From contig NZ_FUYC01000012.1 of NCBI RefSeq assembly GCF_900167125.1, positions 1 to 64,000 of the forward strand: a stretch of DNA of 64,000 bases, read 5' to 3'. The position numbers and the translations under genes were made by a program. Below are positions 1-64,000 of this stretch, piece by piece (position 1 is the stretch's first letter; each line of letters opens with the position of its first letter). The DNA is from Paucidesulfovibrio gracilis DSM 16080. GTDB taxonomy: Bacteria; Desulfobacterota; Desulfovibrionia; Desulfovibrionales; Desulfovibrionaceae. The notes below the pieces were generated by a model. The model had not been told where the DNA came from. It saw nothing but the letters and a program-made list of their open reading frames with translations, and did not search any database.

Positions 1-680
1 CTCACGGTGCAAACAACGATTCCGAACACCAACGCCTTGATGAACCCGCCGGAAATGTCGCTCCACTCCAGCGACTGCTGCACGCGGTAGAAATAGACAC
101 CCTCATTGGCACCCAAGAGCAGTACGCCCGTGAGCCAGCCACCAAACAGGGCGATGAGATTGAAAAAACAGGTCAGGATGGGAAAACTGATGATGGACGC
201 CGCCATCTTGGGGCTGACCAGGTAGCTCATGGAATTGATGCCCATGATCTCCAGGGCGTCGATCTGCTCGGAAATGCGCATGACCCCGATTTCCGCGGTC
301 ATGGCGGATCCGGCCCGGCCCGTGACCATGATGGCCGTAAGCACGGGGGCCAGCTCGCGAACCATGGAGAGGGCCACGCCTGTTCCCAAAAATCCGTCCG
401 CCCCGAACAGGGACAGCGCGAAGTAGAGCTGCATGCCCATGACCATGCCCGTGAACAGGCCGATCAAGGCAATAACGGTAATGGATTTAACGCCGATGAA
501 GTAGACTTGGCGAACGATCTTGGGGAATTGCCCCAGGGAGGAAAAAATCAGGCGCATGGCATGCAGACAAAACAGGAACATGGCTCCCATCTCGTCCACA
601 ATCTTCAGGAAATGCCGTCCCAACAGCGTCAACGGCGTGAGCGCGTTGACCGCACCCTCGCCTGCGGCTCGTCCTTCCAT
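1..680 (-). CDS. mlaE: MlaE-type ABC transporter permease (3' part cut by window edge)
   Basis: Integral inner-membrane permease of the MlaE/YrbE family, which works with an MlaF-type ATPase and an MlaD-type substrate-binding protein in lipid transport across the envelope. The reading frame is open from the ATG at 680 to the window edge (226 codons). The family block is plain: VRELAPVLTAIMVTGRAG followed by SAMTAEIGVM and EQIDALEIMG at about residues 110-150, with long hydrophobic segments on either side. A strong Shine-Dalgarno (GGAGGGAGG) precedes the chosen ATG; an in-frame ATG five codons upstream is possible. The stop and any mlaF/mlaD partners lie outside the window, so the operon cannot be seen. 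Family assignment is secure; the exact substrate is not. Confidence 0.88.
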   Translation of the reverse strand, partial: MEGRAAGEGAVNALTPLTLLGRHFLKIVDEMGAMFLFCLHAMRLIFSSLGQFPKIVRQVYFIGVKSITVIALIGLFTGMVMGMQLYFALSLFGADGFLGTGVALSMVRELAPVLTAIMVTGRAGSAMTAEIGVMRISEQIDALEIMGINSMSYLVSPKMAASIISFPILTCFFNLIALFGGWLTGVLLLGANEGVYFYRVQQSLEWSDISGGFIKALVFGIVVCTV

Positions 681-902
681 GTTGCCTCCCTCCATGCCAA
701 CAGAAAAGCCGGACCGGCGCGTGTCCACGGCGATCCCGGCGTTGGGGAGTCCGCGCAAGGCGACTCCTCAAGCAATGGAATTTCTACATGACCAAACGGC
801 AAACAGCAAGATTTATTCCCTGTTCAGCTGAAATATCGGGGATATCACCATGGATCGGGAGTTTCCCCCATGCCGGGGGTCGCCTGCAAAACCAGCAGCG
901 GA

Positions 903-1532
903 TCAATCCGTTCGGCGTCTGCCGTTCTTTTTGGCCCACCATTGGCGATCCGGCCCTAAGAACCACCATTCCTTGTGGTCTGTTTCCACTATGGTTTTAG
1001 CCAGTTCCCGTCCCTGCTCGGTGCGCAGCCGTTCCAGGGCCGGAGGAATCCAATCCCCGGCGTAGCGGTTGCCGAGATCCAGTTGCTCCTTCAGATTGGC
1101 GATAAAGTCTATCTGATCCGCATCCTGAGCCAGACGCGATTCCAGCGTATCGGCAGCCTCCAGCTCCTCCCATAGCGGCAACACATCCTCTTCCAGGCCG
1201 GTGCCGCTCAGGGCATGGGCCAAAGCCTCGCCCGCGTCCGTTCCGTTGTAGAGCTTATTCACGTAGTTAAAGTCCCCGGTGCGGGCCTCATGCAGGTCAT
1301 GAAACAGGCACATCACGGCCACATGCCCGGCATCCGCCCCGGCACGCATGGCCAGCATCCAGCCGATCATGGCCGTGCGGAAGCTGTGCTCGGCCACGTT
1401 TTCCTGCCCGGTGCCAAGGAACTGATACCCGCTACGGGGCGTGCGACGCAGCATTCCGGCTTCAAAAACCAAATCGGCCAAACGGGTCAACCGATCCCGA
1501 CCATTCAAATTCTTCAACGGTTCATCCGACAT
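903..1532 (-). CDS. HD-domain hydrolase (YfbR/HDDC2-like)
   Basis: Predicted 209-residue metal-dependent phosphohydrolase of the HD superfamily, closest in layout to YfbR/HDDC2 5'-deoxynucleotidases. Metal-ligand motifs are visible in order: H49 in NVAEHSF, the HD pair at 78-79 in CLFHDLHEA with E82 following, and the distal Asp in AQDADQIDF near 137-139. The frame is open further upstream to a start inside the argJ 3' end, but the ATG at 1532 begins where homologous sequence seems to begin and has AAGGTGG about 10 bases before it, so I chose it. It follows argJ by about 40 bases on the same strand and may be co-transcribed. Nucleotidase activity is inferred from the family only. Confidence 0.8.
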   Translation of the reverse strand: MSDEPLKNLNGRDRLTRLADLVFEAGMLRRTPRSGYQFLGTGQENVAEHSFRTAMIGWMLAMRAGADAGHVAVMCLFHDLHEARTGDFNYVNKLYNGTDAGEALAHALSGTGLEEDVLPLWEELEAADTLESRLAQDADQIDFIANLKEQLDLGNRYAGDWIPPALERLRTEQGRELAKTIVETDHKEWWFLGPDRQWWAKKNGRRRTD

Positions 1533-1575
1533 GCGACCACGCCACCTTGTTGCCTGGTTTACGGCCCTGTTCGGC

Positions 1576-2760
1576 CTAACTGCGATAATCCGCATTGATG
1601 GAAACATATTCACGGGTCAGGTCCGAAGCCAACACCTCGAACGATCCGGTTCCCGCACCAAGATCAATGGCAATGGGAATGTCCGAGGCCTTCATGACCG
1701 GTTCGAGCAGCGCGTCCAGATCCCCGGATTCGGGTCGGCCCTGCGCAAAGACAAGCACGTCGCCGAACCGCAGGGTCAATTTTTCCGGCGGGAACACGGC
1801 GCCGCTCCGCCCGGCCGCACAGACCACGCGACCCCAGTTGGCATCCTGACCGAACAACGCGGTTTTGACCAGGGGCGACGTACCCACGGCGCGGGCCACC
1901 AGCTCGGCATCCGCATCGCTTGCCGCACCGGTCACGCAAATGCGCGCCACCTTGGTGCCGCCCTCGGCGTCTCGCACCAGTTCATACGCCAGGGCATGCA
2001 GCACGTCGCGCACGGCCTGGGCCAGAATCTCCCGGTCCGCGGCCGAATCCGCGTTCACGCCGGACGCGCCGTTGGCCAGGGCCAGGGACGTGTCATTGGT
2101 GCTGGTGTCGCCGTCCACGATCACCCGGTTGAAGGACCGATCCGCCTCGCGGGAAAGCACCCCGCTCCACCAGGCCGCATCCACCTGGGCATCGCAAACC
2201 AGAAACGACAGCATGGTGGCCATGTTTGGACCAATCATGCCCGCCCCCTTGGCCATGCCCAGCAGCCGAACCCGGCCCCCGGAAAGCTCCACGACCCTGG
2301 AAGCCACCTTGTGCCGGGTATCCGTGGTCATCATGGCCTGGGCCACGTCCTCGGGACCAGCCTGCCCCAATGACTCCTGCAACGCAGGCAAAGCCGCGCG
2401 CCACAACTCCAGTTTAAGCCGTGGGCCGATCACGCCTGTGGACGCGGGCAAGACATCCCGCGCCGGCACACCGGCCAAATCGCCCACCATGCCGCGCACG
2501 GTCTCGCAGTCGCGGACGCCCTGCTCTCCGGTACACGCATTGGCCTGGCCGGAATTGACCACAATGGCCCGGACCGTTGCGGACGAAGCCAGAGCATTCC
2601 GACACACGCGCACCGGAGCGGCCTGAAACAAATTGGTCGTGAACACACCGGCGCACACCGCAGGCGGCCCGCTCACGATCAACCCCAGATCCAGGCGGTC
2701 CTTTTTCTTAAATCCGGCAGCGGCCACAGCATATGTATATCCTTTGGGCAACTCGTGCAT
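1576..2760 (-). CDS. argJ: Glutamate N-acetyltransferase / amino-acid N-acetyltransferase
   Basis: ArgJ transfers acetyl from N-acetylornithine to glutamate in the cyclic arginine pathway; some members also use acetyl-CoA (bifunctional). The 394-residue length is normal. The autoproteolysis site is clear: NMATMLSFL with the nucleophile Thr at about residue 182, which splits the precursor into alpha and beta chains. The oxyanion-hole region STGVIG lies at 107-112 and the substrate region DGDTSTNDT is present in the beta chain. AAGGAG sits six bases before the ATG. No other arginine genes are nearby. Whether this enzyme is mono- or bifunctional cannot be told from sequence alone. Confidence 0.95.
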   Translation of the reverse strand: MHELPKGYTYAVAAAGFKKKDRLDLGLIVSGPPAVCAGVFTTNLFQAAPVRVCRNALASSATVRAIVVNSGQANACTGEQGVRDCETVRGMVGDLAGVPARDVLPASTGVIGPRLKLELWRAALPALQESLGQAGPEDVAQAMMTTDTRHKVASRVVELSGGRVRLLGMAKGAGMIGPNMATMLSFLVCDAQVDAAWWSGVLSREADRSFNRVIVDGDTSTNDTSLALANGASGVNADSAADREILAQAVRDVLHALAYELVRDAEGGTKVARICVTGAASDADAELVARAVGTSPLVKTALFGQDANWGRVVCAAGRSGAVFPPEKLTLRFGDVLVFAQGRPESGDLDALLEPVMKASDIPIAIDLGAGTGSFEVLASDLTREYVSINADYRS

Positions 2761-2955
2761 GATCGACTCCTTGCAAAGAATGCGGACAAGCGGACTTGGT
2801 CTTACCCGTTTCCGAACCGGTTTTCAAAACCCATTTCCAGTGAAGCGAACTTTTGGGGGGGAGCGGTCCAGATAACGATTCCGGGCAACAGGCTTTTCCG
2901 TTGCTTTTCCGGACCGCTTCCCGGGTTCCTGACAGCGAATCGCGGTAGTTCGCCC

Positions 2956-2986
2956 AAAAAGAGAGGCGGAGGATCACTCCCCCGCC
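2956..2986 (-). terminator. Intrinsic terminator of the outer-membrane protein gene
   Basis: On the minus strand a 9-bp GC-rich stem (one G-U pair) with a GTGA tetraloop occupies 2986-2965 and is followed by TCTCTTTTT. It lies about 30 bases after the stop of the barrel protein gene and is well placed to end its transcript before argJ. Confidence 0.75.
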
Positions 2987-3016
2987 CCATGGCAATCATT
3001 GTTTCAGGCAATGCCG

Positions 3017-3682
3017 CTAAAAATTATAGCGCACGCCCAGCAGGAATTCGTTGGAGGTGCCGTCGCCGCGAATGTGGGAGCCGTTCAGCACCTTGACCTT
3101 GCCCTGACCGAAGTCCACATAGCGGTAACCCGCTTCCATGGTCCAGTTCTTGTTGAAGTCGTAGGCGCAGCCCAGGCCGAGGTTCCAGGCGAAGTTGTAC
3201 TCGGTGTCCTCTTCGCCCTCGTTAAAGGCCGCACCGCCGATGGTGCCGTTGCCGGACCATTCCGTTTCCACCCGGGCCAAGCCGAGTCCGAAGCCCACAA
3301 ACGGGGTAAAGTCCGTGTCCGTGTCGATGTCGTAGTACATATTGGCAAACAAGGTCTGCACGTTGCTTTCAACATCCACGTCCACGTTGTCGCCACCGCC
3401 GGTTTCGCTCCAGCCGTACTCGAAATCGCTACGGTACATGTACTCCAGTTCCGCGCGCAACGGCACGCCAAGGTCGTCTTCCAGGCTCCGGCCCAGCACC
3501 AGCCCGGCTCCAAACACGACGTCGTCCTCATCGTGGTAGAGTTCCGTATCGCTGACATGGATATCACTGTAATCCATGAGCATCCCCCCACCGCGCACAC
3601 CAACGTAATTCGGACCGGAGGCTACGGCCATGGAGGACATGGCCAAAATCAGCATCATCGTTAGAACAAGAATCTTCTTCAT
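3017..3682 (-). CDS. Outer-membrane beta-barrel protein (opacity/OmpW-like)
   Basis: A 221-residue secreted protein expected to form a small outer-membrane beta-barrel. It has a classical signal peptide (MKK, a hydrophobic run, cleavage near AVASG about residue 22), alternating short amphipathic strands rich in Tyr/Gly/Asp such as YVGVRGGGM and FTPFVGFGLGLA, and a C-terminal strand ending LLGVRYNF with terminal Phe, the usual BAM recognition signature. AGGAG lies eight bases before the ATG. It has its own terminator downstream and stands between secA and argJ as a single transcription unit. Ligand or function is not evident; the family includes opacity-type porins and adhesins. Confidence 0.83.
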   Translation of the reverse strand: MKKILVLTMMLILAMSSMAVASGPNYVGVRGGGMLMDYSDIHVSDTELYHDEDDVVFGAGLVLGRSLEDDLGVPLRAELEYMYRSDFEYGWSETGGGDNVDVDVESNVQTLFANMYYDIDTDTDFTPFVGFGLGLARVETEWSGNGTIGGAAFNEGEEDTEYNFAWNLGLGCAYDFNKNWTMEAGYRYVDFGQGKVKVLNGSHIRGDGTSNEFLLGVRYNF

Positions 3683-3951
3683 TATGGGTACTCCTGGAAT
3701 TTTTTTCCTGGGTACCCCTTCAATACTTTTGCGGTCAATTCATAAACAATGTTAATAGGAAGACGAGCCAGTTTTCATCCTTTTTTCTTAGGAATCCCCA
3801 CCGCTGGCCACGAATAATCCCAATTTCCGAATCCGAGGGGGGACACGACAGGGACCATGGGTTCCCTACTCCCCAGCATGCTGTGGGCGTTATCCAGGGA
3901 CGCAGGTCCGCAAAACGCCACGGCTATCCGGCGGGAGTCCGCCTGGAATCC

Positions 3952-6510
3952 CTATTTCCCGCAGCACTTCTTGTATTTCTTCCCGGAACCGCAGGGGCAG
4001 GGATCATTACGGCCCACCTTGGCTTCCTTGACCACGGGCTGCTTGCCCTTTTTCTCGGGCGCCTGATCCCCGGCTCCGACGTAGTTGAGCTTTTCCCGGT
4101 CCTCGTGCTGGAATTCCTCTTCGCTCACTTCGTCGCGGATGCGCACATGGGTCAGGGAGCGGATGGCATTCTCGCGCAATACAAACAGCATTTCCTGGAA
4201 CAGGGCGAATCCCTCGCGCTTGTATTCCTGCTTGGGATCCTTCTGCCCGTAGCCGCGCAGACCGATGCCGTCGCGCAGGTGGTCCATGTTCAGAAGGTGT
4301 TCCTTCCAATTGCGGTCCAGCGCCTCCAGCACGAAATAGCGCATGATTTCCTGGTAGGCCTGCTTTGCCATACCCTCCAGGGTTTCAAAGACCTGCTTGA
4401 CCCATCGATCCGCTGTTTCGCGGTCGGGCAACTCGTTCTGGAAGGATTCGAAGCGGTCGAAGTTGAACACTTCTTCCATGCGCTTGCGGGCTTCGGTCTC
4501 GGCTTCGTCATCGCCGCGCTTCTTGCCTTCCTCCAGTCCGGCGTAGATGTCGTCCAGGAGTTCGGCGCAGAAGTCGGCCACGATCTCGTCCATGGTCTCG
4601 GCGGTCATGATCTCCCGGCGCTGGGAATAGATGACCTCGCGCTGCTGGTTCATGACGTTGTCAAAGTCCAGCAACTGCTTGCGGATTTCAAAGTTGTGGT
4701 TTTCCACGCGGCGCTGGGAATTTTCAATGGCCTTGGAAACCATTTTATTTTCGATTGGCTCGCCTTCGGGCATGCCGATGCGTTCCATGATGCCGGAAAT
4801 GCGGTCGGACCCGAACAGACGCATGAGATCGTCGTCCATGGCCAGGTAGAAGCGGGAGGAGCCGGGGTCGCCCTGTCGGCCGGAACGGCCGCGCAACTGG
4901 TTATCGATGCGGCGGGACTCGTGGCGCTCCGTGCCGATGATATGCAGGCCGCCCAATTCCTTGACGCCTTCACCCAACTTGATGTCCGTACCACGCCCGG
5001 CCATGTTGGTGGCGATGGTCACATGCCCGGCAAAACCGGCCTCGGCCACGATCTCGGCTTCTTTATCGTGTTGTTTGGCGTTGAGCACGTCATGCGGGAC
5101 GCGGCGTTTTTTCAACAGCTTTGAGAGCAGTTCGGATTTTTCAATGGAGACCGTACCCACAAGGCAAGGCTGTCCCTTCTGATGCTTTTCCGCAATCTCT
5201 TCCACAATGGCGTCGTACTTTTCTTCCTGCGTACGGAAGATCAGGTCCGGGTGGTCCTTGCGGACCATGTCCCGATGCGTGGGGATGACCACCACGTTCA
5301 GTTCGTAGATTTCGTTGAATTCCACGGACTCGGTGTCCGCGGTGCCGGTCATGCCCGACAGCTTGTCATACATACGGAAATAGTTCTGGAAGGTAATGGA
5401 GGCGAGGGTCTGGTTCTCGCTTTCCACCTTGACATGCTCCTTGGCTTCCAACGCCTGGTGCAATCCATCGGAAAACCGGCGGCCCGGCATGAGGCGGCCC
5501 GTGAACTCATCAACGATGACCACCTGCCCTTCATTGACCACATAATCCACGTCGCGCTTGAAAATGTGATGGGCCTTGAGCGCCTGGAGCACATGGTGCT
5601 GGGCCGTGATATTCTGGGGATCAAAAAGGTTGTCGATGCCGAGCAGCTCTTCCACCTTTTCCACGCCCGGGTCCGTGAGGGTCACGGTGCGGCCCTTTTC
5701 GTCGATCTCGAAATCGCCGCGAGGCTCGGGCTTTTGCCCGTCCTTTTCCATGGCGATTTCCTCGTCGGTCTTGTTCCAGCGCTTGAGCCGGGGAATGATC
5801 TGGTCGATCTGGCCATAGAGCCGGGTGGACTGCTGCACCGCGCCGGAAATGATCAACGGGGTCCGGGCTTCGTCAATGAGGATGGAGTCCACCTCGTCAA
5901 CGATGGCGAAGTTGAGTTCGCGCTGCACGAGCTGCTCTTTGTAGAACTTCATGTTGTCGCGCAGGTAGTCGAACCCGAATTCGTTGTTGGTGCCGTAGGT
6001 AATGTCCGCGCCGTAGGCCTGCTGGCGTTCCTCGTCCGTGAGGCCGTGCACGATGACGCCCACGCTCAGGCCCAGGAAATTGTACAACTGCCCCATCCAC
6101 TCCGCATCGCGGCTGGCCAGATAGTCGTTCACCGTGACCACGTGCACGCCCTTGCCGGACAGGGCGTTGAGCACCACGGGCAGCGTGGCCACCAGGGTCT
6201 TGCCCTCACCGGTACGCATCTCCGCGATGTTGCCTTCGTGCAGGGCCATGCCGCCAATGAGCTGCACGTCAAAGTGCCGCATTTCCAGGGAGCGGACACC
6301 CGCCTCCCGCACCAGGGCAAAGCATTCGGGTAAAAGATCGTCCAGGCTGCGACCGTTTTGCACTTCCTCGCGCCAGGAAGCCACCTGCGCGCGCATGGCG
6401 TCGTCGGAAAGCGCCTGCATCCGCTCTTCCAGGTCGTTGATGCGCTTGACCATGGGGCGGCATTTTTTAAGGTAGCGGTCGTTTTTGGAGCCGAAAATTT
6501 TCTTGAACAT
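3952..6510 (-). CDS. secA: Preprotein translocase ATPase SecA
   Basis: Motor ATPase that drives unfolded preproteins through SecYEG. The 852-residue protein is a normal length. It shows the DEAD motor Walker A ([11 protein letters not shown], about residue 100), Walker B/DEAD-like [13 protein letters not shown], the second motor domain with [11 protein letters not shown] and [13 protein letters not shown], and a C-terminal SecB/zinc tail [16 protein letters not shown]. The ATG at 6510 was chosen over one four codons upstream because GGAG lies seven bases before it and [12 protein letters not shown] is the typical SecA start. It follows the FeS oxidase gene by 20 bases on the same strand, so it may be read from that upstream unit as well as from its own promoter. 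A GC hairpin at 3927-3947 with only a short T-run may end it. Confidence 0.98.
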
Positions 6511-6530
6511 GCGTTTCTCCAATTTGTCCC

Positions 6531-7787
6531 TTAGGGAAGTGGCTGGGAAATACTATCGAGCCAATGGCCCGTAATGGTCGTTTTGGGGGCCGAGGCCGCC
6601 AGTTGCAGCGCGCAGGCCGTACACCCCGTAAGCACCTGGGGCAAACCGTCCAGATCCAGAACGCGTTGCCGGGCGACCTTGTCAGCCGACTCGGGATCGG
6701 CCAGCCGCAGGGGTCCGCCGAACCCGCAACAGCGGTCCGGCAACGCCCGGAACCGCCCGCCCAGCACGGCGCGCAACAACGCCGCGTCATGATCCGTTCC
6801 CCGCGTATGACAGGGACGGTGGTATCCCACACTTTGGGGTGCGTCATCCGATACCATAAAGCGAACCGATTTCAAAAGCCGGGACAGGGGCGCCACCCGC
6901 CTGCGCCACAGCGCAACTTCGGCCGGACCATGAAACAACTCCGGCTCATCCGCATAGGCACGCAGGCCATGCAGACAGGACGCGCAATAGGTGAGCACCA
7001 AGCCGCGCCCACCGGCCCGCCAGATTTCCAGGTTGCGTTCCCTGGCGGCGCGCTGCTCGGCAAACAACCCCGCCGTGCCGAGCGTGGAGCCGCAACAGGC
7101 AAAGTCCGCATGGATCCGTTGCAGGCCCATGGCCGCCAGAAGCGCCCGGGCCGTGTCGTCCCACTCGGGCCGCAGGTGCCGGCCGGCGCACCCGGAAAAC
7201 AGCAGCACCCCGCTGGTCAACGCATCCGCGGCAACCGCGGTAGGCCCGCCTTCCGGCACGGCCATGTCCAGCCCGGACCGGACCATGACGTCCTGCGGTT
7301 CCGGAACGTCCCGCAAGGACAAATAGGCACGCATGGGCGATCGGTCCAGACCACAAAGGGATTTTACCATCAATCCGAGCCGCCCCGGTTCGGGCTTTTG
7401 GGCCAGGAGGCGCAGGGGCGAACGGTCCAGACTTCCGGCAGTGCGCCGGGCCAGGGGCCAGAGCGTTTCCGCACGCTGAATCCATTGTTTCCAGAGCCAT
7501 TCCCGCCAGCCCGGATGCTCGGCGCGTAGCCGGGCCACGGTCTCGGCCGGACGCAGTCCCTGGGCGCAGACTTCAGCACACCGCTCGCAGCCCAGACAAA
7601 GCGAGGCCAGCCGCGCCGCAGCCACGCCGTTCAACGCATCGGGTCGCTGCCGGAGCATGCTTGCCAACAGTGCTTTGGAGCGCGGAGCCAGCTCCTCGCG
7701 GCCCGTGGCTGCCACCAACGGGCAAACCGAAAGACATTTGCCGCAAAGGATGCACTCTGGTCCGCGTTCCTCCTTGTGCCGGCTCAT
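6531..7787 (-). CDS. Iron-sulfur subunit of a glycolate/lactate-type oxidase (GlcF-like)
   Basis: A 418-residue electron-transfer subunit that accepts electrons from the FAD subunit encoded just upstream. The N-terminus carries two [4Fe-4S] ferredoxin motifs ([12 protein letters not shown] and [14 protein letters not shown], about residues 12-75). The C-terminal half has two cysteine-rich CCG domains: [10 protein letters not shown] with a downstream CASCLHG, and [10 protein letters not shown] with CTACALQL. The ATG at 7787 overlaps the stop of the FAD gene as ATGA; the ATG two codons earlier has no room for a ribosome site. Tight coupling means the two subunits are made together. D-lactate and glycolate are the likely substrates from family and physiology; sequence does not decide. 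Confidence 0.88.
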
Positions 7788-9196
7788 TCCCATTCCTTGC
7801 CCGGATTCATGATCCCGTGCGGATCAAAAACATCCTTCATGCGGCGCATCACGTCCTGTTCCGCTGGCCCGAGCTGACGGGACATCCATGCCCGTTTGGA
7901 CAGGCCGATACCGTGCTCGCCCGTGAGGGTGCCGCCCAGGGAAAGCACCAGATCGAACAACGCGGACTTGGCCTGTTGCGCGGCTTCAGCCTGCCCCTTG
8001 GAACGGTCGTATAAGATATTGGCGTGCAGATTGCCGTCCCCGAGATGGCCAAAGCAGGCGGTACGCAGGCCCAGGCGTTCCCCAATGGCATGCAGCCCCT
8101 GCACGGCTTCGAGCACGCGCCCCCGGGGGACGGCCACGTCTTCCCCGCTCTTGTCCGGCGCCAGATGAAACAGGCTCGGGCTGATGGAGCGGCGCACCTC
8201 CCACAGACCTTCCTCGTCCACACCGGACGCCCGCTCCAGAAAAAGCGGTCCCTGCCCCGCAGAACCGCGCAGGGCCGTTTCCAGGGTGCGGCCTTCCGTT
8301 TCCACGGCCACGCCCGACCCGTCCAGGCGAAACAGCAACGCAGCACCGGCCCTGTTCAACCAGTCGTGATCCCCTGGCTTCTCGGCATATTCCACGGCCA
8401 AAGCCTCCAGGGTCACGCGGTCCATAAACTCCAACGCGGACGGCAAGAGTCCGGCGCGAAACACCTGGGCCGCAGCCTGGAGCGCCTCGGAAAAATCACG
8501 AAATCCCGCCAACACGGAAACCGAAGCCTCGGGCTTGGGCAGGAGTTTGAGGGTCAGTTCGGAAAACAGGGCCAGGGTTCCGGCAGAACCGGCCAGCAAC
8601 CGGGTCAGGTCCAATCCGGCCACATCCTTATGACAACGCGAACCCAGGGCAAGCACCTCGCCCCCGGGCAACACCGCCCGCATGCCCAGGACATGGTCCC
8701 GGGTCACGCCGTATTTCAGGGCGCGCATGCCTCCGGCGCAGGTGGCCACGTTGCCGCCCAGGGTGGAAATATTCACGGAAGCGGGATCCGGCGGATAAAA
8801 CAGCCCCCGGGCCTCCAGCCCGCGCTGAAACGCCCCGGTAACCACGCCCGGCTGGACCACGGCCACAAAATCCTGCTCATCCACGTCCAGAACGCGGTCC
8901 ATGCGCAGGAACGAAACCACTACCCCGCCCCGAACCGGAACGGTCTGGCCCACCTTGTTGGTGGCCCGGGCGCGGGCATAGACGGGAATCCGCTCCAAAT
9001 GCGCCCAGCGCAGCAAGTCCTGAATCTGCTCCTCCTGCTCCGGACGCACCACGGCTCCGGGCAAGGCCTGCTCCTGTCCGGCATCCCCGCTGAACCCCAC
9101 CAGTTCTTCCGGAGCGAACAACGCGCCGTCTCCGGGAAACAATCCGCGTAAAAACCGCCTTCCGGACGCGGTGAGGCTGGGAAAAAGAGTCTGCAT
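7784..9196 (-). CDS. FAD-linked glycolate/D-lactate dehydrogenase subunit (GlcD-like)
   Basis: A 470-residue flavoprotein of the VAO/PCMH family that oxidises a 2-hydroxy acid and passes electrons to the adjacent FeS subunit. The FAD-binding domain is visible: PGAVVRPEQEEQIQDLL, the PPDPAS block, STLGGNVATCAGGMRALKYG and the C-terminal GHLGDGNLHANIL and LTGEHGIGLSKR motifs typical of GlcD/LDH-D. GAGGA precedes the ATG. The 248 bases between this gene and smpB hold no further gene I can support, but could carry its promoter. Substrate choice between glycolate and D-lactate is open; lactate oxidation would fit a Desulfovibrio-like host. Confidence 0.9.
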   Translation of the reverse strand: MQTLFPSLTASGRRFLRGLFPGDGALFAPEELVGFSGDAGQEQALPGAVVRPEQEEQIQDLLRWAHLERIPVYARARATNKVGQTVPVRGGVVVSFLRMDRVLDVDEQDFVAVVQPGVVTGAFQRGLEARGLFYPPDPASVNISTLGGNVATCAGGMRALKYGVTRDHVLGMRAVLPGGEVLALGSRCHKDVAGLDLTRLLAGSAGTLALFSELTLKLLPKPEASVSVLAGFRDFSEALQAAAQVFRAGLLPSALEFMDRVTLEALAVEYAEKPGDHDWLNRAGAALLFRLDGSGVAVETEGRTLETALRGSAGQGPLFLERASGVDEEGLWEVRRSISPSLFHLAPDKSGEDVAVPRGRVLEAVQGLHAIGERLGLRTACFGHLGDGNLHANILYDRSKGQAEAAQQAKSALFDLVLSLGGTLTGEHGIGLSKRAWMSRQLGPAEQDVMRRMKDVFDPHGIMNPGKEWE

Positions 9197-9444
9197 GGCG
9201 GCTGTCCTCGGCGTTGGCCTGCCTGGTGTCGGCCCGCTCCTGTGTTGTGCTTGGGCAACGGGCGCGATGCTTGGGGCAAATCCGGCGAATCATCCGGTCG
9301 AAACGAAAACAACGGTCCGCAAGCCTGCGGCAACAGCCCAGACCGGACCCCGCGACCCCGCCTGTGCGATCGCCCCGGCACAGTATTTCCGGGCGGTGGA
9401 TTGGTCCGGTGCGCACCGGGGAAGAATCCCCGTCCGCCTCCGGC

Positions 9445-9930
9445 CTACTTGTACGCGGCCAATTGCCGGGCCGTGTCCCTGGCCATGTCCCGATCCTTGA
9501 TGTCCTGACGGCGGTCGTGCACGTTTTTGCCCCGGCCCAGGGCGATTTCCAGTTTGACGCGGCCCTGCTTGAAATACAGGGCCACAGGCACCACAGTGAG
9601 ACCCTTTTGATCCACCCGGGCCTGAAGACGCTGGATTTCGTATTTGTGCAGCAGCAATTTGCGCGGCCGCTCGGGATCATGCTGATCAAACGCGCCGGTA
9701 TGGTCCCAGGGCGCGATATGCACCCCCACGAGCCAGGCCTCACCGTCCTTGAGTCGCACGTAGCCGTCCTTGAAGGACACACGTCCCTCGCGCAGGGACT
9801 TCACTTCCGTGCCCACCAGGGAAAGCCCGGCTTCCAGGGTTTCCATAAACTCATACAGGCGCCGGGCCTGCTTGTTCACGCCGATGGTCTTGCGGCCGCC
9901 GGGTGCGGATGTCTTTTTTTTCTTGCCCAT
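9445..9930 (-). CDS. smpB: SsrA-binding protein SmpB
   Basis: SmpB binds tmRNA and brings it to stalled ribosomes for trans-translation. The 161-residue protein has the full fold: [41 protein letters not shown] and the basic C-terminal tail [24 protein letters not shown]. It starts 12 bases after ptsI with no clear Shine-Dalgarno, so it probably depends on translational coupling or read-through from ptsI. No tmRNA gene was found beside it. Confidence 0.96.
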
Positions 9931-9942
9931 GGGATTTGCACG

Positions 9943-11727
9943 CTAGCCGGGAAGCTCTTCACTGTCCAGCAGGGAGGCGAAGAACGTCAACTCTTCGGGA
10001 TATTTCTTAAAAATGGAATCTTTTACCATGCGGTTAATTTTGCCGACAGTCTGCTGGCTGATCACATCGCGCAGCAGGTTGCGGCATTCGTCCATGCGCG
10101 TCTGGCGGATGATCCGCTTGATGCCCGGAATGGCCTGGGGGGAAAGGGAAATGCAGTCGATCTGCATACCCATGAGGATGGGGACGCAGAAAGGATCCGA
10201 GGCCACCTCCCCGCAGAGGCTCACCTCAATGCCCACCTGGTGCGCCGCGTCCACCACCTGCTTGATGGACCGCAGCACCGCCGGATGCAGCGGTTGGTAA
10301 AGGTAGGACACGTTGGGATTGGTGCGGTCGATACCCAGGCTGTACTGGATCAGATCGTTGGTGCCGATGGAGAAGAAGTCCACTTCCCGGGCCAGCAGTT
10401 CCGCAATCATCACGGCGCTTGGCACCTCGATCATGATGCCCACGGGCATATCCGGGTTGTAGGGTACGCCCTCCCTGGCGAGGTCCAGCTGGGCTTCCTT
10501 GAGGCGCGCCTTGGCCCGGCGCAGTTCGCGCAGGCCGGAAATCATGGGGAACATCATGGCCACGTTGCCGTACACGCTGGCCCGCAGGATGGCCCGCAAC
10601 TGGGTCTTGAACAGCTCGGGATGCCGCAGGCAGAAGCGGATGGCGCGCAGGCCCATGGCCGGGTTGGCCTCGTCCAGCTGGCCGAATTCGGAAATAATCT
10701 TGTCCGACCCCAGGTCCAGCGAGCGGAACACCACCTTGCGCGGCGACATGATGCTCGCAAGATCAATATATTTTTCGGTGAGTTCTTCTTCCGTGGGCAG
10801 GGTCGTGCGGTTGAGGTAGGAATATTCGGTGCGATACAGGCCGATGCCCTCGCCCCCGTGGTCGATGACCGAGGTGACCTCTTCGATGAGTTCGATATTG
10901 GCCAGCACCTTGACACGGAACCCGTCGCTGGTTTCAGCGGGCAGCAGGCAGCGGCGGATGATCTTTTTCTGGTAGGTCTCGAACCGGGTGGCCAGGTCAT
11001 TATATTCGAACAGCTCTTCCTCGTCCGGGTTGACCACAACCCGGCCCTTAAGCCCGTCAATGACCACCATGTCCCCGTCGGCCACGAAATTTTCCAGCTC
11101 CTGCACGCCCACCAGTGCGGGAATGCCCAGGGTCCGTGCCATGATCCCGGTGTGCGAGGTCTTGCCGCCCCGGGTGGTGGCAAAGGCCAGAATGCGGGAA
11201 ACGTCCAACTCCACGGTATCGGCCGGCGTGAGGTCATGGGCCATGATGATGGCCCGCCCCCCAATGGCGGAAATTTCCTGGTCCGTCCCGAGCATGTGAC
11301 CCTGGACCCGATCCGCCACCTGGCGCACGTCCTGAAAGCGCTCCTTGAGATAGGCGTCGTCAAAGCCGAGAAACGCCTGGGCCAGCTCGGATACAGCCTT
11401 TTCCAGCGCCCATTCCGCGTTCACGTGCAGGATTTCGATGTGCTCCTTGGCGCGGCCCATGAGTTTGGGGTCGCGGAGCATCATCAGATGGGAGTCGAGA
11501 ATAAGGCGGTGCTGTTCCAGCTCGCCGGGAACTTTGTCCCGAACGCTCTCCATTTCCTGTCCGGTCATGAGGAACGCGTTTTCCAGCCGGCTTTTTTCCG
11601 CCTCAAGCAGATGGCCGGGCACGGTGTGTCGGGGCAGCAGGGACCGATGGCTGCGGTTCACGAAAACCGCCTTGCCGATAGCTATGCCCGAAGAGACCGG
11701 AATCCCGGTAATGATCTTGTCGGCCAC
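9943..11727 (-). CDS. ptsI: PTS enzyme I (phosphoenolpyruvate-protein phosphotransferase)
   Basis: Enzyme I takes phosphate from PEP and hands it to HPr. The 594-residue protein shows the phosphohistidine motif GGKTSHTGIMARTLGIP, the PEP-site segments GIGLYRTEYSYLNR and MVPIMISGLREL-like LRELRRAKARL, and the C-terminal catalytic SLCGEVASDPF. It starts with GTG at 11727 sharing one base with the TAG stop of ptsH, with AAGGG just upstream, so HPr and EI are translationally coupled. The only other PTS gene in the window is a mannose-family IID; no IIA, IIB or IIC is present. In such hosts this pathway may serve regulation or hexose uptake. Confidence 0.96.
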   Translation of the reverse strand: MADKIITGIPVSSGIAIGKAVFVNRSHRSLLPRHTVPGHLLEAEKSRLENAFLMTGQEMESVRDKVPGELEQHRLILDSHLMMLRDPKLMGRAKEHIEILHVNAEWALEKAVSELAQAFLGFDDAYLKERFQDVRQVADRVQGHMLGTDQEISAIGGRAIIMAHDLTPADTVELDVSRILAFATTRGGKTSHTGIMARTLGIPALVGVQELENFVADGDMVVIDGLKGRVVVNPDEEELFEYNDLATRFETYQKKIIRRCLLPAETSDGFRVKVLANIELIEEVTSVIDHGGEGIGLYRTEYSYLNRTTLPTEEELTEKYIDLASIMSPRKVVFRSLDLGSDKIISEFGQLDEANPAMGLRAIRFCLRHPELFKTQLRAILRASVYGNVAMMFPMISGLRELRRAKARLKEAQLDLAREGVPYNPDMPVGIMIEVPSAVMIAELLAREVDFFSIGTNDLIQYSLGIDRTNPNVSYLYQPLHPAVLRSIKQVVDAAHQVGIEVSLCGEVASDPFCVPILMGMQIDCISLSPQAIPGIKRIIRQTRMDECRNLLRDVISQQTVGKINRMVKDSIFKKYPEELTFFASLLDSEELPG

Positions 11728-12044
11728 TATTTCCCTTCGCCGAAGCGCTCCTTGAACAACGTTTCAATACGGTCCAGGGCGGCCTCGGCATCATCACCAA
11801 CGGCATGCAGATGCAGACGGGTTCCCTGGGCCGCGGCCAGGGTCAACACGTCCAGAATGCTCTTGGCATCCACTCGCTGTCCGTCCACCTCAAAATATAT
11901 TTCGCTTACGAACTTCTGGGCCTCCTGCGCAAGGACACCGGCGGGCCGGGCGTGCAGCCCCAACTGATTGGCCACCACCACCGGCCGGGTAACGACCCCG
12001 TCGGCAGGTCCGCCTTCGTTCGAGACACTTGCGGTCTGTTCCAT
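11727..12044 (-). CDS. ptsH: Phosphocarrier protein HPr
   Basis: HPr relays phosphate from enzyme I to sugar-specific IIA proteins. The 105-residue product is slightly long because of an acidic N-terminal extension before the HPr fold. The active-site block NQLGLHARPAGVLA carries the phosphorylatable His. The second regulatory segment reads KSILDVLTLAA, with Ser at the position of the HPr-kinase target Ser46. The ATG at 12044 has AAGGGGAAGGG directly upstream; a further upstream start is possible but less likely. It lies 102 bases after the IID gene and overlaps ptsI by one base. Confidence 0.94.
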   Translation of the reverse strand: MEQTASVSNEGGPADGVVTRPVVVANQLGLHARPAGVLAQEAQKFVSEIYFEVDGQRVDAKSILDVLTLAAAQGTRLHLHAVGDDAEAALDRIETLFKERFGEGK

Positions 12045-12146
12045 GATCCCTTCCCCTTTGCTCGTGCCCAACGCACGACTCCTACCAGATATCGACCCCT
12101 TCGTCAGCCACGCTCCCCTGCCAAATCACAGGCGATGCGACCGGGT

Positions 12147-12917
12147 CTAAAACAATTGCCGCACGCTGTTCACGATCCATGGCAATCCCCACATGGCCGC
12201 CAGGAACGCTACCAGGACGATTTCCCTCGGTATATTTCGGTAATGCAGTCCCCGGGCAAACAGTGCCATGCTCAGGGCAACGCCGGTCCAGGCCGTCCAA
12301 AGCATGGGCCGAGGCCAGGCCAGAATCCAGATGCCGAGCAACAACCCGCCGTTCAGGAGCTTGATGCGCTGCCCCCAGTTGATCAGATCCCATCGGCGCA
12401 GTCGCTCCAAAAAAGCCAATCCCAGTCGATGCCCGGCCCAAAACGTATAAATTCGAAAACATTGCAGGCCCAGAAAAAAGCCGATCCCCAACAGCAAGGG
12501 CAAAAGGAAATGACCGGCAAGCAGGAGGCAGATAGATGACAAAGCCCAGAAAATCAAGAGACTGCCCGCAAAGACAGAATCCCCGATTCCGGAAAGCGTA
12601 TACGCGGCCGTGTCCTTGAGCCGCTCGATCATCCGGGCAGGCATGTGTCCGGAGGCCACATGGCGTTCTGCAGAAAGGAAAATGGCCACAAGGCAGGGCA
12701 GCCAGAAAAGATGCGTGTTGAAATGGCCCACGTAGCGTTGGCGCGCCTCGCGCAGGGCATCCGGGTCGCGATGGATCACGGCCAGCCCGGGGTCCATGGC
12801 GTACGCAAGCCCCACACTGTAGTATCCCCGGGCGTTGAAGCACGCTCCCGCGAAATAACAGCGCAAGTAGCACTTGATCAGTTCCCGGCCCTGGCCGGAA
12901 CGATTCCGATCCGCCAA
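12147..12917 (-). CDS. PTS mannose/fructose/sorbose family IID component
   Basis: A 256-residue membrane subunit of the mannose-class permease, which forms the translocation pore together with a IIC subunit. Family features are the N-terminal LIKCYLRCYFAGACFNARGYYSVGLAYAM, the HFNTHLFW segment, the GIGDSVFAG motif and C-terminal hydrophobic helices. The start is TTG at 12917 with AGGGAGG four bases before it; I see no better in-frame ATG. It lies in the same direction as ptsH-ptsI. The expected partners IIA, IIB and IIC are absent from this window, so they must be elsewhere or lost. Confidence 0.88.
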   Translation of the reverse strand: MADRNRSGQGRELIKCYLRCYFAGACFNARGYYSVGLAYAMDPGLAVIHRDPDALREARQRYVGHFNTHLFWLPCLVAIFLSAERHVASGHMPARMIERLKDTAAYTLSGIGDSVFAGSLLIFWALSSICLLLAGHFLLPLLLGIGFFLGLQCFRIYTFWAGHRLGLAFLERLRRWDLINWGQRIKLLNGGLLLGIWILAWPRPMLWTAWTGVALSMALFARGLHYRNIPREIVLVAFLAAMWGLPWIVNSVRQLF

Positions 12918-12938
12918 ACAGCCTCCCTGTGAAGGTGG

Positions 12939-13070
12939 TCAGCCGAAGGTTACGATTCCCTCGGCACGCAGGCCGCCCCCGGCGTCCACACGGCAACCGG
13001 CACCGGCCATGCGTGCGGCTTTCCGGCTCCCCGGCCGCAAAACCATCACCGCCCGGCTGTGAACCAGCCT
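12939..13070 (-). other. Interval between bioY and the IID gene; possible open-frame remnant
   Basis: Only about 150 bases separate bioY from the IID gene. On the minus strand a frame ending in TGA at 12939 reads Arg/Gly/Ala-rich sequence with host-like codon use (for example MVLRPGSRKAARMAG) and could be initiated by GTG or ATG near 13040. It matches nothing I recognise and has no good ribosome site. It may be noise, a tiny gene, or the tail of a lost PTS subunit. Confidence 0.2.
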
Positions 13071-13071
13071 G

Positions 13072-13617
13072 CTAGCGCAGGATGCTATACCGAACAAGAA
13101 TCCGATAGCAAGCCGTTGCAAACACGATCTTGAGCAGATCCCAGAGAATAAAGGGATAAAACCCCACGGCCATGGCTTTGTGCAGGGACATTTCCAACGA
13201 ATACATCAGCCAGCCCACACCGCCCAGGTAGGCCGCGCCAAGCCCCAACACCCCGAACAAAAAGCCGCGAACAAATGAGACCATCCGGCTCCGGCCGCCC
13301 GTGGCCAGACCAACGATGCCGATCATGACCACAAAGCCGTACAGATATCCGGCCGTCGGTCCCATGAGCACGCCCACGCCCGAAGCCCCGCCCGCAAACA
13401 CCGGCAGACCCGCCGCACCCACGGCCAGATACAGCAGAAAACACGCCATGCCGCGTCTCGGCCCGAGCACCAGACCGGCCAGGGTAATGAACAACACCTG
13501 CATGGATACCGGCACCGGGCCGATGGGTACGATCAGATAGGCGCCCGCCGCAATCATGGCCGCCAACAATGCGGTCCAGACCAATTTGTGCAAATCCCCC
13601 AAAGCCATCCGGCTCAT
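13072..13617 (-). CDS. bioY: Biotin transporter BioY (ECF S component)
   Basis: A 181-residue, six-helix membrane protein that captures biotin, either alone or with the shared ECF A/T modules. It carries BioY hallmarks: PIGPVPVSMQVLFITLAGLVLGPRRGM near the N-terminus, a central GGASGVGVLMGPTAGYLYGF and a C-terminal FYPFILWDLLK segment. Its ATG overlaps the bioB stop as ATGA, so bioB and bioY form one coupled unit. The window therefore encodes both the last step of biotin synthesis and uptake. Confidence 0.94.
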   Translation of the reverse strand: MSRMALGDLHKLVWTALLAAMIAAGAYLIVPIGPVPVSMQVLFITLAGLVLGPRRGMACFLLYLAVGAAGLPVFAGGASGVGVLMGPTAGYLYGFVVMIGIVGLATGGRSRMVSFVRGFLFGVLGLGAAYLGGVGWLMYSLEMSLHKAMAVGFYPFILWDLLKIVFATACYRILVRYSILR

Positions 13618-14666
13618 AATTCCTCCATGGTTCGCATTGCGCCGTTGACATGCGGCCCGGCAACGTCCGGAACCCGTCCGGCCCGACGAGCCAACGCCGC
13701 GTCCGTTTCCGCATCACGCCCCTGCAACGTCAGATAATCCCCTATCATCACCCCGCTCGCTCCGCATTTGAACGCCAAGCCGCGATCCTGCGGACCCAGC
13801 ACGTCGTGCCGCCCTCCGCAGAGCCGTACATGCCGGTCCGGAAGGGCGAAACGGAACAAGGCCACGATCTTCACGGCCTCGCCTTTCGTCAGCACGGGCC
13901 GGTCCTCCAGAGGCGTTCCCGCCACGGGATGCAAAAAATTGATCGGCACCGAACAGACGCCCAGCTCCCGCAACTCCAAAGCCAGCTCCAGGCGATCCTC
14001 CCAGGATTCGCCCAGACCAAAAATCCCGCCCGAACAGACCTCCAGTCCCAGTTCCACGGCCTCGCGCACGGCCCGGACATCCTCGGCATACGCATGCGTG
14101 CTGCAAATGCGCGGGAAAAAGCTGCGGCCGGTTTCCAGATTGTGATGGTACGCTCCGCCCCCGGCATCCCGAAAGGCCATGAGTCGCGCTCGGTCCAGTA
14201 TCCCGGGCGAACAGTCCGCACGCAGGCCCAACGCCGAAACCACGTGCACCGCGTCCAGCAGTCGCGCAAAATCTTCATCTGAAAGTCGTTTGCCGCTGGT
14301 CACCAGGGAAAACCGCGTGGCACCGGCCTGCCGGAGCCTTTCCGCCGCCTCACGGATGGCCTGCAACGGGAGAAAACCATGCTGCGGCGCATCACCATGA
14401 TGGTGCGCGGATTGGGCGCAAAACGCGCAGTCTTCGGAGCATGCCCCGGACCGCGCATTGACGATGCCGCAAAACCCCACTGACGATCCAAACCAATAGG
14501 CGCGCACCTGTTCCGCGGCACGGGCCAGTTCCCCGACCCGCTCCCCGGGCCAGGCCGCCACTGCGCGCAACCAATCCGCATCCAGCGGCTCACCCGAGCA
14601 CGCCCGGGCCACCAGCTCTTCAAGATCCAGCGGCACATCCCCACCATGCCGCACCGATTCACACAT
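13614..14666 (-). CDS. bioB: Biotin synthase
   Basis: Radical-SAM enzyme that inserts sulfur into dethiobiotin. The 350-residue protein has the radical-SAM cluster SGACSEDCAFCAQS (C-x3-C-x2-C), the [2Fe-2S] region, and family blocks LVTSGKRLSDEDF, YHHNLETGRSFFP, VCSGGIFGLGESWEDR and LFRFALPDRHVRLCGGR. AAGGAGAGG precedes the ATG at 14666; upstream in-frame starts would overlap the rsmI stop. It is followed by bioY with a 4-base overlap. I could not identify a BirA-type operator upstream with confidence, and no bioA, bioD or bioF is nearby. Confidence 0.95.
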   Translation of the reverse strand: MCESVRHGGDVPLDLEELVARACSGEPLDADWLRAVAAWPGERVGELARAAEQVRAYWFGSSVGFCGIVNARSGACSEDCAFCAQSAHHHGDAPQHGFLPLQAIREAAERLRQAGATRFSLVTSGKRLSDEDFARLLDAVHVVSALGLRADCSPGILDRARLMAFRDAGGGAYHHNLETGRSFFPRICSTHAYAEDVRAVREAVELGLEVCSGGIFGLGESWEDRLELALELRELGVCSVPINFLHPVAGTPLEDRPVLTKGEAVKIVALFRFALPDRHVRLCGGRHDVLGPQDRGLAFKCGASGVMIGDYLTLQGRDAETDAALARRAGRVPDVAGPHVNGAMRTMEEL

Positions 14667-14692
14667 GCCGCCTCTCCTTGAAAATGCGCTGT

Positions 14693-15529
14693 TCACGAGG
14701 CGGTCTGCATGGCATAGACCTGCTTGGGTGTCCAGCCAGTGACACGCCCGGCAACACGCCGCGCCACGTCCTTGGGTTTGCCACCCAGCGCCTGTTCCTC
14801 ATCCAATATCCGCAAAACCTCGGACTCGGCCGTGCGGCCCTGCGCGTCGGGCGGGGCCACCACCACCGTGAACTCCCCCCGAAGCTCCACCTCCAGCAAA
14901 GACAGATCACCCAATCGCCCGAACACGAATTCCTCAAAATCCTTGGTCAGCTCCCGGGCAATACAAAATTCCCGGTCACCCAAGGCCGCGTGCGCCGCCT
15001 GCAAGCTCTCCAGCAAACGCGATTTGCGTTCAAAAAAGACCAGCGTGGCGCCCGTGTCCCGGTGCGCGGAAAAAAATGTTTCGGCCTGGCCCGACTTGCG
15101 CGGCGGAAACCCCAAAAACGTGAACGGATACGGCGGCAATCCACACGCGGACAACGCGGCCAGCGGCGCGCTCGGTCCGGGTACGGGATGCACGGGTACC
15201 CCGGCCTCGCGGCAGGCCCGCACCAAACGATACCCCGGATCCGACAACAACGGAGTGCCCGCGTCCGAAACCAGCGCCACACTCTCCCCGGCCTGCAATC
15301 GCTCCACCACCGCAGGCGTGCGACGCTCCTCGTTGTGCTCGTGAAAGCTCGTAAACCCCAAACCGTCACGCCGGGCAATGCCCAAACGAACAAACAGCGC
15401 CCCGGTTCGCCGGGTGTCCTCGGCCAAAACCAGATCCGCGTCCGTCAACACACCGGCCGCACGCGGCGACAGATCACCCGTGTTTCCCAACGGGGTGGCC
15501 ACAATATATAAGGCGGGTACCAGAGACAT
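14693..15529 (-). CDS. rsmI: 16S rRNA (cytidine-1402-2'-O)-methyltransferase
   Basis: RsmI methylates the ribose of C1402 in the 30S decoding site. The 278-residue tetrapyrrole-methylase-fold protein begins LYIVATPLGNTGDLSPRA, followed by LAEDTRRTG, SDAGTPLLSDPGYRLV and GPSAPLAALSACGLP, all RsmI signatures, and ends with a C-terminal helical tail. The start at 15529 (MSLVPAL) has AGAGGAG just upstream; longer frames run into an intergenic repeat and are not real. bioB follows after 26 bases. Confidence 0.94.
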   Translation of the reverse strand: MSLVPALYIVATPLGNTGDLSPRAAGVLTDADLVLAEDTRRTGALFVRLGIARRDGLGFTSFHEHNEERRTPAVVERLQAGESVALVSDAGTPLLSDPGYRLVRACREAGVPVHPVPGPSAPLAALSACGLPPYPFTFLGFPPRKSGQAETFFSAHRDTGATLVFFERKSRLLESLQAAHAALGDREFCIARELTKDFEEFVFGRLGDLSLLEVELRGEFTVVVAPPDAQGRTAESEVLRILDEEQALGGKPKDVARRVAGRVTGWTPKQVYAMQTAS

Positions 15530-15569
15530 ACGCTCCTCTTTCGGCGGAATTGATGGAGGAAAAAGCACC

Positions 15570-15700
15570 AGGGGAAAACCTTTCTGAAGAAAGGTTCTTC
15601 CCCCGGACCCCCTTTCCAAAGACTTTTATCGGCCCCCGGCCGTGCGCAGCACGAGACCGGGAAACAGGAGTCCAGGGGCTGCGGGCCTCCTGGTTGCCAA
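15570..15700. repeat. Intergenic repeat copy 1 with two hairpins
   Basis: The 189-base gap between the thioesterase gene and rsmI carries a structured intergenic repeat. Hairpin A (15571-15602) has AACCTTTC/GAAAGGTT around a TGAA loop with a GGGG/CCCC extension; hairpin B (15672-15693) pairs CCAGG with CCTGG plus two more pairs. The linker contains CCCTTTCCAAAGAC. A diverged copy is at 26894-27100. On the minus strand hairpin A is followed by a T-rich stretch and could also end transcription from the thioesterase unit. Confidence 0.6.
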
Positions 15701-15718
15701 AGGCATGCTTTTCCTTTT

Positions 15719-16195
15719 TTAGCGGCTTTCCGCCGCGAGAATATCTTCCCGCATTTTGCGTCGGTTTTCGGCTTCGGTCCACCGTCGGCGGGCCGTATCG
15801 GAGTCCAGATCCAGGGGCGGCACGGACCGGGGTTTGCCGTTTTCATCCAGGGCCACGTAGGTGACGTAAGCGGAATTGGTGTGCCGCACTTCCCCGGTAA
15901 TGGGATTTTCAGCTTCCACACGCACGCCCACTTCCATGCTGGTGTGTCCAACATAGTTGAGGCTGGCCTTGATGGTCAGCAATTCGCCCACATAGGCGGG
16001 CAGGAGAAAATCCATGCGTTCAAACGAGGCGGTGACCACGTTGGCGCGGGCGTGGCGCATGGCCACGACGCCCCCGGCGGTATCCACATGCTTGAGGATC
16101 ACGCCGCCGTGAAGATTCCCGGACGGGTTGGCGTCCTCGGGCAGGGCGATGTGGCTCATGATCACGGCGGATTGGGATGCGGCTTTTGCTTTCAC
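15719..16195 (-). CDS. Acyl-CoA thioesterase, hotdog fold (YciA-like)
   Basis: A 158-residue single-hotdog thioesterase predicted to hydrolyse acyl-CoA in the cytoplasm. The family core is visible: LPEDANPSGNLHGGVILKHVDTAGG, the FLLPAYVGELLTIKASLNYVGHTSMEVGVRV strand set and NSAYVTYVALDENGKP. The start is GTG at 16195, overlapping the preceding gene's stop as GTGA, with GGAG seven bases upstream. The C-terminal 25 residues are a charged tail beyond the fold. Substrate chain length is not predictable here. Confidence 0.88.
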   Translation of the reverse strand: MKAKAASQSAVIMSHIALPEDANPSGNLHGGVILKHVDTAGGVVAMRHARANVVTASFERMDFLLPAYVGELLTIKASLNYVGHTSMEVGVRVEAENPITGEVRHTNSAYVTYVALDENGKPRSVPPLDLDSDTARRRWTEAENRRKMREDILAAESR

Positions 16196-16440
16196 TCTTT
16201 TTCTCCACGGCTGCGGCCGTATTCCACGCGGGCTTTGTAGACCATCATGCCGATGCGTTTTCCCAGGTCGCGTTCCCGGGTTTTGATCAGGGCTTCGGCG
16301 GCGTCGCGGTTTCCCTGGGCCTTGAGCAATGTCGCGGATTCCAGGTCACGCAGATAGGCTTCGCATTCCCGAATGACGCCCGACAGATCGATGGTTTCGA
16401 GTTCTTTAGGCACACGAACGGACTTGACCTTACGGCTCAT
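16192..16440 (-). CDS. Small conserved-looking protein, unknown function
   Basis: An 82-residue soluble, highly charged protein beginning MSRKVKSVRVPKELETIDL and likely helical (RECEAYLRDLESATLLKAQG). The ATG at 16440 follows GGGGGG; the upstream in-frame extension looks non-coding. It is coupled to the thioesterase gene by a GTGA overlap, so the two are probably co-expressed. No motif is recognised. Confidence 0.65.
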   Translation of the reverse strand: MSRKVKSVRVPKELETIDLSGVIRECEAYLRDLESATLLKAQGNRDAAEALIKTRERDLGKRIGMMVYKARVEYGRSRGEKE

Positions 16441-16555
16441 GATTCCCCCCGGGGTTGTGGACGCGCCATTCCGTACGGCGGGGCGCATTACATTTTGATG
16501 TCGCTTCGTATGGGGGATGTCAAGTGAAGCGCGGCAGGGCCGGGGTGGGGACGTG

Positions 16556-16834
16556 TTATTTTCGACGCAGACGGGCGCGCACGGTGCGGGCCATGTCCCC
16601 GGCCTTGGAGCGGGCAAGTTCTCCGGCACGACCGGCCCAGCGGCTCAGATGCCTGGTACGGCCGGCCGCATGTTCGGCCATGGCCTTGGCCGCGATTTTC
16701 GCGGCCTGTTTTTGATCCTTTCCCTGGGCCAGTTCCCGGGCAAAGACCTGCTGACCATGACGCAGGGTTTCCTGCCCCATGGTCTTGAGTTTTTCCACGG
16801 CAACATAACGGGCGATGGCGGACCAAAAGGCCAT
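16556..16834 (-). CDS. Hypothetical small basic protein
   Basis: A 92-residue Ala/Lys/Arg-rich protein predicted to be almost all helix, with repeated QAAKIAAKAMAEHAAGRT-like segments and a basic C-terminus ending RARLRRK. AAGGGAG precedes the ATG at 16834, which lies one base after the stop of the methyltransferase gene, so it is very likely in that operon. No domain is recognised; the basic character would allow nucleic-acid or ribosome contact, but that is speculation. Confidence 0.65.
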   Translation of the reverse strand: MAFWSAIARYVAVEKLKTMGQETLRHGQQVFARELAQGKDQKQAAKIAAKAMAEHAAGRTRHLSRWAGRAGELARSKAGDMARTVRARLRRK

Positions 16835-16835
16835 G

Positions 16836-17999
16836 TCAGCTCCCTTTGCGGCTCCCGGAATACAGTTCGTACAGCAGGAGACGGCATTCGATCTTGGCAT
16901 TGAAAAACGGGATGCGGCGGCGGGTCTTCAGCCCCACGCGCTTGCTCAATACGGGATTGCCCGTGAACACGCCGCCCGTGTATCCGGGGCAATGCTGCTT
17001 GAAAAAATCCCCAATGGCGGCGTAGGTCTCGGCCAGGGCTTCTTCCTCGCCCAGGCGCATGCCGTATTCCGGGTTGAGCAAGATGGTGCCGGGGAGTTCG
17101 GACGAAACAGAGGGGACCGTGGTTTCCTGAAAATCGCAGACCGCGAATTCCATATATTTTTCCATTCCGGCCCGCTGTGCGTTGGCCCGGGCCGCTTCCA
17201 CAGCTGCGGGATCATGATCCGTCACCACGATGCGGCCCTTGGGGGCGTGGCGCCGGGCTGCTTCGGCCTGCTCACGCAATCGGTTGAACAAGCAGGCATC
17301 GTACCCGAGCAATCCCATGAAGGCGAAGCGCTCCCGCAACAATCCAGGGGCGACGTTGCAGGCCAGAAGTGCGGCTTCGCAGGCCAGGGAACCGCTGCCG
17401 CACATGGGATTCACGAAATGCCCGTCCCGATATCCGGAAGCCACGACAATGGCGGCGGCCAGGGTTTCCTGGAGCGGCGCCTTGTGCGGTTGTAGGCGGT
17501 AGCCCCGTTTGGAGAGCGGTTCGCCCGAGGTATCGAGATACACGGTGGCCCGGTCGCCCTGCCAGTGGAGAAACACGGCGGCCCCGCGTTGTTCGGGTCC
17601 GGCATCGGGCCGACGGCCCGTGCGTTTGCGGATGCGATCCACCACCGCGTCCTTGACCTTGAGGGCGGCGTGGCCGGAATGCTCACGTCCTCTGGCGCTT
17701 ACGCTGGCATGCACCGTCACGTACCCATCCGAAGGAATCCACTCCTCCCAGGGAATTTTCACGGCCCTGGCATGAAGCATGGCCGCGTTGGGCGCGTTGA
17801 AATATTTCAGTTCCAGGAGCACGCGATGCCCGATTCGCAAGTGGAGATTCAGGCGCATGGCCTCGCGCAGGCTACCCCGGGTCTGTACACCCAGGGGAAG
17901 TTCCCGTTCCACGGGCAGGCCCAGTTCCTGAATTTCCTTGGCCAGCCAGGGAGACAGCCCCTTGGGGCAGGTGATCAACAGAGGATAGGTTTCGGACAT
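16836..17999 (-). CDS. THUMP-domain RNA guanine-N2 methyltransferase (RlmL/Trm14-like)
   Basis: A 387-residue SAM-dependent RNA methyltransferase. The N-terminal half resembles a THUMP/ferredoxin-like RNA-binding module (CPKGLSPWLAKEIQELG onward). The catalytic half has motif I NPMCGSGSLACEAAL, the acidic loop [17 protein letters not shown] and the N-P-x-Y-G catalytic motif as LLNPEYGMRLG near residue 305. RlmL-type enzymes modify 23S rRNA G2445; Trm14-type enzymes modify tRNA. The protein is much shorter than fused RlmKL, so it lacks the RlmK half. Confidence 0.85.
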   Translation of the reverse strand: MSETYPLLITCPKGLSPWLAKEIQELGLPVERELPLGVQTRGSLREAMRLNLHLRIGHRVLLELKYFNAPNAAMLHARAVKIPWEEWIPSDGYVTVHASVSARGREHSGHAALKVKDAVVDRIRKRTGRRPDAGPEQRGAAVFLHWQGDRATVYLDTSGEPLSKRGYRLQPHKAPLQETLAAAIVVASGYRDGHFVNPMCGSGSLACEAALLACNVAPGLLRERFAFMGLLGYDACLFNRLREQAEAARRHAPKGRIVVTDHDPAAVEAARANAQRAGMEKYMEFAVCDFQETTVPSVSSELPGTILLNPEYGMRLGEEEALAETYAAIGDFFKQHCPGYTGGVFTGNPVLSKRVGLKTRRRIPFFNAKIECRLLLYELYSGSRKGS

Positions 18000-18098
18000 G
18001 CAGCGGTAGTACGATGCGGGGCGCGGCTTGGCAAGCCGGAAAACCGTTCGCTGGCGCGCCTGTCGGGGCTTGCAGCGTCGAAAAATCCCAACACGCGG

Positions 18099-19433
18099 CT
18101 ATTGCGTGGATTGATTTGATTCTGTTTCGTCCGGCAAGGGCGATTGTGCCGGGGACTCCACGGTCTTTCCCGATTCGTCGCCCTGATGCTCGGCGTTTTG
18201 GTCGGCGTTTTGGTCGGATGTTGCGTCGCGGGCGGCTCGCCATGCATGCCCTGCGGCAAGACAAAGCACCATGGCCACGGAGCCACTATACAGCAATGGA
18301 GAAACCAACCCCATGCCCATGGCCAGGGTCATGAGCGCGGCCACGGCGCGGCCCGAAGCCAGCGCGGTCAGCCCCACCCCGGTGAGCAACAAAAGCAGTC
18401 CCGGCAGCGCCCCCCAAACCAGGGTCATCCGCATCCAAAAGGAAGGGATGGCCTGCGGCGGCAGGGTAAAGCGCATGTCCGGCATGCCCAGGAGCACGGC
18501 CGTGGACTCAGGCAGCTGCAAATCCAGTGGTCCCGGGCCAAAACCGGTGAGCAGGGCCGATGGATCCGAAGAAAACGCCTCCACCCCGGCGAGCCAGGTC
18601 ATGTACATTTGCACGCGTTCGCCGAGCGCGTTTACTGATCCGCTCTGCAACGGCAAGACCACGACCATGACGCAGGCCAGGGCCACGCCGAGCCGCGCCC
18701 CCAGATTTCGACGGCCGAGCAACAGGTACGCGGCACCGGCCACGACCAGGGCCGAGGCCACATGGCAGGCCAGCAGGCCGGCAACAATCAGCAGTTCCCG
18801 CGCATCCGGGTTGGTTCGAACCCGGCTTTGCGCATCCAGCGGGACCAGCAACGCCACGGCAAGCAAAAAAGCCCGCACCGCGCGGCCTTCCGGGTCCAGC
18901 AAGACGCCACTGGAAAGGGACAATCCCGGAGCCATGCCGCTGCGCACTGTTTCTGCCAGGACAAGAGCGCCGAGCACCGCCCCCAGGGTATGGAACCAGC
19001 GTCGGCCGGGCGCTCCAAAGGTGTGCAGCCACAACCCGGCCAAAAACAGATACGCCAGCGGCGCCAGTTGGGGCAGCAGCGTGAGCCAAAACCGCTCCCT
19101 GGAGAAAAACGGTCCCTGAACCCGGGGCATCATCAAAAACAACGCGCCCAGGGCCAAGGCCGCTCCAGCCAGCAGCGCCAGCAAAGTCCGCACGGAGCGC
19201 CCACGCTCAGGCACTGTTTTTCCGGTGGCCAAAGCCACGACCAATCCGCCGCCGGAGAGCGCCAACCACGGCCAGCCCTGAAACGCGGTCAACTCCATGG
19301 ACGGAATCCAGCCCAGGGTCGAACCCATGTCCAACAACGGCAGCACCACATAGGCCAGCAGCAGCGGCGCGGCCACCAACCCGCCGGTCAGCATATCGGG
19401 AAGAAATGGTTCGGAACGGGATCGCTCATGCAT
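18099..19433 (-). CDS. Polytopic membrane protein, possibly O-antigen ligase/polymerase-like
   Basis: A 444-residue inner-membrane protein with about ten hydrophobic segments and a hydrophilic, low-complexity C-terminus containing repeated DQNADQNAE. The segment WLAGVEAFSSDPSALLTGFGPGPL resembles the W...F...P...GxGPG loop of Wzy_C/WaaL-type O-antigen ligases, so that family is the best guess, but no glycan genes are nearby. The start is uncertain: the ATG at 19433 has a weak AGGG, and an ATG at 19493 lies six bases after the preceding gene's stop. It is probably co-transcribed with the FeS protein upstream. Confidence 0.6.
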   Translation of the reverse strand: MHERSRSEPFLPDMLTGGLVAAPLLLAYVVLPLLDMGSTLGWIPSMELTAFQGWPWLALSGGGLVVALATGKTVPERGRSVRTLLALLAGAALALGALFLMMPRVQGPFFSRERFWLTLLPQLAPLAYLFLAGLWLHTFGAPGRRWFHTLGAVLGALVLAETVRSGMAPGLSLSSGVLLDPEGRAVRAFLLAVALLVPLDAQSRVRTNPDARELLIVAGLLACHVASALVVAGAAYLLLGRRNLGARLGVALACVMVVVLPLQSGSVNALGERVQMYMTWLAGVEAFSSDPSALLTGFGPGPLDLQLPESTAVLLGMPDMRFTLPPQAIPSFWMRMTLVWGALPGLLLLLTGVGLTALASGRAVAALMTLAMGMGLVSPLLYSGSVAMVLCLAAGHAWRAARDATSDQNADQNAEHQGDESGKTVESPAQSPLPDETESNQSTQ

Positions 19434-19499
19434 GGCCCTATCGTACCTTACTTGCGCGTGGTGGGGAATATTTTCGGGAGCAACAACCGGCATTTTGCA

Positions 19500-20678
19500 T
19501 CAGGCGTACTTCCGGGCGGCGCAGCGCTTCAGGCGCAACCGGTTGAGATAGCCCTCAAGCACGCCCACGGGCCGGGCTGACTCAGCTTGAGCGCCGTCCA
19601 GCAGAATGTCCAGCACATGCCGCGTGGGAGCATGCGGAGCCAGCCGTTGCAGGCATCCGGCGCAATACACGGCCAGATCGCGGCCCTTGGCCTCGTCCAG
19701 CCGGGTGCGCAGCCATTCGTCCGCCAGCTCGGGCCGGGCCTCGGCCAGGCCGCCGCCCCTCCCGCAACACAAGGCCTTGTGGTGGGCGTGGCGCATTTCC
19801 GACACGGAACAGCCGTGGTTCCAGAGCAGGGTCCGCACATCCTGGTGCACGTTTTTTTCACCCCGCAGCACGCAGGGATCATGCACCGCGGTCTTGATCC
19901 GTTCCAGCCCGGGTCCGGGTTCGGGATCCACCTCGGCCAGCACATCGTACACGGTACGGATGGTCAGCGAGGATGCAAACCGGGTCAGGGCGCTGTAACA
20001 ATCGGGACAGGCCACAAGGAGTTCCTCTATCCCGGCGCGCTCCAACCGCTCCAGCAGATCGCGGCCGTTGGCCTGGAAAACATCCTGCTGTCCCAGCATG
20101 AGCGACGATTTGGCGCAGCAATGCAGCACGAACCCGGTGTCCGGGTCCAGCTCGCACAGCCGTTCCAGGGTGCGCCAGGTGGTTTCCGGACGGGCGGCGG
20201 GCAGGGCGCATCCCGGAAAAAAAACACGGCGCGCCCCCTTGGGAATACCAAAAAAGGAAAACGTCCGGCTCAGGCCCACGCGTTCGTGCCGCAAAAGACG
20301 CGCATAGGGGTGCAAACGCTCCGGTTCGCGCGCGGCAGCCTGCTCCCGCAATGCCTGAAACAGGGCATGGGGCTGCAAGCCCCGCACCGGGCAAAGCTGG
20401 GTACACAGACCGCACAAGGTGCATTCAAAGGCCGCATCCCCGGCCCGGGCCGGGTCCAATTCCCCGGAGAGCAAGGCGCGGGCAAAATCGCCGGGCATGC
20501 CCCATCGCTTAAGCAGCGGGCATTCCTTTTCGCACATTTTGCAGCGCTTGCACTGCCCGTCCATGTCCTGGGCCAATTGGCGCACGTTTTGGTCAAGCTC
20601 TTCCAGGGCCGTATTTTCTGCCGTGTCCGGCGCGGTCCCCGCCATTTCTTTGTTTTGCACACTTTTCGTCATCCCCAT
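19500..20678 (-). CDS. (Fe-S)-binding CCG-domain oxidoreductase subunit (GlpC/HdrD-like)
   Basis: A 392-residue cytoplasmic or membrane-associated electron carrier. It has two [4Fe-4S] ferredoxin motifs at the N-terminus (CKRCKMCEKECP and CTLCGLCTQLCP) and two CCG domains (FPGCALP...CC...CPDCY and DPCVLRG...CCGRGGG...CAGCLQ). Such proteins link quinone or heterodisulfide-type redox reactions to soluble dehydrogenases. No dehydrogenase partner lies alongside, unlike the GlcD/GlcF pair at 6.5-9.2 kb. Start codons at 20678 and 20672 are both possible; neither has a strong ribosome site. Promoters for it and the divergent TRAP operon must share the short gap before 20795. Confidence 0.84.
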   Translation of the reverse strand: MGMTKSVQNKEMAGTAPDTAENTALEELDQNVRQLAQDMDGQCKRCKMCEKECPLLKRWGMPGDFARALLSGELDPARAGDAAFECTLCGLCTQLCPVRGLQPHALFQALREQAAAREPERLHPYARLLRHERVGLSRTFSFFGIPKGARRVFFPGCALPAARPETTWRTLERLCELDPDTGFVLHCCAKSSLMLGQQDVFQANGRDLLERLERAGIEELLVACPDCYSALTRFASSLTIRTVYDVLAEVDPEPGPGLERIKTAVHDPCVLRGEKNVHQDVRTLLWNHGCSVSEMRHAHHKALCCGRGGGLAEARPELADEWLRTRLDEAKGRDLAVYCAGCLQRLAPHAPTRHVLDILLDGAQAESARPVGVLEGYLNRLRLKRCAARKYA

Positions 20679-20794
20679 AGGCTACTCACAACATGCGGAA
20701 ATGGCAAGAAATCCACAACTCACTTCAAAGCGGTTCCACCCACTGTTTTTTTTTGCTATATCCCCCATTCGCAAACACGTGCAACGAGAGGGTC

Positions 20795-21670
20795 ATGAAA
20801 CATCGTCGACTTGCCTTTTTGACCGTAATCCTTGTCTTGAGCGGACTCACGCTTTCGGGCTGCGGCGCGCTCATGCGTTCGGCCACGGGTCCGGTCATGG
20901 ACAATCTGGCCCTTTCCATCAAAAAACAACAAGATTTAGAGACCGTGCGCCAGGGCATTCCCTCGTATCTCCTGTTCATGGACGCCTTGGTTCAAGGTTC
21001 GCCGCAGGACGAGGACACCCTGACCTCCGCCTCCACCCTGCTCACGGCCTATGCCGTGGCCTTTACCCTGGATGACCAGCCCGACCGCGCCCGGATCATG
21101 ACTGCCAAGGCCAAGGATTACGCCATTCGCGCCCTGGCCGAACGCAGTGACGAATTCGCCCGGCTTTGGGACAAGCCCGCCGCGGAATTCGGGACCGTTG
21201 CGGCAGATCTGGACCGGGATGACGTAAAATACCTGCATGCCGCCATCACGGCCTGGGGTGCCTACATCAAGGCCCGGCCCGGCTCCTGGGCGGACATTGC
21301 GGACGTACCCAAACTCCAGGCACTGGCCGAGCGGCTGCTTGAGCTGGATGAAACCCACGCCCACGGCGCGCCGCACGCCCTCATGGGCGTGCTCTACACC
21401 CTGCTCCCGCCTGCGTATGGCGGCAAACCCGAACTTGCCCGCGAACACTTTGAACGCGCCCTGGAAATTTCCCACCGCGCCGACCTGCTCACCATGGTCA
21501 CCTACGCCAAGAACTACGCCCGCCCCCTGCGAAACCGCGAACTGCATGACAAGCTGCTTCAGGAAGTGCTCGACGCCCCGGTGGACGCCGTGCCCGAGCT
21601 GACCCTGCAAAATGCCCTGGCCAAGCAGCAAGCCGCCCAGCTCCAGGCCGAGGCCGATGAATATTTTTAG
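20795..21670 (+). CDS. TRAP transporter TatT-type periplasmic lipoprotein
   Basis: A 291-residue lipoprotein with signal peptide and lipobox LTLSGC (Cys about residue 24). The rest is helical and TPR-like, ending in a coiled QAAQLQAEADEYF. It matches the TatT family (TRAP-associated T component), trimeric helical proteins that sit with the substrate-binding protein and may pass hydrophobic ligands to it. The context fits: the substrate-binding protein and both permease subunits follow on the same strand. The ATG at 20795 has GAGAGG upstream. Confidence 0.87.
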   Translation: MKHRRLAFLTVILVLSGLTLSGCGALMRSATGPVMDNLALSIKKQQDLETVRQGIPSYLLFMDALVQGSPQDEDTLTSASTLLTAYAVAFTLDDQPDRARIMTAKAKDYAIRALAERSDEFARLWDKPAAEFGTVAADLDRDDVKYLHAAITAWGAYIKARPGSWADIADVPKLQALAERLLELDETHAHGAPHALMGVLYTLLPPAYGGKPELAREHFERALEISHRADLLTMVTYAKNYARPLRNRELHDKLLQEVLDAPVDAVPELTLQNALAKQQAAQLQAEADEYF

Positions 21671-21762
21671 CGGTCCGAGCGGTCCGGCACTTTCGGTCCG
21701 CGCATCGTCCGATCCAACCTGCCCGGGTCCGCTCTACGGATCCGCTCCATAAGGGAAACACC

Positions 21763-22758
21763 ATGAAACATCGCCTCCTTTCCTACGCCGTTGTCGGCTT
21801 GGTCCTGGGTCTGCTTTGCGGCCCTGCCTCCGCGTTCACCCTGAAGGTCGCCACCCTGGCACCGGACGGTGCCACCGCCACCAACGCCCTGCGCGCGGCC
21901 GCCGATGAAGTGGAAACCGCCACGCAGGGACGCGTGAACGTCAAAATCTACTCCGGCGGCGTGATGGGGTCGGATGCCCAGGTCATGCGCAAACTGCGCG
22001 CAGGCCAGCTCCATGCCGCCACCCTGGGTGCCGGTTCCCTGGCCCACCTGGACTTCAACTTCTCCGTACTGGGCCTGCCCATGCTTGTGACCACCCCGGC
22101 CCAGGCCGACGCCGCGCGCGCCGCCGTGGAGCAGCAGCTCCTGGACCGCATGCACAAGCATCACCTCTACTGTACCGGGCTGATCGAAGTGGGCTTCATC
22201 CACATCATGGGCAACGTCCCCGTGACCAGCCCCCAGGACATGACCAAAACCAAACCCTGGCTGCCCGAGGGTTCCCGCATGGGCCAGGACATGTTCAGCG
22301 CCTTTGGCGTGACACCCATTCCCCTGCCCTTGCCTGACGTGCTCACGGGATTGCAGACCGGCGTGATCGACACCGTGGTATCCTCGCCCGTGGCCGCCCT
22401 GGCTCTGCAATGGTTCACGCGCATCAGCCGGATCACGGACGAACCGCTTCTCTACGCCTACGGAACCCTGGCCTTTTCCGACCGCGCCTTCAAGCGCCTC
22501 TCGGCCGAGGATCGCCAAACCGTGCAGGAAGTGTTCACCCGGCACATGGACCAGGTGGACAAGCAGGTACGCACGGAAAACAACGAGGCCATGCAGGTGC
22601 TGCTGGCCCAGGGCGTGCAGCTGGTAAGCGTGACCCCGGAAGGCCGGGAGCACTTTGCGGCCGAAGCCCGCAAACTCGTGGACCACTACCGCGACATCGG
22701 GGAGCTGGATGCGAAACTGCTGGAAACCGTGCGCAACGCCGTGCGCGACGCCGGGTAG
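21763..22758 (+). CDS. TRAP transporter substrate-binding protein (DctP family)
   Basis: A 331-residue periplasmic binding protein with signal peptide (cleavage near GPASA-FTLKVA). DctP-type features include LKVATLAPDGATATN at the mature N-terminus, GSDAQVMRKLRAGQLHAATLG and LPLPDVLTGLQTGVIDTVVSSP. It captures the solute and docks on the DctQM permease. TatT-linked versions are thought to use hydrophobic or unusual ligands; this one cannot be assigned. AAGGGA precedes the ATG. Confidence 0.92.
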   Translation: MKHRLLSYAVVGLVLGLLCGPASAFTLKVATLAPDGATATNALRAAADEVETATQGRVNVKIYSGGVMGSDAQVMRKLRAGQLHAATLGAGSLAHLDFNFSVLGLPMLVTTPAQADAARAAVEQQLLDRMHKHHLYCTGLIEVGFIHIMGNVPVTSPQDMTKTKPWLPEGSRMGQDMFSAFGVTPIPLPLPDVLTGLQTGVIDTVVSSPVAALALQWFTRISRITDEPLLYAYGTLAFSDRAFKRLSAEDRQTVQEVFTRHMDQVDKQVRTENNEAMQVLLAQGVQLVSVTPEGREHFAAEARKLVDHYRDIGELDAKLLETVRNAVRDAG

Positions 22759-22767
22759 GAGCGCGCT

Positions 22768-23340
22768 GTGGACATTCCCGATCCAACCAATCCGGCCGCG
22801 CCGCAACCGCCGCTCGTTACTGTAGAGCCGCCCCAACGCCGGGATCCGGCCGTGGTGCGCTGGCTGCTCGGCCTGGAAACCAGCGCCCTGGTGCTGGCGC
22901 TGACCGGCATGATCACCCTGGCCGTGCTGCAAATTTTTTTACGCAACGCGGCCCAGACCGGACTGGTTTGGATTGATCCGCTGCTGCGGCGGCTCGTGCT
23001 CTGGATCGCCTTGCTTGGCGCCATGGTGGCGGCCCGGGACCAAAACCACCTCTCCATCGACGTGCTCAACCACTTTCTGCCCCCGCGACTCACCGCGCTG
23101 AGCCGTACCCTGGCCTGGCTGTTCACGGGGCTGGTCTGCGCGGCCCTGGCACATTCCTCGGTCCTGTTTCTGCTGGATGAAATGGAATACGGCATGGAAG
23201 CCATGCAGGGCGTGCCGTCCTGGCCCTTTGCCCTGATCATGCCCCTGGCCTTTGCGGTCATGGGCCTGCGCTATCTGCTGGCCGGAACACGCCTCGGGCT
23301 GCAACTCCTGCGCGGCCATGTCACGGGAGTCCGCCCATGA
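22768..23340 (+). CDS. TRAP transporter small permease (DctQ)
   Basis: A 190-residue four-helix membrane protein that forms the small subunit of the TRAP permease. The central IDPLLRRLVLWIALLGAMVAARDQNHLSIDVL segment is the DctQ signature. Translation starts at GTG 22768 with TAGGAG overlapping the stop of the binding-protein gene. The N-terminal 30 residues are a Pro-rich extension before the first helix. It overlaps dctM by ATGA. Confidence 0.9.
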   Translation: MDIPDPTNPAAPQPPLVTVEPPQRRDPAVVRWLLGLETSALVLALTGMITLAVLQIFLRNAAQTGLVWIDPLLRRLVLWIALLGAMVAARDQNHLSIDVLNHFLPPRLTALSRTLAWLFTGLVCAALAHSSVLFLLDEMEYGMEAMQGVPSWPFALIMPLAFAVMGLRYLLAGTRLGLQLLRGHVTGVRP

Positions 23341-24596
23341 TCGGCAAAATCGTCCTTGGCCTGTTCGCCCTCATGGGTACCCCCTTGTTCGCCCTTATCG
23401 CGGCCACGGCCATTCTGGGGTTCATGGCCGACGGCCTGGATGCCTCCCTGGTGGCCATGGAAATCCACCGTCTGGTGGATACGCCCGTACTCGTTTCCAT
23501 TCCGCTCTTCACCTTTGCCGGGGAACTCATGGCCCGGGCCAATACCTCGGAACGGCTGGTGGGCGTTTCCCGCGCCCTCCTCGGCTGGATGCCCGGGGGA
23601 CTCGGCATCGTGACACTGCTCGTGTGCGCCGCGTTTACCGCGCTGACCGGCGCTTCCGGCGTGACCATCATCGCCCTGGGCGCCCTGCTCTACCCGTCCC
23701 TGACGCGGGAGGGCTACCCCGAGCGGTTCAGCCTGGGGCTGGTGACCACATCGGGCAGCCTGGGCCTGCTTTTCCCCCCGGCCATTCCCTTAATCCTGTT
23801 CGGCATCATCGCCCGGGAAGACATCAACAATCTCTTTCTCGCCGGCATCGTACCCGGCGCATTGATGATTCTGCTCCTGGCTCTGTGGTGCGTTCGCCAG
23901 GGATGGAAAAGCCGCCTCGAACTCACTCCGTTCCAGGCCGGTCCCCTGCTCCGCGCCGCACGAAAAGCCATTTGGGAGCTGCCGTTGCCGGTCATCGTGC
24001 TGGGGGGGATCTATTCCGGCTGGTTCGCCCTGGGCGAGGCCGCGGCTGTTACCGCCGCCTATGTGCTGGTGGTGGAAGTGCTCATCTACCGCGACGTTCC
24101 CTGGCGGGAACTGGGCAGAGTCATGCGCCGGAGCATGACCCTGGTGGGCGGCATCCTCATCATTCTGGCCGTTTCCCAGGCATCCACCAACCTGCTCATC
24201 GACCGGGAAATTCCGCAACGTCTGTTTGAGTTTGTGCAGGGCTGGTTCACCAGCAAATGGTCGTTCCTCATGGCGCTGAACCTGTTTCTGCTCATGCTGG
24301 GTGCTGTGCTGGATATCTTTTCCGCCACTGTGCTGGTGGTTCCCCTGCTGCTGCCCATCGCCGCGGGGTATGGCGTGCATCCCGTTCACCTGGGCGTCAT
24401 CTTCCTGGCCAACATGGAAATCGGCTACTGTACGCCGCCTGTGGGCCTGAACCTGTTCATTGCCAGCTACCGCTTCAAGCAGCCCATCCTGCACACCTGC
24501 CGCGCCTCGCTGCCGTTTCTGGCAATTTTGGCGGTGGTGGTGCTTCTTGTCACGTATGTCCCGGCGCTCTCGCTCTGGCTGCCCGGGCTTCTTTAG
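23337..24596 (+). CDS. TRAP transporter large permease (DctM)
   Basis: A 419-residue membrane protein forming the ion-coupled transport channel of the TRAP system. It contains typical DctM blocks: HRLVDTPVLVSIPLFTFAGELMARANTSERLVG, TALTGASGVTIIALGALLYPSL, TSGSLGLLFPPAIPLILFG and the C-terminal NMEIGYCTPPVGLNLF. It starts within the dctQ stop (ATGA) and is the last gene of the operon. A bidirectional terminator follows at 24631-24675. Confidence 0.93.
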   Translation: MIGKIVLGLFALMGTPLFALIAATAILGFMADGLDASLVAMEIHRLVDTPVLVSIPLFTFAGELMARANTSERLVGVSRALLGWMPGGLGIVTLLVCAAFTALTGASGVTIIALGALLYPSLTREGYPERFSLGLVTTSGSLGLLFPPAIPLILFGIIAREDINNLFLAGIVPGALMILLLALWCVRQGWKSRLELTPFQAGPLLRAARKAIWELPLPVIVLGGIYSGWFALGEAAAVTAAYVLVVEVLIYRDVPWRELGRVMRRSMTLVGGILIILAVSQASTNLLIDREIPQRLFEFVQGWFTSKWSFLMALNLFLLMLGAVLDIFSATVLVVPLLLPIAAGYGVHPVHLGVIFLANMEIGYCTPPVGLNLFIASYRFKQPILHTCRASLPFLAILAVVVLLVTYVPALSLWLPGLL

Positions 24597-24630
24597 CCTA
24601 GCAATGCGGAGCAAAACAGGACACCCTGAT

Positions 24631-24675
24631 AAAAAAAACCGCCCCGGACCACAAAGCCCGGGGCAGTTTCCTTTT
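24631..24675. terminator. Bidirectional intrinsic terminator
   Basis: GCCCCGG (24641-24647) pairs with CCGGGGC (24658-24664), extended by AAAC/GTTT. Read on the minus strand the stem ends in eight Ts (for the secreted-protein gene); on the plus strand it is followed by TTTCCTTTT (for the TRAP operon). Confidence 0.82.
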
Positions 24676-24691
24676 GGGTGCGTCCCCTTGC

Positions 24692-25057
24692 TCAGGGGAC
24701 CAATTCATACGAAAACGTGCCGTACGCTCCGGGCTTGCCGCCCACCGCGAACCGATACACTCCGGGCGGAAGCTGGGTCAGCGGATTGCCGTTGGCGTCC
24801 TTCATATCCACGCCCTGGGTCACGGAATACACGCTGCACAACTTGTCCGAAGTCCACCCCGATGCGGGATCGGTGCGGAAGCATTTCAGGTTCATGGCTG
24901 TCTTGCCCGCAGGCACCTCAAACTCCCCGGGAACAAGTTTCGCATGGATCGCCCCGGAGCCATGGGCCACACTGGCCCGCACCGAATACCGCTGCCCGGC
25001 CCACGAAGTACCGACCAGCAGCACAACCAATGCCAAGCCTAACAAAATCCCTCGCAT
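24692..25057 (-). CDS. Small secreted protein, unknown function
   Basis: A 121-residue exported protein: MRGILLGLALVVLLVGTSWA is a clear signal peptide with cleavage after SWA, leaving a mature domain of about 100 residues. Two Cys (CFRTD and LCSVY) could form a disulfide; the sequence is beta-rich with a PPGVYRFAVGG segment near the end. AGGAGG lies upstream of the ATG. It stands alone between converging terminators. No family recognised. Confidence 0.7.
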   Translation of the reverse strand: MRGILLGLALVVLLVGTSWAGQRYSVRASVAHGSGAIHAKLVPGEFEVPAGKTAMNLKCFRTDPASGWTSDKLCSVYSVTQGVDMKDANGNPLTQLPPGVYRFAVGGKPGAYGTFSYELVP

Positions 25058-25146
25058 GTTCGCCCTCCTGGTAGGATAGACACTCCCACACAACATCCCT
25101 ACCACACCAGCAGGCCCACCGCATCTATATTTTTGCTTCAAACGCA

Positions 25147-25179
25147 AGAAAGGGCGCGAGGAGTTGACGCGCCCTTTCT
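25147..25179 (-). terminator. Perfect 12-bp hairpin downstream of the diguanylate cyclase gene
   Basis: AGAAAGGGCGCG (25147-25158) pairs perfectly with CGCGCCCTTTCT (25168-25179) across a nine-base loop. It lies about 160 bases past the GGDEF gene and before the secreted-protein gene. The T-tract is weak on either strand, so it may be a terminator or only an mRNA-protecting hairpin. Confidence 0.5.
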
Positions 25180-25337
25180 AAAGGAATGGAGGAATGGCTA
25201 TGGCCTTATGCTTTTGGGTCTGTTTTCGCCGCGTTCGGGACAACCGGCAAGAAACCCTAAAAACAAAACTCGGACAGGCCACTCGTCCTGCACTGGTTTC
25301 TACCAGTCTATCACAAGAAAAACTTTTTGGTAAAGAC

Positions 25338-26858
25338 TTATTCTATATTTTTATTCTGACCGGCATCCGCCGCGCCGCCCCCGGCATCCCCGGCTTGGTC
25401 CGCCTTGTCACTACGTGCCAGGCCCACGGCGTTTCGTCCGGAGTTTTTAACCAAATATAACGCGTCATCCGCCCTGCAGGTCAAGCTGTCCAGGGTATCG
25501 CCATCCCGATATTCCGCAACCCCGGCACTGAGCGTCAACGTGCTGCCGTCGGCTCCCTGAAGCTGGGCGCGCTCCACGGCACTGCGAATGCGCTCGGCCA
25601 TGCCTCCGGTTTGCTTCAGCCCGCTCTCGGCCAAGACCATAAACTCGTCGCCGCCCCAGCGTGCCACCAGATCCATGGGCCGGATATACTTGCTGATCAG
25701 CTTTGCCACCGAGCACAAAACCCGATCGCCCTCCAGATGGCCTGAACGGTCGTTCACAAGTTTGAACCCGTCCAGATCAATCAACATGATGGAAAAAGAC
25801 GTACCGTCCCTTTCATGCCTGGCCCGGGCCTGTTCAAACTGCTCGTCCAGCCGACGCCGGTTCGCCACCCCGGTCAGTTCGTCGGTCACGGCCATACGCT
25901 CCAGCCGCTTTTGAAAATGATCCACCGCAAAGACACTGACCAGGATCACCAAAATCGTCGCCAACAGGCCGCCGCCCAGCGTCCGGGCAAGGTTGCCCCG
26001 CACTGTGGAAAGCACCGCGTCTTCATCCTGTTCAACCAACAAGAACCAATCCAGCTCCGGCACATAACTGGCCGTAAGCAGCACCCGCCCATGCGAACTG
26101 TCATATTCATAGTTGCGCGGCGCCCCCTGATTGGAAAGAATCTCGTCGGCAATGGAACGAATCCCTTCGGTTTCACGAATATTCATCCGCTCCACCAGGG
26201 ACAAATTTGAATGGGCCTGCACCAGCCCGCGTCCATCCACCATGTACACCCGGCGGTCATACTTTTCCTGCGTCTCGCGCAACAGTTCCGCCACATGGTC
26301 CATGCGGACACCAACGCCCGTAACGCCCAAAAGACGCCCGTCGTAATCCTCAAGCCGGTGGTTCATGAAAATGGTCAGGATGCCGCCCGTAACCTCGTCC
26401 GTGTCCACGTCGAGCTGGTAATCCAGGCCCGTACCCAAAAATTTGTAGTACCAGACGTCGTGGTCGTCTTCAGGACTGATGCGCTTTTGCACCCCTTCGT
26501 AATGATAATAGCGGTTCGTCTTGTCAGAAACAAAAAACACGGAAAAAAAATCATACCTGTCACGAATATCCTGCAAATACTGGACGATCGCTTGCTGGTC
26601 CCGCTCCCCGTCCCTGGCCCAGGTTCGCAAAAACGCATCGTTGGCCATGGTGCTGGAAACCAAAATAGGCTGAATCAGGCTGCCGTGAATCGCAGAATAG
26701 ATGTTCTCACGAATGAGCGGCAACGACGAGGTCATGATCTCGTGCCGCACGGACTTGCGAGACGTCTGATAGTTCACCACGCTCAATACCACAAACGCCG
26801 TGAGCAAAATCAAACTAAGCGCCAAAATCAATTTGGCCCGGATAGTTAATCCCCGCAC
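25338..26858 (-). CDS. Membrane diguanylate cyclase with periplasmic Cache sensor
   Basis: A 506-residue c-di-GMP synthase. The first helix (about 10-30) and a second hydrophobic segment near 335-355 bracket a periplasmic domain of Cache type (FFSVFFVSDKTNRYY and GVTGVGVRMDHVAELL). The C-terminal GGDEF domain is intact: ARWGGDEFMVL active site, DLDGFKLVND metal/GTP site, and RPMD five residues before GGDEF, matching the inhibitory RxxD I-site. The true start is GTG at 26858 with GAGAGGG upstream; the open frame before it runs through an intergenic repeat. The C-terminal tail is Gly/Ala/Asp-rich. Confidence 0.92.
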   Translation of the reverse strand: MRGLTIRAKLILALSLILLTAFVVLSVVNYQTSRKSVRHEIMTSSLPLIRENIYSAIHGSLIQPILVSSTMANDAFLRTWARDGERDQQAIVQYLQDIRDRYDFFSVFFVSDKTNRYYHYEGVQKRISPEDDHDVWYYKFLGTGLDYQLDVDTDEVTGGILTIFMNHRLEDYDGRLLGVTGVGVRMDHVAELLRETQEKYDRRVYMVDGRGLVQAHSNLSLVERMNIRETEGIRSIADEILSNQGAPRNYEYDSSHGRVLLTASYVPELDWFLLVEQDEDAVLSTVRGNLARTLGGGLLATILVILVSVFAVDHFQKRLERMAVTDELTGVANRRRLDEQFEQARARHERDGTSFSIMLIDLDGFKLVNDRSGHLEGDRVLCSVAKLISKYIRPMDLVARWGGDEFMVLAESGLKQTGGMAERIRSAVERAQLQGADGSTLTLSAGVAEYRDGDTLDSLTCRADDALYLVKNSGRNAVGLARSDKADQAGDAGGGAADAGQNKNIE

Positions 26859-26893
26859 TTGCCCTCTCTTCCTTCTCGGTGGCCGATGATTTC

Positions 26894-27100
26894 GAGGGGT
26901 ACCCCTTTTTGCAGAAAGGGGGTTCCCCTCAAGCTCCCCTTCCCAAAGACCGTTCCCTACTCGCGGCTGACGCCGCTCGGAATGGTCGCACCCCCCTGCA
27001 AAACCGTTTGCACATAGAGCGCCCCATAACATCCCGACCGCGCAAAGCGCGGGAGGTAAACGGGATTCCAAAGGGCCATCGACCCTTTGGCCGCCGGAGG
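26894..27100. repeat. Intergenic repeat copy 2 with two hairpins
   Basis: The 332-base gap between the cyclase gene and the VPLPA gene contains no gene but a structured repeat. Hairpin A (26894-26930) pairs GAGGGG with CCCCTC outside and CCCCTTT with AAAGGGG inside. Hairpin B pairs CCAAAGGG (27068-27075) with CCCTTTGG (27083-27090) and is followed by CCGCCGGAGGC. The shared linker ends CCCAAAGAC. It is a diverged relative of 15570-15700 in which stem bases differ but pairing is kept. Confidence 0.6.
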
Positions 27101-27136
27101 CTTCTTTAAAAAGACCTTCCCATTGGCCATCCGTGC

Positions 27137-27184
27137 AAAAAAAAGCCCTCTACTTCGTAGAGGGCATCATGTCATTTTTTTTTT
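27137..27184. terminator. Strong terminator after the VPLPA-CTERM gene
   Basis: GCCCTCTAC (27145-27153) pairs with GTAGAGGGC (27157-27165). On the minus strand the stem is followed at once by eight Ts, ending the VPLPA-CTERM transcript. A second run of about ten Ts lies a few bases away on the plus strand. Confidence 0.9.
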
Positions 27185-27190
27185 CAGCCG

Positions 27191-27820
27191 TCATCCACGA
27201 CGACGATGCCGAAGGCCGATAAGACCGATAAGTCCACCCCCCAGCAGCCAGATTCCTGCGGGAAGCGGCGTGGCATAATTCGCCACCACACCGTCGAGGT
27301 CAAAACCGTCTCCGCTTCCGGTAAAGCCGAAATCCCGGCTCACATCGCGCACGAGAATGGCGCTGGTTCCGGTAATCAGTCCGTCGAAATCAAAGCTGCC
27401 ATCTTGTTGGGCATAGCCAAGGCGCACCCAACCGGGATCGCCATAGGCCTGGCCGGAATAATTACCCTGAAACGCCCACACTTCGGCGGTTTCCGGGTAG
27501 GCAGCCCAGTTATCGGTCCCGCCGCCCCAGGAGGTCTCAAAGACCTGCAGGTCGGCTCCGGCTCCATTGATGATCGGGTTGGCAAAGTTCAGGACAATGC
27601 TCCCGCCGAATCCCAAGGAGGTGAAGTTGTAGTTGCCGGACTGATCGTCCCCTGCCGGGTCGTACACCAGGGCGTTGTTGGGATCGATCCGCAACGCATC
27701 TGAGACGCCCACGGGAGAGTACGAACTGAAGCCAACCGGCATAACGGCGGCCATGGCGGATCCGGCAAACAGAACAACTGCCAATGCCATAATAAAATTG
27801 GTGAATATATTCCTCGTCAT
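27191..27820 (-). CDS. VPLPA-CTERM sorted surface protein
   Basis: A 209-residue exported protein. The N-terminus is a signal peptide (IFTNFIMALAVVLFAGSAMA). The C-terminus reads TPLPAGIWLLGGGLIGLIGLRHRRRG: motif, hydrophobic helix and Arg cluster of the VPLPA-CTERM exosortase substrate class. The middle is a beta-rich domain (GGSIVLNFANPIINGAGADLQVFE and DGFDLDGVVANY) seen in many such surface proteins. AAGGGGGG lies before the ATG at 27820. It is a single-gene unit with an AT-rich promoter region and its own terminator. The partner exosortase is not in the window. Confidence 0.86.
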   Translation of the reverse strand: MTRNIFTNFIMALAVVLFAGSAMAAVMPVGFSSYSPVGVSDALRIDPNNALVYDPAGDDQSGNYNFTSLGFGGSIVLNFANPIINGAGADLQVFETSWGGGTDNWAAYPETAEVWAFQGNYSGQAYGDPGWVRLGYAQQDGSFDFDGLITGTSAILVRDVSRDFGFTGSGDGFDLDGVVANYATPLPAGIWLLGGGLIGLIGLRHRRRG

Positions 27821-27853
27821 GATGTCCCCCCTTGCTTTCAAAACTATTATTTT

Positions 27854-27884
27854 CAATAATAGTTATCATTTCTATTTTATGCAA
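27854..27884 (-). promoter_or_regulatory. Promoter with overlapping Fur-like palindrome upstream of the VPLPA gene
   Basis: On the minus strand TTGCAT (27884-27879), a 17-base spacer and TATTAT (27861-27856) form a plausible sigma70 promoter. A 7-1-7 palindrome, TGATAAC-T-ATTATTG, covers 27868-27854 and overlaps the -10; it resembles the Fur core TGATAAT-N-ATTATCA with three mismatches. A second inverted repeat, AACTATTATT/AATAATAGTT (27842-27864), overlaps it. The region is far more AT-rich than its surroundings. Confidence 0.42.
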
Positions 27885-27957
27885 GTGTTTTCTACCAAAA
27901 AAGTCTACTTTTTTGTCTGACCGATCCGTTGAGGTATGGTGTGCTGTGGATGGGCAG

Positions 27958-28356
27958 TTACCAGTTCTGGCTGTTGAACGCTGTATCGTCCAAAGTGAAC
28001 GCATTCTTAAGGTGGTCCACGGAAAAGGAACCATCCACGGGTGTGACCGAGAGCAGGTCAAAACGGCAGGGACTTTCCCAAAGGTCATGCTCGGAAAGAT
28101 ACAGGCAGGCAGCCCGTGCCAGGGAGGACCGCTTGGCCCGGGTCAAGGCCTGGCCTGGAACGCCACGGGCGTTGGGCGAACGCGTTTTGACCTCGGCAAA
28201 GACCAGGGTCTTTTGATCACGGCAGACAATGTCCAATTCCAGGCCGCGGCTTCGCCAGTTGCGATGCAGAATGCGCATGCCCTGGCCGCGCAGGTAGCGG
28301 GCGGCCGCATCCTCACCGGAGCGGCCAAGCAGGAGATGCCGTGCCGTAAAACTCAT
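27958..28356 (-). CDS. yraN: UPF0102 (YraN) endonuclease-like protein
   Basis: A 132-residue protein of the UPF0102 family, which has a Holliday-junction-resolvase-like nuclease fold. The core is complete: LGRSGEDAAARYLRGQGMRILHRNWRSRGLELDIVCRD with the nuclease E/D-x-K pair in LVFAEVKTRS. Its start overlaps the rnhB stop (ATGA), so it is the last gene of the translation cluster. The biochemical role is unproven in most bacteria. Confidence 0.9.
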   Translation of the reverse strand: MSFTARHLLLGRSGEDAAARYLRGQGMRILHRNWRSRGLELDIVCRDQKTLVFAEVKTRSPNARGVPGQALTRAKRSSLARAACLYLSEHDLWESPCRFDLLSVTPVDGSFSVDHLKNAFTLDDTAFNSQNW

Positions 28357-29003
28357 AGGCCGGGAAGTCCGAACTGGCGTTGGGGTTCCGGCTCCGCACG
28401 CACTCCACGAAAGGTACGCCGATGCATGCGACACGGACCGAGTTCCTGAATGGCCTGAAAATGCGGCTTGGCCCCATACCCTTTGTGCTCGGCAAAGCCG
28501 TAGCCGGGATAGCGTCGATCCATGGCGACCATGAACCGGTCGCGCCAGACCTTGGCCAGCACGGATGCGGCAGAGATATTCGGGAAACGGGCGTCCCCCT
28601 TGATCTCGAACCGCTGTGGCAGTGGGTCAAGCCCTGCCGCGGCCAGGGCGTGGCCGGGAATCGTCTTGTTGCCGTCCACCAGCAGCAGCCGGGCGGGTCG
28701 GCGCATGGCGGCCACGGCCCGGGCCATGGCCAAAAACGTGGCCTGGAGGATATTCAGCTCGTCGATTTCCCAAGGCCAGGCCAAGCCGATACCAAAGGCC
28801 AGCGCCTCGCGGCGCACCAATGGATAAAGGACTTCTCTTTTTTTTTCGGACAGGGCTTTGGAATCGGTGAGTCCGGGCAGGTCGGCGGAATCCGGCAGCA
28901 TAGCGGCTCCGGCCACCACAGGCCCGGCCAGGCAGCCGCGACCGGCCTCGTCCACGCCGGCCACCACCTCCAAGGGAAGGGAATCATAGAGAAGCGCGTT
29001 CAT
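28353..29003 (-). CDS. rnhB: Ribonuclease HII
   Basis: RNase HII removes ribonucleotides and RNA primers from RNA-DNA hybrids. The 216-residue protein has VAGVDEAGRGCLAGPVVAGA (catalytic DE), the TDSKALSEKKRE block, and later acidic residues in LLVDGNKTIPG and SVLAKVWRDRFM. The ATG at 29003 follows GAGGA; longer frames reach into non-coding sequence. It is coupled to yraN and follows rplS, the usual neighbourhood. Confidence 0.94.
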   Translation of the reverse strand: MNALLYDSLPLEVVAGVDEAGRGCLAGPVVAGAAMLPDSADLPGLTDSKALSEKKREVLYPLVRREALAFGIGLAWPWEIDELNILQATFLAMARAVAAMRRPARLLLVDGNKTIPGHALAAAGLDPLPQRFEIKGDARFPNISAASVLAKVWRDRFMVAMDRRYPGYGFAEHKGYGAKPHFQAIQELGPCRMHRRTFRGVRAEPEPQRQFGLPGL

Positions 29004-29159
29004 CCATTCCTCGTCCGTCCATTGAGCAGACTGCAGAGGGCGGGTGTCCCCCGCACCATGCAAAAGCACCAAAAACGCAAGCCCCGTCCTGCATTTCGTG
29101 TACAGGAGCGGGGGTTGCGCTCTTGGGCGTCCTGTCCGCAAGCGGGGACCGGAGTCCGG

Positions 29160-29510
29160 TTACTCCCAAATCTGCTTGGACTTGATGCGGGCGGCCTTAC
29201 CGCGCAGGCCGCGCAGGTAGTAGATGCGGCTGCGGCGGACCTTGCCTTCGGAAACCACCTCCACGCGCTCGATGTAGGGCGAGTGCATGGGGAACACACG
29301 CTCCACGCCGATGCCGTCGGACACCTTGCGCACGGTGAAGGTGGAATCGGTGGTACCGCGGCGCACGCGAAGCACCGCACCCTGGAAGACCTGGATGCGC
29401 TCTTTTTCGCCCTCGATGATACGCAGGTGCACCTTGACGGTGTCACCAGCCTTGAACGCGGGCACGTCCAGGCGCATGTGCTCCTGTTCGATCTTTTTGA
29501 TGATTTCCAT
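29160..29510 (-). CDS. rplS: 50S ribosomal protein L19
   Basis: L19 sits at the 30S-50S interface. The 116-residue protein contains [34 protein letters not shown] and the C-terminal [25 protein letters not shown] lies nine bases before the ATG at 29510. It is part of the conserved rpsP-rimM-trmD-rplS order. Confidence 0.97.
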
Positions 29511-29539
29511 GTTTCCTGCTCCTTCAATCAATATTTTGC

Positions 29540-30826
29540 TCAGTACACGTCCCCCAGGATGCGGTCCACCGTAATGGCGACCGCGGACCTGACGGACAGG
29601 TGGTTGTAGTCGTCCAGGCAGCGGAGGGGACGCAACATTTCCGCCCCTTCGAGCGCCTGCGGCGCAAGGCCCGATCCTGTTCCAAAGACCAGCAGCACAG
29701 GCTCCTGGTCCAGCATGCGGCGCACCGCCTCCGGCGTCAACATGGGACCGCCCTTGGGGTCGATCCGTGCGGACGTGGCCACGATGCGCGGGCGTTGCCC
29801 GGTGCGCTCCTCCACGTGGGCCACGGCCTCGGAAAGATCCGAGACCACCCGCGCCTGACGCATGGCCTCGGCACGGTCCGGGTTGGCCTTTCCGCCAGCT
29901 CCGCCGGTCCAGTGACGCAGCAGATTGGCGGCCAGTTCCCGCTGGTCCTCGATGGGTGTGGCCAAAAGCAGGCCGCCCAATGCGTAGGAGCGGGAAACGC
30001 GGGACATATCGTGTATGTCGAGATTTGTCAAAGACACGGCCACGGTGTCCCCAAATTTATTCAGCACTGGATAGTGCACCAGGGCGAGGTGCAAATTCCG
30101 CCCGCAAGTGGCGCGTGGCGCGGATTTCAGGGTATCCACGTCCTTGGGTTCCAGGGGGGCGGACGCCAGCAGTTCCGGCCGATGGCGCAAGGTGTTCAAT
30201 ACAGATTGTTCGCGCCGCCAGGAGGCCACCTTGCCGTGGTCGCCGGAAAGCAGCACGGCCGGTGCCGCATGCCCTTCAAAGACATCCGGCCGGGTGTAGT
30301 GCGGATACTCCAGAAGCCCTGAAGAAAAACTTTCCTCTTCCAGGGATTCTTCCTTGTGCATGAACTCGGGCAACAGCCGGGAAACCGCCTCCACCACGCA
30401 TTGGGCCGCGGCTTCGCCGCCGTTGAGCACGGCGTCGCCCACATTGACCAGCTCCACGGGGAAAAGATCCAGAATACGTTCGTCAATGCCTTCGTACCGG
30501 CCACAGATCAGGGTCAGCGCCTCTTCCTGCGCCAATTCCCCGGCATATTCCTGGGTCAGCCTGCGCCCTCTCGGGGAGAGCATGAGCATGCGGCCGGGCC
30601 GCTTGAGCGCCCGCAGGGTCTTGGTCAAGGGATCGGGCAGCATGACCAGCCCGGCTCCGCCGCCGTAGGGCTTGTCGTCCACGGTCTGGTGCCGGTCCGT
30701 TGTTTGGCTGCGCGGAGAAACACGCTCAAACGTGACCAATCCCTTATCCACGGCCTTGCCCAGCAAGCCCACGGAAAGAGCCGAGTCAAAAAACTCGGGA
30801 AAAATGGTCACGATATTGAAATGCAC
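29540..30826 (-). CDS. trmD: tRNA (guanine-37-N1)-methyltransferase TrmD fused to a second SPOUT-type domain
   Basis: TrmD methylates G37 of tRNAs and prevents frameshifting. Residues 1-240 are a full Trm[24 protein letters not shown], the trefoil-knot SAM site [15 protein letters not shown] and [15 protein letters not shown], then [11 protein letters not shown]. Residues about 245-428 form an additional domain ([33 protein letters not shown]...[12 protein letters not shown]) like the SAM-dependent RNA methyltransferase family found beside or fused to TrmD in some lineages. The 428-residue length is about 180 more than a stand-alone TrmD. GAGGAA precedes the ATG. The target of the second domain is unknown. 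Confidence 0.94.
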
Positions 30827-30877
30827 GGTATTCCTCGTTGCGGCGCCGGAGGGCGAAACGCATTGGTTGCGGGAAGG

Positions 30878-31447
30878 CTACTCGTCTTTTTGAGCGGAAC
30901 GCGGCGCCAGGTAGAGTTCCACCAGCCCTTCGGGCGGCTGCACGGTGATGATGCCGGATTCCAGGTCAATATCGTCCACAAAGGCATCCACGGCAGGGAG
31001 CAGAATTTCCCGGCCCGAGGGATGGATCACCACCCAGGTAATCTGCCCCGGTGCCTCAAAAAACCGTTCCAGCACGCCTAATTCCGTGCCGTCAGCCTGC
31101 TGCACGGTCAGCCCCAGCAGGTCGCGCAGGTAAAAATCCCCATCGTCCAATTCCGGCAACTGCGACTCAGGCACGTACAGTTCCGCGCCACGCAACAATT
31201 CCGCGGCATTCCTGTCGTCCACGCCCTGAAGCGTAAGCAGGAGCCGTCCCTTGTGCTGACGTACGGTGCGGATGCTGAGGCGGGTGTTTTTTTTGCGCGG
31301 CTGCCCTAGGAACACGATTTGCCCCCGCTGAAACAATTCGGGGGAGTCCGCGTAGTGCTCCACGCAGACTTCCCCGCGAATTCCATGCGGCTTGACAACC
31401 GTGCCCACCAGGACCATTCCGCGTCCCGCTTCGTTGCGGTCGCTCAT
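30878..31447 (-). CDS. rimM: 16S rRNA processing protein RimM
   Basis: RimM helps the 30S head mature and binds ribosomal protein S19. The 189-residue protein has the N-terminal barrel (VLVGTVVKPHGIRGEVCVEHYADSPE) and the PRC-barrel C-terminal half (DGDFYLRDLLGLTVQQADGTELGVLE and ILLPAVDAFVDDIDLESGIITV). The ATG at 31447 lacks a strong ribosome site; an internal ATG ten codons on is an alternative. It sits between the KH gene and trmD as expected. Confidence 0.94.
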   Translation of the reverse strand: MSDRNEAGRGMVLVGTVVKPHGIRGEVCVEHYADSPELFQRGQIVFLGQPRKKNTRLSIRTVRQHKGRLLLTLQGVDDRNAAELLRGAELYVPESQLPELDDGDFYLRDLLGLTVQQADGTELGVLERFFEAPGQITWVVIHPSGREILLPAVDAFVDDIDLESGIITVQPPEGLVELYLAPRSAQKDE

Positions 31448-31474
31448 GGTTGCGCTGGGCTTTTCCGTGATTGG

Positions 31475-31708
31475 CTACTCGAGGATTTCCAGCACGGCGC
31501 GTTTTTTCGCCTTGGTGGAAACCGCTCCCAAGAGGGTGCGCATGGCACGGGCCGTGCGTCCCTGCTTGCCGATGACCTTACCGAGATCCGCCTTGGCCAC
31601 CTTGAGTTCAATCACGGATGTCTGCTCGCCTTCGATTTCCGAGACCTCGACCTCATCAGGATAATCCACCAACGACTTGGCGATGTACTCGATCATCTCT
31701 CTCAGCAT
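31475..31708 (-). CDS. khpA: KH-domain RNA-binding protein KhpA
   Basis: A 77-residue single KH-domain protein of the YlqC/KhpA family. It has the type II KH fold with the GxxG loop in [19 protein letters not shown]. KhpA binds RNA, often with KhpB, and affects sRNA function and cell division in other bacteria. GGAGGTGGAG precedes the ATG at 31708. It lies between rpsP and rimM, its usual place. Confidence 0.93.
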
Positions 31709-31798
31709 GACTCCACCTCCGCTCTCGGCTGATAAGGAATGGGCGCATTCATTGGGGGAGGCGAAATCCGGCCTGGGCGGGCGCGTCATTCGGCGCGG

Positions 31799-32038
31799 CT
31801 AGTCGGCCTGCTTGTTGAGCAGGGACCGAACCGTGTCCGAAGGTTTGGCGCCGTCGGCCAGCCACTTGTCCAGCTTTTCGCGATCAATTTTGATCTCGGC
31901 AGGCTCGGTCATGGGATTGTAGTAGCCCAGGTATTCCAGGGGGCGTCCGTCGCGACGGGTAGCCGTATTGGTTGCCACGATGCGGTAGAAGGGACGCTTT
32001 TTGGAACCCATCCGAGTCAGTCTGATAGTAAGAGCCAT
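31799..32038 (-). CDS. rpsP: 30S ribosomal protein S16
   Basis: S16 is a 30S assembly protein. The 79-residue sequence begins [24 protein letters not shown] and includes [13 protein letters not shown], which are diagnostic. It follows ffh by 85 bases in the conserved operon. Confidence 0.97.
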
Positions 32039-32123
32039 TCGTCTTTACCCCCAATTATTCCTAGATATGTTGTTGTCACAAAAAAATCAATACCGACTGC
32101 CCCATTTCGAGGCAAATATAACA

Positions 32124-33656
<1,533 letters not shown>

Positions 33657-33729
33657 CGCGATCCCTCCAAACGGCTGCGTTCACAGTACTATTAGCTTCG
33701 TCCCCATTGAGGGACGCCCGGGCGCACGG

Positions 33730-33758
33730 AATATTTCAACGCACCCCCGACCCGTCAA
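33730..33758 (-). promoter_or_regulatory. Likely promoter of the ffh operon
   Basis: On the minus strand TTGACG (33758-33753), 17 bases and AATATT (33735-33730) resemble a sigma70 promoter about 75 bases before the ffh start. The -10 match is only moderate. Confidence 0.45.
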
Positions 33759-33823
33759 GGCTGGACAAAGGGACTGTGTGTTAAAGGAGAACGTGCCGCA
33801 AGTCAAGAGCCGTGATTTGCCCC

Positions 33824-33852
33824 TTGACTCCCTTGGCGCACCCGGGTATGAT
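33824..33852 (+). promoter_or_regulatory. Sigma70 promoter of the SAM-riboswitch transcript
   Basis: TTGACT (33824-33829), exactly 17 bases, then TATGAT (33847-33852), near consensus. Transcription would begin near 33859, about 17 bases before the riboswitch P1 stem. Confidence 0.8.
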
Positions 33853-33875
33853 TTTCGGCAGTTCTTTGCCTTTTT

Positions 33876-33967
33876 CATTCAGAGTGGCGAGAGAGATTCG
33901 GCTCCACGACCGCCACGGCAACCTGCCCCTCGGCAAGGTGCCCATGCCGACCCGCAAGGGAACGATG
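33876..33967 (+). promoter_or_regulatory. SAM-I (S-box) riboswitch aptamer
   Basis: The leader matches the SAM-I riboswitch core in order: AGAGTGGC (P2 5' strand) paired with GCCAC, the GAGAGA...CTC..ACGA kink-turn/pseudoknot arm, CGGCAACC, a P3 helix CCTGCC/GGCAAGG, then AAGGTGCC, a CCC-GCAA-GGG P4 helix and GGGAACGATG closing weakly with CATT at 33876. Binding of S-adenosylmethionine should stabilise P1. A near-consensus promoter lies upstream and an intrinsic terminator 27 bases downstream, the standard SAM-off arrangement. The antiterminator partner was not resolved by eye. The gene under its control (34171-34620) is not a known methionine gene. Confidence 0.82.
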
Positions 33968-33993
33968 TGGGGGGATTCACCCCAAATCCAGCC

Positions 33994-34019
33994 ACCTCTC
34001 CTTTTGTGAGAGGTTTTTT
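33994..34019 (+). terminator. Riboswitch-controlled intrinsic terminator
   Basis: ACCTCTC (33994-34000) pairs with GAGAGGT (34008-34014) and is followed by six Ts. It sits between the SAM aptamer and the downstream gene. In the remaining stretch to 34171 there is a 20-codon frame (34063-34125, MKTAACGRFV...) with a poor ribosome site that I do not call as a gene. Confidence 0.85.
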
Positions 34020-34170
34020 GTTTTCGGCGCGCCAGACAGCGCCCGAACACGGGATCGGCAGGATGAAAACGGCAGCCTGTGGGCGATTTGTAGCGATTGC
34101 GGCCCACGGTAAACAACAACGCTAAAGCGCTTGAGGGCGAAGCCGCCCTCCTCGCAAGGAGAACTTCCGC

Positions 34171-34620
34171 ATGACCTTGAAACTGCTGGACCCCGCAAAA
34201 CTGGTGAACACGCGAAGCCAGGCACTGGCGTTTGTGGACACACCCAACGGCAGGGTGCTCTCTTCCGGACCCGTGCGCCCCGTCAGCACGCCGGCCCGAG
34301 CCGGACGCACCGAAAAACCCGTTGTGAGCTTTCGGCTGGCAGCCTCGGACGCCGCCGAGTACCTGATCCGCGTCAACGGCCACGGACCGGCCTACCGTGT
34401 GGCCCGGACTCCGGCGCCCGGACGTCTGGCCCGCCGCGAAATCAATTTGCCCGCGGATCGCCCTGTGCTCCTGCTCCTGGAAGAACCCAGGGAATTTGAA
34501 CCACAGGGACTGCATGCCCTTGCGGAACTGGTGGACGGCCTGGGCCGCCCCCCGATCCTGCACCCGGGAAGCGCGCTGGCCATGGTCGATCCCGAGCCGG
34601 ACGATTCCGCCACGAAATAG
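34171..34620 (+). CDS. Uncharacterised protein downstream of a SAM riboswitch
   Basis: A 149-residue soluble protein with no signal peptide, no membrane segment and no Cys. It begins MTLKLLDPAKLVNTRSQAL and has a central beta-rich part (VVSFRLAASDAAEYLIRVNG) and a Leu-rich RPVLLLLEEPREFEPQGLHALAEL helix. AAGGAG precedes the ATG by nine bases, and codon use is like the neighbours', so it is a real gene. It is the only gene between the SAM riboswitch (with terminator) and the terminator at 34826, so it alone should respond to SAM. I do not recognise the family. Possible roles in methionine or methyl metabolism are guesses from control only. Confidence 0.75.
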   Translation: MTLKLLDPAKLVNTRSQALAFVDTPNGRVLSSGPVRPVSTPARAGRTEKPVVSFRLAASDAAEYLIRVNGHGPAYRVARTPAPGRLARREINLPADRPVLLLLEEPREFEPQGLHALAELVDGLGRPPILHPGSALAMVDPEPDDSATK

Positions 34621-34825
34621 CGGACGGGTTTCGCAGCACCAAGCAACCGCGCCAGACAACGGCACAGGTTGATTCCCATGGTCGAATGTCCCAGCAAGAT
34701 GCGCTACCGGCCCTCGCGCTGCAACGCATCGGCGGGATTGCCGTTTGAGCCAAGGCTTTGGACCGCGGCTCCGGGACACCCGGCATTTTTTCCTCCATTA
34801 TACCGTTTCACCTTCACCCCATAGG

Positions 34826-34863
34826 ATGGGGCGGCCCCCCCAAAGGGACCGCCCCATGTTTTT
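34826..34863 (+). terminator. Terminator of the SAM-riboswitch gene
   Basis: ATGGGGCGG (34826-34834) pairs perfectly with CCGCCCCAT (34849-34857) and is followed by GTTTTT. The rest of the 359-base gap to the MCP stop holds no gene or repeat I can support. Confidence 0.88.
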
Positions 34864-34979
34864 CGGCGTCCGCTCCCGGCGGCGCCATGCCGTTCGCTTA
34901 GGAGACAGGCCGTCGTGCCCGAACGACCCGCCCGCGAACAGCGATTCCCTCGCGCCCTTCCCGGGCGCCCTCTTGACCG

Positions 34980-37238
34980 CTAATAGCGGCCAAATTCATC
35001 GTCATCCAAGGAGATGATCTCCTCGGGATTCACTGTATCCGTATCGACGCGGGAACCCGGCTCCGACTTGGGCGCGGCAGGCTTGGCCGCTTCCGCGCCC
35101 CAGATGCCGTTGGAAGCATCCCGGCTCCCCTGGCTCTGCTTGTTCCCCGACCCGGCCGCAGGCGCGGGCTTGGGCCGCGCTGTGCCGCCCTGACCACCGG
35201 AAGGGGGCAGGGACTGCGTCGGCCGCGCTGGCCTGACGCTCATCTTGCGCGGTGCGCCCTGTCCGGGCCGACCGTCGCCGGCCAGATGGAACTGCCCCAC
35301 CAGTCGCCGCATTTCCACGGCCTGGCTGGAAAGCTCCTCTGCCGCGGATGCGGTTTCCTCCGCGTTGGCGGTATTTTGCTGGGTGACCTGATCAATCTGG
35401 CTCAAACCCTGGTTGATCTGGGTCACGCCCTTGGCCTGCTCATCGCTGGCCGCGGCGATTTCCGCCACGATATCCGCCACAGTGGTGATTTTTTCCACAA
35501 TCTGCTGCAACGACTGCGCGGTTTGCGTGGCGATCTCGCTTCCGCTGCCCACCTTGGCCACGGACCCTTCGATGAGCTGGGCGGTTTCCTGTGCGGCTTT
35601 GGCGCTGCGCGAGGCCAGGTTGCGCACTTCCTCGGCAACCACGGCAAAGCCCTTGCCGTGCTTCCCGGCCCGGGCCGCTTCCACGGCCGCGTTCAGCGCC
35701 AGCAGATTGGTCTGGAAGGCGATCTCATCGATGACCTTAATAATTTTGCTGATGGCCTGGCTGGATTCGTTGATATCCTCCATGGCCGAAACCATGCTTC
35801 CCATTTCCCGATCCCCGGTCTGTGCCGCGTCACGCGCCTCGGAAGCCAGCCGACTGGCCTGGGACGCGTTGTCCGCGTTGGTCCGGGTCTGGGAACTGAT
35901 CTCAGTGATGGAACTGGTGATCTCCTCCAGGGAGGACGCCTGTTCCGTAGCACCCTGGGAAAGCGCCTGGCTGGATTCGGACACCTGGCCGGATCCGTCC
36001 TGCACCTGGGCCGCGGCCGTGCCGATCTGCCCGATGATTTCATTGAGACGGCGCACCATGGTATCCAGCGCCCGCCCCAGCCGGTCCTTGTCCGAGCTGA
36101 CGTCCACCCGGCGAGCCAGCTCACCCTGGGCAATGGCCTGGGCCAAGTCAGCCCTGGCGCGCTGAGCATCCACCATGGCCTGGAAACCACGGGCCAAATC
36201 CCCCATCTCGTCACGCTGCCGCAAACGATTTTCCGGCACGTCCTCGTCCACGTTGCCCTGGGCCAATTCCTTGAGGTAGTCCACGCATTCCCTGAGGACC
36301 GTGGTAATCTTGCCCACGGCATAAAAAACCACGAGCGCCACCAGCAGCAAGGTTACCAGGCCGCCCAGCAAGGCCAGATTGCGCACCTGCACCAGCGGAG
36401 CCATTATTTCGCCCAGAGGCGCGGTCACAGCAACGATCCAGCCGGAAATCGGCACTTCGTTGTAGCCCATGATCTTCCACTGGTTTTGTTGCTCGAACCA
36501 ATATTTGTAGGAGCCGTTCTTTTCCCGCAATGCTGCCTTGCCGTACTCCGTGTCCGCGACATTCAGCTCCAGAATAAAACTGCGGTCCGGGTGGCCGATG
36601 ACCGTGCCTGTCGAATCAAGCACAAAGGCGTATCCGGTCTTGCCGATCTTGACCTGCTCCGTAAATATCGACGTCATGCGGTCAATCTTGATTACTCCGC
36701 CCAGCACACCGAGAACTTCGCCGCTCTCGGAACGCACCGGCACAGCAATGACGAAAATGGGATTGCCGGACACCTTGCTCCGCAACGGCGGGGAAAGAGC
36801 GATCTGACCGTTTTTGGCGGTTTGAAAATACTCGCGGCTCCCCAACTCCAGCCCGATACGCTCCGGATCACCGGACGAAATCACGGTCCCGGTCATGTCC
36901 ATCAGGTTCACGGACTCGTAATAGTCGAAATCCGTAACCTTGCCCGCAAGGTTGTTCATGGAGTTTTGCACTCCATTGAAACGCCCCTGCAAGGCGGCCG
37001 CGTGATCCCTATTCCTGGCCCAGTTGCGCAGATCGCTCTCCCGCCCCTGGATCCAATCCTGCATGGATCGGGACGCGGCCTCGGCCTCGCGCACGATACC
37101 GGACCGAATCTCCTCTTCCAGCAGTGTTGCCGATTGGGAGTAGACGAAAAACACCAGCCCCATGATCCCCAAAAAAACCATGCTGAGGATCGGAACCAGC
37201 AGCTTTCCTCGAACCTTCAGCCGAATGGACATTTTCAT
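34980..37238 (-). CDS. Methyl-accepting chemotaxis protein with Cache sensor
   Basis: A 752-residue transmembrane chemoreceptor. An N-terminal helix (about 12-33) and a second near 305-330 flank a periplasmic double-Cache-type domain ([21 protein letters not shown] and [19 protein letters not shown]). HAMP follows, then a long coiled-coil signalling domain with the CheA/CheW hairpin tip [26 protein letters not shown] and [16 protein letters not shown]. The C-terminus has a Pro/Gly/Ala-rich linker and an acidic end [14 protein letters not shown], without the CheR pentapeptide. AGGGAGAG precedes the ATG at 37238. No che genes are adjacent. Confidence 0.94.
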
Positions 37239-37384
37239 ACCAACTCTCCCTCGCTTATTCTCACCAACGTCGCCCTTTGTGACGCTTTCATTCCGGTTTT
37301 CCGGCAATTCCTCCTCTTATCGGCGCTTTGGTCGCAAAAATCCAGGTTGATGCGCAAGAAATGTCACAAAAAAACCAAAGTTCC

Positions 37385-38617
37385 CTACTCGCTTCCGGCC
37401 ACGCCGAACGGCACTTCCACACCGACCAGGAGCATGTCGTCGCTCTGGCGGTAGCGGCAAAAGCTCCGCGCAAAGCGCCACACGCTCCGAACCTGTTCAG
37501 CCAAGGGCAAGTCCGAAAAGATATCCAGCGCCCGCAACAGGCCGCGCTCCCCCAAGACCCGCTTCTCCCCGGAGGGACCATCCACGCTGTTGGCGTTCAG
37601 CAGCCCGTCGGTATACAGATAGAATCGGTCGCCGGGATGAATTTCCAGGTTGACCACGCCGAACTCCACGTTGTCCATAATCCCCAACACGGACCCGGAC
37701 GCGGCCAGGCTCTCGGATGCTGTGTCCCCGAAGCGGCGCACCAATAATCGCGGATGCCCGGCGGAAACCACCCGGGCCGTACCGTTTTCCAGATTCATGC
37801 CCAGGAACTGGGCCGTGACCATGCGTTCCTCGTGTCCCTGGGCCTTGAGCTTCTCGTTCAGGGAATGAAAAAACTCCGCAGGCTCCTGCCCGCTGGCGCA
37901 ATGCTCGTCGAACTGCCCTTTGATGAGCACGGTCTGATACGAAGCGGCCAGGTCGTGTCCGGCCACGTCCGCCACCATAATATTGCAGCCCTGGGGCGTA
38001 TCGCAGACCCCGAAATAATCCCCGCCCAGATCCCGATACGGGCGCAACCGATATTCCAGCGCCACGCGGAAGCCTTCGCGGTCCACATCCATGAGATCCG
38101 AATACGTGCGCACGGCCTGGGCCATTTCCCCGCGCAGGTCGCGCAGGTCGCGCCGGTAGGCCTGCACCTCCCGGTCCAAGCGCAGGTTGGCGCTGCGCAG
38201 GTGATGTTCCTCACGCTCACGCTCACGCAGACTGGCGTAGCGCTTCTCCAGCACTTCGGCCACCTTGCGCTGCACCTCGTCCGGCTCAAAGGGCTTGGAA
38301 AGATAGTCGTCACACCCCAGGCGCAACAACTCGATGAGCATTTCCTTGTCCCCATGCCCGGTGATGACGATGACCGGAACGTCCCGGCCGTCATCCTTGA
38401 TCCGGCGGATCAGCTCAATGCCGTTGACCACCGGCATCTGGATATCCGTAATCAGCGCGTCCACAGCGTCGTCCCGGGCCTCGCACTCGCGCAGGAGGTC
38501 CAAGGCCTCCTGACCATCCGCGGCCTGGGTAATTCTGTAGCCCTTATTTTTGAGCACAAAGGTCAACGAGAGCCGCAGCCCCGTATCATCTTCGGCTAGA
38601 AGTATATGTTCCGCCAT
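37385..38617 (-). CDS. Response regulator with PP2C/SpoIIE-type phosphatase output
   Basis: A 410-residue two-domain protein. Residues 1-125 are a receiver (LLAEDDTGLRLSL, phospho-Asp in LITDIQMPVVNG, Thr/Ser in VIVITGHGD, Lys in YLSKPF). A coiled linker leads to a PP2C-like SpoIIE phosphatase (DLGGDYFGVCDTPQG, VADVAGHDLAAS, VSAGHPRLLVRRF, LYTDGLLNANS). Such proteins dephosphorylate anti-sigma-antagonist or STAS proteins. None is seen nearby, so the target is unknown. GGGGGG precedes the ATG. It lies between the MCP and the NtrC/kinase pair. Confidence 0.92.
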   Translation of the reverse strand: MAEHILLAEDDTGLRLSLTFVLKNKGYRITQAADGQEALDLLRECEARDDAVDALITDIQMPVVNGIELIRRIKDDGRDVPVIVITGHGDKEMLIELLRLGCDDYLSKPFEPDEVQRKVAEVLEKRYASLREREREEHHLRSANLRLDREVQAYRRDLRDLRGEMAQAVRTYSDLMDVDREGFRVALEYRLRPYRDLGGDYFGVCDTPQGCNIMVADVAGHDLAASYQTVLIKGQFDEHCASGQEPAEFFHSLNEKLKAQGHEERMVTAQFLGMNLENGTARVVSAGHPRLLVRRFGDTASESLAASGSVLGIMDNVEFGVVNLEIHPGDRFYLYTDGLLNANSVDGPSGEKRVLGERGLLRALDIFSDLPLAEQVRSVWRFARSFCRYRQSDDMLLVGVEVPFGVAGSE

Positions 38618-38757
38618 GTCCCCCCCAGGACGTTCCACAATTATTCCGGTTGCGGCGAACGCCGCCCTTCAGACCAAGTAATGAAAGATACGTGCCAATC
38701 CAGGCAATACCAGTACTCCCCCCTTTTCTTTACCAATTTCACTGAAGCACCTCGCAA

Positions 38758-38868
38758 AGAGCCTGTTGCGTTTTGTACCACCTCTTTTGATGAAATCACA
38801 ACATGCTGATAAAAAAGCTTTTTCTCTCTGCAACAAAACAGTCCATGACACAAAACGCAACAGGCTCT
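38758..38868. repeat. 111-bp element with perfect 19-bp inverted ends (MITE-like or IS remnant)
   Basis: AGAGCCTGTTGCGTTTTGT at 38758-38776 is repeated exactly in inverse at 38850-38868. The interior (73 bases) is AT-richer than the surroundings and holds an AAAAAGCTTTTT palindrome. The right end abuts the stop codon of the NtrC-type gene at 38869. The CTGTTGC core resembles IS6/IS5-type terminal repeats. No transposase frame or clear target duplication was found. A role as a long-loop terminator is the alternative. Confidence 0.55.
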
Positions 38869-40287
38869 CTACACGCTCTCGGGCAGGCGACGCGCCAAGG
38901 CCTGACGCGAGATGCCCAACAGCTCTGCGGCAGCGCTCCGGTTGCCTCCGGTGCGGCGCACCGCTTCCGCGGCCAGCAGTCCGGCCGCTTCCCGCCATTC
39001 CGGCAGGCGGTCCAACAATTCCAGTAGCTCGGCATAGCTTTCCACGCTGTTCTCGGATGAGGAAGCCGCTACGTCCTTTTTCCCGGGACCACGCATCTGC
39101 TGCTGAAACGGGCGCACCGAGAGCCACCCCGTGGTATACCCGGCCACGGCATCCCAGACCATGGACCGCAACTCCCGCACATTGCCCGGAAAGTCGTGGC
39201 CCTCCAGCCGGGCCACCAGTCCGGGCGGCACCGGGGGCCGCGTGCGTTGCAGTTCTCCGGCGGCGCGGTCCAGAAAACAATCCAGCAGCAGGGGAATGTC
39301 CCCGATCCGCTCCCGCAGAGGCGGGAGATGGATCCGATGCCCGGCAAGACGGTAATACAGATCCCGCCGCATCCGTCCCTGGTCCACCAGATGTTCCGGA
39401 TCCTCCATGGTGGCGGCCACCACCCGAGCCGAGGATTTTGCGGGGCGGTCCGATCCCAGGGGCAAATATTCCTCCTCCTGAAGGAGCCGAAGCAACTTGA
39501 TCTGGGAGGGTGGATCCAAGTCTCCGATCTCGTCCAAAAAAAGCGTCCCCTCGGCGGCCTGGGCCACCAAACCTTCGCGGTGCTGCTCCGCCCCGGTGAA
39601 CGCGCCCTTCACGTGGCCATACAGGGTGTCGGAAAAAACCGAATCGTCCAGGCCCGCGGCATTGACGGCCACAAACGGCCCGCTCCGACCGCTGAGCGTG
39701 TGTACGGCCCGGGCCATCAATTCCTTGCCCGTGCCGGTTTCCCCGGTGATCAACAACGGCAGGCCCGTCCCGGCCACGGCCTCGGCATAGCCGAACAGCG
39801 ACCGCATTTTAGGGTCGCGGGTAACCATGGCGGAAAACGCTTCCGGGTGTTCCGGTCCCCTGGCCAGAAACGCAGACTTGAGCTTGGCCATTTCCTCCCG
39901 CACCTGGGAAAGCTCCACGGCACGCCGCACCGAAGTGATCAACCGCTCTTTTTCCGTTGTTTTCAAAAAATATTCATACGCTCCGGCCTTGATGCAGCGC
40001 ACCGCGGTATCCAGCTCGTCCCGACCGGAAAGCACGATCACGGGCAGGTCCGGATACTGCTCCACCAGACGGCCCAGCAGCTCTTCGCCGGAAATGTGCG
40101 GCATGCACAAATCCAGCAGCACCACGCTCACTTGGTGCTTTTTCAGCAGGGCTTCGGCCTCGCGGCCGTCCGCGCAGGGCAATAGCCGGGTGACTCCGGC
40201 CAGGGTCAGGATGCGCTGCAGCGCTTGCAGCCATGCCGGGTCGTCATCCACCATGAGCACGGGATGATGCGGCCAGGATTTGCTCAC
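38869..40287 (-). CDS. Sigma54-dependent response regulator (NtrC family)
   Basis: A 472-residue REC-AAA+-Fis protein. The receiver has LMVDDDPAW, phospho-Asp in VLLDLCMPHISG and Lys in EYFLKTTEK (the usual KP is KT). The AAA+ core shows Walker A ITGETGTGKEL, the sigma54-contact loop KGAFTGAEQ, Walker B GTLFLDEIGDLD and arginine fingers in RRDLYYRL. The C-terminal HTH is GGNRSAAAELLGISRQALARRL. It starts with GTG at 40287, overlapping the kinase stop (GTGA) with AAGGAG upstream, so kinase and regulator are a coupled two-component pair. Its target promoters are not identified. Confidence 0.94.
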   Translation of the reverse strand: MSKSWPHHPVLMVDDDPAWLQALQRILTLAGVTRLLPCADGREAEALLKKHQVSVVLLDLCMPHISGEELLGRLVEQYPDLPVIVLSGRDELDTAVRCIKAGAYEYFLKTTEKERLITSVRRAVELSQVREEMAKLKSAFLARGPEHPEAFSAMVTRDPKMRSLFGYAEAVAGTGLPLLITGETGTGKELMARAVHTLSGRSGPFVAVNAAGLDDSVFSDTLYGHVKGAFTGAEQHREGLVAQAAEGTLFLDEIGDLDPPSQIKLLRLLQEEEYLPLGSDRPAKSSARVVAATMEDPEHLVDQGRMRRDLYYRLAGHRIHLPPLRERIGDIPLLLDCFLDRAAGELQRTRPPVPPGLVARLEGHDFPGNVRELRSMVWDAVAGYTTGWLSVRPFQQQMRGPGKKDVAASSSENSVESYAELLELLDRLPEWREAAGLLAAEAVRRTGGNRSAAAELLGISRQALARRLPESV

Positions 40288-43200
40288 GATTTCAGCTCCT
40301 TCCTCTTCCTGGGGGCATCCTCGATCCAGCGGGGCAATTCCACCACGCACACAGTGCCCTGTTCCTCCTCGGAGGAAAATTCCATTCTTCCGCCATGCTC
40401 GTCGATGATGCCATGAGACACCGACAGTCCCAGCCCGGTGCCGCCGCTGTCCCGCTTGGTGGTGAAAAACGGCTCAAACACATGACCGATCTCATCGCTT
40501 GCCATGCCCTTGCCCTCGTCCGAGACCGTGACCACGACACTGTTTCCCCGGACCTGCACCTCCATGGTCACGGCCTGTTCCGGCGAGGTCAACGCCTCGC
40601 AGGCATTGATGAGCGCATTGACAAGAACTTGTTCCAATCGCTGGAAATTTCCTTCCACCAAAGCCGGCTCCGGGCTGGACAACGCCGTGAACCGGTGCGT
40701 ACTTTTGCGGATCTTGTTGTCCACCAAGCCCCGCGCCGCCTCGGCCACCTCGTTCATGTCCACGATGGCGGTCCGGTCCGGGGATTCCTGCCGGGCAAAA
40801 TCCTTCAGCTCGGACACAATGCGCTTGATGCGTCGGGCCGACTCCACGATCTGTTCATACAACCCGTCCACTTCATCGCGCAGCAGGCTGTATTCCATGC
40901 CCGCCAAAAGAAACTCGCCGTTGCGGTCGTAATACTCGTCCAGCCGGGTGCGCACATCCTTCCAGATGTCCCGCAAGGTGGGGGCGTTCAGGGTTATGAT
41001 CCCGTTGGGATTGTTGATCTCGTGCGCCACGCCCGAAACCAGCGTACCCAGGGCCGCGAGCTTGTCCGCCTGCACGAGCTGCCGTTCGCGTTCCTTGGCC
41101 GCCTCCTGCGCGCGCACCCGTTCTGTGATCTCTCGGGTGGAGACCACCACGCCCACGGCCTCGCCTTCCACGTTGCGGAACGGGGTGGTCACGGAACGGA
41201 AATGGCGCACCCCTCCTCCGGGGTCGGGCCGCTGGAACACATGGTCCGACCGTTCCATGCCTTCCTGCAGCAAGCCGAGCGGACAGTGCTCCCCGCCGCA
41301 CTGGTCATCGTGCATGACCAGACTGCACGGCTGCCCGGTCACGGATTCCGGATCAATGCCAAACATGCGCCCCATGGTGCGATTGACGCGCAGAACCGTC
41401 CCCTCAAGGCTGAGGAGCGCCATGCCGTCCCCGGTGCTGTTGAAAATCTGATCCAGCTCCCCGTGCGCGGCCAGCAGGCGCTGCTCCGCGTGCAGCCGTT
41501 CCAGATACGCGCCCACCATGTCCGTGGCCGTGCGCAAAAACAATTGCTCCGCCTCGGTCCAGGTCCGTTCGGTACGGGTGTCGTCAAAGCCGACAAACCC
41601 GCTCCATTCGCCCCCCACCCGCAACGGGAGCACGAGAACGGACTTGATGCTCTGCGACTCAAGGATGATGCGTTCATTCTCGGGCATGTCGCGTACCAGC
41701 CCGACCAATTCGCCCCGTTCCAACACCTCCCGCCAGCGGGGAATCACGACCTCGTATGGAACGTGCTGCAAATCCGGATTTTCGAGCTGCGGTTCCACGC
41801 CCGGTCCCACCGCCTCAAAGGTCTGACGGCAGCAAAGCCCGTCCTCAGCATCCATAAAATTCTCAAAAACATAGGCCCGACAGGCGGACACAGCGGCCCG
41901 CAATTCCGGCAGAATGCCGTCCAAGGCATCCTTTTGCCTGTCCGCCGAAAGCAGCAGCGTGGCACAGCTGTTGAGTACGGTTTCATACGCCAGACTCCGG
42001 GCCAGCCCCTCTTCCGCATGCTTTCGGTCCGTCACGTCCAGCACGATGCCCTCGATCACGGGAACGCCCTCGCCGTTGCCCACACTTACACCGCGCTCCC
42101 AGACCCAACGTTCGCGCCCTTCGGCGGTATTGATCCGATAGATCAACTCGTAGGGACGCCCTTCGGCCAACGCCAGATTCATTTCCTGTTTCAGATGTTC
42201 CCGATCCTCCGGGTGGACCAGATCACTCCAACTGGTGGCCCGGTTGTAGAGCAGGGATTCCGAGCCGTACCCCGTGATAGCGCGGCAACCCGGGCTTACG
42301 AATTCCAGGGTCCAGTCCGATTGGAAGGTGCTGCGGTAAACCATGCCCGGCATGTTCATGATCAAGGTGGAAAGACGGCGTTCGCTTTCGGAAAGCGCCT
42401 TTTCCGCGAGCTTGTTGGAGGTCACGTCCTGGATGACAACCATGCCTTCGGCCCCGCCTTCCACAGGTTCACCGCGGACGGGCAGGACATGCAGCTTGAA
42501 GATGCGCCCGGCATAGGTCATCTCAAAAACGTGCTCCTCCCCCTGCAAGGCCCGACGAAAATGTTTTTCCGTCATGCGCGCCACCGAGGGCGGAAATACT
42601 TCGGCCGGTGTCCTGCCGATCATGCCGCCGTCGGCCACGCCCACGCTGCGCAGATCCGAACCGTCGGCCAAGACGAAACGCAAGGCATCGTCAAACAGCA
42701 ATACCGCGCCGTTGGGGAAGTTTTGGGCCAGGATGCGGTACTTTGCCTCGCTGCGGCGCACTTCCTCCCCGGCCCGCACCAGCGGGTCCACATTGCGCAG
42801 GCTGCCGATCATGCGCACCCCGCCGGACGAGCCTTCCTCGGGCTGCAAAAATCCGGCGTGATCTTCAACATAGACATACTTTCCAGGCGTCACGGTCTGC
42901 AGCCGGAACACGGCGTACCATTCCCGGGCCTCCTTCACGGCCCGATTCCAGCGGGCCTGAATCGATTCCCGCTCACTCGGATGGATGTTGGACTCGAAGA
43001 ACCGACCGCCGAGACGCCGGTACTCCTCCAGGGAGTGTCCGGAAACCCCTTCGGAATCGCCAAACCAATGGGTTTCCCCGGTGCTCAGGTTCATATCGTA
43101 GACCACCTGGCCGGGGCGGGAAACGATCATGCGATAGCGCGAGGCCATGCTCCGTTGGGAACGCGCCACACGTTCCCGACGGTGAATTTCCTCCTCCAGA

Positions 43201-43892
43201 TCCCTGTTGCGGCGATGTCGATCGCGCAGCAAAACAGCCAGAGGCGCGGCCGCCAGGGAAAACAACAACAGCACCAACCCACCCGTGCGCAAGTTGTCGG
43301 CCCAGGCTTCGCTCCAAAGGTCGGGCATGTAGGCACCCGTCCCAAGGAAACAATCCAGCCCGGGCAGGGCCATGATGTAGGAAACTTTGTTTTCGGGGAC
43401 GTCCCGACGCCCGGGACGAAATTGCATATAGTGGACGAACGCGCCGTCCGGCTTGCGGCGCATGGCCTCCACCATAATCTGCACCGGAAACTTTCCATCC
43501 GGACTCCGGCGATGCCACTGGCTGACCTGCACCTGTTCCGGATTGGCCGGATTCACCAGGGGAACGCCGTCCATGGTCAGCAAAAAAAGATAGTTGGTAT
43601 GCCCTCCGTCGGGGTAGCGCATGCTCCACAGCTTTTCAGCAATGCGCTCCAACGCCTCGTCCTTGCTCAACCGCCCGGAGCGGAACGCCTGCATCTCGGG
43701 TTGCAATGCTCCGTAGGCCACGCTCACGATCCGCTTTAGCCCCACGCGCCGATGGTCCAGCAAACTCCGTTGTCGCTCACGGGTGAGCTGGGCAAAAAGC
43801 AGAACATACAGACAGGCCACCCCCAGCAAGCTGAGAGTGACGACAGACCACAACCGCCTGGATGCAGTGCGTGTTTTGGAATCGGATTTCAC
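40284..43892 (-). CDS. Multi-PAS/GAF membrane sensor histidine kinase
   Basis: A 1202-residue kinase. An N-terminal helix (about 15-35) and a second near 205-225 flank a Cache-type periplasmic domain (YPDGGHTNYLFLLTMDGVPLVNP). Four PAS-like domains follow, with a GAF-like domain between PAS 3 and PAS 4 (CRAYVFENFMDAEDG...SGFVGFDDTRTERTW). The last PAS contains CGGEHC and a preceding Cys. The kinase core has H-box SGVAHEINNPNG, N-box VLVNALINACEAL, VSDEGKGM, FEPFFTTKRDSGGTGLGLS. Start GTG at 43892 with GAGGGG upstream. It overlaps its regulator gene. The stimulus is unknown. Confidence 0.93.
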   Translation of the reverse strand: MKSDSKTRTASRRLWSVVTLSLLGVACLYVLLFAQLTRERQRSLLDHRRVGLKRIVSVAYGALQPEMQAFRSGRLSKDEALERIAEKLWSMRYPDGGHTNYLFLLTMDGVPLVNPANPEQVQVSQWHRRSPDGKFPVQIMVEAMRRKPDGAFVHYMQFRPGRRDVPENKVSYIMALPGLDCFLGTGAYMPDLWSEAWADNLRTGGLVLLLFSLAAAPLAVLLRDRHRRNRDLEEEIHRRERVARSQRSMASRYRMIVSRPGQVVYDMNLSTGETHWFGDSEGVSGHSLEEYRRLGGRFFESNIHPSERESIQARWNRAVKEAREWYAVFRLQTVTPGKYVYVEDHAGFLQPEEGSSGGVRMIGSLRNVDPLVRAGEEVRRSEAKYRILAQNFPNGAVLLFDDALRFVLADGSDLRSVGVADGGMIGRTPAEVFPPSVARMTEKHFRRALQGEEHVFEMTYAGRIFKLHVLPVRGEPVEGGAEGMVVIQDVTSNKLAEKALSESERRLSTLIMNMPGMVYRSTFQSDWTLEFVSPGCRAITGYGSESLLYNRATSWSDLVHPEDREHLKQEMNLALAEGRPYELIYRINTAEGRERWVWERGVSVGNGEGVPVIEGIVLDVTDRKHAEEGLARSLAYETVLNSCATLLLSADRQKDALDGILPELRAAVSACRAYVFENFMDAEDGLCCRQTFEAVGPGVEPQLENPDLQHVPYEVVIPRWREVLERGELVGLVRDMPENERIILESQSIKSVLVLPLRVGGEWSGFVGFDDTRTERTWTEAEQLFLRTATDMVGAYLERLHAEQRLLAAHGELDQIFNSTGDGMALLSLEGTVLRVNRTMGRMFGIDPESVTGQPCSLVMHDDQCGGEHCPLGLLQEGMERSDHVFQRPDPGGGVRHFRSVTTPFRNVEGEAVGVVVSTREITERVRAQEAAKERERQLVQADKLAALGTLVSGVAHEINNPNGIITLNAPTLRDIWKDVRTRLDEYYDRNGEFLLAGMEYSLLRDEVDGLYEQIVESARRIKRIVSELKDFARQESPDRTAIVDMNEVAEAARGLVDNKIRKSTHRFTALSSPEPALVEGNFQRLEQVLVNALINACEALTSPEQAVTMEVQVRGNSVVVTVSDEGKGMASDEIGHVFEPFFTTKRDSGGTGLGLSVSHGIIDEHGGRMEFSSEEEQGTVCVVELPRWIEDAPRKRKELKS

Positions 43893-43992
43893 TTGGCCCC
43901 TCAAGATCAAATACGCATGAAAAGCATTCCCACTTGTATGGCATATACTCGCTTTCCCCCTTTTTGCCTAGGTTTTCATCTTCTTGGCCCCT

Positions 43993-44027
43993 AAAAAAAA
44001 GGACCGCGTCCTGCCCAGACGCGGTCC
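43993..44027 (-). terminator. Terminator of the tadE-tadE-tadG operon
   Basis: On the minus strand GGACCGCGTC pairs with GACGCGGTCC (44027-44018 with 44010-44001) and is followed by seven Ts, 25 bases past the tadG stop. Confidence 0.92.
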
Positions 44028-44051
44028 CAACGACGATGGAAAGGACGCGGA

Positions 44052-45257
44052 TCAGCCGCCCCTATCCGTATCAAGCATCAAACGGGGAAGAAAAAGAAAC
44101 GGATCGCCGCAGGATCCGCCCGTGTCCTCAGGTGAACGGGCCAGTGCCTCCATGAACCGGGCCGTGACCGTCCCCTTGCCGTCCATGGCTTCGATGAACA
44201 CCGCGCCCACTTGGTAGACGCGCTGGGTGGTGCGCCCGGAAACCGGAGGATATCGTGGATCATAAAAGGCCACGACGACCACCCGTTCACTGGACATGGG
44301 ATCGGTATGCACACTGCCCTTCACGGACAGGGTGGCCGCATCCCAGTACGCGCCCGGGTCCGCGTTGAGCAATTCCCGGATACCCTGCTTGACCGGACCC
44401 ACGGTGTTGCCCGGCTCCAATTGCAGTTCATCGCCCGGTGCAACCGTTGTTTCAGCATTGCTGCCCTCACAGCCCCGGATGTTTTCGCGCAGCATGGCGC
44501 CGCCCGGCACAGGCACACCCTTGTTCACGGGCGGCAGATCCACTAGATTATACTGGCTGGGTACTACGGCATCCGCGGGATCACCGGGCTTGAGCAGAAT
44601 CTGTGCTCCCTTGTCCTCGTCGGACCAGCCCAATGTCTGCACCGAGGCCATTTCCTCGGCGCTCCAGACATCCAGCTTGCCATTGCCACGGGCCTTGCCG
44701 TCCGTGGACGCAAAATCATTCCAGGTGAACTTGGCCGGGACGATAAAAGGCTTGACGCACTTGCTGTCGCAGGCTCCCACCACTCCGGCGCGTGCCGTGG
44801 CCTGCAAATCCACCTGATCCACGCCCACAACGGGACCGAAGAACAGGGACAAGGCATTGCCCCGGGTCGCCTGGCGATACACCGTGATCTCCACCTGGTC
44901 GGGATTCTCGGCAACGGGGACGCCGTCCCGCATGAAGAGGATGTCCGCCTCGGCCACCGCACTGAGGGGGGCGTCGGTCGGGTCAAGATTGGCGCGGGCG
45001 TATTCGATCATCTCGGCGCGCACCAGGGCCAGATCCTCGCCGTGGGCCAGCAGCGAGGACGCTCCGGCCAATGCCGCCGCATCAGCGGCATTTTGCAACT
45101 TCGTGCGCTTGAAATGCATGTAGGCCGTGTCCACGGCAAAGGCCGCGAATCCGAACAGAGCCACCATGAGCAATCCGTAGAACAGGGCGGCCACGCCACG
45201 TTCATCGCGACCAAAGTCGGCCAGTCGGCGGGTAAGCAGGGTGCGTCGGCTACTCAT
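44052..45257 (-). CDS. tadG: TadG-like Flp pilus protein
   Basis: A 401-residue protein with a short cytoplasmic N-terminus (RRLADFGRDERGVAALFYGLLMVALFGFAAFAVDTAYM), the TadE/TadG-like RGxxAxxF-hydrophobic segment, and a long periplasmic region. The segment KRTKLQNAADAAALAGASSL right after the helix is the classic TadG/TadE_N block. TadG helps assemble Flp pili, probably in the envelope. The ATG at 45257 overlaps the upstream tadE stop by eight bases. The C-terminal domain (QRVYQVGAVFIEAMDG) is unassigned. It is the last gene of the sigma54-controlled minus-strand operon. Confidence 0.85.
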   Translation of the reverse strand: MSSRRTLLTRRLADFGRDERGVAALFYGLLMVALFGFAAFAVDTAYMHFKRTKLQNAADAAALAGASSLLAHGEDLALVRAEMIEYARANLDPTDAPLSAVAEADILFMRDGVPVAENPDQVEITVYRQATRGNALSLFFGPVVGVDQVDLQATARAGVVGACDSKCVKPFIVPAKFTWNDFASTDGKARGNGKLDVWSAEEMASVQTLGWSDEDKGAQILLKPGDPADAVVPSQYNLVDLPPVNKGVPVPGGAMLRENIRGCEGSNAETTVAPGDELQLEPGNTVGPVKQGIRELLNADPGAYWDAATLSVKGSVHTDPMSSERVVVVAFYDPRYPPVSGRTTQRVYQVGAVFIEAMDGKGTVTARFMEALARSPEDTGGSCGDPFLFLPRLMLDTDRGG

Positions 45258-45657
45258 GGCGCACCACCACTTCCGCCCTGGCCATGGAGGGAAACACGCT
45301 CTCCCAGGGCAATGCGGAGTATCCGGCCAGGTCGTAAAGCACCTGAACGCGCACCTGGTCCCCGCTTTCTGAACCGTTGGACAGCAGCACCACCTGGGCG
45401 CGGGCCTGGTCCAGGCCCGAGGCACGCAACGAAGCCAGGGCCACGGACTCGGCATCCCGGCCCCGCGCCGCCCAAACAGCGGCCTCGCGCGCCGCACGGG
45501 ACACCGCGCCGCCCGCGGAAACGAACCGGGCCGCATCCACGACACCGAAAATAAAGGGCAGGAGGAAAACACAGAGCATTACGGCCACTTCCAGGGTGAC
45601 CATGCCCTGCCGCCCGTCATGCTGCGGCCCGGTTGTATGGCGACGCGTGCTGTTCAT
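45250..45657 (-). CDS. tadE: TadE-family pseudopilin (second copy)
   Basis: A 135-residue TadE-like protein: a basic start, then GMVTLEVAVMLCVFLLPFIFGVVDAARF, the E+5-type prepilin hydrophobic segment, then a small periplasmic domain ending EVVVRHE. TadE/TadF pseudopilins are processed by the TadV-type peptidase. The ATG at 45657 overlaps the preceding tadE stop (ATGA), and its own stop overlaps tadG, so all three are translationally coupled. It could be called tadF by position. Confidence 0.85.
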   Translation of the reverse strand: MNSTRRHTTGPQHDGRQGMVTLEVAVMLCVFLLPFIFGVVDAARFVSAGGAVSRAAREAAVWAARGRDAESVALASLRASGLDQARAQVVLLSNGSESGDQVRVQVLYDLAGYSALPWESVFPSMARAEVVVRHE

Positions 45658-46067
45658 CGTTCGCAAATCCCTTCGGCCGAGGCGGTCACGACCCAGGAGC
45701 TGGCCTTGGAAATGTCCGGCAAAAACAAAAAGGAAAAATCCACGCTCACGGAAACGTTCGTATAGGTACCCGGCTCCCGGGGACCGATGCTTACGGACGC
45801 GGGCGCATGCAGGCCGCCGCGCTCGATTTCCCGGTGGGCCGCTTCAGCCACCTGGGCATTGTCCGTTTCCGTGAGCACGGCCATGCGCAAACTCTGCGCG
45901 GCCGCCTCGCCGACCACGTCATGCACCCAGAGGTAGCGGCCGAAATCGATCATGGCGAGCAGCGCCAGCAGCACCAAAGGAAGCAGGAACCCCACTTCCA
46001 CGGCCACCGCGCCCCGCTGGGTGCGCCCGGCCCGTGCCGTTGTCTTGTGTGCCGCTCCGCTCTGCAT
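45654..46067 (-). CDS. tadE: TadE-family pseudopilin (first copy)
   Basis: A 137-residue TadE-like pseudopilin with RTQRGAVAVEVGFLLPLVLLALLAMIDFGRYL as the G-(x)4-E prepilin signature plus membrane helix, followed by a short periplasmic domain with one Cys near the end (EGICER). GGGAGAG precedes the ATG. It is the first gene after the sigma54 promoter at 46140-46155 and is coupled to the next tadE. Confidence 0.87.
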   Translation of the reverse strand: MQSGAAHKTTARAGRTQRGAVAVEVGFLLPLVLLALLAMIDFGRYLWVHDVVGEAAAQSLRMAVLTETDNAQVAEAAHREIERGGLHAPASVSIGPREPGTYTNVSVSVDFSFLFLPDISKASSWVVTASAEGICER

Positions 46068-46139
46068 GCTCTCTCCCGTCTCGTTATTTGACCAGTTAGG
46101 TCGATTTCCTCACTTGTGGGATACTTCCACCGGTTTAAA

Positions 46140-46155
46140 AGCAAGCCTCGTGCCA
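46140..46155 (-). promoter_or_regulatory. Sigma54 promoter of the tadE-tadE-tadG operon
   Basis: Read on the minus strand: TGGCAC (46155-46150), five bases, TTGCT (46144-46140), an exact match to the -24/-12 consensus. It lies about 73 bases before the tadE start and downstream of an activator site at 46287-46301. Confidence 0.88.
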
Positions 46156-46286
46156 GGATTTTCCTCGTGCGCTCTTCCTTCTCTGCATACTGCATAACAT
46201 TTTGTTTTTGCAGATGATTCCCCCCAAATTCCGACGCGTCTGCTGTTTGCAAGCCGCGCAAAATACCCCGATCAGCCGCTTTCTTC

Positions 46287-46301
46287 TCCACAAAAAGTGG
46301 A
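46287..46301. promoter_or_regulatory. Activator site TCCAC-N5-GTGGA before the pilus regulator
   Basis: TCCAC-AAAAA-GTGGA, a perfect palindrome with five-base spacing. It is about 130 bases upstream of the minus-strand sigma54 promoter and 43 bases before the regulator's ATG, so it could both activate tadE and control the regulator's own gene. Related sites are at 47769 and 47847. Confidence 0.65.
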
Positions 46302-46344
46302 TTCCACCCCATTATTCCTGTACTCCTGTTCCAAGGGGGACGAC

Positions 46345-47736
46345 ATGGCGGAAACCATTCTGGTGGTGGATGACGACACCGCGTTCCGCAGCATGCTGCG
46401 CGAGGCGCTGGAAGAACGAGGCTGGGAAGTGGCCGAGGCCGGAGACGCGGAAACCGGCATCGACATGGTTGGCCGGGGCGGCTACGACCTGGTGCTGCAC
46501 GATGTGCGGCTCCCGGGCATGGACGGCATTGAGGCGCTGGAGCATATCCGCCGGGCCGATCCCCTGGTGGACATCATCGTCATGACCGCGCACTCCACGC
46601 GGGACAGCGCCGTGGAAGCCCTGCAACACGGAGCCTACGACTACTTCACCAAGCCGTTCAGCCTGGCGGAAATGGAAGTGGTCATCCGCCGCGTTTTGGA
46701 AAAACGGCGGCTGCAAAACGAAGTGCGCCGATTACGCCGCTCCCTGGAGGATACCGGACCGTCCGCCAAGATCATCGGACAAAGCCCGGCCATGCGCCGC
46801 GTGGTGGAGCTGGTGGAAAAGGTGGCTCCCCTGGACGCGGGCGTGCTGGTCACCGGCGAGACAGGCACGGGCAAGGAACTCATCTCCGACACCATCCACG
46901 CCCTTTCGGACCGGGCCTCTGGTCCCTTTGTCAAGCTCAACTGCGCGGCCATCCCGGAAAACCTGCTGGAATCCGAGTTGTTCGGCCATGAAAAAGGCGC
47001 ATTCACCGGCGCGACTTCAACAAAAAAAGGAAAATTCGAGCTGGCCTCGGAAGGCACCATCCTTTTAGATGAAATCGGGGACATGCCCCTGCATCTGCAA
47101 CCCAAACTACTGCGCGCCGTGGAACAAAAACAAGTGGAACGGCTGGGCGGCCACAAACCCATCGCCTTTGACGCCCGCATCATCGCGGCCACGAACCAAA
47201 ACCTGGCCCAACGCGTGGAGGCCGGGGAGTTCCGTTCGGACCTCTTTTACCGGCTCAACGTGGCCACCATTGAACTGCCTCCCCTGCGCGACCGCCTGGA
47301 GGACATTCCCGAACTGTGCGAGCATTTTCTCCAGACCATCAACCGCAAGCTGGGCATTGACGTGCGCGGCGTATCCAAGGCCGGAACCCAAGCCCTGATG
47401 CGCCACCACTGGCCCGGCAACGTGCGCCAGCTGGCCAATACCCTGGAACGTGCCGCCATTTTCTGTACCAACGACCTGATCACGGACCGCGACGTGGACT
47501 CGGCCCTGCAACGTGTTCCCGCGGAGCCGGGCCAGACCCAGACGCCGTTGCTCCCGGACGAATCCCTGCAACTTAAGGAAGCGCTCATGGAATATGAACG
47601 CGGTCTCATTGTCTCGGCTCTGCGCCGCAGCGGAGGAGTGCAGACCGAGGCGGCCAAGCAGCTGGGCGTGACCCCCAAAAATCTCTGGAACAAGCTGCAA
47701 AAACACAACATCGACCCGAACAATCCACACAACTGA
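46345..47736 (+). CDS. Sigma54-dependent response regulator, likely Flp pilus activator
   Basis: A 463-residue REC-AAA+-HTH activator. The receiver shows LVVDDDTAF, phospho-Asp in VLHDVRLPGMDG, VMTAHS and DYFTKPF. The AAA+ domain has VTGETGTGKEL (Walker A), HEKGAFTGATS (sigma54 loop intact), GTILLDEIGDM (Walker B) and FRSDLFYRLN. The HTH is GGVQTEAAKQLGVTPKNLWNKLQ. AAGGGGG precedes the ATG at 46345. It lies between the two tad operons, each with an exact sigma54 promoter and nearby copies of a shared palindrome, so control of the pilus is a strong inference. No partner kinase is adjacent; the REC-kinase-REC gene at 57.8 kb is one candidate. Confidence 0.93.
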   Translation: MAETILVVDDDTAFRSMLREALEERGWEVAEAGDAETGIDMVGRGGYDLVLHDVRLPGMDGIEALEHIRRADPLVDIIVMTAHSTRDSAVEALQHGAYDYFTKPFSLAEMEVVIRRVLEKRRLQNEVRRLRRSLEDTGPSAKIIGQSPAMRRVVELVEKVAPLDAGVLVTGETGTGKELISDTIHALSDRASGPFVKLNCAAIPENLLESELFGHEKGAFTGATSTKKGKFELASEGTILLDEIGDMPLHLQPKLLRAVEQKQVERLGGHKPIAFDARIIAATNQNLAQRVEAGEFRSDLFYRLNVATIELPPLRDRLEDIPELCEHFLQTINRKLGIDVRGVSKAGTQALMRHHWPGNVRQLANTLERAAIFCTNDLITDRDVDSALQRVPAEPGQTQTPLLPDESLQLKEALMEYERGLIVSALRRSGGVQTEAAKQLGVTPKNLWNKLQKHNIDPNNPHN

Positions 47737-47768
47737 TCCTTCAGGTCCAACCATCGTGTATCTGTCTA

Positions 47769-47783
47769 TCCATTTTTTGTGGA
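47769..47783. promoter_or_regulatory. Activator site (TCCAT-N5-GTGGA) upstream of flp
   Basis: TCCAT-TTTTT-GTGGA: nine of ten arm bases match the palindrome at 46287. It is about 190 bases upstream of the flp sigma54 promoter, a typical enhancer distance. Confidence 0.6.
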
Positions 47784-47846
47784 TCGACTAAGCCCCTGCC
47801 GTTTTGACGAAAACATTCCCTACCCTCTTGCCGTGATCTCCCCGGC

Positions 47847-47861
47847 CCCACATTTCGTGGA
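47847..47861. promoter_or_regulatory. Activator site (CCCAC-N5-GTGGA) upstream of flp
   Basis: CCCAC-ATTTC-GTGGA: nine of ten arm bases match the palindrome at 46287. It is about 110 bases upstream of the flp sigma54 promoter and 64 bases after the site at 47769-47783. Together with the promoter these account for most of the 317-base gap between the regulator and flp. Confidence 0.6.
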
Positions 47862-47970
47862 GTGAACGCCCCCATTACAGGCTTTCTCCGACTCTTGCGC
47901 CGCGCTTCCAGTTTTTTTTCTACTGCGAAACAAGTGCGTTAGACGCAAGGCTGTTCGCTGTGAACGCCGT

Positions 47971-47986
47971 TGGCACAGTGGTTGCT
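47971..47986 (+). promoter_or_regulatory. Sigma54 promoter of the flp-tad operon
   Basis: TGGCAC (47971-47976), five bases, TTGCT (47982-47986): an exact -24/-12 match 68 bases before the pilin ATG, with two enhancer-like palindromes upstream. Confidence 0.9.
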
Positions 47987-48053
47987 CAAGCAGAGTCAGT
48001 TCCATGAACAACCATGATGCCATGCATCAAACCCTATCTTGAAGGAGAGAGAC

Positions 48054-48236
48054 ATGCTGAACCGTATCAAGAATCTGATGAAGGACGAGCAGGGAGCCAC
48101 CGCACTGGAATACGGCCTTATCGCCGCCCTCATCGCTGCGTTCATCGTGGGCGCGGTCACGGCTTTGGGTACCAGCGTCCGCGACACCTTCCAGGGCGTT
48201 GCCGACGACATGTCCGGCGCCGGCGCAGCTGAGTAG
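48054..48236 (+). CDS. flp: Flp/Fap-type major pilin
   Basis: A 60-residue type IVb prepilin. The leader MLNRIKNLMKDEQG ends at the processing Gly; the mature protein starts ATALEYGLIAALIAAFIVGAV, with Glu at +5 and the Flp Tyr at +6. AAGGAGAG precedes the ATG at 48054; an in-frame ATG five codons earlier would lie on the ribosome site. It is the first gene after the sigma54 promoter, and a hairpin follows, which fits high pilin expression relative to the assembly genes. Confidence 0.95.
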   Translation: MLNRIKNLMKDEQGATALEYGLIAALIAAFIVGAVTALGTSVRDTFQGVADDMSGAGAAE

Positions 48237-48264
48237 CCGCAGCCACGACATGGAGAGCATGCCG

Positions 48265-48298
48265 GGCCGGGGTCCGCACAACAAAACGGACCCCGGCC
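48265..48298 (+). other. Perfect 12-bp hairpin between flp and tadV
   Basis: GGCCGGGGTCCG (48265-48276) pairs with CGGACCCCGGCC (48287-48298) across a ten-base loop. There is no T-tract. Its place right after the pilin gene suggests a partial terminator or an RNA 3'-end protector giving more pilin message than downstream mRNA. Confidence 0.6.
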
Positions 48299-48389
48299 GG
48301 GTGCCCCGGGGAGGGGGCGCCCAGGCACGCCGGCCACGTCAAGGCAACAGAAGCGGCCCGCTTGCCGCGCTTTTCCCGGGGGGGAAATC

Positions 48390-48971
48390 ATGCATTCCTA
48401 TCTTTTGGTATTTCTTGGTGCCGCGCTATGCGTCGCCGTTTACACCGACCTCAAGGAACAACGCATTCCCAACGCGCTGAACCTAACCATCGCGCTCACG
48501 GGACTGGGCTTCCACACCCTGCTCCCTCTGTTTTTCCCCTCTTCGGCCCTGCCGCACGCCCTGGACGGACTGCGCTTCAGCCTTGCCGGGCTGGGCGTTG
48601 GTCTGGGACTGATGCTCCTGCCGTATCTCTTCGGCGTCATGGGCGGCGGCGACGTCAAGCTCCTGGCCGCCATCGGCGCGTGCCTGGGCTGGCGGCTCAC
48701 CGTGGATACCTTCCTCTATACCAGCCTGGCCGGTGGAGCCTATGCCCTGGCCGTGTTGCTCTTCCGACATCGCGGCATGCTGGTCCGCATCCTGCAAAAT
48801 TTCTGGACCGCGCTCTGGTTGCTGGGCGCGTCCCACAAGGGCCGCTACGCCCCGGTACAGGGCGGCGAAGCCCTGCCCCGGCTCTGCTACGGACTCGCCA
48901 TTGCCGCGGGAACCGCCGTGGCTTTGCTCCGTGGCATGAACGACCAAGGCCTTACGGCCGCCTTGTTTTAA
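48390..48971 (+). CDS. tadV: Prepilin peptidase TadV/CpaA
   Basis: A 193-residue polytopic aspartyl protease that cleaves Flp and TadE-type prepilins. The two catalytic Asp are in YTDLKEQRIPNALN (near residue 21) and GVMGGGDVKLLAA. At least five hydrophobic segments are visible. A GGGGGG run precedes the ATG. The C-terminal 50 residues are a soluble extension followed by a final helix. Confidence 0.93.
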   Translation: MHSYLLVFLGAALCVAVYTDLKEQRIPNALNLTIALTGLGFHTLLPLFFPSSALPHALDGLRFSLAGLGVGLGLMLLPYLFGVMGGGDVKLLAAIGACLGWRLTVDTFLYTSLAGGAYALAVLLFRHRGMLVRILQNFWTALWLLGASHKGRYAPVQGGEALPRLCYGLAIAAGTAVALLRGMNDQGLTAALF

Positions 48972-48993
48972 CGGGCCGTAAAAGGGGATTCCC

Positions 48994-49821
48994 ATGAGCC
49001 GCACCGCACGAACCATTTTACAAATCATTTTGGCCCTGGCCCTGGCAGGAGGTTCGGGCCTGCTCCTGCATCAATGGATGCGCCAGGCCGCGCCCCAGAA
49101 CCCGGCCGGACAGCGCCCCGCCACCACAAACGTCATGGTGGCATCCCGCGACCTGCCCCGGGGAACCACCCTGACCACGGACCATCTCAATTCCGCCCCG
49201 TTCCTGCCCCAGAGCCTGCCCTCGGGAACCTTTCAGCAGGCCGAACCCCTGCTGGGCCGCGTGCTGGCCTCGTCCCTGGCTGCCAACGAACCCGTCACCC
49301 GGCAACGGCTCACGGACTCCGGCTCCGGCGAAGGCGGCGTCAGCGCCCTGATCGCGCCGGGACACCGGGCCATGGCCGTCAAGGGCAACAAGGTCATGGG
49401 TCTGGCCGGATTCGTACGGCCCGGCAACCGGGTGGACGTGCTGGTCACGCTCATGGCCGGGGAAAACGCCTCCCGCGCCGTGACCAAGATCGTGCTGGAA
49501 AACGTGCTGGTGCTGGCCACGGGCCAGGAATGGCAGTCCCCGCAGGACGGTGCGCAACCGGCCTCCGTGGACGTGTACACCCTGGAAGTGACCCCGGATC
49601 AAAGCGAACGCCTGGCCCTGGCCGCCAGTCAGGGAACCCTGCACTTTGCCCTGCGCAACGGCGCGGACACGGACGGCGTGCTCACCCAGGGCGTGGACGT
49701 GGACGCGGCCCTGGCCTCCCTGCGCCCGGCCGCCGCACCCAAGCCCAGCACCGGACGTTCCCGGTCCCGAACCTCGGTGGAGATTATCACGGGCGGGGAA
49801 CGTTCCCGCGTGGAATTTTAG
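48994..49821 (+). CDS. rcpC: Flp pilus assembly protein RcpC/CpaB
   Basis: A 275-residue protein with an N-terminal membrane helix (ILQIILALALAGGSGLLLHQWM) and a SAF-type domain (VMVASRDLPRGTTLTTDHLNSAPF), followed by the CpaB core GHRAMAVKGNKVMGLAGFVRPGNRVDVLVTL. It supports the outer-membrane secretin and may bind peptidoglycan. Order tadV-rcpC-rcpA is standard. Confidence 0.92.
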   Translation: MSRTARTILQIILALALAGGSGLLLHQWMRQAAPQNPAGQRPATTNVMVASRDLPRGTTLTTDHLNSAPFLPQSLPSGTFQQAEPLLGRVLASSLAANEPVTRQRLTDSGSGEGGVSALIAPGHRAMAVKGNKVMGLAGFVRPGNRVDVLVTLMAGENASRAVTKIVLENVLVLATGQEWQSPQDGAQPASVDVYTLEVTPDQSERLALAASQGTLHFALRNGADTDGVLTQGVDVDAALASLRPAAAPKPSTGRSRSRTSVEIITGGERSRVEF

Positions 49822-49833
49822 GGGGAATGCCTC

Positions 49834-51270
49834 ATGTCCATTCATTCCATCCACTTCATCATCCGGCGGATTGCCCCTGTGCTCCTGGTCCTGCTGGTCT
49901 GCGCCGTTGCACCGGCCCGGGCACAGACGCCGGAAGCGGCTCCGGCCGCGCCGAACACGGGCGCCGTTATGGAACGCACCGTGGCCCTGGAGCTTGCCGT
50001 GGGCCAGTCCACGATCCTGCGCACGGACCGCGACGTGACCCGCGTTTCCCTGGCCAACCCGGAAGCCGCCGACGTAATCGTGGTTTCCCCCCGTCAAATC
50101 TATCTTTCCGGCAAGGCTCCCTCCACCACCACCCTGACCCTCTGGGGCGGGAAGGAACGCATCCTGCGCGTGTACGACCTGGCCGTGAATGCGGACGTGA
50201 CCGAACTCAAGCGCATGCTGCACCAGGTGCTGCCCGCGGAAACCGGCATTAAGGTACTGCCCACGGCCTCCAGCGTGACCCTGGCCGGAACGGTTTCCAG
50301 CACCGCCAACCTGGACACGGCCCTGACCCTGGCTGAAAACTTTGCCCCGGAACACGTGGTCAACCTGCTTCAGGTGGGCGGGGTTCACCAGGTCATGCTG
50401 GAAGTGCGCATCGCGGAAATGTCCCGCTCTGTAACCCGTCGTCTTGGCTTCAACTTCCGCTTCACGGATGGAAGCAACGTGGCCTACAGCCTGCTGAACA
50501 ACCTCACCGGCATCAGCGACGGGGTCAGCACCCTGGGCGAAAACGTTTCCGGCTGGATTTCCGGTTCCGTGGCCGGTGCCACGGCCTTTGATCTGTTCCT
50601 GGACGCGCTGAAGACCAACGGCCTGGCCAAGATTCTGGCCGAACCCAATCTGGTCTGCCTCAGCGGGGAAACCGCCAACTTCCTGGCCGGCGGCGAGATT
50701 CCAGTCCCGGTTCCGTCCGGTCTGGGAACCCTGGCCATCGAATACAAGCCCTTTGGCGTGTGGCTGGAATTCACACCCACGGTGCTGGGCGAGGGACGCA
50801 TCAACCTGATGGTCAGCCCCGAGGTTTCGGAACTGGATCCAGACCACGGCGTGACCATCGAATCCATCACGGTTCCCGCCCTGACCACCCGTCGCGCCTC
50901 CACCACCATCGAGCTGCGCGACGGCCAGACCTTTGCCGTGGCCGGACTGCTCAAGGACAACGTGCGCGAAAACATCCACAAGGTGCCGGGCCTGGGGGAA
51001 CTGCCCGTTCTGGGCATGCTCTTTCGGTCCAGCGACTATCTCAAGGAACAGAGCGAGCTGGTCATTCTGGTCACGCCGCATCTGGCCAAGCCCACGAACA
51101 TGGCCGGACAAAGCCTGCCCACGGACGGATTCAACGATCCCAGCGACCTGGAATTCTATCTCTTCGGCATGACCGATGGATACGATTCCGAAGCGGCACG
51201 CACGCCCGCGCCCGTACCCGACGCGGACACCGGGTTTGACGGTCCCTTTGGCCACACCCTTTCCAACTAA
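49834..51270 (+). CDS. rcpA: Flp pilus outer-membrane secretin RcpA/CpaC
   Basis: A 478-residue secretin that forms the pilus exit channel. It has a signal peptide (LVLLVCAVAPARA), the pilus-type N-domain STILRTDRDVTRVSLANPEAADVIVVSPRQIYLSGK, a BON-like segment, and the secretin core with PEVSELDPDHGV and GQTFAVAGLLKDNVRENIHKVPGLGELPVLGMLFRS. The distal end is a short acidic tail. Confidence 0.94.
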   Translation: MSIHSIHFIIRRIAPVLLVLLVCAVAPARAQTPEAAPAAPNTGAVMERTVALELAVGQSTILRTDRDVTRVSLANPEAADVIVVSPRQIYLSGKAPSTTTLTLWGGKERILRVYDLAVNADVTELKRMLHQVLPAETGIKVLPTASSVTLAGTVSSTANLDTALTLAENFAPEHVVNLLQVGGVHQVMLEVRIAEMSRSVTRRLGFNFRFTDGSNVAYSLLNNLTGISDGVSTLGENVSGWISGSVAGATAFDLFLDALKTNGLAKILAEPNLVCLSGETANFLAGGEIPVPVPSGLGTLAIEYKPFGVWLEFTPTVLGEGRINLMVSPEVSELDPDHGVTIESITVPALTTRRASTTIELRDGQTFAVAGLLKDNVRENIHKVPGLGELPVLGMLFRSSDYLKEQSELVILVTPHLAKPTNMAGQSLPTDGFNDPSDLEFYLFGMTDGYDSEAARTPAPVPDADTGFDGPFGHTLSN

Positions 51271-51289
51271 AAAAACCGGAGACAAGCCC

Positions 51290-51595
51290 ATGCCCATACG
51301 CATCACCGATTCCACCACTGCCGAACGTTGCGTGCTCGGCCTGGTCCTGGCCCTGCTCCTGGTCTCGGGGTGCGCCTCGGGCCACCGCAGCGGCGCGGCA
51401 TTTGGCGAGTCCACCAGCTATGCCCTGCGCTCCCAGTCCCTGAACCCGGACGCCGGGGACGACCGGCCCCTGGAAGGGCTGGACGGTGCCTGGGCTGCCA
51501 AGTCCATGGAAAATTACAAGAACACGCCGCAACCGGCGCGGGAGGTCAAGGCCGTGGACCTGCAAAGCCTCTTTGAAGTGGGAACCAAGCAATAG
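51290..51595 (+). CDS. Small lipoprotein in the tad operon
   Basis: A 101-residue predicted lipoprotein: hydrophobic LGLVLALLLVSGC with the lipobox Cys near residue 27, then a short hydrophilic domain. Its place after the secretin matches the pilotin-like small proteins found in Tad loci (RcpB or similar), but sequence similarity is not obvious. GGAG lies upstream of the ATG at 51290. Confidence 0.78.
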   Translation: MPIRITDSTTAERCVLGLVLALLLVSGCASGHRSGAAFGESTSYALRSQSLNPDAGDDRPLEGLDGAWAAKSMENYKNTPQPAREVKAVDLQSLFEVGTKQ

Positions 51596-51657
51596 TCCGG
51601 CATGACCAGCGGCACCGACCACTGCCGATACCGACAACCCGAACCAGCGAGGAACGC

Positions 51658-52869
51658 ATGTCCGAATCCATCCGCATCGCCCTGGCGGTCCGCCATGAAC
51701 CGGCCCGGCACGCCCTGGAAAAGGCCGTGTCCCGCATTCCCGGCGCGAGCCTGCAACGCGAGCCGCAAGCCTCGGACATCCTCATCTACGAAGTGACCCC
51801 GGAGAGCGAGCAGGATTTCCTGCGCCTGGGACGCACGCTTACGAGCCAGACACGCGGCGAGGTTTTTCTCACCTGCGCGGAACCGTCCCCGGATTTTCTG
51901 ATCCAGGCCATGCGCGCCGGTATCCATGAATTTCTTCCCCTGCCCGTGCCGGAACAGGAATTAGTACGGGCCGTCAAGCGCTTTCAGGCCCGGCAAGGCG
52001 CTCCGGTCGAACCCCGGGAGTGCGCGGGCGGACGCGTGCGCCTCGTGCTCGGAGCCAAGGCCGGAACCGGCGTCACCACCCTGGCCGTAAACCTGGCCTG
52101 CGCGTTGCATGCTCGCGGTGAACGCACGGTCCTTGTCGATCTGGGCCGATCCATGGGGGAAATTCCTTTGTTCCTGGACATGGAATATGCCTACACGTGG
52201 GGCGACGCCATTCAAAACCTGGACCGCGTGGACACCACTTATCTGGACAGCCTGCTGGCCCGCTCGGAAAACGGCCCGGCCGTGCTGGCCTCGCCGGGCC
52301 ACGCCCTGCCACCTTCCCTGGCCGCGGATCCTGCGGCGCTGTCCCAGGGGTTGGGCCGCATTCTCCAGGAACTGGCCCTTGGTTTTGACCAGGTGGTGGT
52401 GGACGGCGGCGCGCACCTGGACCGGTTGCTGCCCTCGGTGCCGGAAGCTGCGGACCGCGTGCTTCTGGTCATGAATCCTTCGCTGCCCTGCCTGGCGCGG
52501 GCCAAGCAGCAGCTGGACACGCTCCGCAAGGGCCAGGCCGAACAAAAGACCCATGTCATCAGCGCACGTCACCCCCGGCATGGGGACATCGGCTCCCGGG
52601 AGATGGAGGAAATTCTCCAAAAGCGGGTGTTCGCGCTCCTGCCCGATGACTACGCGGCCGCGCTCGGCGCCATGAACCAGGGCCGCCCTTTGCTCCAGGC
52701 CGCGCCCAAGTCCGCCTTGACCAGGGCCATTCAAAAGCTGGCCGCAGGATTATCCCGCCGCTCCGCGCCCACGTCCGCCCCCGTCCGGAGCCTGCTCGGG
52801 CTGCTGCGCCGCAAGTCCGCCAAGCAAGCCGATCCTTCCGTTTCCGGTCGGTTGGGGGTTTCGTCATGA
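51658..52869 (+). CDS. tadZ: TadZ/CpaE-type ParA-like ATPase
   Basis: A 403-residue protein with an atypical N-terminal receiver-like domain (about 1-115) and a ParA/MinD-type ATPase domain. The deviant Walker A reads [17 protein letters not shown]: the first Lys is kept and the second is Val, as often in TadZ/Cpa[17 protein letters not shown] and [14 protein letters not shown] follow. TadZ directs pilus machinery to a cell pole. It ends with a basic, Ser-rich tail and overlaps tadA by ATGA. Confidence 0.9.
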
Positions 52870-54293
52870 GCCTGGCCGACCGTCTGCAACGCACCATGCG
52901 CCCCGGCCGGGAACCCACACCGCCGCGCCCGGCCGCCAGCACCGCGTCCACTGCGCCCCTTCTGCCGACTTCGCGCCCCAAGGCCACGCCGCCTCCGGCC
53001 GAAAGCCCGGCCCAGTCCGACCAGTATTATGAAATCAAAACCCAGCTGCATGCCCGGCTCATCGACCTGCTGGACCTGGGCCTGCTGGAAACCCTGGCCG
53101 CGGACGAAGTCCGCACCGAAGTGGCCCGGCTGTCCCGCCGCGTGCTGGCCGAGGATTTTTCCGGCGCCCCCCTGAACCGCGCCGAACGCGACCTGCTCAT
53201 CCGGGAAATCCAGGACGAGGTGCTGGGTCTGGGACCGCTGGAACCGTTCATCCAGGATCCCACGGTGAACGACATCCTGGTGAACTCCTACTGCCATATT
53301 TACGTGGAACGCGGGGGCAAGCTGCAAAGCACTCGCGCACGCTTCAAGGACAACGACCATCTCAAGAAGATCATCGACCGCATTGTGTCCCGCGTGGGCC
53401 GCCGCATTGACGAATCCTCCCCCATGGTGGACGCCCGCCTGGAGGACGGCTCCCGCGTCAACGCCGTTATCCCGCCCCTGGCCATTGACGGCCCATCCCT
53501 TTCCATCCGCAAATTTTCCAAGGATCCGCTGGAAGTGGAAGACCTTATCGCTTTCGGCTCCCTAACCCCGCAGATCGCCAGACTGATGGAAGGCGCGGTG
53601 CGCGCCCGGTTGAACGTGATCATCTCCGGCGGCACCGGCTCGGGCAAGACCACCCTGCTGAACTGCCTGTCCCGGTTCATTCCCACGGACGAACGCATCG
53701 TGACCATTGAGGACGCAGCGGAATTGCAACTCAAGCAGGAACATGTGGTGCGCCTGGAAACGCGGCCCGCCAACATAGAGGGCCGGGGCGAGGTCACCCA
53801 GCGGGATCTGGTCAAAAACTGCCTGCGCATGCGGCCCGACCGCATCATCGTAGGCGAGGTGCGCTCCTCCGAGGCGCTGGACATGCTCCAGGCCATGAAC
53901 ACCGGGCATGACGGCTCCCTGACCACCATCCACGCCAACACGCCCCGCGACTGCCTGATGCGTTTGGAAACCATGGTTTCCATGGCCGGGCTGAAGATCG
54001 CGGACGTTTCCCTGCGGCGCTATATCGCCTCGGCCGTGGACGTGATCATCCAGGCGTCCCGGCTCATGGACGGCAGTCGCAAGGTCACGCACTTCACGGA
54101 AATCACGGGCATGGAAGGCGACATGATCACCATCCAGGACATCTTCACCTACGCGCAGACCGGCGTGGGTCCGGACGGCAAGGTGCGCGGCGCGTTCCGC
54201 GCCGAGGGCATTCGCCCCGCGTTTTCCAAGACATTGGAAGCCAAGGGCATTCCTTTGGATCCCGGCATGTTCCAAAGCGGCGGCGCACTCTGA
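52866..54293 (+). CDS. tadA: Pilus assembly/retraction ATPase TadA/CpaF
   Basis: A 475-residue secretion ATPase that powers Flp pilus extension. It shows Walker [20 protein letters not shown], the Asp box [11 protein letters not shown], Walker [23 protein letters not shown] and the His box [24 protein letters not shown]. The N-terminal about 70 residues are a Pro/Ala-rich linker before the hexamerisation domain. The start is ATG overlapping tadZ. Confidence 0.95.
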
Positions 54294-54316
54294 CCGTGGC
54301 ACAACAAGGAGGAACC

Positions 54317-55342
54317 ATGCAAAGCGACCCGTCCATCCTGACCGATATCATCCGCACCCTGCTCACGCCCGAAGTGGCCGTGCCCTTGCTTTCGGCCCTG
54401 GTTCTGCTGCTCGCGCTGGGCGGCATGACCCTGGTCCGGCGCATGGGCGACCGCTCGGGACGGGCCGTGCGCGAACGTCTGGACGCGCTGGCCATGGCCC
54501 TGCCCGATGCCGACCCCCAGGATCTTTCCGCGGACATTGTACGCCGTTCCTCCATGAGTGACGTTCCCCTGCTGCATTCCCTACTCTCCCGCACCCATTG
54601 GGCGCACGCCCTGGGCGACCTGATCCACCAGGGCCGCTCCCCGGCCAACCCCGGTAGCTACCTGCTGCTCTGCCTGTTGCTGGGCGTCTGCGGTTTGTAT
54701 GTTGGTCTGCTGCTCACGGATGGCGTGCTGCTGCTCGGCGTGTGTGTGGCCGGTCCCGCCTGGATGCCGTTTTGGTGGCTGCGGCGGCGCAAGGCCAAGC
54801 GCATGGGCCGCTTTCAGGAACAATTGCCCGAAGCCTTGGACCTGGTGGCCCGGGCCATGAAGGCGGGCAACACCTTTGCGGGCGGTCTGCGCATGGTGGC
54901 CGATGAATTTGACGATCCCATCGGCGGTGAATTCCGCGTGACCATGGAGGAAATCAATTTCGGCGTGTCCGTGGAAGAAGCCATGCAAAACCTTCTGAAC
55001 CGCGTGGATTGCGACGACCTCAAGTTCTTCGTGGTTTCCGTGAACGTGCAGCGCGAAACCGGCGGCAATCTCGCGGAAATCGTGGGCAACATCGCCACGC
55101 TGGTACGCGAACGATTCAAGCTCCAGGGCCGCGTTCGCGTGCTCTCGGCCGAGGGCCGCTTGTCCGCCTGGATTCTGCTGGCGCTGCCCTTTCTCATTTC
55201 CGGCGTGCTCTACCTGCTCAACCCGGAATACATGACCACGCTGTTTACCACGGAAACGGGCCGCACCCTGATCCAGGGCGCGTTGGTAAGCATGGGTCTC
55301 GGCGTGCTGGTGATCCGGCGCATGATCAAGATCAAGGTCTGA
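54317..55342 (+). CDS. tadB: Flp pilus platform protein TadB
   Basis: A 341-residue inner-membrane protein of the GspF/TadB family that anchors pilus assembly. Hydrophobic segments occur near the N-terminus, mid-protein and C-terminus, around the cytoplasmic T2SSF domain LPEALDLVARAMKAGNTFAGGLRMVADEF and DDLKFFVVSVNVQRETGGNLAEIVGNIA. AAGGAGG precedes the ATG at 54317. Confidence 0.93.
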   Translation: MQSDPSILTDIIRTLLTPEVAVPLLSALVLLLALGGMTLVRRMGDRSGRAVRERLDALAMALPDADPQDLSADIVRRSSMSDVPLLHSLLSRTHWAHALGDLIHQGRSPANPGSYLLLCLLLGVCGLYVGLLLTDGVLLLGVCVAGPAWMPFWWLRRRKAKRMGRFQEQLPEALDLVARAMKAGNTFAGGLRMVADEFDDPIGGEFRVTMEEINFGVSVEEAMQNLLNRVDCDDLKFFVVSVNVQRETGGNLAEIVGNIATLVRERFKLQGRVRVLSAEGRLSAWILLALPFLISGVLYLLNPEYMTTLFTTETGRTLIQGALVSMGLGVLVIRRMIKIKV

Positions 55343-55352
55343 GGAGGAAATC

Positions 55353-56294
55353 GTGAACGTATCCCTTCCCGTGACCATCGCCATCCTGGGCGGGCTTTCC
55401 ATTTTACTGCTCTGCTCGGCATTGTTTCCCGTATTTTTCCGAAGCCGCACCCCCGAACTGCGCCAGCGGCTGAACAAGGCCGCGCCCGGAGAGGGCAATG
55501 CCAAGCAAAAGCGGCTCACCATGGCCCAACACGTTGCCCAATGGCTGGCCCGGCTTGGCCGCGCCCTGGGACCAAAGGAAGCGGACCGTGTGGATCGCAC
55601 CCGGCTGGCCCTGACCCATGCGGGGCTGCGGTCCCCCGGAGCGCCTTTGGTTTTTCAGGGCGTCAAGGCGGGGCTGACCCTGCTTCTGGCCGGCGGCGGA
55701 CTGCTGCTGCGCATCCTGGTGCTGCCGGAACTGCCCCTGCACTGGACCATCGTTTGCGTGGCCCTGCCCGCGGCCGTGGGCCTGCTCGGGCCGGAGATGT
55801 GGTTGCAACGCAAGGTCAAGGCGCGGCAGCAACGGGCCGGGGACGAACTGCCCGATGCCCTGGATCTGCTGGTGGTCTGCGTGGAGGCAGGCATGGGCCT
55901 GGATCAGGCCGTGTACCGCGTGAGCCGCGAAATGCACGATTCCGCTCCCATCATGGCCCACGAGCTGCGGACCCTGACGCTGCAACTCCGGGCCGGACGC
56001 CCCCGGCAGGACGCCCTGCGCGGACTGGCCAGACGCGTGGGCCTGGACGACCTCAACAGCCTGGCCACCCTGCTCATCCAGGCAGACATTTTCGGCATCA
56101 GCGTGGCGCATACGTTGCGGGTCTACGCCGACGCCCTGCGAACCAAGCGGCACCAGCGCGCGGAAGAAAAGGCGGCCAAGCTGCCCGTCAAGCTGCTCAT
56201 CCCCATGATCACCTGCATCCTTCCCGCCCTGTTCATCGCCATCATGGGTCCGGCGGGCATCCGCATGCTGGACGTCATGAGCCGGATGCGCTGA
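55353..56294 (+). CDS. tadC: Flp pilus platform protein TadC
   Basis: A 313-residue partner of TadB with the same T2SSF fold: LPDALDLLVVCVEAGMGLDQAVYRVSREM and LNSLATLLIQADIFGISVAHTLRVYAD, plus a C-terminal helix VKLLIPMITCILPALFIAIMGPAG. It starts with GTG at 55353 after GAGGAGG, ten bases after tadB. Confidence 0.93.
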   Translation: MNVSLPVTIAILGGLSILLLCSALFPVFFRSRTPELRQRLNKAAPGEGNAKQKRLTMAQHVAQWLARLGRALGPKEADRVDRTRLALTHAGLRSPGAPLVFQGVKAGLTLLLAGGGLLLRILVLPELPLHWTIVCVALPAAVGLLGPEMWLQRKVKARQQRAGDELPDALDLLVVCVEAGMGLDQAVYRVSREMHDSAPIMAHELRTLTLQLRAGRPRQDALRGLARRVGLDDLNSLATLLIQADIFGISVAHTLRVYADALRTKRHQRAEEKAAKLPVKLLIPMITCILPALFIAIMGPAGIRMLDVMSRMR

Positions 56295-56338
56295 ACGCCG
56301 CACCGATTGAACGAATGAAACGCCATCAAGGAGGCGCC

Positions 56339-57640
56339 ATGCGTACCACCCTCATCAGCCTGATCGGTCTGCTGCTTTTGGCCGCGCTGCACGGCTGCGC
56401 GACCATGACAACGGATGCGGAGGATCTCGCCATGCCCGGCCTGGCGCAGTCCGGAAATGAACTCACCCCGGACCAACGCCGCCGCCTGGGGGACCGCTTG
56501 CTCGAGGAGGGCCGGGACCAGGCCGCGTATCTGCATTTTCAGCAGGCATTGGACGCCTTGGCCGGTGCTCCGGAAGACGATCCCGCCCGACTGGATCTGC
56601 GCGCCCGCAAGGCCCGGGTGCTGCTGCGCCAGGAACGGCACGAGGCCGCGCTCGCGGAGTTTCGCGCCGTGCTGCGCATAAACCCGGACCATGTTCTGGC
56701 CAATCTGGGCGCGGGCGCGGTGTATCTGCACGCCGGGCTGCACCCCGAAGCCCGCACCCACCTGGAGCGGGCCACGGCCTCTGACGATGCGGACTGGCGG
56801 GCGTATCAGCTCCTGGGTGTATTGCTCAGCCGCGAAGGCCAGCCCCGGGAGGCCATCGTCGCCCTGGAACGCGCGCTGGAACGTCAGCCGGATCAGCCGG
56901 AGACCCTGAACAGTCTGGGCATGGCCCGGCTCATGCTCGGGGAACACGAGACCGCTCTGCACGCCTTCCGCAAGGCGCTGCTCGCGGGCGCTCCCAAGCA
57001 GCAAACCTACAACAATCTCGGTCTGGTGCTCGCACGCATGGGCCACCACGACCAAGCCCTGGAAGCCTTCCGCTACGCCGGGGATGAGGCCGGTGCCTAC
57101 AACAATCTGGGATACGTCCTGCTTCTCCAGGGTGAATTCCGAGAAGCGGTCCACTGCTTCCGCAAGGCATTGGAACAATCCCCCACCCACTATGCCAAGG
57201 CCTTTGAAAACCTCAAGCAGGCGCGCATGGCCATGCGCTTTGCGTCCAGTCCGGAGCAGGAGCCGCAAGCCGCGGCTTCCGAACCGCTACAGCCGGTTCC
57301 GGCCCTGACCTCGGCCCCACGAAATGCAGACATTCATCCCGCCGAAGCCCTCCGGTCCTGGGGCATTCTCGTGGCCTCCTTTCCGACCGAGTCCGCAGCC
57401 CGGGCTGAAGCCGACCGTCTGGCAACGCTGGGGCTGGAATGCCGGGTTCTCCGCACCGACCTCGCGTCCAAGGGCATCTGGTTCCGCGTACTGACCGGCT
57501 GCCATGCCGACCCGGAGCAGGTTCGCGCACAGCTTGCCCGCGTGGCCGGCATCCTTGGGTTGGATGACCCGCAACGCCTGTTCGTCACATCGTTCGAGAC
57601 CGCCCCTCGGCCATCCCCCCCGGTTCGTCGGGCACTCTGA
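56339..57640 (+). CDS. tadD: TadD-type TPR lipoprotein with C-terminal SPOR-like domain
   Basis: A 433-residue lipoprotein: lipobox ALHGC (Cys about residue 20), then at least six TPR-like repeats (for example AYLHFQQALDAL, ALAEFRAVLRINPDH, AIVALERALERQPDQPETLNSLGMARL, QALEAFRYAGDEAG). TadD is the usual TPR protein of Tad systems. The last about 75 residues (WGILVASFPTESAARAEADRLATLGLECR...IWFRVLTG) look like a SPOR domain, which would bind denuded peptidoglycan at division sites or poles. That addition is not typical of TadD. AAGGAGG precedes the ATG. Confidence 0.87.
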   Translation: MRTTLISLIGLLLLAALHGCATMTTDAEDLAMPGLAQSGNELTPDQRRRLGDRLLEEGRDQAAYLHFQQALDALAGAPEDDPARLDLRARKARVLLRQERHEAALAEFRAVLRINPDHVLANLGAGAVYLHAGLHPEARTHLERATASDDADWRAYQLLGVLLSREGQPREAIVALERALERQPDQPETLNSLGMARLMLGEHETALHAFRKALLAGAPKQQTYNNLGLVLARMGHHDQALEAFRYAGDEAGAYNNLGYVLLLQGEFREAVHCFRKALEQSPTHYAKAFENLKQARMAMRFASSPEQEPQAAASEPLQPVPALTSAPRNADIHPAEALRSWGILVASFPTESAARAEADRLATLGLECRVLRTDLASKGIWFRVLTGCHADPEQVRAQLARVAGILGLDDPQRLFVTSFETAPRPSPPVRRAL

Positions 57641-57650
57641 ACCCACCCGC

Positions 57651-57704
57651 GGCCGTCCGCGCTCCCCGGCCCCTCCCACCCTGCCGGGGCATGCGCGGAC
57701 GGCC
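57651..57704 (+). other. Very long GC-rich hairpin after the tad operon
   Basis: GGCCGTCCGCGC (57651-57662) pairs with GCGCGGACGGCC (57693-57704), and inside it CCCCGGC (57664-57670) pairs with GCCGGGG (57683-57689), leaving a 12-base loop. It starts 11 bases past the tadD stop. No T-tract follows, so it may stop 3' exonucleases or act as a Rho-independent terminator with a weak tail. Confidence 0.6.
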
Positions 57705-57789
57705 CAACCATGAACGGTTTGCCCTTCAACTGCAAAGGGTGTATATTTTTCCCAATATTTCAACCGGCCTCGAACCCCAGGATGCGCCC

Positions 57790-59484
57790 GTGCCGAACCA
57801 AAACCGAACCTACCGCCTCCTCGCCGTGGACGATGAACCGGGCATGCTCACGCTCTATCGGGACATTCTCGGACTGTCCGAAGGCGCGGCCCAGGACATG
57901 GCCGACATGCTCAACGGTGCGCCCGGTCCCTTGCCGAACGGCCCGCAGTTTCAGCTGGATCTGTTCGATGACGGTCGCGAAGCCGTGGCCGCTGCCCGCC
58001 AAGCCCTGCGGGAGGAAAAGCCCTATGCCGTGGCCCTGGTGGACGTGCGCCTGCACTCCGGACCCGACGGCATCTGGACCGCGGAACATCTCCGGGAGAC
58101 CGACCCGGACATGGAAATCGTCATGGTCACGGCCTATGCGGACGTGACCCTGGAGGAACTGAACCGCCGCGTGCCTCCGCCAGGAAAACTCCTCTACCTG
58201 CAAAAGCCCTTTCGCGCCCAGGAACTGCGCCAGCTGGCCATTTCCCTCTGCAACAAATGGAGCACGGAACAGGAGCTGCACAAGCTGAACAGTACCCTGG
58301 CCCAGCGAGTGGAACGGCGCATCGGCCTGCAAAAGCAATTGGAGGAACAACTCCGCCAGGCGCAAAAAATGGAAGCCCTGGGGACCCTGGCCGGTGGTAT
58401 TGCCCATGATTTCAACAATATCCTTGGTGTCATCATGGGATATTCCGAACTGATCCGCGAGACCCTGCCGGACGACGGCAACCGCCGCCGGGTGCAGGAA
58501 ATCCTTCGGGCCGGAAGACGCGCCCGCGACCTGATCAACCAGATTTTGAATTTCAGCCGCCAGGGTCCACAGGAGCGCAAGCCCCTCAAGCTCGCTCCAC
58601 TGATCAAGGAGGCCATGAAGCTCCTGCGGCCCAGCTTTCCCGAAACCGTCAAGGTCCGCCTGAATATGAACGCTTCCGACGATCTGGCCCTGGCCGACCC
58701 CACCCAATTCCACCAGATCATCCTGAACCTGTGTTCCAACGCGGCCCAGGCCATGGGCGAAAACGGCGGCCAACTGACCCTGGGTCTGGCGGATGCCGGT
58801 CCCGATGCCCCGGCGCGCCTGCACGATCCGCGCTGGTACCTGCACCTGAGCATCTCCGACAACGGACCGGGCATGGACGCGGCCACCCGCGCCCGGGTCT
58901 TTGAACCATTTTTCACCACCAAGCCGCCGGATCAGGGAACGGGTCTCGGGCTTTCCGTGGTGCACGGCATCGTCAAATCGCACGAGGGCGTGGTTCTGCT
59001 GGAGAGCGAACCAGGCCTGGGAACCACCTTCCATGTCTACCTGCCCCGCGCCAGGGCCGAGGCTGCCGCGCCCCAGGTCGCCCTGCCCACCCTGCAACCG
59101 GGCCGGGGCCGTGTTCTGGTGGTGGATGACGAAAAACCCCTGGTGGACATTGCGCGGGAGATGCTCGAGGGCTTCGGATTCCAGGTCACGGCCCGCACGT
59201 CCAGCGTGGAAGCCCTGGAAGCCTTCCGCTTTCGGCCCAACGACTTCGACCTGGTGGTTACGGATTATGCCATGCCCAACATGACCGGAGTGGAGCTGGC
59301 TCAGGAACTGCTCACGCTGCGGACCGACCTGCCTGTGATCCTCTGCACGGGCTTTTCCGACAGCATCAGCCTGGAGCGCGCCCAGTCCATGGGCATTTGC
59401 GACGTGATCAAAAAACCGATCCTCAAGGAAAAACTCGTCCAAAGCGTGAGCCGCCTGCTGGAGGACGACTCCCCACAGACCTGA
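57790..59484 (+). CDS. Hybrid histidine kinase, REC-HisKA-HATPase-REC
   Basis: A soluble 564-residue kinase with no membrane segment. REC1 (about 8-155) has LLAVDDEPGM, phospho-Asp in ALVDVRLHSGPDG, VMVTAYAD and YLQKPF, with an unusual insertion after its first helix. The kinase core has LAGGIAHDFNNILGVIMGYSEL, NLCSNAAQAM, ISDNGPGMD and FEPFFTTKPPDQGTGLGLS. REC2 has VVDDEKPLVD and VVTDYAMPNMTG with IKKPI. The start is uncertain: GTG at 57790 fits the domain boundary; upstream ATGs run through the hairpin. It follows the tad operon on the same strand and could signal to the pilus activator. Confidence 0.88.
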   Translation: MPNQNRTYRLLAVDDEPGMLTLYRDILGLSEGAAQDMADMLNGAPGPLPNGPQFQLDLFDDGREAVAAARQALREEKPYAVALVDVRLHSGPDGIWTAEHLRETDPDMEIVMVTAYADVTLEELNRRVPPPGKLLYLQKPFRAQELRQLAISLCNKWSTEQELHKLNSTLAQRVERRIGLQKQLEEQLRQAQKMEALGTLAGGIAHDFNNILGVIMGYSELIRETLPDDGNRRRVQEILRAGRRARDLINQILNFSRQGPQERKPLKLAPLIKEAMKLLRPSFPETVKVRLNMNASDDLALADPTQFHQIILNLCSNAAQAMGENGGQLTLGLADAGPDAPARLHDPRWYLHLSISDNGPGMDAATRARVFEPFFTTKPPDQGTGLGLSVVHGIVKSHEGVVLLESEPGLGTTFHVYLPRARAEAAAPQVALPTLQPGRGRVLVVDDEKPLVDIAREMLEGFGFQVTARTSSVEALEAFRFRPNDFDLVVTDYAMPNMTGVELAQELLTLRTDLPVILCTGFSDSISLERAQSMGICDVIKKPILKEKLVQSVSRLLEDDSPQT

Positions 59485-59574
59485 CGCCCTGCGCGGATAA
59501 ATCGCAACGCTGCGACCCGGTCGCGTCCCAGGCGCGTGACGAATGCCGTTCGCCACGAATGGCCGGGATACGTG

Positions 59575-60897
59575 TTACTCCACGTAGTAGCTGATGCGGG
59601 TGCGCGGGCTAAGGTAGTTCAGAATTTCCTGGGGCAGGTGATTGAGGCGGATGCTTTTTTCCACCTTCAAGTCCGGGTCTTCCGCCAGATCCACGATCAA
59701 GGCTTCCTTGCGCGGAATTTCCGGGTCGTACATGACCAGGCTGGGGCAGAGCTGGTTTTCCGGGTTCACGGCCATGACCATGCCGATGGCGGCGTTGGAA
59801 AGCTGGACCACGGTTCCCGGAGGGTAGACCCCCATGCAGCGGATAAATTGGGAAAGCAGCCCGGAATCAAGCTGATTCCGCCGCTGGGTGAACATATGGG
59901 AAAGGGCGAGGTACGGCGTGAGCGATGCCTCGGGATTGGGATGGTTGCAGAGGTTGTCGTACACATTGGTCAAGGCCACGATACGCGCTTCGCAGCCGAT
60001 GTCCTCTCCGGAAAGTCCGTTGGGATAGCCGCTGCCGTCCAGCATTTCATGGTGCTGGGCCACGGCCTCCACCACGCGCAGGGGCATGGAGGGCAGCCGC
60101 ATGAGCATGGCCCGGCCTTCGTCCACGTGCCGCCGCAGGTTGTAGGTTTCCGACCGATTCAGCGGACCGCGTTTCTTGAGCAGCCGACGGTCCACACGTT
60201 CCTTGCCCACGTCGTGCAGCAGGGCCGCCAGTCCCAAAATGACCAACGGTTCCTCCTCCATGCCCTGCTCGCGGCCGAGCAGCAGGGAGAGGATGGTCAC
60301 GTTCAGTTCATGAGAATAGACGTGCTCTTCGGGTTTGAGCACATTCATGAGATGCAGGGTGGATTCCGTGTCGCCGAGAAACACCTTGACCAGATTGCGG
60401 ACAAACTCCACGGCTTCCAGGCTCTTGGTGTTGTCCGCGCCCAGGATGCCGCGCCGAATGTCCGAGGCAACGCGGACCGCGTCCACGTAGCGCTCCTCGC
60501 ACCGGGCAATGGCTTCGCGTTTTTTGCGTAGCCGCTCGGCCCGTTCGCGCTTGATGCGCCAGAGCCGTTCCAGTTCGGGGCTGGTCGATTGCGGTTGTGG
60601 TTTGGGCCGGGCGGATTGTTTGGTTTTCGGCTTGGCAGGGGCTGGGGCAGGCTGTTTGCCGCACGGGACGCGGTCGGACGCTCCCACACCGGGCAGGCAG
60701 TCGCACTTTTCCGGCACGCAGGTCACCTCGAGGATATCCAACTCGCGAAGCACCCGAATCTGCTGCTCGTCCTTGATCTTGAAGCTATTGAACAAAAACG
60801 GATGGCTAAACCAGTTACGCCGATCCAGGCGGATGAACACGCCCGGCCTGAGTTGCTCCACAGCCACTCTGTATTCCGGCATACCAAATTCCGTCAT
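59575..60897 (-). CDS. HD-GYP domain protein, probable c-di-GMP phosphodiesterase
   Basis: A 440-residue cytoplasmic protein. Residues 1-100 resemble the N-terminal domain found in some HD-GYP proteins, followed by a Pro/Lys/Gln linker and a basic helical region. The HD-GYP domain has the metal/catalytic set: the HD pair in LAALLHDVGKERVDRRLL, HHEMLDGSGYPNGL and EARIVALTNVYDNLCN. The ATG at 60897 (second of GTG ATG) follows AAGGAAA. It converges on the hybrid kinase gene. With the GGDEF protein at 25-27 kb it gives the window both synthesis and breakdown of c-di-GMP. Confidence 0.9.
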   Translation of the reverse strand: MTEFGMPEYRVAVEQLRPGVFIRLDRRNWFSHPFLFNSFKIKDEQQIRVLRELDILEVTCVPEKCDCLPGVGASDRVPCGKQPAPAPAKPKTKQSARPKPQPQSTSPELERLWRIKRERAERLRKKREAIARCEERYVDAVRVASDIRRGILGADNTKSLEAVEFVRNLVKVFLGDTESTLHLMNVLKPEEHVYSHELNVTILSLLLGREQGMEEEPLVILGLAALLHDVGKERVDRRLLKKRGPLNRSETYNLRRHVDEGRAMLMRLPSMPLRVVEAVAQHHEMLDGSGYPNGLSGEDIGCEARIVALTNVYDNLCNHPNPEASLTPYLALSHMFTQRRNQLDSGLLSQFIRCMGVYPPGTVVQLSNAAIGMVMAVNPENQLCPSLVMYDPEIPRKEALIVDLAEDPDLKVEKSIRLNHLPQEILNYLSPRTRISYYVE

Positions 60898-61185
60898 CAC
60901 GTTTCCTTTCCGTCGCTCCGCCGCCTCCGCAGACGCACGCCTTTTCCAGCCGAATGACCCGTTTTCCGGTCAGTCTTCAAACCTTGGCTGTATCTATGCC
61001 CCGATTTTGTTTCAAATTCAAACACATCTAACGATACAGCACAACCGAATAAACACCCCTTTTCCATCAAATAGTTGGGTCAAATTGTGGAGCGGCCGGA
61101 ATTCACCGTTCCTTCCCCCTTTGCAGCGGGTCCAAGGCGCGGTACCCTGTCGGCAACCCGATATCGCATCCAAGGAGCCGAGTGC

Positions 61186-62433
61186 ATGCCAACCACATCG
61201 TCCCGATCCGAATCCGCCGGTCCCTTCGCGGATGTGGCCGCCCGCCCGGGCCATCCGCACTGGGAACAAATCCTGACCCGTCGCGAGCCACTGTACCGCC
61301 GCGCACGCGATCCACGCAGCCCGTTTTCCCGCGACTTCAACCGCATCCTGCACTGCACGGCGTATCGCCGCCTGAAGCACAAGACCCAGGTGTTTTTCGC
61401 GCCGCAAAACGACCACATTTGCACCCGCATCGAACACGTGGCCCACGTCATGTCCGTGGCCGAAACCATTGCGCTCTCCCTGGGGTTGAACAGGGAGCTG
61501 ACTTCGGCCGCAGCCATTGGTCACGACCTGGGACACGCGCCCTTCGGCCATGCCGGGGAATCCGTGCTCAAGCGGCTGGCCCGGGAGCGGCAGCTCGCGG
61601 ACTTCTGGCATGAACGCAACTCCCTGCGCTTTGTCGATGATCTGGAAACCCTGGAGGATCCGGGCGGCACGCACCGCAATCTGAACCTGACCTACGGCGT
61701 GCGCGACGCCATTGTCTGTCATTGCGGCGAGGTGGGCGACACGGCCCTGCGCCCGCGCACCACCGCCCCGGACCTGGAAGAAATGACCCGGCCAGCCCAG
61801 TACGACCCCTTCACCTGGGAAGGATGCGCGGTCAAACTCTCCGACAAAATCGCCTACCTCGGCCGCGATATCGAAGACGCCCTGACCACGGGCATCCTCT
61901 CCCCGGCCCAGCTCGGCCTGTTGGAGGACATGGCCAGGGAATACGGGGACATCAAGGCCCGGGAAATCAACAACACCGTGCTGCTCCAGTATTTCATCCA
62001 GGATCTGCGCACCCATTCGGACCCGGACCAGGGGCTGCGCCTATCCACGGCCAACGCCGACTTTATGGAACGGCTCAAAAGCTTCAACTATGAACATATC
62101 TACCGGCACCCCCGTCTGGAACATTACAAACGGTTCGTGGATCTGGTGCTGGAAACCGTGTTTGCGGAGCTGGTTCTTCCGCTAGAACGGGGCGGCATGG
62201 ACGAAGTCCGCGCCAGGGCAGCCCGGCAATCCGTGCTCTTTCCCGTATTTCTGGACTGGCTGGTCAAATACTCGCGTCAAGGACGGGACACAGCGCCCCA
62301 GGGCCGCTTTGCCAACAGAGTGCTCTACGATCTGGAAAAGGAGACCGATCGCCACCAGGCCATCTTGGATTTCATTTCCGGCATGACCGACAACTACGCC
62401 CTGCGCAGCTTTGATGAGCTGGTGCGCTTTTGA
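61186..62433 (+). CDS. dgt: dGTP triphosphohydrolase (dGTPase-like HD protein)
   Basis: A 415-residue HD-superfamily enzyme that removes triphosphate from dNTPs, mainly dGTP. It shows the family order: SPFSRDFNRILHCTAYRRLKHKTQVF, NDHICTRIEHVAHVMSVAETIA, the HD motif AAIGHDLGHAPFGHAGESVL, the distal Asp in KLSDKIAYLGRDIED, and the C-terminal FSGMTDNYA-like ISGMTDNYALRSFDEL. The ATG at 61186 has AAGGAG upstream; an earlier in-frame ATG is less likely. It lies divergent from the HD-GYP gene, across 288 bases with no other feature I can support. Confidence 0.93.
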   Translation: MPTTSSRSESAGPFADVAARPGHPHWEQILTRREPLYRRARDPRSPFSRDFNRILHCTAYRRLKHKTQVFFAPQNDHICTRIEHVAHVMSVAETIALSLGLNRELTSAAAIGHDLGHAPFGHAGESVLKRLARERQLADFWHERNSLRFVDDLETLEDPGGTHRNLNLTYGVRDAIVCHCGEVGDTALRPRTTAPDLEEMTRPAQYDPFTWEGCAVKLSDKIAYLGRDIEDALTTGILSPAQLGLLEDMAREYGDIKAREINNTVLLQYFIQDLRTHSDPDQGLRLSTANADFMERLKSFNYEHIYRHPRLEHYKRFVDLVLETVFAELVLPLERGGMDEVRARAARQSVLFPVFLDWLVKYSRQGRDTAPQGRFANRVLYDLEKETDRHQAILDFISGMTDNYALRSFDELVRF

Positions 62434-62454
62434 CGGGCGCTCCCGGGCAATACG

Positions 62455-63234
62455 TCAGGGACGGCACACCAAGGGCAACCGGCGGGCCAACCCCAGACCG
62501 CGTTCCGTGACGAGCGCCTCATAGGGCCAGACCTCCACGCCCGCGTCCACGGCCTGCCAGAACAGATCGGCATAGACAGGGTCAATCATGTCCGCCGGGC
62601 CAAAGCACCGGGCATCGGGCCGCTGCACCACAAAAAACAAGGCGACCCTGGCGCCGGTGCGCGCCAGCGCCATCAACTCGCGCAGATGCTTTTGCCCGCG
62701 CTCGGTCACGGCGTCCGGGAACAAGGCCACTTCGTCTTCCGTCAACGTGACGTTTTTGCACTCCACCCACAGCCGGTCCTCGGCAGGGACGTCCTCGGCC
62801 GTGATACGAACCTTGCCGCCCTGTTCCAGATCCGGCCGGTTGCACAAAAACAGCCCGTCCAAGCGGCTCTGCCCGGCCCGGGCCTCGGGCCGGAAATGCG
62901 TGTACCCGCGCACTTCGGGAAGCTCCTCCTGCTCCCAGCCCAATCGGAGCAGACGGTTGGGGGTTTGGGTATTGATGCCCACCCAAAAACCCTGGTGGCG
63001 CACAAGTTCCCAGGTCCAACGCAGCTTCCGGGCCGGATTCGCGGCCGGAGAGAGCAGCACCTCACTCCCGGGACGCAGCAGCCCCAGCATGGATCCCGTG
63101 TTGTTGGTGTGGGCCAGCAGTTCGCTGCCTTGGTGGGTTCCCCGGCCACGGCAGACCACGGTGAACCGCTTTTGCCTGGCCACGAATTCCGCTCTGGCGC
63201 ATCCGGAACCGAACGCAATCAATTCCCGCATCAT
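62455..63234 (-). CDS. sfsA: SfsA family protein
   Basis: A 259-residue protein of the sugar fermentation stimulation family, which has an OB-like N-terminus and a nuclease-like core. Typical blocks are FVARQKRFTVVCRGRG, HTNNTGSMLGLLRPGSEVLLS, RKLRWTWELVRH, SRLDGLFL and VECKNVTL with AVTERGQKHLRELMAL. AAGGGA precedes the ATG at 63234. It converges on dgt. Its role is not well defined in any bacterium. Confidence 0.9.
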   Translation of the reverse strand: MMRELIAFGSGCARAEFVARQKRFTVVCRGRGTHQGSELLAHTNNTGSMLGLLRPGSEVLLSPAANPARKLRWTWELVRHQGFWVGINTQTPNRLLRLGWEQEELPEVRGYTHFRPEARAGQSRLDGLFLCNRPDLEQGGKVRITAEDVPAEDRLWVECKNVTLTEDEVALFPDAVTERGQKHLRELMALARTGARVALFFVVQRPDARCFGPADMIDPVYADLFWQAVDAGVEVWPYEALVTERGLGLARRLPLVCRP

Positions 63235-63382
63235 GTTGTTCCCTTGTTGCCGAATCGCAAAATAAAGTCTGTATACTGTTCCATCGGCCCGCTCCATACG
63301 GTTTGGCCGCCATCTTTTTTCACAAAACCGGGGTTGCGTTCCGCATTCGTTCGCTTTATCCACACAAATAAGAGGGGGAAAG

Positions 63383-64000
63383 ATGCACGAGACCCTGCCG
63401 GACGATCAGCCCACCTCAAAACTGAGACGGCTCTTCGGCCACACTCTGGCGCGTCTGCGCGCCGAAGCCGGAATAACCCGCAGCGCCCTGGCGCAACGGG
63501 CCGGACTTTCGCGCGACCGCATTTTTGCACTGGAAAACGGCCTGGCCTCCCCCTCCCTTGATCTGCTCGAACAATTGGGCCTCGCCCTGGGCGTGGATCC
63601 CGTCCAATTCCTTCTCCAGGACAACCTGGACGAGCTTCGCTCCCAGGGGCGCAACGAAGGCCGCTTTGAAGATCTTTTCGAAAGCACGCCCATTTCCCTT
63701 TGGGAGGAAGATCTCTCGGATCTCTTCCTCTACTTCGACGAACTGCGCGGCCAGGGAATTCGCGACTTCCGGCGGTATTTCGCGGAGCACCCGGAGAAAC
63801 TGGCCGAATGCGCCCGGCGGGTCAAGATACTGAACGTGAACAAAGCCACCCTGGAAATGCTCAACGCGCCCTCCAAGGAAGCGCTCTTCGCCGGGTTGGG
63901 GCAGGTGTTGGGCGACGACTCCGACGAGGTTTTTCTTGAGGAAATGGCCGTGCTCGCCGAGGGCGGCCGGGAATTCCACGGAGAAATCACCCACCGCACC
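63383..64000 (+). CDS. XRE-type HTH protein with PAS domain (3' end outside window)
   Basis: An open frame of 206 codons running off the right edge. Residues 15-75 are an XRE/Cro helix-turn-helix (LFGHTLARLRAEAGITRSALAQRAGLSRDRIFALENG then SLDLLEQLGLALGVDP). After a linker, from about 105, the sequence becomes PAS-like: WEEDLSDLFLYFDELRGQGI, VKILNVNKATLEMLNAPSKEAL. PAS domains of this kind often lead into a kinase or GGDEF output, but that part is not visible. AGAGGGGG precedes the ATG. It is divergent from sfsA. Confidence 0.8.
   Translation, partial: MHETLPDDQPTSKLRRLFGHTLARLRAEAGITRSALAQRAGLSRDRIFALENGLASPSLDLLEQLGLALGVDPVQFLLQDNLDELRSQGRNEGRFEDLFESTPISLWEEDLSDLFLYFDELRGQGIRDFRRYFAEHPEKLAECARRVKILNVNKATLEMLNAPSKEALFAGLGQVLGDDSDEVFLEEMAVLAEGGREFHGEITHRT

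Follow-up and report, generated by a model that had tools for sequence, protein, structure and literature searches.

A SAM-I riboswitch followed by a SAM-II-type aptamer ahead of an orphan gene in Paucidesulfovibrio gracilis

Tandem SAM riboswitches are known from a 2022 survey, whose passages describe SAM-II/SAM-V pairs, SAM-II with SAM-I/IV in both orders, and doublets of SAM-I and of SAM-II (PMC9481103); a SAM-I/SAM-II pair is not among the arrangements that the passages of this large survey list (PMC9481103). A 2025 survey of contiguous riboswitches merges the SAM classes into one family, and its main text holds no word starting with Desulf (PMC12452182). Across titles, abstract beginnings and passages of the published literature, we found no SAM-I/SAM-II tandem. 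In Oleidesulfovibrio alaskensis G20, the only SAM-I of the genome is reported to precede the hypothetical gene RS11395 (PMC11124144). Here we describe a leader of Paucidesulfovibrio gracilis DSM 16080 within a stretch of 64,000 nt of contig NZ_FUYC01000012.1 (the window), which resembles that of O. alaskensis G20 in that a sole SAM-I precedes a gene without assigned function, but differs in carrying a second aptamer, none being reported for O. alaskensis G20 in the passages of that paper (PMC11124144). Within this literature, a Desulfovibrio relative is already known to have SAM-I before a hypothetical gene, and the order of SAM-I followed by a SAM-II-type element is apparently new.

The SAM-I leader and gene A

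The first part of the leader, the gene and its downstream hairpin comprise the following features.

33824–33852, plus strand: sigma-70-type promoter TTGACT-17-TATGAT (consensus scan, 10/12 matches; conserved in congeners)
33872–33971, plus strand: SAM-I (S-box) aptamer (RF00162, 53.5 bits, E 1.7e-9)
33994–34014, with a T-rich tail to 34024, plus strand: stem of the intrinsic terminator of the SAM-I riboswitch (terminator scan; congeners)
34171–34620, plus strand: orphan gene of family A, 149 aa (open reading frame, relatives, dN/dS)
34826–34857, with a T-run to 34863, plus strand: terminator-like hairpin 3' of gene A (read directly)

A reading of this DNA made from the letters alone, hereafter the sequence-only reading, had proposed a promoter TTGACT-N17-TATGAT, an S-box aptamer, an intrinsic terminator behind it and a 149-residue gene, and each of these is borne out. 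We find two promoter-like sites on both strands of 33600–35100 against 0.3 expected, and at the corresponding place both congeners carry TTGAC[TG] and TATG[AC]T with the same 17-nt spacer (counted by eye). The RF00162 match is full-length (model positions 1–108), lies above the gathering score (53.5 against 44.4 bits) and is the sole Rfam match at gathering threshold across the 64-kb window. Additionally, no other SAM-I was found in the 3.18-Mb genome assembly, and the aptamer is present in all three genomes of the genus. Its AGAG, GGCAACC and AAGGUGC agree with the RF00162 consensus, an agreement by motif and not position by position in the regions altered in the spermidine variant of SAM-I, which are J1/2 and the P3 internal loop in the passages describing it (PMC10853860), and the aptamer presumably binds SAM.

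Terminator-like sites number six against 1.8 expected in the scan of the leader region, and the stem and T-run of the SAM-I terminator are kept in both congeners. A SAM-I aptamer with a terminator directly downstream is the classical transcriptional OFF design. The SAM-I leader folds no better than its shuffles (z −1.06), and folding yielded no clear antiterminator; a simple antiterminator was considered and rejected, the best terminator-free fold instead pairing GAGAG of the aptamer with CUCUC of the terminator.

The dN/dS values of gene A in three pairs (0.36, 0.16 and 0.31) indicate purifying selection and thus a real protein gene, which is conserved throughout the genus: it has matches in 3 of the 99 genomes searched, namely the three of its own genus with P. 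gracilis counted. A scan of GTDB r220 genome contigs returned one relative, in Desulfovibrio sp. isolate STF2_139, and a search for plasmid relatives found none, either of A or of one protein of family B (described below). Profile searches place protein A in no Pfam, NCBIfam or PHROGs family and find no PDB relative (best E 1.4), in agreement with the earlier statement that it matches no known methionine, cysteine or SAM gene. Neither outcome that the sequence-only reading had named as refuting it was seen, namely a lack of any covariance-model hit at 33876–33967 or a protein of a known methionine-pathway family. AlphaFold2 models of protein A reached a mean pLDDT of 49.3 from the single sequence and 36.1 from two, values too low to support a fold search. 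The flanking genes, ffh and a chemotaxis receptor, both lie on the opposite strand, so that the unit appears monocistronic. The second terminator that had been proposed behind the gene stands in part: its hairpin and T-run can be read directly, but the terminator scan does not list it, and both congeners have a hairpin at the site without a comparable T-run.

A SAM-II-type element before the start codon

The sequence-only reading was right in placing a SAM-I before a gene of no known family but saw the leader incompletely, for it holds two aptamers of different SAM classes. The second, of SAM-II type, lies on the same strand between the SAM-I terminator and the gene and had been missed; it was first spotted, as a conserved block 3' of the terminator and 5' of the start codon, when leaders of relatives were compared by eye.

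34069–34146, plus strand: span of the RF00521 match (27.6 bits, E 1.3e-4 on a 221-nt stretch)
34076–34137, plus strand: SAM-II-type aptamer (RF00521 below cut-off, model R2, covariation)
34077–34084/34102–34109, plus strand: P1 of this aptamer
34085–34089 GATTT, 34097–34100 TTGC and 34121–34125 GCTAA, plus strand: its core, aligned by RF00521
34092–34095/34128–34131, plus strand: its possible pseudoknot
34133–34161, plus strand: possible expression platform, as read directly
34156–34161, plus strand: Shine-Dalgarno sequence AAGGAG (sequence; AAGGAG in both congeners)

Because its score in the window does not reach the RF00521 gathering score (27.6 against 36 bits), we call the element SAM-II-type and do not assign it to RF00521. 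No other site of the genome matches RF00521 as well (E 4.3e-4, the runner-up having 0.56), and a search of the window with a loose core pattern gives one occurrence, where Markov sequences lead to an expectation of 0.03 per strand. Among the relatives scanned with RF00521, some elements of genus g8 reach E<10 (17.5–20.8 bits) and those of genera g21 and g38 do not. We used two models of our own: the matches of R1 include rows from which R1 was built, whereas R2 leaves the own genus out, having been built from 18 elements of g8, g21 and g38 only. R2 matches the window with 32.7 bits (E 6.3e-7), and it also matches both elements of G619, a distant genome of another family (24.1 and 19.4 bits). 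The GATTT/TTGC/GCTAA pattern with which elements were gathered had been drawn by eye from leaders including that of the window; since the motif served as search pattern, the invariance of the core in the alignments is in part a product of selection, and the independence of R2 is incomplete.

Covariation was scored on alignment A5, which holds 20 of the 24 distinct elements from four genera (omitted were three that are almost identical and one carrying an insert; two were trimmed). P1 scores 0.501, whereas shuffles give 0.138 ± 0.030 with 0/500 as high, and both-sided changes occur in 6/8 pairs; P1 pairings slid out of register score at most 0.125. The paired cells of P1 are likewise above all 500 shuffles. 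Upon removal of the own genus, the score is 0.356 against 0.138 (0/500 shuffles as high), and the four double-change pairs in P1 are then no better than shuffles (274/500). Furthermore, an alignment of the three genomes of the genus shows both aptamers conserved and gaps in the linker that separates them. The possible pseudoknot has 3–4 bp in the own genus and likewise in g21 and g38, but in g8 it is weak or missing; ten elements were compared, of which those of the window and g38 have 4 bp, those of G001 and two from g21 have 3 bp, and that of G009 has none. Overall, the element has P1 and the GAUUU/UUGC/GCUAA core in common with RF00521 SAM-II (SAM_alpha) and is unlike the curated family in its score below cut-off and its short pseudoknot; from the sequence, it would be expected to bind SAM.

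Downstream, a hairpin at 34133–34139/34144–34150 is mutually exclusive with an anti-Shine-Dalgarno hairpin at 34148–34151/34158–34161. Both competing pairings are possible in all three genomes of the genus (paired by eye), and the first (34133–34150) appears in the computed fold. The two SAM-class aptamers share one leader with no promoter-like site between them, a consensus scan of this strand finding none from SAM-I to the gene, and on the same strand a scan showed nothing resembling a terminator from the second aptamer to the start codon. The distance from GCTAA to the start codon is 45 nt in the window, 33–66 in g21, 70–116 in most g8 leaders and 152–154 in g38; in one g8 genome (G379) it is only 19 nt with GGAG between, which fits translational control. 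With distances of 19–154 nt, no single translational mechanism suits all leaders. In a SAM-II leader of S. meliloti, the Shine-Dalgarno sequence is described as serving a start codon that lies 74 nt further downstream (PMC9373788), which means that a longer spacer need not defeat a translational reading. A pairing of GCUAA with the first codons was rejected, being seen in two g21 leaders and absent from the other leaders folded.

These data also bear on an unlikely alternative, in which only SAM-I senses SAM and the downstream element is a structured RNA for another ligand (for example SAH) or a stabiliser of the mRNA. In its favour are the sub-threshold RF00521 score in the window, the weak pseudoknot in g8 and the distance of roughly 150 nt that separates element and start codon in g38. 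However, R2, made from family elements, recognises two G619 elements that pass the RF00521 cut-off, and the SAM-II core is kept in the window as aligned by RF00521, its invariance among relatives being partly by selection.

Distribution of the double leader among relatives

RF00162 finds 49 sites in 44 of 288 genomes of the family, and the downstream genes are A at 3 sites, B at 35, metX at 4, panC at 5 and an ADP-ribosylglycohydrolase at 2 (names profile-checked for one or two representatives per kind, the others by eye). SAM-I thus precedes an orphan small protein at 38/49 sites; the A sites are all in the own genus, and the B sites are divided among g8 (17), g21 (10) and g38 (8). The second aptamer is present in 37/38 of the A and B leaders versus 0/11 of the other SAM-I loci of the family. 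Both aptamers occur in 3/3 genomes with A; for B, the SAM-I core lies upstream of 35/35 genes and the motif of the second aptamer in 34/35, the one leader without it being that of G022. A first pattern found the element in 28/30 B leaders; a third class of spacing (locus L057) was noticed by eye, and the count of 34/35 comes from a wider pattern. R1 recovers 34 elements at E below 1e-9, the three of A included, and three partial ones, which are those with an inserted loop. At E below 1, it has no match in the 11 other family SAM-I loci or in 30 SAM-I loci of other families; whenever more than 40 genomes were searched with RF00162 or R1, the filters were stricter, and weak matches are lost by them. 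The computations support the existence and order of the two aptamers, the terminator, the conservation of these elements and the association with orphan genes. Scans of Rfam based on cut-offs miss the tandem, the second aptamer being below cut-off in the family leaders scanned.

Proteins of family B are about 90 aa long and were found once each in 31 of 297 relatives searched, plus 4 further g8 genomes. Five members scanned gave no Pfam or NCBIfam family above chance, and matches to the PDB are at chance level (best E 0.22). Between A and B, hhalign gave no match, and among A, B and the protein C of G619 blastp gave no meaningful match from one family to another. A and B are small protein families whose sole known property is a leader expected to be OFF at plentiful SAM. 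Among the representatives compared, the B locus is syntenic between g21 and g38, with MurJ on one side and a HAD hydrolase on the other, and not in g8, so gene and leader may have moved together. If RS11395 belongs to family B, O. alaskensis G20, a laboratory sulfate reducer with the single SAM-I described in the passages cited (PMC11124144), offers a test system. The conservation of both families speaks to another account, in which the terminated leader is the main product and acts in trans as a small RNA, the small ORF mattering little. Leader-derived small RNAs are known from passages on Sinorhizobium SAM-II leaders (PMC9373788), but the substitutions in A are those of a protein under selection and B is conserved at the protein level in the 31/297 genomes, so we regard this account as very improbable.

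Several further loci were noted. Weak solitary R1 matches with no adjoining SAM-I occur at L138 (G366), L139 (G144), L140 (G104) and L141 (G007), with E from 1.6e-4 to 0.009, and are either chance or divergent elements. In G100, SAM-I stands before an ADP-ribosylglycohydrolase-like gene in two near-identical copies near contig ends (C11 L128 and C17 L129), an unusual S-box target. SAM-I also precedes panC (pantoate-beta-alanine ligase) at L021, L022, L026, L028 and L130 (profile-checked at L026, by eye at the others); at L028, metK follows panC, an arrangement that would tie a vitamin B5 gene to control by SAM.

When a phylum sample of 395 genomes was searched with R1, 8 genomes yielded 9 matches with E no greater than 0.01, one of them that of the window. 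Five of the eight other matches were scanned with Rfam: two, both in G619, pass the RF00521 cut-off, and the remaining three showed no SAM riboswitch.

G619:C1 4288000–4296500 and 219500–228500: tandem loci L150 and L151, both models above cut-off

Each SAM-II of G619 lies directly behind a SAM-I, in the order and strand seen in the window (RF00162 63.2 and RF00521 37.9 bits; RF00162 54.2 and RF00521 38.6 bits). Each tandem precedes an orphan gene C of 270–299 aa, which belongs to no Pfam family (both copies) and no NCBIfam or PHROGs family (one copy), and behind one C comes metK. In a phylum sample centred on G619, 65/395 genomes have SAM-I, which makes the tandem much the rarer of the two. 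The succession of tandem, orphan gene and metK in G619 favours a role in SAM homeostasis.

A probable two-level switch and its relation to known systems

The sequence-only reading had offered two explanations for the gene, a new SAM or methionine function or the replacement of the original target, and each has some evidence in its favour. The first draws on the unrelated A and B behind the same double leader and on the G619 double leader followed by an orphan and metK. The second holds that an ancestral SAM-I by ffh controlled metX, that metX was lost and that the unrelated neighbour A came under the old leader. In four g21 genomes (L023, L131, L132 and L133), a SAM-I with ffh close by does precede metX, with an aminotransferase between, whereas here the gene behind the SAM-I by ffh is A, and a search of the three genomes of the genus revealed no metX. 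However, the metX leaders are without the second aptamer, A and both aptamers are kept in 3/3 genomes of the genus with A under purifying selection, and a tree of SAM-I aptamers (33/49 sites) puts that of A beside those of B and not of metX, with a weak support of 0.68; we hold such a leftover locus to be decidedly improbable.

We instead prefer, with a probability of about 0.68, the reading of the leader as two SAM riboswitches from different classes in tandem, which together form a two-level OFF switch and restrict the protein to times of SAM shortage. With ample SAM, the SAM-I aptamer would fold and the terminator at 33994–34020 would halt most transcription; transcripts that read through would carry the SAM-II-type aptamer at 34076–34137, and SAM bound to it would lower translation from the Shine-Dalgarno sequence at 34156–34161. 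SAM binding by both aptamers and the action of the second on translation are inferred in this scheme. The 149-aa protein would then be made mainly under SAM scarcity and would most likely help to restore SAM or methionine supply; it may act in the DUF39 homocysteine route, in the synthesis of SAM or in uptake. The DUF39 homocysteine pathway has been shown genetically in Desulfovibrio vulgaris, according to the passages cited (PMC5764234), and a DUF39 homocysteine protein is present in 16/16 genomes tested. A link of DUF39/HcyBio to A or B was rejected as not specific, the protein also occurring in genomes without A or B. A search for metX found none in 8/9 genomes (three of the own genus, two of g8, two of g38, and G057) and detected it in the ninth, G022; metX is also present in G135, G171 and G198.

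More tentatively, SAM-I plus the SAM-II-type element might be a portable two-stage OFF cassette, with A, B and C as functionally equivalent effectors of SAM starvation in an undescribed arm of methionine/SAM homeostasis. This doubtful generalisation would cover at least three proteins without detectable homology, A here, B in three other genera and C in G619 (once before metK), and its hosts would be bacteria with the DUF39 homocysteine route, many of them without metX. Repression at what appear to be two levels points to a factor of SAM metabolism that is costly or potent, and the tandem before unrelated small genes hints at undescribed proteins needed when SAM is short.

The finding adds the order of SAM-I followed by a SAM-II-type aptamer to the known arrangements of SAM riboswitches. 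The passages of the 2022 survey give two examples of SAM-I/IV then SAM-II, which are similar in having a SAM-I-like aptamer first and SAM-II second; SAM-I/IV is a distinct class, whereas the first aptamer of the window is a plain SAM-I (RF00162) (PMC9481103). The SAM-II/SAM-V tandem of Candidatus Pelagibacter, as described there, likewise joins two SAM classes, the first with a terminator and the second near the ribosome binding site (PMC9481103). Its order is SAM-II then SAM-V, whereas here SAM-I is followed by a SAM-II-type element, in relatives of Desulfovibrio and ahead of orphan genes (PMC9481103).
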